From Macrolepiota albuminosa (Eukaryota > Basidiomycota > Agaricomycetes > Agaricales > Agaricaceae), in NCBI GenBank assembly GCA_027475525.1, contig JAMWFC010000046.1, positions 434,001-498,000 of the forward strand: 64,000 bases of DNA, given 5' to 3'. Position numbers and translations under genes: made by a program. Shown in pieces: positions 1-64,000 of this stretch; position 1 is the first letter of the stretch, and the number at the start of each line of letters is the position of its first letter. Under the pieces are notes generated by a model. The model was not told the DNA's origin. It ran no database searches and worked only from the letters and a program-made list of their open reading frames with translations.

Positions 1-1313
1 GAGGGCGTGTCCCAAGAGCAATTCGAGCATGCCCTGGAGAGGCCCCGGGGCCTGCCTTCCCATGCTTGGTGTGTCAGTAATGGCCCGGTAGGTGGTCTCG
101 TGCTCCCAATCTTTGTAGCTGATTCGAGCGCCTAGTGCCTCCACTGCGCCTGCCGGCAGGTCTCCTGCCTGTTCGAAGCCCCGGCCACCTCATCTCAATG
201 GGACATCTCAGTGTGCGAGGCGTGTCGCCTCAATCACGAGTGGTGTTCCGTCTCGGCGATGTGGAGGGCATACGGTACGTTGCGGGAGCAGGGGTGGCCG
301 TTGGAAGGAGTGACTCGGAGGATGGGGGTGGAGGAGAGGACCTGGGTAGGGGAGCCGGAAGGGGTCCTGGAGGAGGTGGCTGCTGGGGGTTCGGGAGGGG
401 TGACCGCGGGTAGTTTGGGGGTCCGGGTAGGGGGCCGGGGCCGGCCCATGGTGCTGATCATGCGCTGGGCCACCTGGTCCAGCACCCAGGGGCAGGCTGG
501 GGGGCGACCAGACAAGGGGAAGCGGCGGGCGTCACCCAGTCCCTCCCCGGGGCCCTCTAAGAGGGCGCGTCTGCCTGTGGAGACCCTGCCCCCAGCTTCT
601 CCAGCGCAGCTCTCCCCGGCGACGTTCTCTCCCCTGTCCGGGCGACCACTGGATGTTGAGGTGAGGGCTCTACAGGAGCGCCTCGAGCAGGCCAACCAGG
701 AGCAGGAGGAGCGTGAGGAGGGGGCGAGGGAAGAGGTGGCGCTTCGGAGGGGGTTGGAGGAGGACTGCGAGACGGCTCTCCGGGAGCTGGAGGAGGCGAG
801 GGTGGCCCGAGGGGGAGCCGAGGCTCAGCTGGATGCCCTGAGGGCCAGGCTAGAGCAGGGGGTGGGGCTCCTGGAGCAAGGTCCCTCGAGCCCGGAGTTG
901 GTCAAGGCCTTGCGTCGGGATGTGGTTATTGGGTGCATGGCCTCCTTGAGTGAGTGCCTCCCCTTCGTGGCTGAGTCGGACTAACGTTTCCAGGCTGGGC
1001 TCGGGAGCACCACCTGCTCCTGGACGGGGCCGCCGCGGCGTTTGCGTCTCTTCAAGAGGGGCTGTGGTGGGAGGGAGGGAACCCCGGGGTGGAGCGGGGC
1101 CTGGATTTGCTGGGGAGATTGGTGGGTGCTCACCGCCGGAGGAACGTTCCGGCCCCGGGGTCGTGGTTCGAGCGTGTGCTGGACGAGGGCAAGCAGCTCC
1201 CGTCCTGGGATCAGTTAGCCGAGGAGGTATGGCGGGAACACAGTCCGGAGGGGGTGGGGGAGGATTTCCAGGGTTGGCCGAGGGGGAGGTCTGGCAAGGG
1301 GAGTTCCGGCTAG
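1..1313 (+). CDS. antisense accessory ORF of A1, Zn2Cys6-like plus coiled coil (5' partial)
   Basis: Predicted exons are <1-87, 136-949 and 994-1313, with a TAG stop at 1311-1313. The introns are 88-135 (48 bp, GT..AG) and 950-993 (44 bp, GTGAGT..CTAAC..CAG). Removing both gives one open frame that aligns end to end with the antisense gene of A2; unspliced, the frame is broken. The protein starts within the conserved GLPSHAWCVSNGP stretch, then has two C-x2-C-x6-C clusters separated by 15 residues (first cluster from codon 136, second near 214-245), a basic KGKRRASP stretch, and a Glu/Arg-rich coiled coil encoded around 650-900. The C-terminal block includes WAREHHLLLDG and ERGLDLLGRLVGAHRRRN. 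The spacing resembles fungal Zn(II)2Cys6 binuclear clusters but the loop is longer than usual, so DNA binding is inferred only. It is transcribed against the host element's gag-pol. Confidence 0.7.
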
Positions 1314-1374
1314 GGGCGGCATTTTTGCTTTTTTCCTGTTGTTTCTTGCTCGTCTCGTTTCTTGTAATCGTAAC

Positions 1375-2113
1375 TGTCACGACCCCTCCCCTCCGGGCCC
1401 ACCCCGGGACACCCCCGGAACACCATCCGGGATCCTCCCTCCGACCCCACAGGACACGCCCCGCCATCACGACCGCCGACACCGCCATCACGCGCGTCAA
1501 GGACCGCCATCAGCCGCCACCAGCCCCCATCAACGATCGGATCACGCAACTCGTCCCCGGCCATCGCGCATCACGCATCACAGCTCCATCCGTGCCAATT
1601 GATCGCGCGCCCCACACGCGCGATCCCGGTATGCAGCCCCTGCCGCTACTCAATGACCCCCGGAACCCATCCCAGACATCCCGGAACCCCGAGACCCGGT
1701 CCCGTAGTACTTATAGCATAGTTCCCTGTTGTATTCGCTAGTCTTGATATTGCATAACTGTTACTTGGATATTGCGTGCCCTCTGTTTGACTGGTACGCC
1801 TCGTTTGGTACGCTTCGACTGGCACGCCTTAGTATTTGCGTGCTATAAGTTTGGTACGCACTTCGCGACTCTTAAGTTACTAACTTGGTCTCGTCTTAGA
1901 ACCTCCGGTTCACGACTCGACCCCCTCTAACCCCAGTTACCTCCAACCCAAAACCCCCGGACTCTAGTCCCCTATCCCGGGATTACCCCTGTCCTCGTCT
2001 TGAACCCCGGAGTCCTAGCCCTGGAGTTCCAGACACCCGAGTATCCGTAGATCAAGTCCGCATCGTAAGGGCGTCGCTTTCCCGGAAAGCCCCCGATTCA
2101 GCGGAACCTGACA
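1375..2113 (+). repeat. solo LTR of family A with 5-bp TSD GTAAC
   Basis: The 739-bp unit starts TGTCACGACCCC and ends GGAACCTGACA. GTAAC flanks it on both sides (1370-1374 and 2114-2118). It lies in the opposite orientation to host element A1, between the antisense ORF and the chromodomain end. A TATA-like stretch (about 1712) precedes AGTCTTGATATT (about 1742), the presumed transcript start. This is a later insertion reduced to one LTR by recombination. Confidence 0.92.
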
Positions 2114-2342
2114 GTAACCTGTAGAGTAATGTACCTATAAAAATGTATATACTTGGTTTGCCGGAGCAATTAAAACAAGGAATTGTAATGTGGCGAGAGG
2201 GTTGGAAGGTGACCTTGCCCCGACTCCGGGGCGCTACTTTGAGGAAAAGGTACTAAAAAGGGAGTAAGATCTAGAAAGCGAAAGCAGAAAGTATACATGG
2301 GAGTTAAATCCCTACTGAGCCCAGAGGCGGGGGTTACGCCCA

Positions 2343-3234
2343 CTACTGCCGTCTGTGAGTCCTGCGCCCAGGAAGGTCGTCTCCCAGGTGCCGCTGTTGG
2401 AAGTTCCGGAGTTTGTTGAGGGCGCCTTCGAGGTTTCGACGCGGTTCCCAAGTGTCGTCTTCCAGGCCGTATCTCTTCCACCATACGAGGAAGTGGGGTC
2501 GTCCACGAATGTCCCAGGAGTCGAGGATGTCTTCAACCTCGTAATGGTACTCGTCCTCGACCTTGACTGGGGGAGGGGGCTCCGGGCGTCTTTTGGGGAA
2601 GGGATCCAGGGGGTGTCGCTCCAGGAGGTGGACGTGGAAAACCGGGTGCAGACCTTTTAGTCCTGGGGGAAGCTCGATCTTGTAGGCGTGGAATGAGACC
2701 TTCTTCAATATTTTGACGTCCAACTGGCAGGGGTTTCAGGAGTTCGTATGGTCAGTGTCGGGGGACCTTGGCCCGGAGGCAGGGCTCACATGATCGAATG
2801 TAGCGGGTCACGTCCTTCTTCAACCCTGGCCAAAAGTAAGTCCGGGAGATCAGCTGGAGAGTCTTACGTATTCCAGGGTGTCCCCGGAGCTTGTGATCGT
2901 GGTGTTGTCGGAGGACGTCGTAGCGGAGTCAGGCATGATCCAGGACGTAGATACGGCCGTCCCAGAGGAGGAGTTTTTTGTTGGGGGACAAGGAGAAGGC
3001 AGGGTCCCAGTCGGTTCTGTCAGGAGGGCGGCGGAGGTCGTGGTCGGTGAAGTACTTGTCTCAGGGGGCGCGGCAGATCTGGCTCAGGGTCCCTTCGTCG
3101 TTTAAGATCAGTACAGCATTCAAATGTTCGGGAGGGATCACCACGCAATGATTGAACGCATTGCGTTCCGCCTCGAACGACTTCTTGGGATAGACGTCCA
3201 GACGGCGGGTGAGGGCATCGGGTTTAGCTCCGAG
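2343..3234 (-). pseudogene. A1 integrase remnant with chromodomain, catalytic core deleted
   Basis: The 3' part (2343-2715) encodes the GPY/F-type region and a chromodomain ending in [12 protein letters not shown]. Upstream of 2716 the sequence jumps to the zinc-binding N-terminal region of integrase. Aligned to A2, about 710 bp (A2 41383-42092) is missing, with a GA dinucleotide at the junction. The lost part carries the D,D,E core, so no active integrase can be made. The chromodomain of this family normally directs integration to marked chromatin. Confidence 0.85.
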
Positions 3235-4758
3235 TCATCCCGGGCGATACTGAATCGTGAAGTCGTATTCCGAGAGGACCTCGGACCATCGGGCCTGCCG
3301 TCGACTAAGCTGTTTGGTCGTGGTAAAGTACTGCAGGTTGTTGTGATCCGAGTAGACCTGAATCCGGTGCCAGGCTCCCTCAAGGTAGGCTCGCCATTGC
3401 TTGAAGGCTTCGACGATGACAAGGAGCTCCTTGTCGTAGATGTCGTAGTTGAGCTCAGCGTTGATCATGGACCGGGTGTAGAAGGCAACCGGCTGGGGCT
3501 TCCCTCCGTCAGGTTCCATCTGCAAGAGGATCCCGGCGATGGCGTAGTCAGAGGCGTCGCATTCGAGAATAATCGGAAGGGTTGGGTCATAGTGCCGGAG
3601 TACGGGGGCAGTCGTGAAAGCCTCCTTGAGCAGGTTAAAGACACTCTGACACTTACTGTCCCAGTTCCAGGCGACGTCCTTGCGCGTGAGCCGGTTGAGG
3701 GGTTTCGTGATACCGGAGTAGTTATCTATGAACCTCCGGTAGAAATTAGCGAAACCCAGGAAGGACTGTACTTCCTTGACTTTCCGGGGCTGCAGCCAGT
3801 TGACGATGGCCTCGACCTTGTGGGGGTCCATACGAACGCTGTTTGGGGATACGATGACGCCAAGATACTCAACCTTTTCCTTATGGAATGAACACTTCTC
3901 AGGCTTGGCATGGAGGTTGTGCTCCCAGAGGCGTTCAAGGACTTGCTGGACATGCTTCTGGTAATCCTCCGGTGAGTCGGAATAAATGAGGATGTCGTCC
4001 AGGTAGACAATCACGAAGACGTTGCTCATGTTGTGGAAGATGTCGTTCATGAAGTATTGGAACGTGGCGGGGGAGTTAGTCATTCCAAAAGGCATCACAA
4101 GGTACTCAAACAGACCATACTGCGTTCAGAACGCGGTTTTCCATTTGTGTCCTGGGGCGATGCGGACGTTGTTGTAACCGGAGTGGAGGTCAATCTTCGT
4201 GTAAACCTTGGCACTGTGGAGTCGATCGACCAGATTGCCGATGAGCGGGAGCGGGTAGCGGTTCTTCTTGGTGATCTTATTGAGTCCCCGGTAGTCGACA
4301 CAGAGTCGGAGCGAGCCGTCCTTCTTCTTGGCGAATAGAACCGGGGCTCTGGCAGCGGAGGCGGAGGGTTGGATGAATCCCTTACCGAGCATTTCGTCGA
4401 GGTAGTCCTTGAGGGCCTGGAGTTCGACCTCCGACATGTTGTATACCTTGCCAAAAGGGGGGGTGGCTCCTTCCTCGAGGTCAATGGTGTGATCATAGGG
4501 GCAGTGAGGGGGGATCTCCTTGGCGTCTCCTTCAGAGAATACATCAGCGAACTCGTGATACTCCAGGGGAACTACTTCTCGGAGGATTTGCTCCTTGGTT
4601 TTCTTTTCTGGGGGAATAGGGTCCCCTCGTAGATGTTCTTCTGGGAGAGAAGGCGAGGTGTGCAGCTGAAACGTGGGAGCTCCATCCCTCATGAGGCGGG
4701 CGAAGGGGGCGGCCCCAATGATCCTAATGTCAAGGGCGCTCGGATCGATCGGGGTCAC
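3235..4758 (-). pseudogene. A1 reverse transcriptase and RNase H, broken by stops
   Basis: Two open blocks in one frame lineage hold RT fingers ([20 protein letters not shown]), the palm motif VYLDDILIYSD (about 3990), and RNase H with DASDY and YDKELL. The stop near 4125 stands where A2 has an Arg codon before TRYGLFEYL. The stop near 3234 follows IQYRPG, where A2 continues. These look like CGN to TGA changes. The enzyme would copy element RNA into cDNA in cytoplasmic particles. Length and motifs are normal for Ty3/gypsy apart from the stops. Confidence 0.9.
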
Positions 4759-4779
4759 AGAAGCATCGGCCAGAGCGGG

Positions 4780-5790
4780 TGTGACGCATGTCTGAGACCG
4801 GCAGGGGTAGTTCGGCCCTTTGTACTTGTTCCAAGGAATGTTTGGGGGTCGATCGGGGGCCTTGCAGTCTCAGATGGGTGTGGGGGGTGCGGCAGTCGTC
4901 CCGGAGGTGTCGGGCGTCGGGTCGTTCCCTAGGGCCCGGAGGTGCACGGCGGTTGAGGAGTGGTCTTCAGGTCCCGGGAAGGTCATGGTGAGCGTCCTCC
5001 AATCGATGTCGGGGTTTGTGTCGTGCAGCCAGGGTAGTCCCAGCACCATTGGAGTTGATTCGTGAAGTCGCGTGACTAGGAAGTCGGAGGTGAACTCGTA
5101 GTTGTTGTCCAGGGTCATGCGTCCCGAGTGAGACCTCTGGATGGGGCCGGAGGAGGAGGAGGTGCCGTCGAGGCGTTGCAGGCGGAGGGGCTGGTCAAGG
5201 GAGTCGTGGGGGAGATCGAGGGCGTCGCTGATGAAAACTCCAGTGGCTCCGCTGTCGATGAGGGCCGGTACTGGTCCTGGGGCGCCGTCCAGCCTGGCAT
5301 TGATGACGAAGGATCGGGACGAACAGGACTGGAGTCTGGGGGGTGATGGGGGCCCGTCCTTCAGGGTAGGGTCGGGAGAGTGGGGGATGTCGAAGGGGAG
5401 TTGCTGGTCGTCGGGTGTCGCGTCCCAGGTCAGGCGAAGGGAGAGATGTCGCCAATCAATGCGGGGGTTGGTGTCTCGGAGCCACGGAAGCCCTAGGACC
5501 AGGGGTGTGGAAGGGTGGAGTTTGGTTATCAACATCCGGAGGGTGTGAGTCTGTCTGTCGGCAAAAGTAACGGGCATACGCACGAAATGAGTGATGTCCC
5601 CCGCCGTAGAGGCATCTCCGTTGAAGAGGCAGAGCCGTACCGGGACCGGGAGTCGCTGAGTGGGTTCCAGGGCAAAGGTTGACCATGCTTCGTCAATGAA
5701 GTTGTCGGTGGTGCCGCTGTCAACAAGGGTGTTGAGGGGGGTTCCGGAGGGGGTGAGGCGGGTTTTGAGGAGGAGGGAGTGCGAGGAGTG
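4780..5790 (-). pseudogene. A1 tandem aspartic proteases PR1 and PR2
   Basis: Two retropepsin-like domains follow each other. PR1 has LVDSGTTDNF (active-site codons 5707-5721) and ends in VLGLPWLRDTNPRIDW. PR2 has LIDSGATGVF (5242-5256) and ends in VLGLPWLHDTNPDIDW. Each carries the DSG/T catalytic motif and the hydrophobic-Gly closing motif, so this is a true domain duplication. In A1 the PR1-PR2 linker is open (TGG CGA CAT at the place where A2 has TGA). A TGA downstream of PR2 (about 4875) separates it from RT. PR2 retains good similarity to A2. Confidence 0.85.
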
Positions 5791-5903
5791 GGAGGGTAAG
5801 TAAGCTGTGAGGGTGTCCTGTATGAGTGTTGTAGAGCGAAGATGTGAGACCGGGGCGGAGAAGATGTCGGGGTTGATTCCGCAATTTAGGGCGTCTTCCA
5901 GGT

Positions 5904-8613
5904 CTAAATCGCTGGGTCGTTTTCTGAATACTCGTAGGTGGCGTCCTCCCCTTCAAAGGTCCAGGTGGCACGTCCCATGACCTGTTGTTTGGGGCACTCG
6001 GAGATGAAATGGTCTTTCTCACCACAGAGTATGCAGACATCCTCCCTTCTCCGTCGTTCCTGCACATCCGTCAGGACTTTGATCCAGGGTCGTCCGTTCT
6101 TTTGAAGCCGGTTGGCCTGGAGGGCCTCCTCATCCAGTTCATTGTCGAAGTCGAAGTCTTCGGGGCCTTCCGGGTGTTCCTCAGGGCTTGGCGCGTCGCC
6201 CGGGTTGTGGGCGGCCACGGCGGCATTGAGTTGGGCCTGGGGGTGGACGCCGCTGCCGGGGTTAGCATTGGGTGGGCCGCGACTCACCGGGGGCCGGCCA
6301 CCAGGGAACACGGGGGGACCGTAGTTCCGACTTTGGGGGTTGGGGGTTTCGCCGGAGGGCCAAGGGGGTCCTCCCCTAGGGTTCCAGGGGGGTCGGGAGT
6401 TTGAGTACTCGCTGCGGTCTTCCCAGTAGCGTTGGTTGATCTGCATGACGAGGGCCTTGTATCCGTCGTAGGAAGGTTGTTTCAGGGCGAGTCGGAGAAT
6501 GTCCTTGATACGTTGCGGCAGGGCATGGCGGAGGGCGCACCGGAGGGCGCTGTAGTTCCAACCTGTTTCGTAAGCTTCCTTCTCAAAACGTAAGATAAAG
6601 GTGGTGAAACGTTCTTTGGAGCACATCCAGAGGTTGAAGAGATTGTCCTCGGCCTCGGCCACGGTGTCGTAGATCCCGAACTTCCCAGAAAACTCGTCGA
6701 CGAAGGCTTGCCAGCGAGCAAATGCCGGGTTGTTGAGGTCGAACTGGATGAGGGCCGTGTAGTGATCGAAGGCGATCCCCTGGAGGTACGATGCGGCAAA
6801 GGCCACCCGGGAGCTGTCAACCTGAAACGTGAGCGGCTTTGCCTGAAATGTATTGAGACACTGAGTGAGGAAGGTACGCCATTTTTGGGGGTCCTGGCCC
6901 GTGAAAGCATCGGGCTTTTGAATGTCCAGTCGTCCTTCGTGGGTGAGGGCGTTGCGAGTGTCATCCAGTCCGGCAGCGTTGCGCGGAGGGGGGCCAGCAT
7001 TGTAGTAGTAGTAGTAGTGATTACCCCCCCCTCCTTGAGGAGGAAAAGCACCAAGGACGGGACCCCACCTGCCGGGAGGTCCCCCTCCGGGTGGCTCACC
7101 TGGGGGTCCACGCCCGGGAGGCCCATTGTCCCAGGGGTTCGTTCCTGCCAGGAGGGGGCCCGGGTCTCCACGCAGGGGGTGGCGGAGGTGGGGGACCTGG
7201 GGGTTGTCCTCGAGGTTTGGCCGGGGGTGGTGGAGGCGGTCAGGGAGGGTTCAGTGGTGTCGGGTCTGGCGGAGGGGGGCCGGGTGCTGGGTCACGCGGG
7301 GGACGCTCAGCCCGGGAGGGTTGTGCTTGCATTGGGGGTCGCAGGGGGTTCCTTAGGTCGAAGTGGGGTGGCGGATCACGACAGAAGCTGGGTTCCAGAG
7401 GGACCGGGGCTGATGTAGGGGGCGGTACCAGGACGGGCGTGGGCGCGGGGCGTGGTTCGTTGTTGCTACGCGTGAGCTCGTGGATGTAGCACAGCGTGTT
7501 GTCCGTGCTAGGGGTGTCCGCGCGGGGTCTACCAGGGTTTGCCGGGGCCGGGGATCGGGCATTGTCCATTTGCAGGAGGGGTTCCAGGGGTCTTTGGGGC
7601 TGTCCCCAGGTCTCGAAGGTACTAGGAACGGAGTTAGCCCTGCGGCGAGTTGACAAGCCTACCGTGCGGGCAGCGGGTTGATCAAAGAGGCCTCCAGTCA
7701 GATTGAGGGACCGCAATATGGCTGAGGTGTTTTGTCGCTCTTCCCGTTGTCGTTGTTCCAGAGTGGAGTCCGCAGGGGCTGTCGGGGCTGCTGGGGCCGG
7801 CTCCGGGGGTTCCCGTCGAATGTGAATCGAGCGACCTGGGTCCACAGGGTCGTTGAGGGGTCGAGGGGAGGGGGACGCATGGACTTCGTTGAGCAGCTGC
7901 TGCAATTCTTCTCGGAGGATCGTATTGTGCCTATACTTTACCATAGTTTGCTCGGGGAGTTCTCCTCACGTGAGGCGATCCCCGAATTTGACCAAGCAAT
8001 GAGCCCATTCCTCCGGAGTGCCTTCGAAGTCGTCGTGCCCGAATTCCGTGAGCAGCGCCCTCGTCCATCGAGTGAAGTCCTCCGGGGTAATCCTGAGTGA
8101 GCGGAGTACTTTGTCCCCTTGCCGTTCATACTCCTCGAGGCGTCGTCGTCCCATTGGCGAGGGAGGGGTTCGACCAGGTGGAGCGGCGGCCGGGTAGTGA
8201 CGAGGGGGGTAGTCAAGGTAAGGGGGTCCTTGGGGTTCTTGGGGTTGGGGAACGGGGCGCTGGTAGCTGTAGTAGAGGGTGGGTGCAAAGGGGCCCTTGC
8301 TGGGGGGGATCGGGCGAGGTCCACTGGGTACTGGTGGGGTCTCTGGCAGGCCCCCAGGGATGCTCTGGTACGAGGGGACCTCCACGGGTCGTGCCATGGC
8401 TAAGTTGGGCGGAGGGGCCCAGCTGGCTGAGGGCCCCAGATCATAGAGGGATGGGTCGGGGGCCCAGTGGCGGTGGAGGTACGGAGGTTTGTACGGGAGG
8501 GGTGGATAGACGGGGCGGGGGGTCTGCACGGGGTAATGCTTGGGTACCGGGTGCCCATAGGGGTCGGTCTGGTAGCCCATGGGGTAGTAGGTGTGAGTAT
8601 ACGTAGCCATCAA
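5904..8613 (-). pseudogene. A1 gag, decayed, with CCHC zinc knuckle
   Basis: Starts near 8613 with a Tyr/Pro-rich N-terminus. An in-frame TGA (about 7957, replacing a probable CGA) splits the first 215 residues from the following Pro-rich block (7944-7240). A frame change then leads to the capsid-like and nucleocapsid part (6806-5904) containing GIAFDHYTALIQFD and the knuckle CILCGEKDHFISEC (C-x2-C-x4-H-x4-C). The product would form the particle and bind element RNA. It ends in ENDPAI, as in A2, just before the protease frame begins in another reading frame. Confidence 0.85.
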
Positions 8614-8630
8614 GAACGGTGTAAGGAGGG

Positions 8631-8643
8631 AGTCTTGATATTA
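8631..8643 (-). promoter_or_regulatory. self-priming primer-binding site of A1
   Basis: Directly downstream of the 5' LTR the sense strand reads TAATATCAAGACT. It is the exact 13-nt complement of the sequence at the presumed transcript start inside the same LTR (9006-9018). No CCA-ended tRNA complement beginning TGG is present. This is the arrangement known from Tf1/sushi-type self-primed elements. Confidence 0.65.
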
Positions 8644-9383
8644 TGTCAGGTTCTGCTGAGTCGGGGGCTTTCTGGGAAAGCAATTGCCCTTACAATGCGG
8701 ACTTGACCCATGGATACTCAGGTGTCTGGAACTCCGGGGCTAGGACTCCGGGGTTCAAGACGTGGACAGGGGAATCCCGGGAGAGGGAACTTAGTCTGGG
8801 GGTTTTGGGTGGTGGGTAACTGGGGAGTTCGGGTGGGGGTCAGGTCGTGAACCGGAGGTTGTAAGACGAGACCAAGTTAGTAAGTTAACATCGCAAAGTG
8901 CGTACCAGTCTTAGAGCACGCGATTATCCAAGCGTGCCAGTCAAGCGTGCCAGTCAATGTGTACCAGTCAAATAGAGGGCACGCAACAATCCAAGTAATC
9001 CAATGTAATATCAAGACTAGCAAATACAACAGGGAACTATGCTATAAGTACTACGGGACTGGGTCTCGGGGTTCCGGGGTGTCTGGGATGGGCTCCGGGG
9101 GTCATTGAGTAGCGGCAGGGGCTGTATACCAGGATCGCGCGTGTGGGGCGCACGATCAATTGGTGCGGAGGGAGCTGTGATGCGTGATGCGTGATAGCCG
9201 GAAATGAGTCGCGTGATCTGATCGTTGATCGGGGCTGGCAGCAGCTGATGGTGGTCCTTGATGCGTGTGATGGCGGTGTCGGTGGTTGTGATGGTGGGGT
9301 GTGTCCTGCAAGGTCAGAGGAAGGGTCCTGGATGGTGTTCTGGGGGTGTCCCGGGGTGGGCCCGGAGGGGAGGGGTCATGACA
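8644..9383 (-). repeat. 5' LTR of A1
   Basis: A 740-bp LTR, on the plus strand TGTCAGGTTC..GGTCATGACA. The flank on the 5' side is GAGAC (9384-9388). The partner LTR lies beyond the window, so the target duplication cannot be tested. Confidence 0.92.
9006..9052 (-). promoter_or_regulatory. LTR core promoter and predicted transcript start
   Basis: On the sense (minus) strand a TATA-like ACTTATAGC (9041-9049) lies about 28 nt upstream of AGTCTTGATATTA (9018-9006). That spacing fits a TATA-directed start at the A. The same pair occurs in the other family-A LTRs, and a TATATA-AGTCTTGATATT pair occurs in the 9384-9791 fragment. Confidence 0.6.
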
Positions 9384-9791
9384 GAGACGAGTTTATAGCA
9401 ATATCAAGACTACTGTAACGGTTTACTGGCTACCAGCTATATACCTTCGGTGGTTAAGGTCCGGGGCGCCTGGGTAAGTTCCGGGGCTAGGCTTCGCGTG
9501 TCCAGTCCTGTGCGCTGTATTGTCCTGGTTGGGTCCTGTGCGGCGTATTGTCTGGGTGCGGGTGTGGTGCTGGGGGATCGGTTGGGCCCCGTTGGTTGGT
9601 ACAGGGTGGAAAGCTGGGCGATCAATGGGGCCCGGGGTGCAGGGTGCGGGCGCCGGGGTGGGTCCCCTGACTGGGTGGGCGCTCGCGTGAGTTGTGAGGG
9701 CCCCGGGGTGCGGGCAAGGAGTCGGGGCGCGTCGGGGTTCGCGTGGTGTGCCGGGGTGGCGGGCCAGGGTGACAGGTGATGGGTTGTGACA
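9384..9791 (-). repeat. truncated LTR of a related family (B)
   Basis: The right end GGTTGTGACA resembles the family-A terminus, and the left part contains CAATATCAAGACTA and a TATATA box in the same order as family-A promoters, but the rest differs. It appears to be U3 plus the start of R, cut by insertion of A1. It interrupts the integrase ORF that resumes at 9792. Both it and A1 are followed by GAGAC. Confidence 0.6.
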
Positions 9792-10995
9792 GAGACAAGC
9801 CAATTCTGCTCGACGTGCGAGCTATGTCAACAGTCAAAAGTATCGACTTTGAAGCCACTGGGAAAGCTCCATTCGCTACCCATACCGGTCAAACCTTGGG
9901 ATTCGATTGGGATGGACTTTATAGGTCCGTTCCCTGAGTCGAAAGGCTTTAACTACCTGTGGGTAGTGATCTGCAGAATGACCAGTATGGTCCATCTCAT
10001 TCTGGTGAGAACCACCATGACCGCATCAGACTTGTCGTGGATCTATCTCAAGGAGATAGTACGCCTCCATGGACTGCCAAGTTCAATTGTAAGCGATCAA
10101 GAAGCTAAGTTCACTTCCAAATGGTGGAAGGAGTTGCACAAACTGCTCAGAGCAAAGTTGCTCATGTCAATGTCGTTTCATCCGCAAACGGATGGTCAAA
10201 CTGAATGCACAAATAGAAAATATTGCGCAAATCTTGCAAGTGTTCATACGTCCTGATCAGAAGGACTGGGTGGATCAATGTCCCCTCGTGGAATTTGCGA
10301 TAAACACAAGTATATCAGAAACTACCGGGTATTCACCCTTTGAACTCAACAATGGCTACATGCCATCCATGATTCGTGAACTTCGTATGGACAAAGTTAT
10401 TCATGTGGGAGTAAAGCAGTTTGCGTGCAACGCGCTGAGGAATCTGGCAGATGCCCATGACGCAATTATAGAATTGCGTGTATGGCAGACCAAACATGCA
10501 AATAGTCGCAGACGTGATGAGCCGGACATCGAGAAAGGGAGCCTAGTGTACCTTTCGACGAGGAACCTGAACCTGCTGAAAGGCAGGGCGAGTAAACTGT
10601 GTCCAAGATGGATTGGACCATATAAGGTCCTCGAGGCGGAGCCCAGCACGTCTAACTATGTGCTGGAACTACCCCAGGCGCTGCAAGCGCGCAGGATAGT
10701 GCCCAAGTTCCACGTGTCGCTATTGCAACCATATATGGCCAGTAGTGATGCGCAATTTCCTAATCGCGCAACTCCGGAGCCGTATGACTTTGGAACTGGC
10801 AATGACCAGGAGTGGTTCGTAGATGACCTCATAGGTCATTGGTGGATGAAGGGAAGCCTCAAATTCGAGGTGAGGTGGAGCTTAGGTGATACTACCTGGG
10901 AACCGCTAGTGAACTGCAAAGACCTTGCAGCAATGGACAGATACCTAGAGTTGCAGGGCGTGAAACGCCCTCAACAGCCAGCAAAATGCACATAA
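9792..10995 (+). pseudogene. Ty3/gypsy integrase with chromodomain, 5' truncated, one frameshift
   Basis: The reading frame begins in the zinc-binding domain (CSTCELCQQSK), then the catalytic core with GMDFIGPFPES (first D), VSDQEAKFTS (second D) and DGQTE (E). A one-base frameshift near 10215-10222 moves the frame; after it come FIRPDQKDWVDQCPLVEF, the GPY/F-like RWIGPYKVLE and a C-terminal chromodomain (EWFVDDLIG..KFEVRWSLGDTTWEP), ending at 10995. Upstream RT is absent because an LTR fragment interrupts the gene. A G/A-rich PPT-like stretch (10999-11016) and TGTGGACAAAGTCCAC, a possible 3' LTR start, follow. Its family partner gag was not identified. Confidence 0.85.
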
Positions 10996-11054
10996 TGCGT
11001 GTGGGGTGGTGGAATGTGGACAAAGTCCACTTTGATAGCCGGTGAATAACCCCT

Positions 11055-11327
11055 GTGGTTGCCTTGTACCCGCCCCAGGTTATAGAGCAGATGGCGGTAC
11101 GTGCGGCAAGCATGCGTGCAGTATTGGGTCGCGAGCGTGAACGAGTCCAGCAACAAATCATGGCTTCGCGACTTCAATATTCCAATTTGACCCGTAGTAT
11201 GGATGCGCTGCAAGAGTACCAAGCCGACTGTAATGAGGTGCTAGAGTGGCAAGCCCTCAATCATGTTCAGGTTGGCGACCTCTTGCCTTTCGATGACTCT
11301 CTGCCGCTCTCCGATGGCAAAGACTGA
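11055..11327 (+). CDS. unrecognised short coiled-coil ORF
   Basis: About 90 residues, not recognised. The Ala/Arg/Glu/Gln-rich middle (ASMRAVLGRERERVQQQI) predicts a helix or coiled coil and the C-terminus is acidic (LLPFDDSLPL). A pyrimidine-rich CCCCAG at 11070-11080 could be a splice acceptor, which would make this the last exon of something. It lies after the possible LTR start following the 9792-10995 integrase and before the family C1 tail. It may be a chance ORF. Confidence 0.3.
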   Translation: MVALYPPQVIEQMAVRAASMRAVLGRERERVQQQIMASRLQYSNLTRSMDALQEYQADCNEVLEWQALNHVQVGDLLPFDDSLPLSDGKD

Positions 11328-11758
11328 TGGACCTTAGGGTAGATAGGCCATCGTGTATATAAAATTTTGTTTCTTCCCGTACACGTATATATATATCTTG
11401 CCGCCTTCTTGCCGAGTGGAAGGATAAGTCCCGTAATCTGAGTTAGCGCAACGGCAGAGAGCAGAGAAAGTAAAGCAAAGAGAAAGCAAGCGGCAAGTAT
11501 TCTAAGATAGGTTTTTAGCAAAAGAAGTGATAGGTGTGGGACTTAGACAAATTTTTGAGGAGGAAGGGAAACACTCAGTAGATCATCATAGCGAAAAACC
11601 CTTGGCGAGAGTTGCGCAGAGCGCTAAGCGTTGGCGACCCCCTAGCGCTGCGACTTGACTATGTAAGAAAATGTCTGTGGATATATTACAGTAAGTATCG
11701 GCAAGAAGGATAAGTAAGGTAAGTAATAGAAAGAAAGAGCTTATCAATATAGTCTTTT
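11328..11758 (-). repeat. 3' non-coding or LTR region of family C1
   Basis: Matches, in inverse orientation, the segment after family C2 (34732-35060). Shared blocks include a GATCTACTGAGTGTT stretch and CAGCGCTAG..TCGCCAA. Exact LTR ends could not be set. No gene is seen here. Confidence 0.5.
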
Positions 11759-13429
11759 CTAATCATTTTCTTCTTCTTCAACTAGAGTCGGCAAGTCATC
11801 ATCGTCCAGTAATTTGGTTTCTTCAAGTTCTCTCAGCTTGGCGGTGTCGATATCTAGCGCTTCAAGCGGCAAGTTGATTTGTTCCCTGGCGAGATACAGT
11901 AATAGGCAAAAGGCAGCAACAGGTCGATGCAGTACTGAACTATCTAATTCACAGAGCACGTAAGCGCCTCCACGGTTACGAGAGATAACTACCAAAGGTC
12001 CCAAATAGTGCGGGCGCATTTTCTTGTTGTATGAGGTTTCAATTTTGGAGTTGCGCATGAGCACTAGCGCTCCTCTCGGGAAGTTGTAATCTTTGATGGT
12101 AGCGCTATGCTCGGTTTTGAATCGCAGGGCTGCTTGGCAATGGGCGCTAAAGACTACCTTGTGGAGTCGCTCTAAATCTTCTTTCCTTTGTTGGAGATCA
12201 ATGGCTCGTCTGGCGATAAGGTCAGTAGTCGCTAGGATGCTGTTGGGCGCTGGTTGAAGGTAGGTCGCTTCTATAATGTCGGCAGGGAGTAAAGGATGGG
12301 TGCCAGTAGCCACGTAATAGGGAGAGCAACCCATGCGCTTACGAATAGTAACTCTTTCCGACCAGAACACTGAATAGGTCGCTTCGCTCCAGCGAGATTC
12401 ATCGCCATCGACTGCCTTGAAGAGCGCTTGCCGAACGTCAAAGTGTGGTCTCTCTACCAGGCCATTGGCGCGCTTGTTGTAGCCAGATACTCGAATGTGG
12501 TGAATGTTGTATTTCTTGGCGAGGTATGTTAGCGCTTTGATGATGGGCGCACCGTTATCCGTGACGATTTCTCTTAGCGCTCCCCAACGGCAAATGACGT
12601 CCTCAAATAGCCACTTGGCGACCGCCTCGGTATTTTCTCTTTGGAGCATTCGAAATTCAGGCCAGTGGATTAGCGAGCAACGACCTTGAATGATGTACTT
12701 GTAGCAACCAGATTTGGGCATATGCATGGTATCGACGTAAATTTTGCTGAAGAGGGGAGCTGGCGTTGCAACGGTTGGCAGGATGAGCACTTGGCGCGTC
12801 TGTTGAATTTGGCAAAGGTGGCAAGTCCTAATGTACCAGGCGATGTCGGCACTAGCGTGTGGCCACCAGAATCGTTCTAACAGAGAAGCTCGGGTAGCGT
12901 ACAGACCTCTATGTCCTAGTTCATCATGCATAGCGCGCAGGACTCGTAAGCAACTTTCTGGCTTGATGATCAGCTTGTGAGCGCCATCTCGATTTCATCG
13001 CCAAAGGCGGTTGTCGGTAAAGAAGAAGCGGGTAGCATAGCAGATAAAGGTCGCGTATTGTTCGTCGGTAAGGCCTGCGGGTCGCTTAAGGTCTTGTAGC
13101 CATTGTTCAATGATTAACAAGCGGCTGTCTTCTGCCTTTGCTTTGGCGGATCGGGGAACGGCATCGTAGGTCAGGTTTCTGCTGTCTTCCCTTAGCGGAT
13201 GGGGCTCTTGTACGACTTTTACTGGAGGCGAATTTTGTCCAAGGATGCTTGCCGTGTAGAATGTGAGGGGTGCGCTAAAGGTCTCGGGGCGGTAAGGGAC
13301 AATGGGATGTAAAAAGATACTGGTAGGCTGTTGCCGTTGTAGTAGGGGGATTGGCTGTTGTATGAGGTGCACGAAACCATGCGTAAAATGTGTATCTGGA
13401 GGTAAAAAGTAATGTCGCCAAGGGTGCAA
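11759..13429 (-). pseudogene. family C1 integrase (chromodomain-less) with pre-integrase region
   Basis: One frame with a single TGA at about 12992-12994. The 390-residue downstream part (12931-11759) is open. It holds the HHCC zinc domain (HDELGHRG..CHLCQIQQTR), the D,D,E core (VDTMHMPKS, IVTDNGAP, GLVERPHFDVRQ) and an acidic tail ending LVEEEEND. There is no chromodomain. The upstream part (13429-12995) matches the segment between RNase H and integrase in C2. RT and most of RNase H are missing: a deletion joins gag-protease directly to this block at about 13415-13430. Confidence 0.8.
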
Positions 13430-14454
13430 GGCACATTCTTGGCGAGGCCTAGGGATCTGTCTACCATGCCGTTAGCACTCTGCATGTTTAGTATAACGGT
13501 AGGGTCGTAAATAAGGCCTAAATTGTTAGCGACTTCAGCTGCCATAGAAATAATTTGAGAACCGCTATCCATGATTGCCTCTACCTCGTGCTTATTGTCT
13601 ACGGTTAGCTCAACGGAGCGAATAGCGTGTGATTCTTGGGCAATGGTAAGGATTGCTGGGTCTTCTCCATGGTCTACTGACCTAAGATAGGTCTCTACAG
13701 GGTCCACAGAGGTGGTGTTAGCGATAGGGTCGGCAGGAGAATCTTGATTATCCAACGAGTTGACGGTAACAGAAAAACCAGGTAGGGCGTCGTCGAGGTC
13801 CTCGACCTCGGCAACAGTTGTTGCCAAGGGACGACGAGGAGTAACTGCGGTCTTGACCTGATTGCGAACGTCGGGAGCAATACTACAAAGTTCTTCAACT
13901 GACAAAGTGACGGCGGTTTTCATAATGCGGCTAAATACGTGGTTTGATTTTTCGATGTCAAAAATTGGCGCAGTAGGTCGGTAGCCACCCTCAGGACGTT
14001 TCTCGGGAGGGGCAAAATTTCGTTGTGTGGGGGCGTGATAATGGTCGGGAATCCCTGAGTAAGGATGGAGAGGCGGCAAAGGCAGTTCGGGAGCGGCAGA
14101 GGACGACAATGGTTCTGGAGTGGTAGCTGGCGGTGTGGCAGAAGCAGAAGTCGGTGGCTTACTAGCGGGAGGCATTGGCTTGTATCCTTTGAGAGGTTGT
14201 TTGGGCTGCTTAACTTCAACCCCATCAAACACCTGATTCTTCAGCAAATCCAATTCCTGCTGTAGCTTGGTGATACGCTCTTCCCGCAAGAAAGTAGGGT
14301 GGTCGCCAACGCTGTCGAAATGTAGGACCTCGTGGATCATCTGCTGTTGGGTCGCCTGTTCAGGATCGGGGTTGGCGTTGCCAGAAAGCGTGCCGGTAAC
14401 GATTTGTCCTGGGTTGCACCTATGCCATTCATCAACTCGCTCCTGGAAGGACTT
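13415..14454 (-). pseudogene. family C1 gag-protease, 5' truncated
   Basis: Encodes LLKNQVFDGVEVKQPKQPL, a Pro/Ser-rich spacer, then an aspartic protease with AIMDSGSQIISMAAEV (DSG motif near 13570). It stops at YLQIHILR, where C2 continues into RT. C1 is fused here to the downstream integrase region out of frame, so it has lost the RT. The 5' side abuts family D protease at about 14440-14540, a junction between two different elements. Confidence 0.75.
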
Positions 14455-17400
14455 CTTGTCCGGGTAGTTGGGGATGGTGGCGCCAGAGGTACTTCCACCG
14501 TCTCTGAGGCTGGGATCACTTTCCCATTCACTAGTACCTGACATTGGTCAAAGTCTAGTATGACTTTGTTACGCCGCATGAATGGCGTTCCCAGTATCAT
14601 ATCGTAGCGATCAAAGTTCGCTACATCCATGTATTCCCGGCTACGTGAGCCCGGCGTTTGGACATTCACATTTGTCCCATACTGCACCATGGCTCGGCTC
14701 CCTACGGTGCCCAGCTGTAACGCCAATGGCGTATCCAACTCCTGCACGGATATTCCATACACATGGGCGAACTGGGGCGTTATGCCCGATGTGGTACTCC
14801 CAGAGTCCCATAGGGTCCATGTCTTGTGGCCGTCTACGTCCACATACGGGACCAGGCACTCCTTGTCTGCCCGTTTCAGTGTAGGGTGCTGCAAAGTGCC
14901 CTCTGCATGACGAAGGGTCACCTTCTTCATCCGAACTACGTTATTCCGTTCGGGATCATTTGTGGATGGCCAATCCGTCATTGCCGCTAGGCACTCAGAG
15001 TCGCTGTCGCAACTGTAATACTCATTGTCGTAGACGTCGTCATATATGTTGACTGTGACGTACTCCTCCCCCTCCACGACCACACTCTCGGGCTCAGCGC
15101 CCGATGCCTCCTCTGGGGGCTCCTGGTCATTTGTGGGGTGCTCCACCTCAGACTCGGCAGATACGTCTCCATCACTCCCACTCGCGGCTGCAGTATGTGC
15201 AGCTCGAAGGTGGGTGCGGGGTGTATACCCCTTCCTCAGGGGTCCTGGCTTCGCAGGGCAGTTGGTAGCGTAGTGGCCTGGTTGGCCACACGGGAAACAG
15301 GTCCCCGACTGTCCCGGTGTATTGGCTGGCTTGAAGTCCGGCCTTGGTTTAGGACGTTCTCCGTCCGGCGCCTGCTCTGGGCGTGGGCGGCTCCGCCCCC
15401 GGTTTGCAGCAGGGGTTCTGCGTACCACAAACCGCGTGTTGCGGTCATGGTCCAAATCGGTCTTTTTGGCCAGGAAGGTCCCCACATGCTGACCCCGTGA
15501 AGGTGTCCCACCAGGCGGTAGTCGCCTGGGTCCCCCTTTGTGTCCACTCCGATGTTCGTAGTGGTTAGCAGTCTTCAGAGACTGCTCATACCGGATGGCA
15601 TATGCCACGAATTCTTCCACATCGTTGACTTCTGGGGACAATCTGTCCTCACGTATCAAATAGCGGCGCATGTCCGCTGGAATGCCATCCAAGAACGTTT
15701 CGAGCATTGTATACCCGTCCGGGTATACTGCCATGTTCTGGGCATGGTCATTAAGGGTATCATAGAACCCTTGTACTCCCAACTTCTCAGTGTACTTGGC
15801 GGACTGGAAGTCCCGCCTTGCATCCTGAAGGGTGTATGAATTGATCGTACAGTCCTGTAAGGACTCCTTTAAACGTCCAGTCATATTGGACATGGTTGAC
15901 GTGCAGTACTGCCCGTCGAAACCAACCCATGGCCTCTCTGGCCAAGAACTCAGGCAGAACAAAGATTCGTTCTCGTTCCATACAGTCACCTCCGTATAAG
16001 CACATGGCAAGATGGGTGCATACATCCATCGCCCAATCTTCCAGGTCGCTGAACTTGGATGTGCCTGTATAGGCGCGAATGTGCCTACTGTCTGCTTTAC
16101 GCAGCTTCACTCCGTCTGGTAATCGTAAGGTTACGCCCAGGGCATCATCGACTACTCGATGCAGGTGATCGTGCATGGCTTCACGATGCATTCAAATGGC
16201 TTCCCACTGACCCGGGGATCTAGTCGCCAGATCAGCGGCATGGGGAAGCGACTTCCCCCATCCACCTTGCGGAGGACGTCCCGAGCCTCCTCAACTGTGG
16301 GCATAATTGCCCTCGTCTTGAGGGATTGACCTAGGACCGTCATCCCGGCCGTTACCAGGGACATCACGTCTTGTGGTGCCATCTCGATCGAGGAAGTCTC
16401 CTCGATCATGATCGTTGCGCCGCCCTGGACCTGGAGAAGCTTGATTCTCCTGACCCTGCGTGACGAATTGACGACGCATCTCGTCAATGGGCTTAGTGCC
16501 CTCGAATACGATGCCCTGATTGTCGATAAGGGACTGTCCCTTAGTCCTTAGGTCGCCATTGCGCATACGCTGATACGCGACTCTGTCGCTCAACGTTTCA
16601 GCCATGGGCACACGCGGCATCACGGATGCCTCGCTTTCCACTTTGAGCACAGTGCTATTGTGCCCATCCGGACCTGACATATCTGTCCTACGGTCATGGT
16701 TATGCATGTGCGGGGGCTCCTCACGCCACCCTTGTCCTGCTGGAGTATAAAAAGTACTCACTGGTCTTACTTCGGGCACTTCTTGCGCCCATGCTAGTGC
16801 CTCCACTAGCTCGATTCCGACGTCTTGATTGCGTCGTGCCGAGCATTCCTCGGACGTGTGGCTCCAGGGGGTCGAGACCCCCGATTGCCATGTGGCCTTA
16901 CGCTGCACATACATTTGCAGCTCCATAGTGAGCACTCTCACCATCAAATCAGTATATTTCGTACTGAATACATTGGGCACTTCGTGCCCTTGTCGCCTAA
17001 GTGCTACTATATGGGCTGACGCGTAGCGCTCGAGTCGCGCTTGGGTGGTGTATTTCATCACCTCTGGGTGCAAGTCCCAGAACACCCGCAAGCGCACGGT
17101 GTACACGGTTTTCAGCCGCTGTTCCTCTGCTCCGGCGTCGTCGTCACTTGACGACTCCATCACCTCCTCTGGAAGCTCTACAACCTCCGGAGCTTCCTCC
17201 ACTGCTGGGGTGCACGGGAATCGATCTTCCGCACGGTATACTTCAGGCCTTGCAGCCTCCTCCAGTACCTCTTCTAAGCGGGCTTCCGCTACTTTAGAAG
17301 GCATTGGACCCGCTGTGGACTGCCTGGTCCCACTGCTCCGGCTCGCAGGGAGGGTTCTCCCAGTCCGTACTGACGACTCGGCGTCTCCTGGGGCGCCATA

Positions 17401-17733
17401 GGCGCCGGTTGACTGTCGGCCGTCCTGCGGGGGTCCTTTGGAAGCCAATCGGCTAGACCGTCGCGGTCCTCCTGGCAGCTGCGTAACTGGGGGTGTTAAT
17501 CCCCCGGGCATCTTGTCCTGGAGGCGTTGCGGACCGTCCTGCTGTGAGCTTTCAGCTCTCCGGGCCTCGCTCTCATTCCCGGCCAGGTCAGCACTCTGAC
17601 CTCGGTCTTGAGCCTTGGGTCTTACCTGACCCGCATTGGACGCTGACGCGTCCTGGGTGTCTGCTGGGTCTCCCCGTAGGTCGTGGGCATTTCGCCCGCC
17701 GTCAGTGGGCGCTGCAGGTATGGGATTACTCAT
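14440..17733 (-). pseudogene. family D gag-protease, frameshifted and 3' truncated
   Basis: Gag likely starts at 17733 (MSNPIPAAPTDGG). The frame shifts near 16445, again near 16185, and again near 15870, each time resuming clear gag sequence (SKFSDLEDWAMDV, GFYDTLNDHAQNMAVYPDG). A zinc knuckle CFPCGQPGHYATNC lies near 15270 and an aspartic protease TLWDSGSTTSG near 14805, closing with MILGTPFMRRNK. Sequence after NGKVIPA belongs to family C1, so RT and integrase are missing. The N-terminal third is acidic and disordered. Confidence 0.8.
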
Positions 17734-17864
17734 CGATCCCCTGTTTGAAATTTGCATGGTGTGGCTGTGCAAGAAGCTCGAGAAGCTGATAGAGTTCTGT
17801 CAACGAACTCAACGACTGACGTCGGATGCTAGGCAATAGATCCTAGCTGGCGGATTCAAAAAAA

Positions 17865-18100
17865 TGTAACGAAGTTACAGGGATTGTGAGAGCTTAGGTT
17901 CACACTGCACAGAATCAGACCAGTCCGGTCTATTGACTATGTAGTATAAACACAAACTAAGCTGCTTTGTAAGCAGCTGGTAAACTAATTTATATAGTAA
18001 ATGTAAATTAATATTATATTATAATAAATATAATATAATAGTATCTACTGTAAGGTAAGTAAGGCTATGTGGCCAACGCCACATAGCGGTCTACGCTACA
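17865..18100 (-). repeat. 5' LTR of family D
   Basis: A 236-bp unit; on the plus strand it runs TGTAACGAAGTT..CGCTACA. It matches the solo copy at 22138-22354. It carries a 10-bp inverted repeat GCTATGTGGC..GCCACATAGC and an AT-rich core. The other side (18101 on) is the tyrosine-recombinase ORF of a DIRS-like element. Between this LTR and the gag start (17734-17864) no gene is seen. Confidence 0.75.
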
Positions 18101-18800
18101 GATCTCCACACTTGGATGCCAAAGACGTAGTTTGCCAGGGCTGTACCCGAGTAGGTCCCAGCGCACGCCACAATGAAGGCCAGTATCAGGGAGGGGTGGG
18201 CCGGACATCTTTCCTCCTCTTTCACCCCTTGCATATCACAGAAGACGTGGAATGCGAGAAGTCTGGCTCCATATGTCCCCCTTGTACTCTCCAACAACAA
18301 GGCTGACATCACTGTCAGTACCCTCTCGAGGTCTCCTACTGTCACTGCCAGTCCCCCATTGCTCTGCCTGCTTGTGGTCGGAGTCCACAGGACCAGTCTG
18401 TCTTTTGCAAGACAGTGGGGTCACCAGTGTGATGCAACCAGTGTTATTCCTGCCTTGTATGGCCTCGGACGTCCCCTCAACGTTGCTGCAGGAAGCAGTG
18501 CTCCAAAGCGTGACTTTGCCTCAGACATCCCAGTCACCAAAGAGTCGTGGTCTTGTCTCGTGAAATGCTCCGTCATTGAACCTTTGTCTTGCTGCTCGCT
18601 CCTTCGACTCTCGCTCTGGGCTCGTCGCGCCTACCCTCCCATAGAGCCTGAATCTTGGTGGGAGTGAAATCCTCCATTGCATCAACAAGGAGGTCCTCGT
18701 TGATTCCCTGCAGGGAGATTGGAGGGAGGAGCTTTGACCCCGGGGGATAAATCCCCCTTGACGGTCGATCTGCGGGGTTACATGCGCTCGGAACATATGC
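18101..18800 (-). pseudogene. tyrosine recombinase of a DIRS-like element, cut by family D
   Basis: The clearest block (18345-18101) reads ESTRGTYGARLLAFHVFCD and LILAFIVACAGTYSGTALANY. This matches my memory of the N-terminal core-binding domain of fungal tyrosine recombinases. The frame is severed at 18100 by the family D LTR, before the catalytic R..H..Y residues. Between 18345 and 18800 frames are broken but residues continue from the RNase H region. The enzyme would integrate a circular cDNA without making target duplications. Confidence 0.6.
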
Positions 18801-20288
18801 TGTGTAGATGCTTCCCGCTCACCCCTCTCGCCCCAGAAACTCATGGACTCTGCAAAAAACCGCATTGACGGCTTTGTTGCGGCTCCTTCCATTCCACCAT
18901 CCTTCCACGACTCCTTGGTTGTCTCCGTACAGCTTGACAGACGTTCCTTCCTCTGTTGCCGCCACTGTTGCTCATATCAGGAGTTCGAACCCGATGGCCT
19001 CTGCCCATTGGATATCTCGCTTTCCTCCTCTGGTCTGCCAACCAGGTAGCAGCCTCCAGGCTCTCCAGTAGTCTCCGAGTATGATGGCGATGCCGACGCC
19101 TGAGCTTGTGTCCAAGAAGGCTTTGAAGTCATGTAATTTGACCAGACTTGGGACTGTTCTTCGCTTCCGAGACCGTAGCTTGACCTCCCACCAATCAAGG
19201 TCCTGTAGTACTCCTCTCGTCTGATGGCGTAAAGCAAACAGACTATCAATGGCACCTGGGAGCATTGCCTCAAGGGCTGTGAGATAAGCCCTGCCATCAG
19301 GGTGTACCAAGGAGGCGTGCAGGAGTTTCCCATGTAGCTTCTGAACATCTCAGAGGCAAAAGGTGTCCTTTTTTCTCCACTCTGCAATAGTCTGTAGGTA
19401 CTTTTCCACCTTCTCCTCTGACAGCACAACCAACTGCTCCGCCAAATTCCATTCCAAGCCAGTGTATGTGTTCTTCGAGCTGAAGGGTCTGTCTTTGGAA
19501 GCTTCCCATGGAATTCCCAACTCCTCTGATATTTGGTCAATGTGCGCGAGGTTGTAAGAGAACTCTTGATCTTCAGGGAACTCCGTTTGACCGCCTGCCA
19601 GAATTCCGATGTCAAACCAGCAATCTTCTGTAAACTCTTGTACGGTGCCATCATCGTAAACCTTTCCTCCGTACCATATCCTCCCTCCTTCCCGAATCTC
19701 ACCCCTCTTCTCGATGTCTGCTCTCCATTCCTGTCTCCTCCTGTTGTAATGCCCAACGTGCTCTCTCCTGATCCATATGAAGAGGTGGTCATCAACCCAC
19801 CGTGTTGCTGGTCCAATGCCCTGGTGGCGCATGATATTGAGCGCTGCGTCTGCCACGCGTCCATAGCCTTCTGACAATGCAGTTGCCCCAAAACAAAGGC
19901 ATGTGTCCACACAGTACTGGTCATCTCCTGTCTTAACCACCACTGCAGGCCATTGCAACCTGTGCAATGGAATTGTTCTATATGCTTCCGCCACATCCCG
20001 CACCGCTGCCTGCGACCCTGGAGGAAGCATTGTGACCAGCTGTGCAACTGCCATGAATGTTCCCCATGTGCATGGGAAATTGTCCAGATCGATGTGTGAG
20101 TTGATGGACTGATTGACGTAGGCTGTTGATGAGAATGATAAGTTTTGAATGATCCTGAACCTTCCCGCTTTCCCTGCCTTGGGAATGATGGAAAATGGGG
20201 AGGATTGGAATGGCCCAAGTATTCCTTCAATTTCTTTCCTCCCCTGATCTCTGCCTCCTGGCTTCCAAATGTCAGGATCTATGTTCAT
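18800..20288 (-). pseudogene. DIRS-like reverse transcriptase and RNase H
   Basis: The RT (20288-19350) has SSPFSIIPKAGKAGRFRIIQ, RDVAEAYRTIPLH (first Asp) and RWVDDHLFIW, where VDDH stands for the YxDD box. RNase H follows in other frames: FLDTSSGVGIAIIL, and about 18880-18960 a GDNQGVVEGWW-type block. The arrangement RT-RNase H-tyrosine recombinase is that of DIRS/YR retroelements. At least two frameshifts prevent a full product. Confidence 0.7.
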
Positions 20289-20435
20289 TGAAACCTTTCT
20301 GCATGGTAGCCAGGTCTGCTACCTCCTTTTCGAACTGCTTAGCCGCCATACCGGTCAGCACGTGTTGCACAAACATTCAATTTGTTGTTTTTATATGAAA
20401 TGTGATATGTGCGTAGAGATTGAGAGACAAAGTGG

Positions 20436-21406
20436 TTAGTGTGCAATCCCATGGTCTGACCTGGCAGTGCTTACAAGTCTGATTCTCTCCGCATCCTCTC
20501 TGTCCCTCTGTTCCTTCCGCACTGTCTCGTTTGCAGCTCTCAGAAGCGTCTTGCTCAGGATCCCAATGTTCCAGGCTCCGGTGCCTGCTTCGATTGCTTG
20601 ATGCCACAATCTCCTTTGCTCTGCCAGGTACCTCAATAGTGCCACCCTGTCTATTGTGTCTCTGCTTGACTGATATGGATGGGCTTGCAGCCTCATGAAC
20701 ATGTTTGCCATCATTTCTTGCCTCTGACTTGTCCACCCGGCTGCATGTATCGCGTCCAGGAACTCAGTATTGCTACCATGAGCTGTTCCCATGTTAGATT
20801 CCTGTCATCCACCGCAGACTTCGCTCCTTTGGAGGCTGTTGCCGTGGTCCATATTGCCTTTCCTTCCCCATCCACAGTTTGCACCAGCGTGTTCTCGTCC
20901 ACTGTGGCGGAGGTCTTGACTGCATAGTCCAGTCCTTTGTTGGTGAAGTACCACATCTCGATGTACAGACCCTTCTGTAGCCTGGATGTCGCGTAGTGTG
21001 GTAGGATCTCCGGTGGTGTCGTTGGAGGGGGTGCCAAGGAGAGCTCGGTGTATTTGGACTTGTGCTTCTTCATTTTTGCTGCCTCCTCTTCCTCACATCT
21101 GGCCTCGGCCCTCCGCTCGTCTTCCTCCCTCGCTTGCCTTTCCCTGTCTCTCGTGGCCTGCCCCTCTTCTCTTATCTGCCGTTCCCACATTTCTCTCTCC
21201 GCCGCGTTATTTGCATGCCATGTGCTAGTTAGAAGAGCTATGGCTGCTTCCTCCATCATGTTTTCGCTGACCAGCGCTTGCCTGGCCACCTGGTAGTCAT
21301 CGGATGCGAAATCAGGTTGTACCGCCCCGTTGGGGTCCCTAATCAGCACTGGCATATTCTCTTTTTTATAATGATGTGTATTTTGTGAAAAATTTTTATT
21401 CGACAC
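20436..21406 (-). pseudogene. gag-like ORF of the DIRS-like element
   Basis: The N-terminal half (21406-20711) has an acidic helical stretch (REEGQATRDRERQAREEDER), then LQKGLYIEMWYFTNKGLDYA and DRNLTWEQLMVA. After a frameshift near 20740 the second half (20792-20436) has LQAHPYQSSRDTIDRVALLRYLAEQRRLWH. The pattern recalls gag proteins I associate with basidiomycete YR elements, by position before the RT. Assignment rests on that context. Confidence 0.5.
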
Positions 21407-21497
21407 ATTCTTTGCGTGATTTCACTGACACGTCGGAGGGCAGAGGAAGCAAAAGGAGGTTCCCACCCCCAATGCTTATCTCATCACATAGACTCTT

Positions 21498-21534
21498 GTT
21501 TCGGATCACCCTCGTTCCTTGAGAGATCCGAAAC
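21498..21534. repeat. 10-bp perfect inverted repeat
   Basis: GTTTCGGATC (21498-21507) and GATCCGAAAC (21525-21534) around a 17-nt loop, 90 bp upstream of the DIRS-like gag. It could be part of that element's terminal repeat. Confidence 0.4.
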
Positions 21535-22137
21535 TGTTATATATGGTTGCCAGGTCTAACAATTTCATAGTATTGCTTTGAAAACCTGAAGCATAAGCTG
21601 CCTTCTTCAACAATATAAGGACATGTGCCTAATGCGCTAGAAATACCGCATAGACATCTTGAAATGCTTCATACCTAGTTATGGAATGACCAATACCATG
21701 AAGGCTATGTGTACAGAAATGATAATCTGCATAATTTCAGTTGATAAGTGCACTGTAAAGCTCAAAATAGTTGCAAAGAGAAAACAATGCTAAAGAACTG
21801 TCCCAAGTACTTGTATCCAGTATATGAGGATATTTGCGATCTAAACAGTTAATATAGCAGTGTAAAAATAAATAAGAGAATAAATTAAATACACCAATGA
21901 TGCTGTTGTGTGAACACTCAAAGTACCAGTAATAATACGCTAGTATACAAACTAATAGTGTATATAAGGCCATTCTGTGGTCTGTGTTGGTAAGAATGTT
22001 GCTGCCTATGAAATGGTGATACATTCCAATAATAGAGTCCATCAGAGCCAAAGCAAGATAAAAGTGACCTCCCAAACAAATTGATAGAATAGGTGTTACA
22101 ACACAATGCGGTAAGTTAGGTCGCATTATGATATTGT
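21535..22137. other. AT-rich stretch without a recognisable gene
   Basis: About 600 bp, AT-rich. The only longer ORF (21737-22171, minus) runs into the D LTR and has no family features. Confidence 0.5.
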
Positions 22138-22354
22138 TGTAGTATAGTCCGCTATGTGGCAGTGGCCACATAGCATTTACTTACTTTACTTACTAGATAC
22201 TTAGCATATAATATTATTTATATAATTATAAATACCTACAACCTGCTGCTTAATAAGCAGCTTAATTTGTATTACACTACATAGTCAATAGACTGGACTA
22301 GTCTGATTCTGTGCAGTATGATCCTAAGCTCACAAATGCCGTAACTTCGTGACA
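22138..22354 (+). repeat. solo LTR of family D with TSD ATTGT
   Basis: 217 bp, TGTAGTATAG..CGTGACA, inverse to the copy at 17865-18100 and with the same GCTATGTGGC inverted repeat. ATTGT flanks both ends (22133-22137, 22355-22359). Confidence 0.88.
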
Positions 22355-22359
22355 ATTGT

Positions 22360-23103
22360 AGATCAAGGTTATTCCTTGCATGTCAGAAAATGTCTTCAAT
22401 TTTTGAAGCCACATGTTTAAACGTTTAAGCTTAAGCTTTTTAAGCTTTATCTAAGGTATGTGCTATATGTTATTGCTTATTAGAAATAGAAATATATCAA
22501 TTAACTTATGTTTTAGTAAGTATATTCATCATTCAACAAGAAGAACTAGTAAAACATACCAGGATCTGACAAGGAGCATAGCATTTTGCAGTCCTTACCA
22601 AAGCTGCCAATCATGTCTACTTTGTCATAGGTTCAGAATAGAATGTAAATTCACAACTGCTGCATTGCTATATGCATACTGTACATGCATTCTTTAACAA
22701 ATTACTTAATAAAAGATGAATTTTGAAATCAATTTGACTTATTTATACTAGCAGCAAAGTATGACGCTTCCTTAGCACTAGAGATCTTTAATAATATTAA
22801 TGAAAGTGCCATGCCAACACCAAAATAAACATGGTTGAGTACTCATTCTCAACACAATTTTTGGATTCAAACCAAAAGTCATTATCTAATTTAATATTAC
22901 TTGCACAGCCCATCTCAAGACTAACCAGGTAGTATAAGCTTCTCAGACTATTAGTATATCCAATTACCTCTTCTGCAATTACTATTTTTAATGACGTACC
23001 TCCAACAACCAACCACCAACTTGAATCCACAAATGCCTTCAACAAATCATATAACAAAGACTCAATCTACTTCATAAATCCAATGCACAGCCCAACTCAA
23101 GGC
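22360..23103. other. CpG-poor AT-rich DNA without a recognisable gene
   Basis: No convincing ORF. Near 22930-22990 it contains one copy of a repeat (CTTCTCAGACTATT..TCCAATTACC) seen again at 23850-24050. Confidence 0.5.
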
Positions 23104-23832
23104 TGTCAGGTTCCGCTGAGTCGGGGGCCTTCCAGGAAAGCGATCGCCCTTACAATGCAGACTTGACCTACGGATACTCGGGTGTCTGGAACTCTGGGGC
23201 TAGGACTCCGGGGTTCAAGACGTGGACAGGGGAATCCCGGGGAAGGGGATTTGGTCCGGGGGTTTTGGGGTGGTAAGTAGCTGGGGAGTTCGGATGGGGG
23301 TCGAGTCGTGAACCGGAGGTTCTAAGACGAGACCAAGTTAGCAAATTAAAGTCGCGAAGTGCGTACCAATCTTAGAGCACGCGAGTATTCAAGCGTGCCA
23401 GTCAATGCGTACCAGTCAAGCAGAGGGCACGCAACAATCCAAGTAAAGCAATGTATGTATCAAGACTGGCGAATACAACAGGGAACTATGCTATAAGTAC
23501 TACGGGACCAGGTCTCGGGGGTCTGGAGTGTCTGAGATGGGCTCTGGGGGTCATTGAGTAGCGGCAGGGGCTGTATACTGGGATCGTGCATGTGGGGCAC
23601 GCAATCAATTGGCACGGAGGGAGCTGTGATGCGTGATGCATGATAGCCGGAAATGAGTCGCGTGATCTGATCGTTGATGGGGGCTGGCAGCAGCTGATGG
23701 CGGTCCTTGATGCGCGTGATGGCGGTGTCGGTGGTTGTGATGGCAGGGCGTGTCCTGCAAGGTTGGAGGGAGGGTCCCGGATGGTGTTCCGGGGGTGTCC
23801 CGGGGTGGGCCCGGAGGGGAGGGGTCGTGACA
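23104..23832 (-). repeat. solo LTR of family A with TSD AAGGC
   Basis: 729 bp, plus strand TGTCAGGTTCCG..GGGTCGTGACA. AAGGC lies on both sides (23099-23103, 23833-23837). It splits a cluster of short repeats. Confidence 0.92.
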
Positions 23833-23849
23833 AAGGCTGACAAAGTAAC

Positions 23850-24050
23850 ATGACCTTCTCAAATTATTCAGGACATCCATTACCTCTTCTATCGATATTC
23901 TAGCTTAAGGCTAACCAGGTGACATAAACTTCTCAGACTATTCAGTATGTCCATTACCTTTTCTAATTTAAGACTGAACATATGGCATGAACTTCTCAGA
24001 CTATTAAGTATGTCCATTACCTTTTCTGCAATTGCTATTTTTATAAATAA
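23850..24050. repeat. short diverged tandem repeat
   Basis: Three copies of an about 60-bp unit with core CTTCTCAGACTATT and GTCCATTACC. A fourth lies at 22930-22990, beyond the solo LTR. Confidence 0.55.
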
Positions 24051-25583
24051 AGTTAAAAAATACCCTTTAGTATACTAGTAACCTAATTCAATTGACATCA
24101 AATCACCATCAATCTCATGACTCCCATAGAATCTTTTGCAACTATACAATACACCAGTATAATGTGCAATCATATCTCAATTGACATGAGGCAACCACTA
24201 TTAAAACACATCTCAACACTCCATTTGCGACTCACACCTCTCATGAACACAAATCAGAACCAATCTTCTGCACTAGCCAGCTCCTCATCTTCAATCAACA
24301 GAGATATGAAGATGGCGCTAAAGCCTATGACAGAAAAGTATCATGCCATGATGAAAAGTAACAAAAGATGGATGTGACAATCTTATTTATTGCTTCTTTT
24401 GAATACGACCTTGATTGATTCTTTATAGTGTACAGCCTTTTAATGCATGCAGAAAAAGCCATTGATAATGCAGGCAAGCACCATTATTAATATTAAATTT
24501 TCTACCAACATACTGACATTGCAGTCTTACTTATCAGATGCAGCCATCAATGAAGTAAAAATCAAGAATAAACAGTTGATGACTCTAGTACAAAAAATAG
24601 GTAAGTAACATCACATTTAAACTCAATGATGATAGCTAATGCCGATTGCACTTGAGTCCTACTGCAAAGAACTGATAAATGACAACAAATATCTAATAGA
24701 CGCATACTTTTCAAAAAGTAACAATTGAGACAACAGATGATGGTACTACTATACTAACATACATAAGAACTATTATGTTTGTTCTATGCATATACAATTA
24801 CCTGGTATACTCATATATAGTCTGAATTGTACATAAAAAATGAAATTTCATCCACACCTGTGTATAAATAAAGCAAAAAAAAACATACCTATGGCACAGA
24901 CTGCATCACCAAACCAAATACTACTTCAAAAAAAAAAGTATAAATAGAGCAGAAAAAGAAAAAGAAAAAAAAACATACCTATAGCACCAGCTACACCATC
25001 AAACCAAACACTACTCCAAAAAAAAAACAATGACAAGGTCTAACATGCCTATACAAACTAATCATGATGGAAGTCACTCTTTCCATAATATGGACTTTGA
25101 CCAGAAAGAGTGCTATGGTGTTCCCAAATCTTGATATGATAGCGTTGATTTGTACATCTCAAATGACTAGATTAGCATAGCAGACCAAAATACAATGACA
25201 ATTATCCTTATGATGAGAATTATCTACAGTTGCTTACAAAAACACACTATGTATATGTATTATGCTTTACCAAGAAATGATCAAGTATTCTGATCCATGT
25301 GATGAAGAACTGGATAATCTATATGGCCTATTGGCCCATCTGATTATTTGCAATCTTCATGTGATGTAAACATGACTCTGAGTGTGAGCATGAGAGTGAG
25401 GCTCGACTTGACTTTGATAGATGTGTCAAGTTTTGCTTTGGCTTTAGCTTTGAGTACAGGAACAAGAAAACCAGACATGGGCACCTTTCTCCACTCCTTT
25501 TGAGTCTTCTTCTCAGCATTTATCCTGCTTGTTGTACCAGAAACAGAGACAGAGACAGAGGCACCGACAGCCAGAGCTAGAAA
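24051..25583. other. CpG-poor fossil DNA, no recognisable gene
   Basis: Small ORFs (24117-24377 plus, 25328-25519 minus) show no known family. An imperfect tandem duplication is at 24861-25027: both copies start GTATAAAT and contain AACATACCTATRGCA, with A-rich tracts. Confidence 0.5.
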
Positions 25584-25994
25584 AGAGGGAGATCTAAAGA
25601 GAACAAGTCTAGGGATTCCCTATGCCAGGTTGGATGCTTCTGGGGCTTCTGAAGCATGGGAAACAAGTGTACAGTACAACAAAACCTTAAAAACTCGAAA
25701 ATTGACTAACCAAACAACTGTGCAAACAAAGCAGGAAAACTCCGGACTTTAGAAGTCAGAAAGGCAAACTCCAGCTTATATAAGCAGTCTGGAAGCAGTG
25801 CTGAAGGGCCCACACTTGTCTGAATGGTAGCTAAAGAACCAGAGCATCTCAAGGGCTGAGAGTAGTACTAACAGATAGTGTTGAAAGAATAGAAACAGTA
25901 AAATGAAATAATGTCAGAAGAAATAAGAGAATGAATGGAAGGAGAGTGAAGAGATAAGGAGTGAGAGAAGGAAGAAATGAGGAGTCCCCTGACA
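25584..25994 (-). repeat. 3' LTR of element E
   Basis: Plus strand starts AGAGGGAGATC and ends GGAGTCCCCTGACA. The polypurine tract adjoins at 25995-26010. Confidence 0.8.
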
Positions 25995-26010
25995 TCACCC
26001 CCCTCTAGAG
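25995..26010 (-). promoter_or_regulatory. polypurine tract of element E
   Basis: Sense CTCTAGAGGGGGGTGA directly abuts the 3' LTR. It would prime plus-strand cDNA synthesis. Confidence 0.7.
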
Positions 26011-26089
26011 CACGGCGTCTCGACGTGCTGGATAGAAGTAGTTCTGGATGGCCTGGTCTACCTTGGAAAGAGAATAGAGGCCTCTGATT

Positions 26090-27177
26090 GCCCGGGGAGC
26101 ATTGGGATGCTGTTGATAGAATTCCCGGACTAAGGCAGGGGCATGGACATTCTCTTGTGGCTCCCAGGAGATGTCCTTGATTCTGTAGCCCTTTCACTTG
26201 ACCTTGAACTGAAGCTTATTCCTAAAGAGTTGGCTGTCTAGGATCCGCTCCACTTCGTACTCTTCTTGGGTGTTTACCAGAACTGGGGGTGGAGGTGGCT
26301 GTGGATGTCGACCTGGGATTGGATCCTCTGGGGCTGGAGAAAGCTTCACCACATTGAAGACTAGATGGAGTCGACTCATTCCACTAGGCAGCTTGAGTCA
26401 ATAGGCAAGTGGGCCTACCTGCCGTACTATAGGAAAGGGTCCTAGACAACGGTGAGAGAGCTTCTGAGAACGTCGGGTGGTAGCAATGTCAGAGGCATCC
26501 AGGTAGACTCGATCTCCAGGCTTGTACTTGGGGGCTGGAGTTTGTCCACAATCGTAGTAGCGGGCCATGTCATCCTTTGCCTTAGCTAAAGCTGCCTTGG
26601 CTTCCTCCTGGGCTGCCTTCATCTGATCTATGAACTTGTTGACAGCTTTGTTCTCTGAAGATCGTCCATGAGGCTCGAATCCCATCCAAGGATGTCGACC
26701 AGTATCTAGAAGGAAAGGAGACATCTGGGTGGCAGCATGTACACGGTTGTTGTACTGGAACTCTGCCTCTGGTAATAGGTCATCCCAGTCATCCTGTCGT
26801 TCATTGCAGAAGAGCCAGAGATACTGTTCTAGCTCCTGGTTGACACGCTCAGTCTGGCCATCAGATTGGGGGTGGTAGGCTGTGGAAGTGTGGAGTTTGA
26901 CATGGAGGAGGCGATACAGTTCTCTAGTAAACTCTGCCACAAACTGAGGTCCACGGTCCAAGACGTAAGCATCTGACAACCCATGGAGCTTCCAGACATG
27001 CTTTTGGTACAGATTGGCAGCGCCCATGGCTGAGCAAGTAGTGTGTGTTGGAATAAAATGAGCATGCTTGCCACAGAGATCCACTACCACCATGATTGCA
27101 TCATATCCATGAGAATCAGGTAACTCAACAATGAAGTCTACCGAGGCCACACTCCAACACTCAGCTGGAATAGGCAA
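26090..27177 (-). pseudogene. element E integrase core and chromodomain
   Basis: The core (27177-26398) has VDFIVELPDSHGYDA, VLDRGPQFVAEF and [13 protein letters not shown] (D,D,E all present), and the GPY/F-type LGPFPIVRQVGP. After a stop the chromodomain continues in 26379-26194 (EEYEVERILDSQLFRNKLQF) and is broken by a stop (at 26194-26196) where WKGY is expected; remnants run on to about 26090. The zinc-binding N-terminus is mostly missing. Confidence 0.8.
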
Positions 27178-27308
27178 TGGATGAAGTTGTTCTATAGGAG
27201 GCTGATGACGAGGCTTAGTCCGAAGGCAAAGATCGCAGGTATGCTCTGTCCAGGTTTGTGATGCAGAGAGAAGTCAAAGTTGGCCAGATACAAGGACCAT
27301 CGAGCCTG

Positions 27309-28753
27309 TCAGCGGTTAAGTTTCTTGGCTGTCCGAAAGTACTCTAAGTTCTTGTGATCAGTCCACACCTCGAATTTATGCCTGGCACCCTCAAGAAAAT
27401 GTCGCCACTCCTCAAATGACCGAATGATAGCTAGCATCTCCTTGTCATGGATCTCATAATTTTGCTCCACAGCATTGAGACTCTTGGAGTAGAAAGCCAC
27501 AGGATGCCACTTACCATCCTCCCTCAACTGTTGAGAGAGAACGGCCCCAGTAGCAAAATCTGAGCTATCAGCTTTGACACGGAAGGAAGAATCATCGTCT
27601 GGGAATATAAGGACAGGCTTTGAAGTGACTGTCTGTTTGAGGGCGTCAAAGGCTGTCCGCTGTGCTGCATCCCAGTGCCAAGGAGTGTCCTTAGTGGTGA
27701 GATCGAAGAGGGGCCGGGCATGGTGTGAGAAATCCTGAATAAACCTCCAGTAGAAGTTGGTGAAACCCAGGAAGGCCTGAACCTCCTTAGGCTCTGGCCA
27801 CTCCGCTACACCAGCCACCTTGACTGGGTCCATCTCAGCTATTCCATGAGAGATGATCAGTCCAAGATATTCAACCTTAGTCTGCTCAAACTCGCACTTC
27901 TCTGGCTTAAGATAGAGCTGGTGCTGGCGAAGACGTTCCTGCATAATCCGACAATGCTCCTCTAGAGTCTTGGTATAGATGAGAATATCGTCAAGGTATA
28001 TGCACACAACACCTTCTGCTATGAGGTCTTGGAAAATGTCATTCATCATGGTCTGGAAGGTGGCAGGGCTATTAGTGAGGCCAAAGAACATTACCAGAGG
28101 TTCAAAGAGTCCACAATTTGTTTGCAATGCCCCCTTCCACTCATCTCCTTCTTTGATGCGCACATTGTTGTAGCCCCAGCGGACATCCAACTTGGTAAAG
28201 TAGTGTGCACCTCAGAGGTTGTTGACAAGCTCTGAAATGAGTGGTAAGGGGTAGCAATTCTTCACAGTCATCACATTCAAGACTTGATAGTCCTAACCAG
28301 ACGTAGAGATCCATCCTTCTTCTTAATGAAGAAGACTGGAGAGGCCATCGGAGACTTTGAGGGACAGATGCGACCAGAGTCTAAACTCTCCTGCAAAAAG
28401 GCATCAAGCTCATCCTGTTCTTTGGGAGAGAGTGGGTAGACCTTGCAGCTAGAGGGCTCAGCATTGGGCATAAGCTCAATTGCATGGTCCCACTGCTTAC
28501 GCTCTGGCAGGGAGTCAAATGATGCTTTAGAGAAAACATCCTCAAAGTCTTGCAGGTGATGAGGAACTGCATCTCGGAATGACTTAGGAGCAGAGTTGGC
28601 AGCAAATGCCTGAGCTAGCCCCTGGAAGGTAGTTTGGCTAGCTCTAATCTCTGGCCTGATGTAATCCAGCAAGTTTGGTGGTGTGGAGGGTGAGGGAAGC
28701 TTGAGTAGTCTGCACCTGAGTCTCCAGAGCAAGCAAGCAACCCCAGGCATCAT
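27309..28753 (-). pseudogene. element E reverse transcriptase and RNase H
   Basis: The N-terminal part (28753-28277) has [12 protein letters not shown]. After a frame break, 28190-27309 carries DVRWGYNNVRIKEGDEWKGA, CIYLDDILIYTK and the RNase H block VKADSSDFATGAVLSQQ with IHDKEMLAI. A stop follows KKLNR. Motifs are those of an active family, but the copy is split. Confidence 0.85.
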
Positions 28754-29027
28754 CCTGAGGGGCAGAAGCGTCCAGGGGAGTGTCTGAGGGGGCTGGTTGG
28801 GTCATAGAAGCAACAGAGGGGCAGGGAGTAATCCAGTGGAGGAGGGACCTAAAGGGGCAAGAGAGGGCTCAAGCAGGCTGAAGGGGGCTCCCAGACCGAA
28901 ATGTAGAGACTTGTTCTGCTGTAAGGGCGACCTCTAGAGGCTGTGGCTCAGTCACACAGCTGGCAGAGGGAGATCCAAAGTGTATTAGAATATATACTGA
29001 CAATATCAAGGTAGCTACTCACCTGGC
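28754..29027. other. remnant between element E RT and its 5' LTR
   Basis: No intact gag or protease. The segment GCAGAGGGAGATCCAAAG occurs at both about 28965 and 29026, suggesting a small duplication or deletion scar. Confidence 0.5.
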
Positions 29028-29418
29028 AGAGGGAGATCCAAAGAAAACAAGTCTAGGGATTCCCTATGCCAGGTTGGATGCTTCTGGGGCCTCTGAAGCA
29101 TGGGAAACAACTGTACAGTACAACAAAACCTTAAAAACTCGAAAATTGCCTACACAAATACTTGTACAAATAAGGGGCAAACTCTGGCAAACTCTGGCTT
29201 ATATAAGCGGTCTGGAAGCGGTGCTGAGTGGGCCCACACTTGTCTGAATGGTGGCTAAAGAACCAGAGCATCTCAAGGGCTGAGAGTAGTACTAACAGAT
29301 AGTGTTTAAAGAATAGAAACAGTGAAATGAAATAATGTCAGAAGAAATAAGAGAATGAATGGAAGGAGAGTGAAGAGATAAGGAGTGAGAAAAGGAAGAA
29401 ATGAGGAGTCCCCTGACA
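29028..29418 (-). repeat. 5' LTR of element E
   Basis: 391 bp, very similar to 25584-25994. The family C2 gag sequence begins at the next base. Confidence 0.8.
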
Positions 29419-30853
29419 AACTCAGCTTGCTAAAGAACCAGGTATTTGATGGCATCAACATTAAACAGTCTAAACAACCTCTTTGCAGCTATAAACCCAT
29501 GTTAGCTGCTTACTATTCTCCCCTGCCTACTGCTCCTACTGCTGCACCTGCACCTGCTGCCTCATCTGCATCAGCCATGCCAGCTCCTACCATCCAACTT
29601 CCCATGTCTACCCCCATTCCTAACACTCCCTTGCCGCCTCTCCATCCTTAAGCCGGTCTTTCTGATGGGTATTATGCTTCCACCCAGTGCAACTTCACCA
29701 CTCCTGAGAAACATCCTGAAGGCGGTTACTGCCCTACTGTGCCAATCTTTGACATAGAGAAGTTCAATCACATCTTTAGTTGCATCATGAAAACTCCAGT
29801 TAAGCTCTCTGTTGAAGAACTCTGCAGTATTGCTCCTGACATCAGGAACCAGGTTAAAACAGCAGTTACACCTCAACAACCCTTGGCGACCACCATTACC
29901 AAGATCAACAAGTTGGACAATGCACTTCCTGGCTTCTTTGTGACCACCAACCCTCCTGTTACCCTTAGCGCCAACACTTTTCCTGCACACCCAGTTTCTA
30001 ACAATACCTTAATTGATCCAGTAGAAACATATATGCTGTCACTAGAGCATGGAGAAGATCCCACTATTCTTACCATTGCCTAAGACTCCCATGTCATTAG
30101 ATCTATCATGCTTACCATCAACAACAAAAATGATGCCAAGGCCATTGTGGACAGTGGTTCCCAGATCATTTCTATGGCTGCAGAAGTTGCTAACGAGCTA
30201 GGATTGATTTATGACCCTACTGTTGTCCTAAATATGCATAATGCTAATGGCACCATTGACAGATCTCTCAGTCTTGCCAAGAATGTACCATGCACTATTG
30301 GCAACATCATATTTTACCTTCAGATCCACATCCTGCGTTCCCCTGCTTATGACCTTCTTCTCAGCAGACCATTCAACATCTTAGCATGCTCAGTAGTCAA
30401 GACTCTTACCAATGAAGAAATGACATTAACCGTTAGCAACCTCAACTCAGGTATCAGATGTACAGTACTGACATTCCCTAGAGGACAATGGAAAGGTACA
30501 CCCAGCAAGCTGCCAGAGTTCACTGAACATCACGCCAGTGAGCAGCCTCACCGGTGTTTTCACAGACCATTGAGGAGGTGATTGGCAATGATCATGGAGA
30601 TGTAGCCCTCATGCTAGAATATGACCAGGCTAGTAGTCTTGTACATATTTTGAAAATGGCCTTCCTTGATACAGAAGTACTTTTTACTACACCTAATCTT
30701 GCTACTGAAAATCCTCAGAAAACCACACAAACTATTACTAACTCCTCTCTTGCCTACTTGTACCTTACCGCTGATGACGCCAACTGTGGTTGGGTGTGCT
30801 GGACATATACGCAGTACAACGCTACCTCCAGCGCTTGGCGTGCGTGGTTATGA
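29419..30853 (+). pseudogene. family C2 gag and protease, decayed
   Basis: Begins in KLSLLKNQVFDGINIKQ, equivalent to C1 but missing its start. Pieces 29739-30083 and 30108-30581 carry FDIEKFNHIFS and the protease motif AIVDSGSQIISMAAEV. Unlike C1, the sequence continues after YLQIHILR into SPAYDLLLSRPFN. Stops separate the pieces. Confidence 0.75.
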
Positions 30854-31550
30854 GGAGTCCCAACAGAGTCTCAGTGTGCTCAAGCAAAGGTGATAAAACA
30901 ACGCGCTTGATGATAGCGCCTCATGTGCTACCTGACAAACGGTAAGTGTTGTAGTTTACACAAAGATATAAAAGACAAGGTGAATAGCGCAGCGTAGTGT
31001 GCCCATAGGTGGCACCGTAAATGACGAAAACAGGATAAACAAGGCTAGAACCCAACTTAGTGACAAAGTTTGAGCAAGCTAGCGTGATTTGAATGCTAAG
31101 GGTAACTTGGGTGCTCAAGAGGTTACAATTCGTTGCTATGTACATCCCATGTAGCTATCTTTTATACTATGCACTACTATATTTTTAAAAATGAGTCCAT
31201 TAGCGGCGCTACCAATTAGCACCTCTTCTCGTGGTTGTAGCTAACAGCAACCTGTCAACGGCGACCGGTACACATAGGGCAATGGCGACCAACGGCGTTA
31301 TAGCCCATTGGCCATGGTGACTCCAAACTGACTTAAACTTTTGTAGGAGTCTGCTCACTTGTTAGTGTAATTCTGATTGGCTAGGCCTTTGGCGGGGTAT
31401 GGTCAGAAAATCCTCGACAGATGCCGTGAGTTCTGCTGCCGGCACTAAATCTAGTATCAATTTTTGATGAATAGAATGTTGGGCTAGAGTATATCCTATT
31501 CCATCGCTGTTGATTTTTTAGACTTCTGATTAAAGTGCCTCATCCAATGG
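30785..31550. other. CpG-containing segment inside CpG-poor C2
   Basis: No recognisable gene. Unlike its surroundings it has many CG dinucleotides and a TATAAAAG (about 30967). It may be a younger insertion such as an LTR, but ends and a target duplication were not found. Bases 31551-31968 hold only small ORFs. Confidence 0.35.
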
Positions 31551-31968
31551 CAGTGCCTAATGCTAACCCCTTTATAGAACTGATCAGGGCTTGGTCAAAG
31601 TCATGTCCCCGCTGTCTTGCTAGCGCCCAGAGTCCCTGGTCTCCTAATCCTCCAAGGTCAATAAATGGTGTATGCTGAAGGCCTGGTCATGGCGCCAAGA
31701 TCCGTGATTTCCTGTGTCCAAGAGGATCACTAGGGTCTCAAGTATAGCCTGTGTCTGTAGACCTGTAGTGTACCCCTTGATGTGCTCAGTCCAAGTAGAA
31801 GCCTATCACCGCTTCAGACTCCTTCCAGAAAATTGCTGCAAAAGACACATATCTTACCACTCTTCCTGGAGCTTCTGCTCCTGCCCTTCTGGGACTTTCT
31901 GCACCCCACTCTACCTTTACCAATCTTAATCCCCTTTCTGCCTCATTCCCAAAAGAAAAGGTGTTCAG

Positions 31969-33120
31969 GTGAAGAAGAAATACAAGCCCATTGTGCTAAA
32001 AACCAAGCCTGTAGCCACTCACTCTTCTGAAGCTTTCCAAATTGAATGCCATATTCTTGGCGACCCTCTTACCAACATCCCAACTCTCATGCCACATTTG
32101 CTACCCTTTCAACCAACAGGACAATTTACTACCAAGCACCAACAGCAGTTCATCAAAGACCACAATACTGGTTTCCTCACCAAGGACAAAATGGACATTC
32201 TTACCAATCTCGTTGCCAACCAAAATCAGGCCTTTGCATGGAAGGACTCTGAGTGCAGCAGCTTGCACACAGACTTCTTTCCACCAGTGGTAATTCCTAC
32301 TATCCCTCACGTGCCATGGAATGAACACAACAGACCCTTACCACCTGATATTGAGGCCGAGGTCTGCCAGATTATATGCACTAAGATACAGGCTGGCATC
32401 TACAAGCCCTCCAACAGCTCTTACCATTCCCACTGGTTCTGTGTACTAAAGAAAAATGGTAATTTGCATATTGTTTACAGTTTAGAGCCACTGAATAGGG
32501 ATCCAGCAATCTGGCTTGCCTCCTTTTCCTGACCATGTTGAATCTGTGGCGCCACTCTTGATCTCTATGTCAGCTACAATGAGTGCTTAATCTATCCCTC
32601 TTCTTGTGACTAACTTGCTTGCACTAACAAATCCTTTGAATTTGGTCCTGACCAAGTCAACTCCCAACACAACCTCATCAAAGCACTAAAAGACACTAAG
32701 CCACTTATCTCTATTGACTACACCTCTTCCAATCTGGTTATCTTAGCAGTTGACACTTTATATATTGCTGTCAGCTATTTTCTTTGCCAGTGCCTTAGCA
32801 ACAACTGAAAACAGCACCACTACAACTGCTTTGGGTCCATCATGCTTAACAATGGGAAATCACGCTATAGTCAGCCAAAGTTGGAGCTCTATGGCCTGTT
32901 CAAGGCATTCCAGGTGCTACAGATGTACCTCATTAGTGTGCACAACCTTATTGTCAAAGTGGACACTAGGTATATCAAGAGTATGTTTCAGAACCCTGAC
33001 ATCCAGCTGTCAGCTAGCATGAGCTGTTGGGTGGTAGCTATTCTCATGTTCCACTTTGAGCTTGTTCATGTTAAAGGCACCTTCTATGGACCAGATAGAC
33101 TCTCCAGGCAACCGTGGTAA
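31969..33120 (+). pseudogene. family C2 RT start and RNase H remnant
   Basis: 31969-32532 ends in the RT fingers (FCVLKKNGNLHIVYSLEPLN). The RT palm is largely missing or unreadable between 32533 and 32841. 32842-33120 ends FELVHVKGTFYGPDRLSRQP, the usual RNase H end. Confidence 0.7.
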
Positions 33121-33127
33121 CCTGGCA

Positions 33128-34731
33128 ACCCAGCAATTGATTCTAACAATAGCGACTTTGAAGACTGGGTTGACTGTCTACATGGCTTTATGCACCTTAT
33201 TCAGCAACCTGTCCCCCTTCTGTGTCGGCAACAGCCCACCACAGTCCTCTTGCACCCTATTGCTCCTTACCAATCCAACATCTTTAGCACACCACTTATG
33301 TTCTATATGGCAAGTATTCTTAGCCAGGATTTCCCTTCAGTAAGGATTGTACAGGAACCTCAACCGCTTAGAGAAGACAGTTGCCAACTAACTTATGACA
33401 CTGTACCCCAATCCCCCAAGGTGCAAGCCAAGGATAAGTGCTTATTAGCTGTGGAATAATGGATACAAGACCTTAAGCGCCCAGGGAACCTTAGCAACAA
33501 TGAGTATGCAACCTTCCTTTATTCGCTATGCTACTCACTTCTTCTTTACCAACAATCATCTTTGGCAATGACATTATAATGGTGCTCACAAATTGGTTAT
33601 CAAGCAGGACAGTTGCCTACATATCCTATACGTTATGCATGACAAACTTGGTCACAGAGGTTTGTATGCTACCCAAGCCACTCTCTTGGAGCATTTTTGG
33701 TGGCCACACGTTAGTACTGACAAAGTGTTCATACCGCCTCCCATTGCTATGCCAGCACCCTTGTTTAGCAAGATATATATTGGCGCTATGCACATGCCAA
33801 AGTCAGGTCACTATAAGTATATCATCCAGGGATGGTGCTCACTAATCTATTGGCCTGAGTTCCACATGCTCCAATGCAAGAATACCAATGCCATTGCCAA
33901 GTGGCTCTTTGAGGACATTATTTGCCAATGGGGAGTGCTAAGGGAGATTGTCACAGATAATGGTGCACCTATCATTAAGGCATTGACTTACCTTGCCAAG
34001 AAGTACAATATCCACCACATTCACATCTCCAGTTTCAACAAACGTGCCAAAAGGTTGGTGGAATGACCCTACTTTGACCTGCGGCAAGAGCTATTCAAGG
34101 CAGTCAATGGCCATGAGTCATGTTGGAGTGAAGCAACATATTCAGTCTTTTAGTTAGAAAGGGTCAATATTCATAAGTGCATGGGTTGTTCTCCTTATTA
34201 TGCAGCTACTGGCACACACCCCCTGCTCCCTGCTGACATCATCAAAGTGACATATCTCCAGCCGGCTCCCAACAGCATCTTAGCAACTACTGACCTCATT
34301 GCCAGATGTGCTATTGACCTCCAACAACAATGTGAGGACTTGGAGCGACTTCATGAAACCGTCTTTGCCACTTGTTGCCAAGCAGCACTTAGGTTTGAGG
34401 CTGACCACAGCATTACCATCAAGGACTACGACTTCCTGAGAGGTGCGCTAGTGCTTATGTGCAACTCCAAGTTTGAGACCTTTTATAACAAGAAAAGATG
34501 TGCCTATGTTAACTTGGGCCTTTGGTAGTTATCTTCTGCAACTGTGGAGGCACTTACATCCTCTGCAAACTAGATGGATCTGTACTTCACAGACCTGTTG
34601 CGACTTTTTGCCTACTAGCATATCTTCTCAGGGAACACATTGACTTGCCACTTGAGGCACTTGACATCAACACCACTAAGCTTCTGGAACTTGAGGAAAC
34701 AGAGTCTATACCAAAGAAAGAAGAAAACTAA
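33128..34731 (+). pseudogene. family C2 integrase, decayed
   Basis: Matches C1 across its length. Pieces include HLIQQPVPLL, HDKLGHRGLYATQATLLEHF, IVTDNGAPIIKALTYLAKKY and GCSPYYAATGTHPLLPADI, ending KKEEN. The CHLC part of the zinc domain is deleted near 33725, and stops and frameshifts are common. No chromodomain. Confidence 0.8.
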
Positions 34732-35060
34732 AAACACTGTAAAACATTGATAAGCCTGCACTTACTTTTACTTACTGTTACTTTTCCTGCTGAATTGCTT
34801 ACTGTACTATACTTCACAGACATTTGCTGTACATACTCAAGATGCAGCGCTAGCATGTCACCAATGCTGAGCGCCTTGCACGACCTTTGCCAAGAGTTTT
34901 TTGCTATAATGATCTACTGAGTGTTCCCTTTATCCCAAAATTTTGCTAAGTCCCTTACTTTGTCTATCTGACTGTTTCCTCCTTGCTGTACCTTGCTGTA
35001 CCTTACTGCTGCTCCTTTGCCAAACCCTATTCACTTGCTTACCATCTTTATTTCAAGTTT
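34732..35060 (+). repeat. 3' non-coding or LTR region of family C2
   Basis: Similar to the inverse of 11328-11758. 35061-35355 has no recognised gene. Confidence 0.5.
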
Positions 35061-35355
35061 GGAAGTCTAGGTGCCAAGCATGAGATATATTGACAGGCAA
35101 GAATCAGCTGCATACAAGACAACTAATCTACTCTATAGTCCGTCTAATAATCATTGGCATCCAGCAACCAAGAATCGTCATCCAAGGGAGGCAAGGAAAC
35201 ATTGTGTAGGGGCAACAGATCACCGGGCTAAATGTTATTGGCTTCTTGCCAGTCCAGAGCGTTCTGGTAGTCAGCTTGGTAGTCTTGCAGGATGGCAAGA
35301 CTATGTGCCAAGTTGTCATAACAAAGGTGAAACACCATGATTTGGGCCTGGATTG

Positions 35356-35446
35356 AATAGTACTAACAGATAGGGTTAAGAGAATAGAAACAGCAAAATG
35401 AGAGAATGATAGAAGAAAAATGGAAGAAATGAGGAGTCCCCTGACA
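35356..35446 (-). repeat. fragment of element E LTR
   Basis: Matches the promoter-distal about 90 bp of the E LTR, from TAGTACTAACAGATAG to GGAGTCCCCTGACA. Confidence 0.7.
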
Positions 35447-35457
35447 GAAGGAGGCAA

Positions 35458-36219
35458 TGTCACAACCCCCCCCCCCCCACCCAGAACCCCATCCTGGACT
35501 CCCACCAACCTCATGACACAACTCCTGCTATAAGGACCACCTCCACCACTATAATGTGCATCAAGCCCTCCCTGACAGCCCCACATTATAGACCCTGGGA
35601 CCACCTGCTGATACAATGATCCACAATCAGATCACATCAAATCATCTTGGCTAGCATGCATCACACATTATGACCATTCCTCCACACCAATTGATTATGT
35701 GCTCCAAGTGCATGATCTCCAGTATACAGTTCCCCTCCCTCTCTCCACTGCCCATTAACTCTTGGAACTGCCCCAGACATCCTGGAACCCTCAGGAACCT
35801 GGAGGTAACCTCTACCAATACTTAAAGAGTAGCTACCCACTTGTAGTAGGTTAGTCTTGATATTACATTGATTGTCTGTGTGCTCTTTTGATCTGACTGG
35901 TATGCACTGACTAGCATGCTTTGACTGGCACACTCAACTTATTCACATGCCCCTGAAATTGGTATGCACTCCATGGCTTAAAGTTTATTAACCCCAGTCT
36001 TGTCCTAGAACTCCCAGTTCCTGACTAGACCCTAATCCCCTCATCCTCTCAACTTAACCCAATTCTTGAACTAAGTTCTTTACCCCAGGCACCCTCTGCT
36101 CATGTCTTGAGCCCCAGAGCATGGTCCAGAGTTCCACACCACCCAAGTACACGTAGATCAAGTCCATCTTGTAAGGGCATTGCTTTCTCCAAAAGCTTCT
36201 GACTCAGCAGAACCTGACA
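35458..36219 (+). repeat. old family A LTR, CpG stripped
   Basis: TGTCACAACCCC..AACCTGACA keeps the full family-A order, including AGTCTTGATATT (about 35863), but I count one CG dinucleotide in 762 bp. CGs of the young LTRs appear as TG or CA. No target duplication is seen (GGCAA versus CTCAG). Confidence 0.85.
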
Positions 36220-38041
36220 CTCAGGAGGTGCAGGAGTTTGGGAGCCTGACATAGTAATAGTAGATATAGATGAAGTCATTGAAAAATGTGCTTTTTCAGA
36301 GGATGTAAAGAGGTTGGAGCCCAAGGATTGGAGAAGGTTGGAGCCTGGCAACCCCAAGAAAAAGGTATGTAACTGATGTAATGTTGATTGCTGGAAGCAA
36401 CAATGAAGTGTCAGAAAAAGGAGATTGAATTATACTCTGGGCCTATGGAAAGGCCTGAGTTACACCAGTACCAAATAGCTGCAGGACATCAAAGAGGTCA
36501 GAATTGTTTGGGGTTGAAAAAGAAGGAAAAGGCCCAGTTGTAGAAGAAAAGTTGATACCTGGAGTGGGAGTAGGAGCAGGAATGCTTGGAATAGTTATAG
36601 GAAGTAAGTTAGTGCTCAAAGGAAGTGTAGGAGGGGCAGTGGGAATAACCAGTAGAATGGAAGATGTTGTGGTGCTGCTAGAAAGAAAGACAGGGTCAGT
36701 GGAGGACCTGGGCCTGCCAGAAGGGAATTGCAAGGAGAAGTGGGACTTAGAAATTGTTGGATCAAAGGAGTGGCCTTGAAAGCCACTGGAGCTTAAGTAA
36801 CTCTCTGCAGTGCTTAGAAAAAGCTGGGGTCTTAGAGAGCAAAATGACCATGCAGGTTGCTTAGAATGATGGCTTCTCTTTCTTGGGGAATGAGAGGAAA
36901 AAGGTGTAGCCACTAAAGGCATGGGAGGTATCTACTGAGGCGAGAAGAGAATGATTGAGATAGAGTAGAGAGCAGCCAGCTGAATATGAATACCAAGAGA
37001 GGTAGTCCAAGGAGATAAAAACAAAATGGGATTAGAAACTGGAAGAACAGAAGTAATGTCATCAACTTGCATTATATGAGTAGCAGGGCCACTGATGAAA
37101 TTATCCAAGTCCATGCTCAATTTCTTGTCAGAGGACTTACTATCCTCCAGAATGCTCTGAAGGAAGAGAAGCAGAGTAATGTGCTTATGCTGTTTTCTTG
37201 CAGGTGGAAGCATGGACAAGGAGGTAGTGGCTTACTCAGAGCAAGCACAACCACTATGATGGGGTCTGGGTAGGCTCACTAAAGAGTCTGACATATCTAC
37301 CAGAGCCATGGATATAAGAACAGGAGGTGCACAGAGTAAAACTCAATGATTTCAAGTAACAAAAAGAGAGTATAATGCTACATGAAAGTACAAGTAAGTG
37401 TTATTCCAAGTGTGTGATGCATGACATGACTGTCTGAATCCTGCATTCATTCTATGCCTCTGTTCTGCGGACTTTTAACTCTAGTTCTAGTCAAATCCAA
37501 TTTAGGGGTCTGATTTAGCATTGTGTGATCTACATAAGAAGGTTTTAGCTTGTAATCAACAGTTATATTCTTTTAAATCTTTTGCTATTGGCTTTAGACT
37601 CTAGGCTTGTTACTAACTAGGCAACTTATCAAAACTCTTGACTTCTGTTGGCATCATGTCTAAAACATACTTCCATAACTGGCTCTCTTGATCTGGACCT
37701 TCCTTTCTCAAATACAGGTGATCCACCTGTCCCACCAGCTATAAAGACTACAGCTGCATCTACTTATCAGCCTTCACCAAAGCAGGATGAAAAGTCACCT
37801 CACAATACTAATGTGAGCTTTGGAATGCTGGGTGGACTATCCATGTCACAGATGAAGTTCATTGTGAGGCCTGGTGGTAAACTAGGAGAGAAATCCACAG
37901 TCTCAGGAGTGTCACTATCAGAGAGCCAGATGCCTTTACTGATGTACCTGGTATTGTCCTAGAGTTCATCAGCTCAGTCCAAAGACCAGCCAGACCTTAC
38001 ATAGTATTTGAGCTGGTGCAAAGCAGTGCTTTGATACACAG
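36220..38041. other. CpG-poor DNA without a recognisable gene
   Basis: Ser/Pro-rich ORFs at 36443-36922 (minus) and small ORFs at 36932-37219 (minus) and 37648-37962 (plus) show no family motif. Base composition matches the decayed repeats around it. Confidence 0.5.
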
Positions 38042-38783
38042 TGTCAGGTTCCGCTGAATCGAGGGCTTTCCGGGAAAGCGACGCCCTTACGATGCGGACT
38101 TGATCTACGGACACTCGGGTGTCTGGAACTCCGGGGCTAGGATTCCGGGGTTCAAGACGAGGACAGGGGGTAATCCCGGGAGAGGGAACTAGAGTCCGGG
38201 AGTTTTGGGTTGGGGGTGGCTGAGAGTTAGAGGGGGTCAAGTCGTGAACCGGAGGTTCTAAGACGAGACCAAGTTAGTAAATTAAGAGTCGCGAAGTGCG
38301 TACCAAAACTTAGAGCACGCAAATACTAAGGCGTGCCAGTCGAAGCGTACCAAACAAGGCATACCAGTCAAACAGAGGGCACGCAATATCCAAGTAACAG
38401 TTATGCAATATCAAGACTAGCGAATACAACAGGGAACTATGCTATAAGTACTACGGGACCGGGTCTCGGGGTTCCGGGATGTCTGGGATGGGTTCCGGGG
38501 GTCATTGAGTAGCGGCAGGGGCTGCATACCGGGATCGCGCGTGTGGGGCGCGCGATCAATTGGCGCGGATGGAGCCGTGATGCGTGATGCGCGATGGCCG
38601 GGGACGAGTTGCGTGATCCGATCGTTGATCGGGGCTGGTGGCGGCTGATGGCGGTCCTTGACGCGCGTGATGGCGGTGTCGGCGGTCGTGATGGCAGGGC
38701 GTGTCCTGTGGGGTCGGAGGGAGGATCCCGGATGGTGTTCCGGGGGTGTCCCGGGGTGGGCCCGGAGGGGAGGGGTCGTGACA
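38042..38783 (-). repeat. 3' LTR of A2
   Basis: 742 bp, plus strand TGTCAGGTTCCG..GGGTCGTGACA. The flank on the low side is CACAG (38037-38041). The LTR also lies directly upstream of the plus-strand accessory gene, so it may supply its promoter in the reverse direction (inference). Confidence 0.93.
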
Positions 38784-38800
38784 TCACCCCCCCCCTCAGC
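38784..38800 (-). promoter_or_regulatory. polypurine tract of A2
   Basis: Sense GCTGAGGGGGGGGGTGA abuts the 3' LTR. Its position places the antisense gene inside the element, between integrase and 3' LTR. Confidence 0.8.
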
Positions 38801-38913
38801 GCCGAGACCCTCCGAGGCGCGCGTAGCCGGTGGTTCGGACCAGGGGTCAACCGTGGGATCCGGCACCTGACCTGCCACGTATCGAAAAAAAATTTTTACC
38901 ATCAAACTCAACC

Positions 38914-40741
38914 ATGTCGCACACCCCGACGCATTCCCCGACGCCCCCGCCCACCAACGAAGTCGCGCCTTTGGTCGTGTGGGAGGCCCGGGACGCCCGG
39001 TATCGGCGCCGCCTGGATCAGGAGCGTGTCGCAGCGCTCTTTCAGCAACGTAGGTGCATTCGGGTGTTTTTCGCTTGGCCCGATCAACCTCCCTTTTTTA
39101 GAACAACAAAACGCACCTGCCCCGGAGGCGGGACCCAGTCGCCTGCCGGAGGCTGCCCCGGAGGCACCGGTCAGTCCCCCGCCGTCGGTTCCCGCGGTAG
39201 CCCCTCAGGCGGGTCCCAGTCGCCCCGCGCCCACGGTCGCGCGGATGACCGTCCGACCCCCCCGCCCTCCCCCTTCACCTCGTCCCCGCTTGGTCGCCCC
39301 GCGTTTTCGTCAATCGGGGATGGCTCCCGGTACCGTGTCGGTGGTCCCGGAGGATCTGCGTGTCCCGTGGGCCGCCGTGTCGCAGTCGATGTTCGAGCAG
39401 GCCCTTGAGAGGCCCCGGGGGTTGCCCACCCATGCGTGGTGCGTTAGTAACGGGCCGGTAAGTGACTTTGTACCTTCATGGCCGCCGCTAACGTCGACCC
39501 AGTGTGTGCACTGCGCTCGCCGGATGGTGCCATGCCATTTCGAGGCCCCTAGCCCGTCGTCCTGGAGAGACTCGTCGGTGTGCGAGGCATGTCGCGACAA
39601 CCACGAGCGCTGCTCCATTTCCGCTTTGTGGAGGGCGCGTTGCATGGCGCAGGAGCAGGGGTGGCCGTTGGGGGGTTTGACACGCCGGATGGGGGTGGAG
39701 GAAAGGGACTGGGTGGTCGAGCCGCCGGTGGGAGCGCCGGAGGGTTCCGGGGCAGGCGCCGCCCCGACGAGGGGGTCTCGGGTCAGGGGGGCGGCGGGGG
39801 TGGGGAGTCGGGGCCGGCCTGTGGTCCTGCTCACGCGCCGGGCAACCCAGGCCAGGGCAAGTCGTGCCGACAAGGGGAAGCGGCGGGCGTCGCCCAGTTC
39901 TTCCCCCGGCCCTTCCAAGCGGCCACGGCTCTCCCGGGAGTCCTCTTCCCCGGCCCCTTCCCTGCGCCTGTCTCCGGCGGTCTTCTCCCCCTTGTCGGGG
40001 CGGCCGCTGGGCGTGGACGTGAGGGCGCTCCAGGAGCGCGTGGATCGGGCCGAGCGGGAGAGGCAGGAGCTGGTTGACCGCCATCAGGTCACAGCTGAAC
40101 ACCTGCGGGGGGTTCGGACGACCCTGGCCCGGAGCGAGGAGGCGGTGAGGCAGGAGGCGGCAGCTCGGCGGTGGATGGAGGAGGACCGGGGGGCGGCAGC
40201 TCGGGAGCTGCAGGAGGCGCGGGTTGCACGAGGGGCGTTGGAGGCCGAGCGGGACGCGCTACGGGCCCGGCTGGAGCAAGGGACGGGTCATCCGGAGCCG
40301 GCCCCCCAGAGCCTGCAGGACGTGGTCGTCGCCCGGATGTCGGCTTTGAGTGAGTGGTTGGAGCCCCTCTACCGAGTTCCCGTGCTGATTCTCCTAGGTT
40401 GGGCCCGGGAGCACCGCCTGCTCCTGGACGGGGTGGCTGCGGCGCTGGCCTCTCTGCAGGAGGGTCAGCGGCCCGAGTTGGCAACCCCCGGGGTGGAGCG
40501 TGGGTTGGACCTGCTGGGGAGACTGGTCTCGGCGCACCGGCGGAGGAATGTCCCAGCGCCGGGCACCTGGTTCGAGAGGATTCTGGACGAAGGCGAGCCT
40601 CTTCCGTCCTGGGACCAGCTGCTGGAGGAGGCGTCACGGGAGTACGTTCCGGGAGAGCGGGAGGGAGAGGAGCCCCGGGGTTGGCCGTCGCGGCCCAGCG
40701 GGGGAGAGGGAGGGGAGGGGGGCCCGGAGACCCCTCACTAG
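38914..40741 (+). CDS. antisense accessory gene of A2, Zn2Cys6-like plus coiled coil, three introns
   Basis: Predicted exons: 38914-39049, 39102-39457, 39503-40349, 40398-40741 (about 560 residues). Introns are 52, 45 and 48 bp with GT..AG ends; the second has GTAAGT and CTAAC. Intron 1 must be removed to join the frames (codon restored as CAA); introns 2 and 3 keep frame, but A1 has introns at the same points with different lengths. The start MSHTPTHS follows an A/T-rich leader. Domains: Pro-rich N-terminus; CVHCARRMVPC and CEACRDNHERC (both C-x2-C-x6-C, 15-residue loop); a basic stretch KGKRRASP; a Glu/Arg coiled coil (about residues 320-430); conserved C-terminus WAREHRLLLDG. It could be a nuclear DNA-binding regulator, but function is not shown. 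It is antisense to gag-pol. A host gene captured by the element is an alternative origin. Confidence 0.75.
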
Positions 40742-41008
40742 CAGTCTTTTTTGCCGAACTTTCTTGACGGTCCCGTTATGTATCCTATAGTGTAGTGGTA
40801 AATCAAAATGTATATACTTGTTCTGCCGAGGTAAGTAAGTAAAGAGAGAGAAAAGAAGGACAGAAACATCGTAGGTAATTTGGCGGGAGAGAGAAATTCA
40901 ATTGCTATGATGGGAAAGGGTAATAAAGAGGAGCGAGAAAGAAGGAAAAACAGAAAGTATACATGGGAGTTGAATCCCTACCGAATCCAGAGGCGGGGGT
41001 TACGCCCA

Positions 41009-42673
41009 CTACTGCCGTCTGTGAGTCCTGCGCCCCGGAGGGTCGTCTCCCGGGTGCTGTTGTTGGAAGTCCCGGAGTTTGTCGAGGGCGCCTTCGAGGT
41101 TTTTGCGTGGTTCCCAAGTGTCGTCTTCCGGGCCGTATCCCTTCCACCGTACGAGGAAGTGGGGTCGTCCACGAATGTTCCGGGAGTCGAGGATGTCTTC
41201 AACCTCGTAGTGGTACTCGTCCTCGACCTCGACCGGGGGAGGGGGTTCAGGTCGTCGTCCAGGGAAGGGATCCGGGGGGTGTCGCTCCAGGAGGCGGACG
41301 TGGAAAACCGGGTGCAGTCCTTTTAGTCCCGGGGGAAGTTCGATCTTGTAGGCGTGGGATGAGACCTTCTTCAATATTTTGAACGGGCCGAGACGCTTGT
41401 GATCGAGTTTTGGGGAGGGCCGGTGGGTGCAGAGGTGTCGTCGATCTAACCATACCTTTGTCCCGGGGGTCCAGTCGGGGGTGTCTTCCCGTTTCCGGTC
41501 GGCGTGTTTCACGTAGGCCCGGTTCGCGGTGTCGATCTCTTCCCGGAGAAACTCGTGAAGAGACTGGAGATCCCGGGCGACCTCGTGGGCGGCGTGTGAC
41601 GGGATGTCCCGGAGCGAGAGCGTCAGTCGAGGATGGTACCCCTTGTTGGCAAAGAAGGGCGATACCCCGGTGGCAGAGTGCGGCGTGTTGTTGTAGGTGA
41701 ACTCCGCCAGGGGGAGCTCAGTGCGCCAATCGTCCTGCAAGTAGTTGACGTACAGCCGGAGGTATTGCTCGAGGGACTGGTTGACCCTTTCGGTCTGACC
41801 GTCGGTTTCGGGGTGGTAGGCGGTAGAGAGGTTAGTCTTTACTTCAAGTGCCTTACACAGGGAAGTCCAAAACTTGGATACGAAGAGGGGGCCACGGTCG
41901 GAGACGATGTCGTCCGGGAGTCCATGTTTGGCCAAGACGTGCTCGAGGAACAGTCGGGCGAAGTCCGTGGTATGGCAGGGTAGGAAGATGCCCTGTTTGG
42001 TTAGCCTGCACACAACGACGAGAATGGCATCGAACCCTTCAGATTCCGGGAGTTCGACGATGTGATCCAGGGATATGGAGGACCAGGGGCGACATCCGAC
42101 TGGCAGGGGTTTCAGGAGTCCGTATGGTCGGTGTCGGGGGACCTTGGCCCGGAGGCAGGGTTCACATGATCGAATGTAGCGGGTCACGTCCTTCTTCAAC
42201 CCTGGCCAAAAGTAAGTCCGGGAGATGAGCTGGAGGGTCTTACGTATTCCAGGATGTCCCCGGAGCTTGTGGTCGTGGTGTTGGCGGAGGACGTCGTAGC
42301 GAAGTCGGGCGTGATCCGGGACGTAGATGCGGCCGTCCCGGAGGAGGAGTTTCTCGTCGGGGGACAAGGAGAAGGCGGGGTCCCGGTCGGTTCCGTCGGA
42401 AGAGTTTCGGGGGTCGTGATCGGTGAAGTACTTGTCTCGGGGAGCGCGGCGGATCTGGTTCAGGGTTCCTTCATTGTTTAAGATCAGTACGGCATTCAGA
42501 TGTTCGGGAGGGATCACCACGCGATGATTGAACGCATTGCGTTCCGCCTCGAACGACTTCTTGGGGTAGACGTCCGGACGACGGGTGAGGGCATCGGGTT
42601 TGGCGCCAAGTCGTCCCGGGCGGTACTGGATCGTGAAGTCGTATTCCGAGAGGATCTCGGACCATCGGGCCTG
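41009..42673 (-). CDS. A2 integrase with chromodomain
   Basis: Inserts element cDNA into the genome. Visible in order: HHCC zinc domain ([18 protein letters not shown]), catalytic core with [30 protein letters not shown] and [13 protein letters not shown] (D,D,E), GPY/F-type [20 protein letters not shown], and a chromodomain ([18 protein letters not shown] then [15 protein letters not shown]) before a basic tail. It continues in the frame of RT-RNase H and is parted from it only by a TGA at 42674-42676. An opposite-strand gene follows 268 bp downstream. Confidence 0.92.
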
Positions 42674-44509
42674 TCATCGACTAAGCTGTTTGGTCGTGGT
42701 GAAGTACTGCAGGTTGTTGTGATCTGAGTAGACCTGAATCCGGTGTCGGGCTCCCTCGAGGTAGGCTCGCCACTGCTTGAAGGCTTCGACGATGGCGAGG
42801 AGCTCCTTGTCGTAGATGTCGTAGTTGAGCTCGGCGTTGATCATGGACCGGGTGTAGAAAGCGACTGGCCGGGGCTCCCCACCGTCAGGCTCCATCTGTG
42901 AGAGGATCCCGGCGATGGCGTAGTCGGACGCGTCACATTCCAGGATGATCGGGAGGGCCGGGTCGTAGTGCCAGAGTACCGGGGCGACTGTGAAAGCCTC
43001 CTTGAGCAAGTTAAAGACGCTCTGGCACTTACTGTCCCAGTTCCAGGCGGTGTCCTTGCGCGTGAGCCGGTTGAGAGGTTTTGTGATCCCGGAGTAGTTG
43101 TCTATAAACCTCCAGTAGAAGTTAGCGAAACCCAAGAAAGACTGTACTTCCTTGATGTTCCGGGGCTGCGGCCAGTTGACGATGGCCTCGACCTTGTGGG
43201 GGTCCATGCGAATGCCATTCGGGGATACTATGACGCCAAGATACTCAACCTCTTCCGTATGGAATGAACACTTCTCGGGCTTGGCGTGGAGGTTGTGCTC
43301 CCGGAGGCGCTCGAGGACTTGCCGGACATGCTTCTGGTGATCCTCCGGTGAGTCGGAATAAATGAGGATGTCGTCCAGGTAGACGATCACGAAGACGTCA
43401 CTCATGTCGTGGAAGATGTCGTTCATGAAGTATTGGAACGTGGCGGGGGAGTTAGTCATTCCGAAAGGCATCACAAGGTACTCAAACAGACCATACCGCG
43501 TGCGGAACGCGGTTTTCCACTCGTGTCCCGGGGCGATGCGGACGTTGTTGTAACCGGAGCGGAGGTCAATCTTCGTATAAACCTTGGCACTGCGGAGTCG
43601 ATCGACCAGATCGCCAATGAGCGGGAGCGGGTAGCGGTTCTTCTTGGTGATCTTATTGAGTCCCCGGTAGTCGACACAGAGTCGGAGCGAGCTGTCCTTC
43701 TTCTTGGCGAATAGAACCGGGGCTCCGGCGGCGGAGGCGGAGGGTCGGATGAATCCCTTACCGAGCATTTCGTCGAGGTAGTCCTTGAGAGCCCGGAGTT
43801 CGACCTCCGACATGTTGTAGACCTTGCCGAAAGGGGGGGTGGCTCCTTCCTCGAGGTCAATGGTGTGATCATAGGGGCGGTGAGGGGGGATCTCCTTGGC
43901 GTCTCCTTCGGAGAATACGTCAGCGAACTCGTGATACTCCGGGGGAACTACTTCTCGGAGGATTTGCTCCTCGGTTTTCTGTTCCGGGGGAATGGCGTCC
44001 CCTCGTAGGTGTTCTTCCGGGAGTGAAGGCGAGGTGTGCAGCTGAAACGTGGGAGTTCCATCCCTCATGAGGCGGGCGAAGGGAGCGGCCCCAATGATCC
44101 TAATGTCGAGTGCGCTCGGGTCGATCGGTGTTGCGGAATCATCGGCCGGAGCGGGTGTGACGCGTGTCTGAGACCGGCAGGGGTAGTTCGGCCCCTTGTA
44201 CTTGTTCCGAGGAATGTTTGGGGGTCGATCGGGGGCCTTGCGGTCTCGGACGGGCGTGGGTGGTGCAGGCGTGGGGGGCGTGGCAGTCGTCCCGGGGGTG
44301 TTGGGCGTCGGGTCGTTTCCTAGGGCCCGGAGGTGCACGGCGGTCGAGGGGTGGTCTTCGGGTCCCCGGAAGGTCATGGTGAGTGTCCTCCAATCGATAT
44401 CGGGGTTCGTGTTGCGCAGCCAGGGCAGCCCCAGCACCATCGGGGTCGATTTGTGAAGTCGCGTGACCAGGAAGTCGGAAGTGAACTCGTAGTTGTTGTC
44501 CAGGGTCAC
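42674..44509 (-). CDS. A2 reverse transcriptase and RNase H
   Basis: Follows PR2 in the same frame. RT fingers ([18 protein letters not shown]), [24 protein letters not shown] and the palm VYLDDILIYSD are all present. RNase H has LECDASDYAIAGILSQ and NYDIYDKELLAIVEAFK. The frame ends with a TGA after KQLSR, where A1 has Arg before QARW. An uninterrupted relative would read on into integrase. Confidence 0.92.
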   Translation of the reverse strand: MTLDNNYEFTSDFLVTRLHKSTPMVLGLPWLRNTNPDIDWRTLTMTFRGPEDHPSTAVHLRALGNDPTPNTPGTTATPPTPAPPTPVRDRKAPDRPPNIPRNKYKGPNYPCRSQTRVTPAPADDSATPIDPSALDIRIIGAAPFARLMRDGTPTFQLHTSPSLPEEHLRGDAIPPEQKTEEQILREVVPPEYHEFADVFSEGDAKEIPPHRPYDHTIDLEEGATPPFGKVYNMSEVELRALKDYLDEMLGKGFIRPSASAAGAPVLFAKKKDSSLRLCVDYRGLNKITKKNRYPLPLIGDLVDRLRSAKVYTKIDLRSGYNNVRIAPGHEWKTAFRTRYGLFEYLVMPFGMTNSPATFQYFMNDIFHDMSDVFVIVYLDDILIYSDSPEDHQKHVRQVLERLREHNLHAKPEKCSFHTEEVEYLGVIVSPNGIRMDPHKVEAIVNWPQPRNIKEVQSFLGFANFYWRFIDNYSGITKPLNRLTRKDTAWNWDSKCQSVFNLLKEAFTVAPVLWHYDPALPIILECDASDYAIAGILSQMEPDGGEPRPVAFYTRSMINAELNYDIYDKELLAIVEAFKQWRAYLEGARHRIQVYSDHNNLQYFTTTKQLSR

Positions 44510-45388
44510 GCGTCCCGAGTGAGACCTTTGGATGGGGCCGGAGGAGGAGGGGGTGCCGTCGAGGCGTTGCAGGCGGAGGGGCTGGTCGAGGGAGTCGTGG
44601 GGGAGGTCGAGAGCGTCGCTGATGAATACTCCGGTGGCTCCGCTGTCGATGAGGGCCGAGACTGGTCCTGGGGCGCCGTCCAGCCTGGCATTGATGATGA
44701 AGGATCGGGAGGAACGGGACTGGAGCCCGGGGGGTGGTGGAGGCCCGTCCTTCGGGGCAGGGTTGGGGGAGTGGGGGATGTCGAAGGGGAGTTGCTGGTC
44801 ATCGGGGGTCGGGTCCCAGGTCAGGCGAAGGGTGAGGTGTCACCAATCGATGCGGGGGTTAGTGTCCCGGAGCCACGGGAGTCCTAAGACCAGGGGTGCG
44901 GAAGGGTGGAGTTTCGTTATCAACATCCGGAGGTTGTGAGTCTGTCCGTTGGCGAAGGTAACGGGCATACGCACGAAATGAGTGATATCCCCCGCCGTAG
45001 AGGCGTCGCCGTGGAAGAGGCAGAGCCGTACCAGGACCGGGAGTTGCTGGGCGGGTTCCGGGGCAAGGGTAGACCATGCTTCGTCGATGAAGTTGTCGGT
45101 GGCGCCGCTGTCAACGAGGGTGTTGAGGGGAGTTCCGGAGGGGGTGAGGCGGGTTTTGAGGAGGAGGGAGTGCGAAGAATGGGAGGGTAGGTAAGCCGTG
45201 AGGGTGTCCTGTATGAGTGCCGTAGAGCGAAGGTGTGAGACCGGGGCGGAGAAGACGTCGGGGTCGATTCCGCGATTTAGGGCGTCTTCCGGGTCTAAAT
45301 CGCCGGGTCGTTTTCCGAATACTCGTAGGTGGCGTCCTCCCCTTCGAAGGTCCAGGTGGCACGTCCCATGACCTGTCGTTTGGGACAC
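44510..45388 (-). CDS. A2 tandem aspartic proteases PR1 and PR2
   Basis: PR1 (45388-44843) has LVDSGATDNFIDEAW (active-site codons 45099-45113) and VLGLPWLRDTNPRIDW. PR2 has ALIDSGATGVFISDAL (44633-44647) and VLGLPWLRNTNPDIDW (extending below 44510). A single TGA at 44840-44842 lies between them, where A1 keeps CGA. Retropepsins normally act as homodimers; two linked copies could fold as one unit (inference). The frame is -1 relative to gag, and gag and pol overlap at 45295-45388. Confidence 0.88.
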
Positions 45389-46822
45389 TCGGAGATGAAA
45401 TGGTCTTTCTCACCGCAGAGTATACAGACACCCTCCCTTCTCCGTCGTTCCTGCACATCCGTCGGGACTTCGATCCAGGGTCGTCCCTTCTTTTGAAGCC
45501 GGTTGGCTCGGAGGGCCTCCTCGTCCCGCTCGTCGTCGAAGTCGAAGTCTTCGGGGTCTTCCGGGGGTTCCTCGGGGCTTGGCACGTCGCCCGGGTCGTG
45601 GGCAGCCACGGCGGCGTTGAGTTGGGCCTGGGGGCGGGCGCCGCTGCCGGGGTTAGCATTGGGCGGGCCGCGACTCACCGGGGGTCGGCTGCCAGGGAAC
45701 GCGGGGGGACCAGGGTTTCGACCTTGGGGATTGGGAGCTTCGCCGGAGGGCCAAGGGGGTCCTCCTCTAGGGTTCCAGGGGGGTCGGGAATTCAAATACT
45801 CGCTGCGGTCTTCCCAGTAGCGTTGGTCGATCTGCATGACGAGGGCCTTGTATCCGTCGTAGGAGGGTTGTTTCGGGGCGAGTCGGAGGACGTCCTTGAT
45901 ACGTTGTGGGAGGGCGCGGCGGAGGGCGTACCGGAGGGCGCTGTAATTCCAACCTGTCTCGTAAGCTTCCTTTTCAAAACGTACGATGAAGGTTGTGAAA
46001 CGTTCTTCAGAGCGCATCCGGAGATTGAAGAGGTTGTCCTCGGCCTCGGCCACGGTGTCGTAGATTCCGAACTTCCCGGAGAACTCGTCGACGAAGGCCT
46101 GCCAGCAAGCGAGTGCCGGATTGTTGGGGTCGAACTGAATGAGGGCCGTGTAGTGATCGAAGGCGATCCCCTGGAGGTATGATGCGGCAAAGGCCACCCG
46201 GGAGCTGTCAACCTGAAACGTGAGCGGCTTTGCCTGAAACGTATTAAGACACTGAGTGAGGAAGGTACGCCATTTCCGGGGGTCCCGGCCCGTGAAAGCG
46301 TCGGGCTTTTGGATGTCCAGTCGTCCTTCGCGGGCGAGGGCGTCGCGAGCGTCGTCCGGTCCGGCAGCGTTACGGGGAGGGGGGCCAGCATTGTAATAAT
46401 AGTAGTAATGATTACCCCCTCCTCCTTGAGGAGAAAAAGCACCAAGGGCGGGACCCCACCCGCCGGGAGGTCCTCCTCCGGGTGGCTCACCTGGAGGTCC
46501 ACGCCCGGGAGGTCCGTTGTCCCAAGGGGGTTCGTTCCTGCCAGGAGGGGGCCCAGGTCTCCACGCAGGGAGTGGCGGAGGTGGAGGGCCTGGGGGTCGT
46601 CCTCGAGGTTCAGCTGGGGGTGGTGGAGGCGGTCGGGGAGGGTTCGGCGGCGTCGGGTCAGGCGGAGGGGGATTAGGTGCTGGGTCGGGTGCCGGGTTGC
46701 GCGGGGGACGTTCAATCCGGGAGGGTCGAGCTTGCATCGGGGGTTGCGGGGGGTTCCGTAGGTCGAAGTGGGGTGGCGGATCGCGGCGGAAGTTGCGTTC
46801 CGGAGGGGCCGGGGCGGACGTG
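45295..46822 (-). CDS. A2 gag, 5' truncated by the gap
   Basis: Open from the gap to a TAG after ENDPAI. Pro/Gly-rich N-terminal region with HYYYYYN, capsid-like part (WRTFLTQCLNTFQAK, GIAFDHYTALIQFD, GKFGIYDTVAEAEDNLF), acidic stretch (EDPEDFDFDDERDEEA) and a zinc knuckle CILCGEKDHFISEC (C-x2-C-x4-H-x4-C). It packages element RNA. A GAAAAC run eight codons before the stop is shared with A1, but it is not a canonical slippery heptamer. Confidence 0.9.
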
Positions 46823-46922
46823 NNNNNNNNNNNNNNNNNNNNNNNNNNNNNNNNNNNNNNNNNNNNNNNNNNNNNNNNNNNNNNNNNNNNNNNNNNNNNN
46901 NNNNNNNNNNNNNNNNNNNNNN
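46823..46922. other. assembly gap of 100 N
   Basis: Exactly 100 N, the usual code for unknown gap size. Left is gag of A2; right is unrelated sequence, so the 5' part of A2 (rest of gag and the 5' LTR) is missing here. Confidence 0.97.
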
Positions 46923-48487
46923 ACGTTAGCTTTACGCTCATGCGGGACCTCGTAGTCAGGATCATAGTCGGACTCCATTCCATATTGACTGAAAGCAAAG
47001 TAGAGGCGCCATGTAAGGCGTGTCTCAAAGTCTTCCCAAGCTGATTTTATTAAGTCCTTATTCAACTTAGTCGGAAACATGAAGTTCATGCCTGGGCTTA
47101 GATGGAGATGAATGTCGTCAGGCAACGTTACATTAGGCGATGTATGTACAAAGCTACAATAACGAACTGCGGATAGTATGTTAAGTGGAACAGTCGATAG
47201 TAACGTTCGAATAACTAATAGCTGCGGTATTGTTAGATACCAGTCAGGGTACGTAGAGGGGTCATCGTACTTACAAATGACACGCCTGAAGATCAGGCTT
47301 TCCCCTTCCCCTTCCTTGCCTTTTGCGAAGTCAAGGACTTGACTTTCTTCAACTTCTTCACCGTGCCGGACTTCTTGGACTTGCCGGGGCCAGCCTTCGA
47401 GGATGAAGGACCGGGGCCACCTCAAGAGGTGGGCGTGGAGGGAGCGCCGGACTTCTTCTTTGGGCCACCATAAGGATTGAAGAAAAAGAAGAGTGTCGAT
47501 CAATAAAAGATCTGAAACGTGTCCAGAGACAAAGAGTCCATGCCCAAAGCGAAGAACAAATGTTCTTCGTCGTTGGTCAATGTTCTCCGTCAAGGTAGGA
47601 GTACTCACTTTGCCGGCGAGAGCTTTGCTGACAGCTGAGTAAACCATCTTTCGAATCGAATCGGAAGTGATTTTGCCCATCTCGACATCGGCATCGTTCT
47701 TGATGGTGGACTTGGCCTTCTTCTTGGAGGCAGAAGCGAGTTCCTGCGACTTCACCATGATCCAAGCGTGAACGCCAATCGGGACCAAGTCCTCTCAGAA
47801 GGCATTGTACACCTGCTGAGGAGCAGGGTCCGTTACTCATCCAGAGAGTTGAACCTCTCCGTTTGCGTCGTTGGCACAAAGATTGGCCGTTGAGCCGAAC
47901 CTTTGATGGCCTCCCATCGGGCAGAGATGGTGGGATGGAGGCCGTCCCAGATGTTCTGGGGGCGCAAGAGGGACTCCAGGTGCGTCACATCACGAAGCTT
48001 TGCAGCGAGCGCAGCAGTGAACACAGCCTTATTGCCGTTGACAGCGGTCTTAGCAAATATCAGCCAGATCATTCTGACCAGTGGCAGTCCCTGCGAACAG
48101 CGACAACAGCTGAACGCTTGGAGAGGCCTTCCCCTTGAAAGCATGGGGAAGTCCGTCCCGGGACGCAAGGTCCTCCCACCGACCAACGGTGGACCTAGCG
48201 GCGACAAGTTTCCCTGCCACAGCTTGGATCTGCATAGGCGGATCAGGAAGGGGGACGCGGTACTCCGAGGGGAGTGCCACGAGCAGTTCCGACAACGTCG
48301 AAGCTGCTGGGTACTTGGCGTACCGTGCCGACAAATCATCGACGCTGGGGGCCAACACGGCGGCTGCAGCATCAGCATGATCGTCATCGTCAATATCAAA
48401 GTGAGAAGACGAAGAATAAGCAGGCGCACGATCCACGGCCATAGCCGTATCAGCCCGAGAGTGGGTAGAACGCTGAGTACGAGACAT
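46923..48487 (-). pseudogene. candidate Penelope-like (Coprina-type) element, N-terminal part
   Basis: Starts with MSRTQRSTHSRAD at 48487. A one-base insertion near 48055 (between LADIC and KTAVNGN), a frame break near 47830 (after FNSLDE), and TGA codons at about 47794, 47423 and 47300 disrupt it. A Lys-rich block (GTVKKLKKVKSLTSQKARKG) is bounded by likely introns (GTGAGT near 47605, GTAAGT near 47276). The last exon has LHLSPGMNFMFPTKLNKDLI and WEDFETRLTWRLYF. These recall, from memory, the L-S-x-G-L-N-F-x-P-T start of Penelope-like RTs. RT itself is beyond the gap. The CCCTAA repeats by the start codon fit telomere-associated members. It could instead be another fungal repeat protein. Confidence 0.42.
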
Positions 48488-48505
48488 GAGGAGAGCGATT
48501 GCAAC

Positions 48506-48577
48506 TTAGGGTTAGGGAGGAGCCTCTCGACTTCGAGCGAAGGGAGAAGGAGAGGGCGACGGTAGGTCTGAGGTGTA
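48506..48577 (-). promoter_or_regulatory. 5' leader with telomeric CCCTAA repeats, copy 1
   Basis: On the minus strand, CTCCCTAACCCTAAG ends 20 nt before the ATG at 48487. The about 70-bp leader is almost identical to 58633-58703. Confidence 0.7.
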
Positions 48578-49370
48578 GTCATGGAAGCCTCCATTCGACA
48601 CAGGTGGGGATGATGCGCCTCGGCTATTGCCAACGTTTGGGTACTTTTACCAAGGGTACCGCGCGTCAAAGAACCAAGAGGTCACTGCAAGAGGTTTTTA
48701 CACGCATATTCGGTGTCATTCGGAGCGTCAGAGCGTCTGCGTCCATCCGCCACGTAGCGGGAGTGCAATGCTACGGCACACATCCTGGTGAGCGTCAACT
48801 GTTATCAACGTTGCCCCTGCCTTTACTAAGGGCAGGACTCAATGAGCGTCTTACGTGGCGTACGCGTTCCACAGATCCTCAACAGCGCCCTCTGCTCTTC
48901 TGACAAGGGAAAACTGCTTGGCACGTACCCTTAGTTTCCGAAGTATAAAGACTATATCTTAAGGGACGCAACGGCAGCGTGCTGCCGTACCCATTTGGGA
49001 AATTGGCACGATTTGCGTTCCCCCAGTGGGGTACTTGACCATCGATGATGCATCCATGTCCCCCACTGCCATTTAGTCGTTGAACTGCACCCGGTCTATC
49101 AGGGTAGTGAGACCTGTGAGATACGGGCTTGGCTAGTGATTACCCATTTCAGCTTTCGCATCATCTGCTGGACTGGATTGTTACCCCGTCGTCACAAACG
49201 ACGTGTTGCGACTCGTTTCCGAGCGACAACGGTACCAGACAGCTTTAGGGCGTCCCAGAACAGTTTTACAGTGTTGCCGTCGTCAGACGACTTCCCTGTG
49301 TGTGAAACCACGTTGTACAGCGGATGATCAAGTCCAGAGGACAGGGGGCACTGCCTGACCCTGTATAGCT
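48578..49370. other. no recognisable gene
   Basis: Upstream region of the preceding element and spacer. Small ORFs only. Confidence 0.5.
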
Positions 49371-50664
49371 TGTTGATTTGCTAATGACTGAAGAAAACCC
49401 CTGCCTTCCTCCTCATCATGTGTCATGATCGTGTCTTGATCGTCTGCAGGGTTACGTCCTTCTGCTTGGCCATTTGAATACGATTGGCTGCCAGACGTCA
49501 GCTGCTGTTCATCTGAATGAACCTGATTTTCTTCCTGTAATTGTGGTACAAAGATGCTCGCCGGTAGGAGAGCTGGAAGGGCTATGGCCTTAAATGCGCT
49601 GGTTCTCTTGTTAGTCTCTTTTACCTCCTGTTCCAGATCTTCAATTTCCCCTACGAGATCTCAAACTTCTTGCTTCCTATATTGTACTTCCTTGGGACGA
49701 TAGTTGTTGAGACTGCGCTAACATCAAAAGTCGTCGTGCCTTCAACTGTTCTTGTTTGACAGCACAGAGCTCATTTTGTGCTTGGGTCTTTTCATTAGTG
49801 AGCCTCATTGTCTCCAGCATTACCCCATATGCGCATGGATTTTGATAGTCCTGTCGGCTCTGACTTTCTTCCATTAAATTCATTTGTTTCGCTAAAGTGT
49901 TGATCGCATGCACGCATTGGTTAGTTTTATCCTTGAAACTTTCCCACCTTTTCTTGTCCAGCCGATGGTCAGCAGAGTCCTGTCCTGCCAAAGATCTCTG
50001 CTAGGAGATTGGGTAGCCTTGCTGGTTAAGACGATAAAGGACTATCAATCCCCACTATGCCTATCTCCAGTGCGTAGTTGGGTTGAATAAATTTCGGGGT
50101 ACCCATCACGCATTCGTTGCCTCCTACCACGGGGAGTCTATTCTTCAGCGCCCTCACGTCCTCTTTTTGCACGAGATGGAACCGGACCATGTCAGCAGTC
50201 GTTGTGCACCCTTGATATTCAATATGTTTTTCTTTAAAGCATCTCTCCATACCTTCTCTCAGCCTCGGTACTCCCATCTTGTTTCCGTCGCGGAACCATA
50301 TGATTCTTGCTTTATCATGTTTGGAGCGAACCGCATCCATCAGTTCCGGCCTGGGCCTCCTCTTTAACTCTGCTGTGAATCCAATTATTGCATAGTCCAA
50401 GGGTCTAGCTGAGGCTGAAGTCATGTTGTTTCGGATAGGTGGGTAGACTTGCAGATTGGATGAGTTCCGTCCAGCTTTAGGATTCCGGAGTAAATCTTCC
50501 AGCTGGCGGACAGCTGCGTTCGGGCCATTCCTGTTGAGACCTCATACAATTAGTTCTACTCTGGCAGAAAGTTGGGAATGGGTGTCTAAAGAGTCATGGT
50601 TGACTGCTTCATCAGACACAGGTCCTGGTAAGGGAGGAGGAGTGAATGGGGACTCGATTGTTAG
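49370..50664 (-). pseudogene. unrecognised coiled-coil protein gene, decayed
   Basis: Not recognised. From 50664 the frame reads TIESPFTPPPLPGPVSDEA, has a TGA near 50555, then AAVRQLEDLLRNPKAGRNS, PLDYAIIGFTAELKRRPRP and REGMERCFKEKHIEYQGC. A probable intron or frame break lies around 49990-50060. The remainder (KRWESFKDKTNQCVHAINTL, EIEDLEQEVKETNKR) predicts coiled coil, with another TGA near 49658, ending in MTHDEEEGRGFLQSLAN. Stops fit CGA to TGA changes. Confidence 0.4.
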
Positions 50665-50769
50665 GAGAGGGTCCATGTCTCAGATTTGTATACTCTGTCA
50701 CCCTGTACGATGTCGTGGTTTTTGCTCAAATTCTCGTAAAATACAGGTATTAGTGAATGGAGAGGGTTT

Positions 50770-50825
50770 CGTTTAGAGGTAGTGATGTGGTGATAATGCT
50801 GGTGCTGGTGCTGGTGATGGTGATG
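50770..50825. repeat. GGTGAT/GCTGGT microsatellite
   Basis: Short imperfect TGGTGA and TGCTGG units between the decayed gene and the copia fragment. Confidence 0.6.
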
Positions 50826-50848
50826 GGTACGGAGTAAGACCTGATTAC

Positions 50849-51745
50849 CCATACATGCGGGAGATCGGCTGTAGGGTATCCGCCTTGACGCTAGGCAAGC
50901 ACAACCCAAAAGTGTACGAAAGATCAGTCGAATGCGTGTTAGTAGGCTACGACATCAATTCAAAGGCGTATATGTGCTATGATAGGTCAACACAGAAGGT
51001 CTATATCACGTACGCTCCATTGAGAGTCACGACGACCAGCCGCTAGTGGAACGCCCTGCATCCCAGGACGTGAACGTGAACAAAACTATACCTCCAACAA
51101 TACAATCCATATCGGTTAGTTCGAACACCCAGCCATCAACAAAAACTCATGACGAAAACGAGCCCATATCAATTCCCGGTATCGTCCAACCTGACTTGAC
51201 CCAACCCGAACCAGTGGCAACTATTCCACCACCACAGGCACCTCCAGCATCGGCACCAGTGAATGAGCCGACTCAACCACGGCGTTCAGGACGAACAACA
51301 GTACCAACAATGAAGGCGGCTCCATACGATGCACGGCAGTAAGGGAAGCAAAAGAGTTAGTGGACAGGGTCACGGAAGCCAGCAGAGAACGACAAACAGC
51401 ACTGGAAGACTTGCAACGCGAGGTACCGGGGATTGAGCATGACGCAAGTGTGGAGGATGAACTCGATTGTATTATGATAGCATTGAACACGATCGAGGAT
51501 CCACACAACACAGATCCAGATGGCGATCCAGATACGCCAAGGACGTTGGAGGAGGCTGATCATCACCAGACTGGTCAAGGTGGGAAGCATTTTACCGTGA
51601 AGAACTAAATTCACTACATCCGCGTGAGAAAGTGCCAGCAGGGCAAAAGATATTCAAAGGACGCCCTGTCTTTAGGTTCAAACGAGATGAACGCGGCAAC
51701 ATCGGGTTCAAACGAGATGAACGCGGCAACATCGCCAGGTTCGTT
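50849..51745 (+). pseudogene. Ty1/copia polyprotein fragment
   Basis: Reads MREIGCRVSALTLGKHNPKV and VECVLVGYDINSKAYMCYDR, the C-terminal part of copia integrase. A frameshift near 51025 leads into a Pro/Thr-rich linker (QPRRSGRTTVPTMKAAPYD), then a stop, then the start of RT (PAGQKIFKGRPVFRFKRDE). A 30-bp direct duplication (51675-51734) repeats FKRDERGNI, and recognisable sequence ends right after. No LTR is seen. Confidence 0.8.
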
Positions 51746-52500
51746 ATTCCCATACCGTCCCCCCATTCCCCGCTTAATACATCTAGTATACGATCCTCTG
51801 ATAGCTCCCTGTTCCCCCTAGTGATCTTTGATGAAGATACGACTGAACAACCCGATGAGACTATGAATGTCTAACACCGAATGATGAGCCATGTTCGGCA
51901 TTGCTTGTCGAAGGATGCAAGAGGGTTCTGTACTGCGAACGGACGGCTCTCGAGGTCGATGACCTAGGACCCCGAAAGATATGATGCCGGGCGAGTCAAC
52001 GCTGGGCGAGGCATTGCAAAGGAAGTCGACGGAGAGTTCCTCGTCCGAGTGTAGTCCGGCCTAGGAGGATGCTGAGACGCGGGGAGTCTGCGGGGGACTG
52101 TGGCGGGCGGAATAATGAGTCAATCAAGCACATACCGGCCGCCAAGGTCGGCGCCATGCATGAAACAAGACGAGCTCATGAGAGCTTGCGACAGCCGTCA
52201 GTTTCGAGAACAGATGAGTATAGAAAAATTTTAGAGACCGGAAAGAAATAGATAAAAAAAAACAAACAATAATAAGCTTTGACAATGCAATGGCAATGGA
52301 CAATTTTGGGCCTCGAGCCGTAGAAGAGGCACCAAGATTCATCCACCCTTTGGTAAAGCGATTTGATACTGGACGATGCCGGAAGTGATGTCCCCACAGG
52401 TCAAGGTATACACAGTCGTTTGGGTGTTTCCTGACGTCGCGTTTGCCGTCGTATGATCGCGCGGTGTGTTTTGCTAAATACAATCCTCACACAGTCCTTT
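51746..52500. other. no recognisable gene
   Basis: Small ORFs on both strands without motifs. Confidence 0.4.
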
Positions 52501-52533
52501 CCTCTTTTAAAAGATCTTTTCCATTACCCTTAT

Positions 52534-53311
52534 TTAAAATATAACGCGTACCTTGCCTTGCTCTCGCACCATCTCGGACAATGACAAAGAGGTGATTCTT
52601 TTCAAGTTTCGGTCAAGAACGTGCATCTGGTTTTCACTGGGAAGGAGAGAATATAAAGGAACAACAATCAAAGCCATCATCTTCGCGGCCAAATTCGTAG
52701 TTGAGTTCATCCTCATCGTTACTCTCTAGAGCATCTGGGTCGTCAATCACTCCATCATCGACGTCTGAACGCTCAATTGTTGCGATCAGCTTCTCCCAAG
52801 TCAAAGTCTTCCGCCTCGACGTCCGCTACAGAACAATGATTAAGAGATGAAGAAGTCATTCAATAGAAGCACTTGCCATGTGCCGGTCCCACCGTTTCTG
52901 TCTTGGATGCGGCAATCATGTACAACGTCACTCACCTTTCGTCGGTGACCCTTCTTCCACAAATACCCGGATTTTATCACACCTTCTTCCAAGTTTTGAC
53001 GTTGTCTCCGCATATCGGCAGACTTCCAGCCATCCTCTTCCTCATTCTTCTTCCTCTGAATCCTCCCCACTTGCGAACCTGCGTTCAGCGATTGATGAAA
53101 GTGCTGCGATTATCGTGGCGATAACGCCCGCCGCGTCCACCACGATCATCTTAATCGCGTGAATAACGACTGTCGTATGGGCGGGGATCGTAAAACCTTG
53201 CGACTGTTCAGAGTAATTATCAAAACAGGGGCCGCATGTAGTCAAAAAGTATCTAACAGTCATGACGCTTAGGAGGCCCATAATATCAACCAGGGGTAGG
53301 TGTCCTCGCAC
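52534..53311 (-). pseudogene. PH-domain protein remnant
   Basis: An acidic stretch (SGEDSEEEE) is put out of frame by one extra A near 53042, then DGWKSADMRRQRQNLEEGVI and KSGYLWKKGHRRK, the first strands of a PH domain. GTGAGT (about 52961) ends this exon. Downstream blocks (TWEKLIATIERSDVDDG, NDEDELNYEFGRED and MHVLDRNLKRITSL) may be later exons. The rest of the PH domain was not found. PH domains bind phosphoinositides on membranes; the protein is otherwise unidentified. Confidence 0.4.
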
Positions 53312-54680
53312 GTCCCCGACGAGCCTACGAGAAATGAACCAATAGAAGCACTGGATGCGGCAATCTCGTCATTGCGATGTACAGAAGTTGCAGCGAGAGC
53401 CCTTCTCCCTCGCCTTTCCTCTATAGCCTTCTGTCCAAACTTTGCTTTGAGTTTCTGACACATACTGGTGATTCTTGTCAAGAATACAAGAATACCGAGG
53501 TAGCCCTGGTGTGTATTTTCGTGTTATTCTTCTCTTCTGTCAAGTAGTCCGCTGCTGTTCGGAGGCTAAAATAGTTTGTTATCGGATGCTGGCGCGCAGC
53601 GACATTGAGGACAGGAGGAGCAGTGGGGAACAGTGTTTTGTTTTCGGCAAAATTGCTGACCTGCAGGGCAAAGGCTGCCATCTTTCATCTTGGTAAAAAA
53701 GCTCGAGCAAATGAATGAAAACTCTACTTTCGCGCCTTCCTTCCCCTCCGTCCACATCATTTCTCGCAACTTGAGAACGCGACTGAGAACCCCCACGCGA
53801 CGCTTGAAATAATTCCATGATTACCATCCCCGCCCTCTTGCAATTCTGGGCACAATCCCCCGAGGCCGTCAATCTCCTCCCAGACGCTGCATTTTGTCGT
53901 TTGTCGTCATTGTTTGTATACCTCTATATGCATATGGCCTGCGCTTCCCGTTGAAATTTACCAGATGTCAGAGATGGATGCCACTGTTGACCTTTTCGAA
54001 CCTCATCCTCCAAATCAGGATATTGTCACCTCTTCCACCTTCGTCATCCCCATGTTCGTTAAAGTCGTCCTTCGTAGCACCTCCGAAATTCAAATCGATC
54101 TCTTCTTGACTCGGCCCGTCCTCCGTCGGCGGGGATTTTCCCCACCCGTTCACAGACCAGCCGCCCCGAAGCGTGTCCCACGCAACATTTAAATCCTCGC
54201 CATCCGGCTCACCCCTGCTCGTCTCCTCGTCATCGTCTCCTGGCAATTCCGCGAGCTCCCTATGCAGGACTGGAAGGTGATTCGCACGTGGGACGAGGGC
54301 ACCTGCCTTGTCGAACGCAAACGGATGTGTATGACCTGGGAGTTTTGAACCTGGACTATGACCAAGGCAAACGCTGCTGCTGACTGTGCGAGCGTGTAGG
54401 TGTTGCTATTTGTGGAGAGACGTGAGGAGTGCCGAAGGGTGTTGGCACGGGAGACAGTAGTGGACATTGAGGGGGCGGGAGATCGAGTGGAGAATGTGGA
54501 CATGGAGGAGCCGCAGCGGGATGCGGTGGGTGAAGGAGGTGCTGGCCGGTTGAGCGTGAGAGGGCAACTTGAGAACGCGACTGAGACTCTAATCCACATA
54601 ATCGAATGGGCTGTGAGAGTACGGAATATATGTTCCTTGTTAGGCGCGGGCGGAATCAAGATCACTGACAGTTTGAATGT
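53312..54680 (-). other. unresolved host-like region with an acidic ORF
   Basis: On the minus strand 54330-53968 reads HPFAFDKAGALVPRANHLPV then GDDDEETSRGEPDGEDLNVA, a plausible exon of an unknown acidic protein. The rest holds small ORFs whose coding status I cannot decide. Confidence 0.3.
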
Positions 54681-54689
54681 GGCTGTGCA

Positions 54690-54812
54690 GTCCCAATGCG
54701 GTAATTGGGTCACACACTGAATATAGAAGCATACTCTCACGACTTTTGAGGTCCCAATGCGGTAATTGGATCACACACCGAATATAGAAGCATATTCTCA
54801 CGACCTTTGAAG
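54690..54812. repeat. 61-bp subtelomeric tandem repeat
   Basis: Two copies of an about 61-bp unit with core TCCCAATGCGGTAATTGG and GAATATAGAAGCAT. Diverged relatives occur at 55218-55394. Confidence 0.75.
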
Positions 54813-54944
54813 TTAATTTAATTATTTATATATATTTGTTTGCTTTTTTTTTACTTAGATAAACTATTAATCAAATAGCAGGTTTTGTTGCTAAAGCAAT
54901 GTGGAAATATTTGCTAATTTTAAAATTGAAATGAAGTTTCACAT

Positions 54945-55160
54945 ACCCCTAACCCTAGGGGCCCGACCCTAACCCTACATTGAGGCCGTCTTAATGGCAA
55001 TGATGCTTCAGACCTAACCCTAGGTGCCCAGCCCTAACCCTAACTGAGCCGTCTTAATGGCGATGGTTTCAGACCCTAGCCCTAATGTCTGAACCCTAAC
55101 CCTAATGTCTGGACCCTGACTGTCTGAACCCTAACCCTAATGTCTGGACCCTGACTCTAG
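54945..55160. repeat. interstitial telomeric repeats
   Basis: Many CCTAACCC units separated by short unique spacers such as GAGCCGTCTTAATGGC and AATGTCTG. They match the TTAGGG telomere repeat common in fungi. This points to a former or nearby chromosome end. Confidence 0.8.
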
Positions 55161-55240
55161 TGAGTCTTGTTGATATTCTTGTTTTTTTTTTCAATCACGT
55201 GGACATGTGGCTGTGCTGCCCCAATCCGGTAATTGGGTTG

Positions 55241-55394
55241 CACGCTCAATATAGAAGCATATTCCCACAGCCTTGGTTCCAATGCCGCAATTGAATTGCA
55301 TGCCCAATATAGAAGCACACGCTCAATATAGAAGCATATTCCCACAGCCTTGGTTCCAATGCCGCAATTGAATTGCATGCCCAATATAGAAGCA
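55241..55394. repeat. exact 77-bp tandem duplication
   Basis: 55241-55317 and 55318-55394 are identical. Same length as two other duplications at 61215 and 61492. Confidence 0.9.
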
Positions 55395-56800
55395 AATTCA
55401 CATGACCTTTAAAGTCGGCATTGCCACAACTCTTGTTTATTTGTATTTGTTTGTTTTTTTTTTTTTCTAACAGCTGGATGGACCATCTATCAGAGAAGCT
55501 GATGGCAAGTTTTCAGACTTGGTTACTTACTAGTTGTTGAGATATTGACGATTTTAATTTTTAAACACGAATTTTAATAAAGCTTAAGTAGTTTTTTCCA
55601 ATGCTTTCACTTGGTGTAAAAATATGAAAAAATTACCATTGTAATCAGACAAAGCCTTGAAAATTATTAAAATATTTTAAAAAAATTATTATTTTTCTTT
55701 GGTTGCTACCACACCCCGTCGTCCGGGGATGCATGCCCCCTAGGCTCACTAGGTGGAGACAGGAGTGCAAGGCTGAGGCTGAGTGAGTAGTGGGAAGCTG
55801 GGGCATTGACTGGGACTGTATTGGTGGCTGTGATGCAGGACTTGTCTGTTCCTGTCCCAGGACTTGAATTGACGGCTGTAAATCACTATACAATCTGGAC
55901 ACAGGGGCGAGAGCCATGAGCTTCTCAAAAGACGTCTTGAAGGGAGGAGGAAGCCACCTGAGAAACGAGGTTACAGTGTCGAGCTGAGGCATGGGTAAAG
56001 TCAAAGGCGTCAGATCAGTTGTTGATGTTTGCTCAGGTGTAAATTACTAATAAGTGAACATTATCTTACTGATGTCCATATGAGTATAAGTAGTCAGATA
56101 GGTCGGTGGAAGATTAGAGAAAACGTTACAAGAAAACATGTCACAGAAGGCAGCACAAGCGGCACTCACAAAGTGGGTGCCGCCCTCTCTCATATCAATA
56201 GATATCTGCAAGATATCTGATAAAAATACAGCTGTTAAATAAATACTGGCTAAAATTCAATGGAAATATCTCACAAGAAAAGATGACAGTTGTATAACAA
56301 ATTTATTGGTCCAAAATAATAAATATTGACTGACTTGCATGTTCTGGTGGTCGGAATGGGGCGCCACATGCTAGTTCCAAATTGATGTGTGGCTGTGTGC
56401 ATTCATGCACGCAACATTTTGTTGGCTCAATTCTAAGGAAACTAGAAGACATACTGCCATGAGATAGGTATCTTCTGGAAGCCCCATTATAGATGAGTCC
56501 ATATATACCAAAAATACAGCTAGTCTGCAAGTAATTAGCTTGCAATTACTATATGTATATTTATATATCATTCCAAATATAGTGTATGGGCTAAAATGTG
56601 AAGGAGAGATCAGAGAGTCTAAAGCTAAGTTGCAACTTAAATTTCACCTCATTATAACTATAGTTTGCTGTTACAACCAAGCTCTACAGTCTAAATTTGC
56701 TTCACAAATTAGGGAGGAAAGTGCTTATACTAAAATGACACAATTTTTATTGATCCCAAATTTGAAGAAGATATACTAGGCCTGCTTACATAATATGGGT
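55395..56800. other. AT-rich region, no recognisable gene
   Basis: Includes a 119-residue minus ORF (56004-55645) with no motif and long A/T runs. Confidence 0.4.
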
Positions 56801-56919
56801 ACCAATAGGGAGGTATAGTTAAGGATCATTAGTTTCAACCTTCAGACTTAGCATATATGTATGTTGTGCTAGGCTATAATGCATATAATGAAATATAAGC
56901 TTATGTATGACACGACTCA

Positions 56920-58040
56920 GAAATAAGGAGAAGGAGGAGTCATGTGACCTATTGGAGGTTTGCAACTTGAAGGGGGGCTAAAATAACCCCTAGTCACCTG
57001 CCAAAGTGAATGGATTCAAGCAGTTCCTGGCTCACAAATTAGGGAGGAAATGTGTGGAGTTTGACCGCTATGGTAAATTCAAATTTTCACACTTCTCCCT
57101 AATTTTCTCAGCAACCACTGAGCCAAATAACATGATGCTGGTATTTTTGGGTAGCTATTGAATAGTACTGGAGGTTGCAATAACCAATTTCAGGATAATA
57201 TGTGGCATGAAGGAAAATACAAGGCAAAAGAGTCTCATTCAAACCTATCTGGTGATTAGTGGATTTAAGAAGCAAGGAGAGGTCACATGACTTAGTGAAT
57301 GTCTGCAACTTCAAGACAAGAGGTGTAGGAACATACTTTGTTGAGACAGCTAAGGATTCTGCTTAGATTTGAGGCCAATACTTAGGGAGAAAGACTGGGC
57401 GGCACTTTACATGAAGTGCTATTGATCACATACTATCAATAGTGAATTTATAAAGAAAGGGCAGGTCACATGACTTAGTGAGCATTTGCAACCTCAAGAA
57501 CAGGGCTTAGAAAACATATGTTACTCAGATACCCAAGAAATCTGCTGAGGTTTGAGCTCAGAAATTAGGGAGGAAGCTAAAAATGGATAGTGGATTTAAG
57601 AAGTGACTAGTGGTCACATGACTTATTGAAGGTTTGCAACTTTATGTAGACATGTTTGAGAACATGGTTTGCTGAGACAGCTAAGAAATCTGTTTAGAAT
57701 TGAGTCCAGGAATTAGGGAGAAAGCTTACATATCAGTTTATTTTAATAGTAGATTTATAAAGAAAGAGCAGGTCACATGACTTAGTTGGTACTTGCAACC
57801 TCAGGAATAGAGCATATAGAACATATTTTACTGAGGTACCAAAGAAATCTGGTGAGGTTTGAGCTCAGGAATTAGGGAGGAAGCTAAAAATAGATAGTGG
57901 ATTTCAAAAGTGACTAGTGGTCACATGACTTATTGAAGGTTTGCAACTTCAAGTAGACATGTGTAGAAACATGGTTTGCTGAGGTAGCTAAGACATCTGT
58001 TTAGAATTGAGCCCGGAAATTAGGGAGAAAGATCTAGCAA
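56920..58040. repeat. satellite with 307-bp higher-order period
   Basis: Subunits of about 150 bp share GGTCACATGACTTA, TTGCAAC and AATTAGGGAG. Two subunit types alternate: type 1 at 57601 and 57908, type 2 at 57451 and 57758, each 307 bp apart. Earlier, more diverged units run back to about 56920. Confidence 0.8.
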
Positions 58041-58094
58041 AATTTGCATGGGAATTTTACATGAAATTCCAGGAATCACTTACTAGAGCGTCCC

Positions 58095-58385
58095 TGAGGT
58101 CGTCCTTTTGCTCTCTTCCTCTTGTTCTTGTGCTCGAGATCGTCCTTTTGACCCTTAGTCAGCATCGTCCTCGTCCCTTAGTCAGCACTGTCCTTGTGTC
58201 CCTTAGTCAGCATCGTCCTTTTGTCTCTTAGTCAGCATCGTCCTTGAGAACGTCCCTGAGGTTGTCCTTGAAGTTCTCCTCTTGTCCTTGTCCTTTTGAC
58301 CCTTAGTCAGCATCGTCCTTTTATCCTCGTCCCTTAGTCAGCATTGTCCTTTCATCTTTTAGTCAGCATCGTCCTTGTTTCTTAC
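58095..58385. repeat. minisatellite with TTAGTCAGCATCGTCC core
   Basis: About eight units of 20-40 bp with core CTTAGTCAGCATCGTCCTT in the plus orientation. Confidence 0.8.
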
Positions 58386-58559
58386 TCAGCAGTGCCTGTG
58401 TCGCTCTCTGAGTGCCAGTGACGTGCGTGGTTGTTTTCGTCCTTTCGTCCCTGAAGGACGAAAATCAACAGTTGATTTTCTATGTCATACTAATAGGCCC
58501 TGGCTCGGCGCCTGAGGCGTCTGAACTAGGAAACAAGTCAAACATATGCAAATAGGCCT

Positions 58560-58841
58560 GATGAGACTTATATAAAGTCGAAACTGGTCGGTTGGGAAGT
58601 CCCCAGCCAGTTGCCAGCATACGACAACACCTCCAGACCTACCATCGCCCTCTCCTTCTCGCTTCGCTCGAAGTCGAGAGGCTCCTCCCTAACCCTAAAT
58701 GACAAGCGTCTCACGATCGGAGAGATGTCAGGAGCAGCGACTGCGCCATTGGTCTTTTTGAACGTCGAATGGTTGGCTCAGGCGTCATCAGAGTTGGAAG
58801 ACGATGGGGTCATCGTCAAAAGTGTGGCCAGTCTGTGGTAG
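58560..58841 (+). pseudogene. 5' fragment of the telomere-repeat leader element, copy 2
   Basis: A TATATAAAG box (58569-58577), a leader (58633-58703) almost identical to 48506-48577 in inverse orientation, ending CTCCCTAACCCTAA just before ATG at 58700. A short acidic reading frame follows (EWLAQASSELEDDGVIV) and stops at 58841. It seems to be a truncated relative of the element at 46923-48487. Confidence 0.55.
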
Positions 58842-59878
58842 GACCGAGAGACTTGTAGATGGAAATGGAATAAAGTATGGAATCGATGGGTAACGAAGGA
58901 ATATACGTGACACTGGAGAATACGAGAGGAATGAAGAGAAGGGGTGAACGGGATAGAGAAGTACGAAAGGACCAGGGAATGATCCAAAAAGCGGTGGGAT
59001 GATCAAAAAGGAGGAGGAATAAGGTTTTAACATTATGAGACCAACCGTTGGTCGAAAACGAAATCCGGAAGAGATTGACGATGGTAGGGGATTCTGGAGT
59101 AGATCGCCGATTCCAAGAGCTTGTACAATAGGTATATAAGTAGAAGGAAACATGAGGAAGAGACAGGTTTTTGCACCCCACATTTTCCGGTATTGAGCTC
59201 TGCTTGTTTCGCACGTCTCGTATCTCTGTCTCGTCATCGTCTGGTCTGCTCTCGGTGTCTCGTTCTGTCTGGCGTACTTCTGGCTTCGTCGACGTCTGAT
59301 CCGACGTCAGGCATCGCGTGTTCGCTGTCTTCGGCAGCGTGCTCGGTTCTTCTCGCCTTCTCGGTATTCAGTGCTTCTCAGTCTAGGCTTTGCTTTTCTC
59401 TCGGCTCTGATCTCGGCTGTCCGGCTCCTTGAAATCTGGACGTTTGACCGTCTTCGGCTTTGCTTTTCTCTGTCTCGGCTCAGTGCTTCTCTGTCTCGGC
59501 TCTGCTCTGGATTTCGGTAGCTTGAAACGGCTTTTCTGTTTCGCCTCGGCTTGTCGGCTTCTTGTAATCTTGGTGTCTTGAACTGTCTCCCGCTAGTCGA
59601 CCTCTTCAGCTTACTTTGCTTCGCTTCTGTCTTTTCTCTTCGTCTCTCTGGTGCTTGGCTTCTGTTCCACGGATTTCTTCTCGTTGTGACGGACGTTACT
59701 CTACGTTTACGACGCATATACACATTTCGTTATCTATTTCGACCTTCACCCTTATCCTCCGCTTTCGACTCTTTCGCCAACGTTTCCGATCCATCAGCTA
59801 GTCCACCCCACGTCCACAACGTTGCTGGCTGGATGACATAATACAATTACTGCTTGAACCAGTGCTGCCAACAGCGCG
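58842..59878. other. spacer with pyrimidine-rich stretch upstream of VTI1
   Basis: 59200-59660 is rich in TCTCGGCT-like units. No gene is recognised. It may hold the VTI1 promoter or leader. Confidence 0.45.
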
Positions 59879-60766
59879 ATGGACCAGACTCTTGTTTCTC
59901 TCTTTGACACATACGAGCTCGACTTTCGACACATCCTCGACGGTATCAAGGACAAACTCGAAGCCAGCGGGAGTGGAGGTACGTAGCGTGGCCGTGCATG
60001 GGTCACGCTTCGCAACAGAGCAAAGACGTGCCGCGCTGCGTAAAGTCGAAACTCGACGAGGCAGATGACATCGTAAGCGACTAGCCGATTCCAAGTTGAT
60101 TGAGAAAAGGGAATGGTTTGGGCCCACGACTCGATAGGTGTCTGCGCTCGAGGTCGAGATTCAAGGCATACCGCAGTCGATCAAGGGGCAGTATTCGACG
60201 CGGATGAAACAGGTCAAGGGAGAACTCGCGCGGTATAGGAAACTTGCGTGCATGCGCAGCAAGCGCGGTCGGACCTGCTTGTGCGAAGTGGAGGAGGGGG
60301 TGGGAGCGTGGGCGTGCAGAGTTCGGACGACCCATATGATGAACAGGGCGATCGCGCGCGGCTGCTTGTTGGGACGCAGACATTGGATGGGAGCAGCAGA
60401 CGGCTGAGAGATACGCAGAGGGTTTGCATTGGAAGCGGAGGATCAGGGCGCAGATATATTGAGGACGTTGAGAGGCCAGAGGGAGACATTGGAGACTGCG
60501 AGAGATACTGTGAGTTTTGGATAAACGTATGATTTCAGGCTTCTCTTCTGGTTTGTGCAGCTACGAGGTGCAGATTCCAATATCGAACGTGCATCTGGAA
60601 CGATCAAGAAGATGATTAGACAGTGGGTCCGCGTTTGTCCCTCCCTCTGTGCACGGCTCATAGACATCTTTCCAGAATGTACAAGCAGCGGTTTATACTA
60701 GGCGCCATGACGGTGCTCATCATCTGCATCGTCATTATCATTCTGTACTACAAACTCGTACGATAG
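59879..60766 (+). CDS. vti1: v-SNARE Vti1 (apparent frameshifts)
   Basis: Vti1 is a SNARE for Golgi-endosome-vacuole transport. Exons: 59879-59978, 60019-60072, 60139-60509, 60561-60622, 60676-60766, with GT..AG introns of 40, 66, 51 and 53 bp. It starts MDQTLVSLFDTYELDFRHIL, continues LDEADDIVSALEVEIQGIPQ and SIKGQYSTRMKQVKGELARY (Vti1 N-terminal domain), then a SNARE helix (GADSNIERASGTIKKMI), and a tail anchor (GAMTVLIICIVIIILYY). The frame is broken near 60050, near 60250 and near 60425, each by a small indel. Clean splice sites and an intact tail suggest assembly errors rather than a dead gene, but a pseudogene cannot be excluded. Confidence 0.85.
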
Positions 60767-61214
60767 TTTTGCCATTTCACTCTTGACTCTTGGACTTGTA
60801 ACGCTTCCTTTATACTTCGGCCAGCGATTTATATATATTGTTATCTATTCCACCCGCTAAGCATACATTTGTAAGTTGAATATACTACTCGTTTACACAA
60901 CACTTATAGATGCCTTGGGGGGACCCTCGACCTCTTCCCATTCAGTCAGAGATTCTGGGAGAGTGACGCTGTCTCGTTTACGTGCTACGAGACGGATCCG
61001 ATGACCAAACAACGCACGACAAGAAAGACGATACAATAGCACACAAATATCGTGGACCGATCAGTGTGGCGAGGGACACGAGGAACGGAGAAACTTACGA
61101 TACAAGCCCTGGTCTGCGTGTGATATATGTAAGGCCTTAACTGTGATCTGCAAAGCAGCACGTTGAAGACTGTATAACGAAATATATTGTTGTAGTTTTA
61201 GAACAACGTTGAGT
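60767..61214. other. intergenic, no recognisable gene
   Basis: Follows the VTI1 stop. No ORF with motifs. Confidence 0.5.
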
Positions 61215-61368
61215 TGTGTTACATACCTGTATAACGAAATGAATAGAACTAAGGAAAACTGTCTACTGATTGTGCGTTATGGTATGTAGAGTGTGTTACA
61301 TACCTGTATAACGAAATGAATAGAACTAAGGAAAACTGTCTACTGATTGTGCGTTATGGTATGTAGAG
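61215..61368. repeat. exact 77-bp tandem duplication
   Basis: 61215-61291 equals 61292-61368. It lies at the 3' edge of the membrane-protein gene. Confidence 0.9.
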
Positions 61369-61369
61369 A

Positions 61370-62246
61370 TCACGTGATAGGCTCGTATTGTGGAGGTATC
61401 ATTACAATATACGCTACGGCAAGATAACATGCGAGAAGGATGATGGATACGGGAACGGAGAGCCATGATGCGGGAGGGATGTTCGTAAGTAGTACTTCTG
61501 CCATGGCAAACACCAAATTGAGGATATGCACGGAGACGTTGCTCCAAGCTACGAAAGAAGAGTCAGGGGTACTTCTGCCATGGCAAACACCAAATTGAGG
61601 ATATGCACGGAGACGTTGCTCCAAGCTACGAAAGAAGAGTCAGGGATAGATCTGATTCCGACAGCGAAAGGTGGCGTACATGTTTCGACGTCTTTAAATG
61701 TGGCTGGAGACGCGAGAAGGGCCCAGAACACGATCGTCACTACGACGGCTGAGCAGGAGCTAAGAACGCAATGCACAGTACCAACACAAACGTGCTTACG
61801 GTATGTCATGATCGTCACTTGCAGCAGGACGGGCATGGTTTAAAGAACACGCGGCCATTTCTGGAGGGGGTATAATGCCGTATCGGATGATCGACTCAGT
61901 GAGCGCCAGAACGCCAGTGTTTGGATGCCCGCAGCGAAAAAGTACGCGTAGAGCCCGATGTACGATAAATGCGTAAAGTACGAAAAAAAGCTTGGGCCAC
62001 AATATCAGAAAGAAAAACAAAAAAACAAAAAGAGGGACTCTACTTGTTTGCGTAGTGATCTCTCACAGCAGACCAGATCAGCGTGAAGACAAGGGTAAAG
62101 AGCGTGTACAGGGCGAGCAGCAGGCGGGCTAGAGCTAGCACGATTGGCGATACGCAAGGCGACGTGACGTGCGCGCCGATGGAGTCGAACGGGCTGCTAG
62201 CGCCCAGGTAAGCATACAAGTTCATCGTGCTTGAACCGATCAGCAA
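61370..62246 (-). CDS. FAR-17a/AIG1-like membrane protein, disrupted
   Basis: Exons on the minus strand: about 62225-62044, 61990 to about 61805, and about 61752 downward, with introns 61991-62043 and one starting GTAAGCAC near 61803. Hydrophobic segments include ALARLLLALYTLFTLVFTLI, GLYAYFFAAGIQTLAFW, VVVTIVFWALL and SVPVSIILLACYLAVAYI. The VTIVFWALL and WSNVSVHILNLVFAMAEVLL blocks resemble the FAR-17a/AIG1 family (from memory). A TAA near 61842 interrupts it, and a 77-bp duplication (61492-61645) repeats part of the last exon. The C-terminus is not resolved. Confidence 0.5.
61492..61645. repeat. exact 77-bp tandem duplication inside a gene
   Basis: 61492-61568 equals 61569-61645. Removing one copy restores the reading from IPDSSFVAWSNVSVHILNLV into LLTNIPPASW. 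Confidence 0.9.
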
Positions 62247-62457
62247 AAAAATAACCTAGAAACTGATAATACCTACCCGACACGGGAGAAGATATGTTGT
62301 GGCAATTCGACTATCTTGCGAGGACAATGTCTACATGTTCGAATATGGAGTAAGTAAATTAACAATAGTACGCCTAGTTACAGAAATTAAACGCTTGATT
62401 AATCAATTGAGCCGCTCTGCAGAAAAAGGACCTCAGAAACACATCATCCTCCACACA

Positions 62458-63457
62458 TCATCTTCCGCTTCCGAAGAAAAAAGAAAGTAGCCCATTAGGA
62501 TGCTCGTTCCTACTTTTCACATCCTCAACAGACATGTCTACCCGTAACTTCAAGAGCATGTCCAAAAGGTGATACTGCTTACCATTCCAGCTTTTCAAAA
62601 AGGCCTGAATATGGTCCAGCCACTTCTTCATATGCCTGAATCTCTCCTCCACGTTTTCGTCCAACGATTAGCCTCCTAAAGAAATGAAGCCGTCTTGGAC
62701 CATGAGTAATGATACCTGAGCAAGCCAGTAAAAGGGCAGCGTGTTTGTAATGAAAGGAGGTACCTCAGATTGTTTGACGGAGATTGACTCGGGGCTCCCT
62801 AACCACGTTTGGAGCCAGTTGTGCAACGCTCTTTCAACGGTGAAGGAGTTGATGTAGATATCGCAAGTTGCTGCTCCTGAGGGATCAGTCACCGGTGTTG
62901 GAATGAGGGACGGGATGGAGGCATCGTTAGAGGATGCCCCATTGTGCGAGGCGTAAATGTTCCGTAGAATGGTGTGTATTAGAATGAAATGTGCAAAGGG
63001 GTTGAACGGCACTGTAACGGTGGAAAGACGAGTATCGCTTAGGATTGCGAGGGTCTGCATAGGGAACCCCATGACTCTCGGAGTGGCTACTCCATAGGAA
63101 GATGTTTGAGAACCGCTCAACCAGCCAGTGGCATCAGGAGTGCTCCATAGATCGTCATCGCAGGGTAGACATATATCTAGCTCCGACGGCTGAAACGACG
63201 GGAGTATTGTAAAGTACATTCAATGGCAGCAGTTATGAAGATACGATAAGAATAATACCCTAAGGAAGGTCAGTAAATATATTGCATAGAGGATGTGTTA
63301 CCCGGTCTTTGGTGAACGTAGAGTCACCGATGTCGGGGACTAAATCGCTGCCTTCAAACCAGAAGCCTTTCATGGTGGTATCTAACGAACAAACCGCCGC
63401 CGGATCGATATACGGCTCGGTGGAGAAATCGCTCGGCGGGTACGAGTTGAGAGACAT
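62458..63457 (-). CDS. fungal transcription-factor domain protein, partial or broken
   Basis: Exon 1 63457-63302 (start MSLNSYPPSDF), intron 63190-63301 (GTAACA..TTTCAG), exon 2 from 63189. It reads PSELDICLPCDDDLWSTPDA, FNPFAHFILIHTILRNIYAS, VERALHNWLQTWLGSPESIS and FYWLAQVSLLMVQDGFIS, which resembles the C-terminal part of the fungal-specific transcription factor domain of C2H2-type regulators. A TAA at 62668-62670 follows SLGG, but the same frame continues (EERFRHMKKWLDHIQAFLKS) to 62458. The zinc fingers would lie upstream and are not seen. Confidence 0.45.
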
Positions 63458-64000
63458 TTGACTTTAGACTCGGCGCACACCTCACCGTGAGTATGAGCTT
63501 AGAAAGATGTTCCGCGATAGAAATCAAAAACGTACCTGGCATGACTTACGTCTGGATTTGTTCGCATTTGTACTGTGAAGTAAATGAGATTTTGGTCACG
63601 CATTGCAAGAAAAGACCTACATGTCGCCACATGTCCGTTTATGTCTCGTAAGCAGATCACTCCTCGTAAACTCTGCCTGACATATCTAGACACAATATCA
63701 TACCGTTGATATCAGAATTATCGAGACACTACTCACGTTACAACGATGTTGTCTCTCGTTTGTGTCTAAACTCCAATTTCAGCAAGAATACGTGAAATGA
63801 GAAGGAAAGGGCATACGAGAGCGAATATGTCGGTTTAAATGCGTCGTCCTGGTAAATTTCGTGCGGCACAATGACAACACTTCGTCTGTGGTGTATTCCC
63901 TATTGTCATTAAGGTTAAACCAAAGCCAGCTTCCCTCTGCGAACATAAGTTTTACCTCTGTGGCTTCTCATCCTACTCATCTCACCGTTAGCTTTCAGAT
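63458..64000. other. upstream region, no resolved exon
   Basis: A small minus ORF (63693-63499) has no clear motif. It may include further exons of the transcription-factor gene. Confidence 0.35.

Follow-up and report, generated by a model that had tools for sequence, protein, structure and literature searches.

Does a retrotransposon of a basidiomycete carry a gene with introns on the strand opposite to its own coding strand, and if so, what might such a gene do for the element? The question arises from a 64-kb stretch of the Macrolepiota albuminosa genome (100 Mb in 129 contigs), C6:434001-498000, hereafter the window. An earlier note, made from the letters of the window alone, had described an antisense gene of four exons in a chromovirus, lying between its integrase-chromodomain and its PPT/3' LTR and coding for about 560 residues once three GT-AG introns are removed.

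The antisense gene and its host element

On joining the exons - 1683 nt, or 560 codons and a stop - the junctions given in the earlier note prove to be exact, and the position of the gene is likewise borne out, with pol on the minus strand and the gene on the plus strand. The element copy in question, A2, is laid out as follows:

38050-38783, minus strand: 3' LTR, outer end not exactly defined; matches 2105-1375 (97%), 8652-9383 (87%) and 23112-23832 (86%)
38784-38913, plus strand: polypurine tract (PPT) side, followed by a conserved leader that reaches the antisense ATG and is a putative 5' UTR/promoter; 87-97% identity in 17 of 17 pairwise comparisons
38914-39049, plus strand: exon 1 of the antisense gene; median dN/dS 0.14
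39050-39101, plus strand: intron 1, 52 nt, GT...AG, from the joined model and the copy survey
39102-39457, plus strand: exon 2, an N-terminal part rich in proline that ends in the first conserved Cys; median dN/dS 0.20
39458-39502, plus strand: intron 2, 45 nt here and 44, 45, 47 or 48 nt elsewhere
39503-40349, plus strand: exon 3, two C-x2-C-x6-C clusters, a basic NLS-like patch and a helical region; median dN/dS 0.29
40350-40397, plus strand: intron 3, 48 nt here and mostly 46-48 nt elsewhere
40398-40741, plus strand: exon 4, conserved C-terminal domain (WAREHRLLLDG...AHRRRN) and stop; median dN/dS 0.22
41009-42673, minus strand: integrase with chromodomain at the 3' end of pol; cut-off passed by Integrase_H2C2, SH3_Tf2-1 and Chromo, missed by rve
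42674-46870, minus strand: remaining pol and the part of gag common to other copies; RVT_1, RNase H, protease, gag and zinc-knuckle matches

The order RT, RNase H, IN, together with a chromodomain (E 2.7e-14, residues 489-538 of the 554-aa integrase ORF), identifies the element as a chromovirus. Its 3' LTR has an inner edge at 38783, and no 5' LTR of A2 was found within the 64-kb window. From about gag residue 59, near 46.87 kb, towards its 5' end the copy no longer resembles most gag relatives, and A2 is therefore truncated or chimeric at this end. The stretch 46870-47794, within a 360-aa minus-strand ORF (46712-47794), recurs at C122, twice on C27, at C6:960502 and on C95 with 77-89% amino acid identity, and the 5' end may be chimeric with another repeat. 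A drop to about 45-60% identity between A2 and a second element copy in the window, A1, at 46780-48880 had prompted the idea of a second variable cassette upstream of gag. This was rejected: most scored gag copies begin matching at about residue 59-60 of the A2 ORF, and a few places share the upstream stretch (e.g. C122, C27, C6:960502 and C95), with two places on C114 matching from residue 23.

Upstream of the antisense ATG, all 11 type representatives have an A-run/T-run motif, and small variants occur upstream of that motif. Past the antisense stop, a poly(A) signal was found in 5 of 17 sequences against 3.0 expected, which is not convincing. The stretch is GC-rich, with long spurious ORFs on several frames.

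Introns and selection across copies

Introns 2 and 3 are not proven from the window copy alone, because both are open there and divisible by three, giving a stop-to-stop ORF of 717 codons (38588-40741). We therefore turn to other copies, where the layout was read among 37 loci wherever both ends of an intron could be placed. Intron 1 starts with GT in all 31 copies placed; its AG was located by script in 29 and is visible in the other two. Intron 2 runs from GT to AG in 29 of 30 copies, the exception (L024) being a boundary set upstream by a partial hit, while intron 3 has GT in 34 of 34 and AG in 31, the other three acceptors having been misplaced because the hits beside them were partial or shifted. 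The length of intron 2 is 45 nt (13 copies), 44 (6), 47 (5) or 48 (3), apart from three long spans that come from duplications or an incomplete hit; that of intron 3 is 47 nt (17), 46 (9), 48 (4) or 45 (1), with three misplaced. Lengths that break the frame are thus frequent: for intron 2, 11 of 30 cases measure 44 or 47 nt, and for intron 3, 26 of the 34 cases listed measure 46 or 47 nt. As these numbers are not divisible by three, many copies need splicing to hold the reading frame. The introns show CTRAY-like branch sites. When 11 distant copies (L039-L060) are compared with the window copy, exons are 63-79% identical and introns 40-73%. In three copies (L015, L016 and L028), short tandem duplications take in the whole of intron 1 or 2 together with adjoining exon sequence.

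Substitution patterns point the same way at the protein level. Nei-Gojobori estimates give median dN/dS values of 0.14, 0.20, 0.29 and 0.22 for exons 1 to 4 (78 pairs each), all four exons showing an excess of third-position substitutions. For the whole gene the median is 0.245 (78 pairs, range 0.16-0.64), and the window copy against 12 others gives 0.16-0.41; the corresponding median for the C-terminal part of the integrase is 0.193 (66 pairs). Within gene types, however, dN/dS is 0.53 for the gene versus 0.15 for the integrase. Taken together, comparison of the copies supports a spliced, selected protein-coding gene on the antisense strand.

LTR elements replicate through RNA, so that introns on the genomic strand are liable to loss. 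That the element has kept three introns on the opposite strand across diverged copies is evolutionary evidence that transcribing this strand and splicing the product are important to it.

Presence of the gene in the element family

How general is the gene among related elements? A DNA search of the genome gave 60 matches (40 of 645 candidates scored), a protein search with exon 3 gave 218 (138 of 1188 candidates scored), and a protein search with the integrase scored 78 places out of 4510 candidates. An exon-3 match at the right distance downstream of the integrase is found for 44 of the 78 scored integrase copies and, by hand comparison, lies on the opposite strand to the integrase in all 44. 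Fifteen of the other 34 copies were fetched, and the gene is antisense to the integrase in every one; in 14 each of the four exon regions is wholly or partly present, and L057 has only exons 1 and 4. Counting the 59 of 78 scored integrase copies that were examined, with 19 outside the count, the gene is present in 58, plus one deleted form (L057). Stops occur in 20 of the 138 scored exon-3 matches (hand count) and in 32 of the 78 scored integrase matches, the integrase being twice as long and both lists favouring good matches. The earlier note had looked to such a survey for a verdict, with a gene missing from most copies or riddled with stops counting against its reading; the outcome is in the gene's favour.

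Models were built for 52 loci; at 28 the spliced frame stayed open over 430 codons or more, and 19 of these 28 have the standard exon-intron layout. Some of the other 24 failed because the models were built strictly, not because the gene had decayed. Among the in-frame stops of the 32 integrase copies TGA predominates, as would follow from change of CGA to TGA by CpG cytosine deamination or a RIP-like process. Gene types form groups of equal-scoring open exon-3 matches on many contigs (for example, eight at 285.7 bits and seven at 213.8 bits), which suggests, from match scores, that several types multiplied recently in parallel.

Homologues in Termitomyces

Outside M. albuminosa, a first protein search and a profile search each returned one relative, the Termitomyces protein P0002 (8000 candidates scored per search). 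With P0002 as query, 40 proteins including itself were recovered at E up to 0.1 (8000 candidates scored), all from Termitomyces (strains T159_Od127, Mn162, J132, T112 and T32_za158). The window cassette is matched by 39 of the 40, the exception being P0006, and the alignment of P0002 crosses junctions 2 and 3 without interruption. Two of the 40, P0017 and P0038, run on into the antisense reading of the window integrase-chromodomain (about 41129-41737) with 47% identity (E 7.6e-31 and 3e-15, respectively). Their annotations have read through into neighbouring pol, which places the gene at the same position in at least two Termitomyces elements. The C-terminal region, WAREHRxLLDG...HRRR, is also found in the Termitomyces proteins.

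The cysteine module

The earlier note had described two C-x2-C-x6-C clusters and a basic patch. Both were found: the clusters are separated by 15 residues, and the patch is NLS-like and common to the Termitomyces proteins. Eight aligned proteins, P0002 among them, have seven invariant cysteines in the pattern W-C-x5-C-x2-C-x6-C-x15-C-x2-C-x6-C, and an eighth is nearly invariant. The full pattern is present in 24 of 28 open models and in 12 of the 40 Termitomyces proteins, many of which are partial; parts of the module are absent or altered in P0003, P0013, P0024, P0027 and P0029.

Is this a Zn2Cys6 domain, as the earlier note's wording 'Zn2Cys6-like' would have it? Fungal Zn2Cys6 domains have the spacing C-x2-C-x6-C-x5-12-C-x2-C-x6-8-C. 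The two C-x2-C-x6-C units are shared with these regulators and the spacing fits except for the linker of 15 residues; the window protein further differs in having an extra invariant Cys upstream and a near-invariant Cys downstream. Whole proteins score below the Pfam gathering score of 21 bits for Zn_clus (PF00172), with 9.4 bits for the window protein and up to 17.3 bits in 8 Termitomyces proteins; the family is listed for 5 of 8 aligned whole proteins (best E 0.0087). A Zn_clus profile search of this kind was what the earlier note had proposed. When pieces were trimmed to 67 residues, which favours a pass, 4 of 10 came out above the cut-off (22.1-23.3 bits) and 6 below it or unlisted, and with those four passes an initial statement that no sequence reaches the cut-off was dropped. 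An hhalign comparison with 14 host Zn_clus pieces gave a probability of 91% over 23 columns. The match spans profile positions 13-37 of 39, the second half of the domain, and pairs the protein's first four cysteines there. Weak PDB matches (E 0.55-1.7) are to Zn2Cys6 proteins, namely CBF3 subunit B, AlcR and PUT3. The earlier note's wording is therefore fair as regards cysteine spacing, and there is a partial profile match, while whole proteins remain under the cut-off and half of the domain is covered; judged on sequence, the module is probably a relative of fungal Zn2Cys6 modules, not a confirmed member.

In Pfam scans, whole proteins reached no transcription-factor family cut-off, and matches to ATG16 and APOBEC, both below cut-off, were set aside. 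The coiled coil of the earlier note survives in part: the stretch is helical and rich in charge, but heptad periodicity at p<0.06 is seen in only 4 of 8 copies tested. Zn2Cys6 regulators bind DNA sequence-specifically at CGG triplets. In the 300 nt before the ATG, CGG-N0-12-CCG occurs 2-9 times per type, 66 in total versus 45 expected from shuffles, the 11 sequences being related and non-independent.

Old gene types on a younger backbone

An identity profile of 11 type representatives delimits a further feature:

38994-40945, unstranded: deeply diverged, partly reassorting cassette with approximate edges

Identity drops after about +80 of exon 1 and, in 11 comparisons, climbs from 0.56 to 0.88 at 40950, the divergent part giving way near 40945, ahead of the pol stop. 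An abrupt boundary at the ATG itself was considered and rejected, since exon 1 still shows an identity of about 0.9 as far as roughly +40 and of 0.86 as far as +80. Outside the cassette the element is more uniform. LTR identity is 87-96% in all but two of 17 comparisons, both of them partial, which give 67% and 77%, and the integrase end is 89-94% identical in the 10 comparisons that reach it. Elements with an integrase 97% identical to that of the window have exon-3 proteins anywhere from about 47% (L047 and L048) to 95% identical. When 52 loci are joined by single linkage, thresholds of 80, 85 and 90% identity leave 2, 11 and 25 groups, respectively.

Among 26 near-nonredundant loci, pairs of far types have a median dS of 0.705 for the gene versus 0.274 for the integrase, the gene value being higher in 216 of 216 pairs. 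Within types (59 pairs) the medians are 0.069 and 0.156, respectively, though the within-type class was itself delimited by divergence of the gene, a definition that in itself pushes gene dS down. A uniformly higher mutation rate of the gene is disfavoured by this, since within-type gene dS lies below integrase dS.

Do gene and integrase share a history? We compared trees of the gene (1674 columns) and the integrase (840 columns); groups were named after inspection of the trees, and the p values are to that extent optimistic. The integrase tree rejects gene type 1 (p-AU 2.9e-5) and type 2 (2.3e-5) as clades, and the gene tree in turn excludes both L023+L044 (1.4e-4) and an integrase group of nine rows (5.9e-4). 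L023 is a clear example: its gene is 99% identical to that of L020, while its integrase is 91% identical to that of L020 and 94% to that of L044, with the L044 gene at 71%. Gene and integrase distances nevertheless correlate (Mantel r 0.55), and for one of the forced clades the test gave no rejection (p 0.14), indicating that reassortment is partial. The comparison of gene with integrase shows recombination, at least in part, of old gene types onto a more uniform gag-pol-LTR backbone. Ordinary template switching during reverse transcription could provide the route.

What the gene may do

Taking the evidence as a whole, we consider it probable that the gene product is a nuclear accessory regulator of the element. 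The gene is an accessory gene of the chromovirus, located antisense between pol and the 3' LTR; its introns would be removed from a transcript of the plus strand whose start probably lies in or beside the 3' LTR, the LTR being a likely source of the antisense promoter. Introns would survive since reverse transcription copies genomic RNA of the other strand. The protein, its Cys module presumably binding zinc, would most likely be nuclear and act on the element's own chromatin or transcription. On the other side stand the whole-protein scores below every transcription-factor cut-off, the altered Cys modules of some Termitomyces homologues, the open models at only 28 of 52 loci, the partial nature of the reassortment and the gene's within-type dN/dS of 0.53.

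The main alternative, to which we give a distinctly lower probability, is that the protein helps replication - for example in nuclear import of the pre-integration complex, RNA export or choice of integration site - with the old types a by-product of cassette swapping. The basic patch and the conservation of the protein suit any nuclear role, and the available portions of one account suggest such roles for plant antisense ORFs (PMC7264820). The deep diversity of the gene would be unexpected for a helper, however, given that among the best matches listed scored integrases are 94-98% and gag proteins 87-97% identical to those of the window at the amino acid level.

It is doubtful, but worth considering, that the protein is instead a type-specific self-limiting or immunity factor, with rare types escaping repression and negative frequency-dependent selection keeping many old types. 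The excess depth is found in the cassette and is absent from the integrase, divergence within types is shallow, and types reassort; yeast Ty1 and Ty1', moreover, have distinct restriction mechanisms according to the accessible part of the source (PMC12530519). Against this, no type-specific cis target was found, the LTR and leader being largely common to types in 17 comparisons, and recombination with old copies could also give deep types. The pattern of types thus fits, without proving, type-specific self-limitation under frequency-dependent selection. Lambdoid phages, with their immunity regions, offer an analogy for a shuffled cassette of this sort. By that analogy, and as a speculation we would put forward only tentatively, the cassette could be an immunity-like locus: a spliced antisense nuclear self-regulator whose old types are under frequency-dependent selection and are shuffled among similar backbones.

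That the antisense transcript works as RNA, through a dsRNA trigger or interference, with the reading frame incidental, seems to us improbable. Some 1.8 kb of genomic RNA would be complementary to the transcript, and an RNA role has been proposed (PMC7264820, in the part available), but purifying selection at the protein level in all four exons, conserved splice sites and diverged introns argue otherwise. A chance open frame, which the spurious ORFs of this GC-rich stretch might bring to mind, or a single recent capture of a host gene is scarcely credible in the face of purifying selection and conservation in many diverged copies and in Termitomyces.

The gap in age between gene and integrase poses a testable question: why are old types kept in one accessory gene when the element is more uniform elsewhere? 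An answer would bear on self-regulation of mobile elements and on the role of antisense ORFs in plants and fungi.

Known antisense genes of retroelements

Zhao et al. 2011 reportedly described Boty-like elements of Botrytis cinerea with an antisense gene, brtn. The sources available in part likewise place brtn antisense in these elements (PMC7264820, PMC8365987, PMC4227169, PMC5987419), whose gag-pol has a chromodomain (PMC4227169). Boty thus resembles the window element as a fungal Ty3/gypsy element with an additional antisense gene. The available portions of the brtn accounts mention no introns, Cys module or reassorting types, and Botrytis proteins were absent from the matches of the homologue searches (8000 candidates scored per search).

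In plants, antisense ORFs (aORFs) are found in the region between pol and the 3' LTR in most copies of Grande (gene23), RIRE2 and Retand (TRP28) (PMC7264820, PMC11963269, both available in part). Excerpts of the same sources describe gene23 as nuclear with its own promoter (PMC7264820) and predict DNA binding for TRP28 (PMC11963269). The window gene is alike in orientation, region and presence in most copies: an antisense coding region lies between pol and the 3' LTR, and it is kept in most family copies with conservation like that of gag-pol, dN/dS being near that of the integrase and amino acid identity much lower. It differs in that the aORFs belong to plant lineages, Retand being a non-chromovirus, and in its three conserved introns; the word 'intron' does not appear in the main text of PMC11963269. 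Pfam scans of the window protein and its relatives gave no match to TRP28.

HBZ of HTLV-1 is a spliced gene encoding a bZIP protein. Like the window gene, it is antisense beside the 3' LTR and spliced, and its product is nuclear, as is predicted for the window protein; we note a functional likeness and claim no homology, since the protein and the virus group are different. The related literature, in its available parts, ascribes to HBZ a nuclear role and an antisense promoter in the 3' LTR. As a class, then, antisense accessory genes are already known (Boty, Grande and Retand). In the literature covered, with subscription journals mostly outside its scope and several sources available in part, we found no account of a three-intron antisense gene with such a Cys module, nor of old types that reassort on a younger backbone.

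Other copies in the window

The AT-rich stretch between an LTR at 23112-23832 (86% identical to that of A2) and the RT/integrase ORFs above it at 26398-28211 gave no antisense gene match at E 0.01. At the start of the window, the gene recurs in A1, as the earlier note had observed:

1-1313, plus strand: the antisense gene again, from the last part of exon 2 through exon 4, of another sequence type; an inverted solo LTR follows at 1375-2105

Here the end of exon 2 occupies 4-87 or 7-87, exon 3 136-948 and exon 4 996-1241. The inverted solo LTR, of the same family, lies inside A1 directly after the antisense gene and is 97% identical to the 3' LTR of A2.
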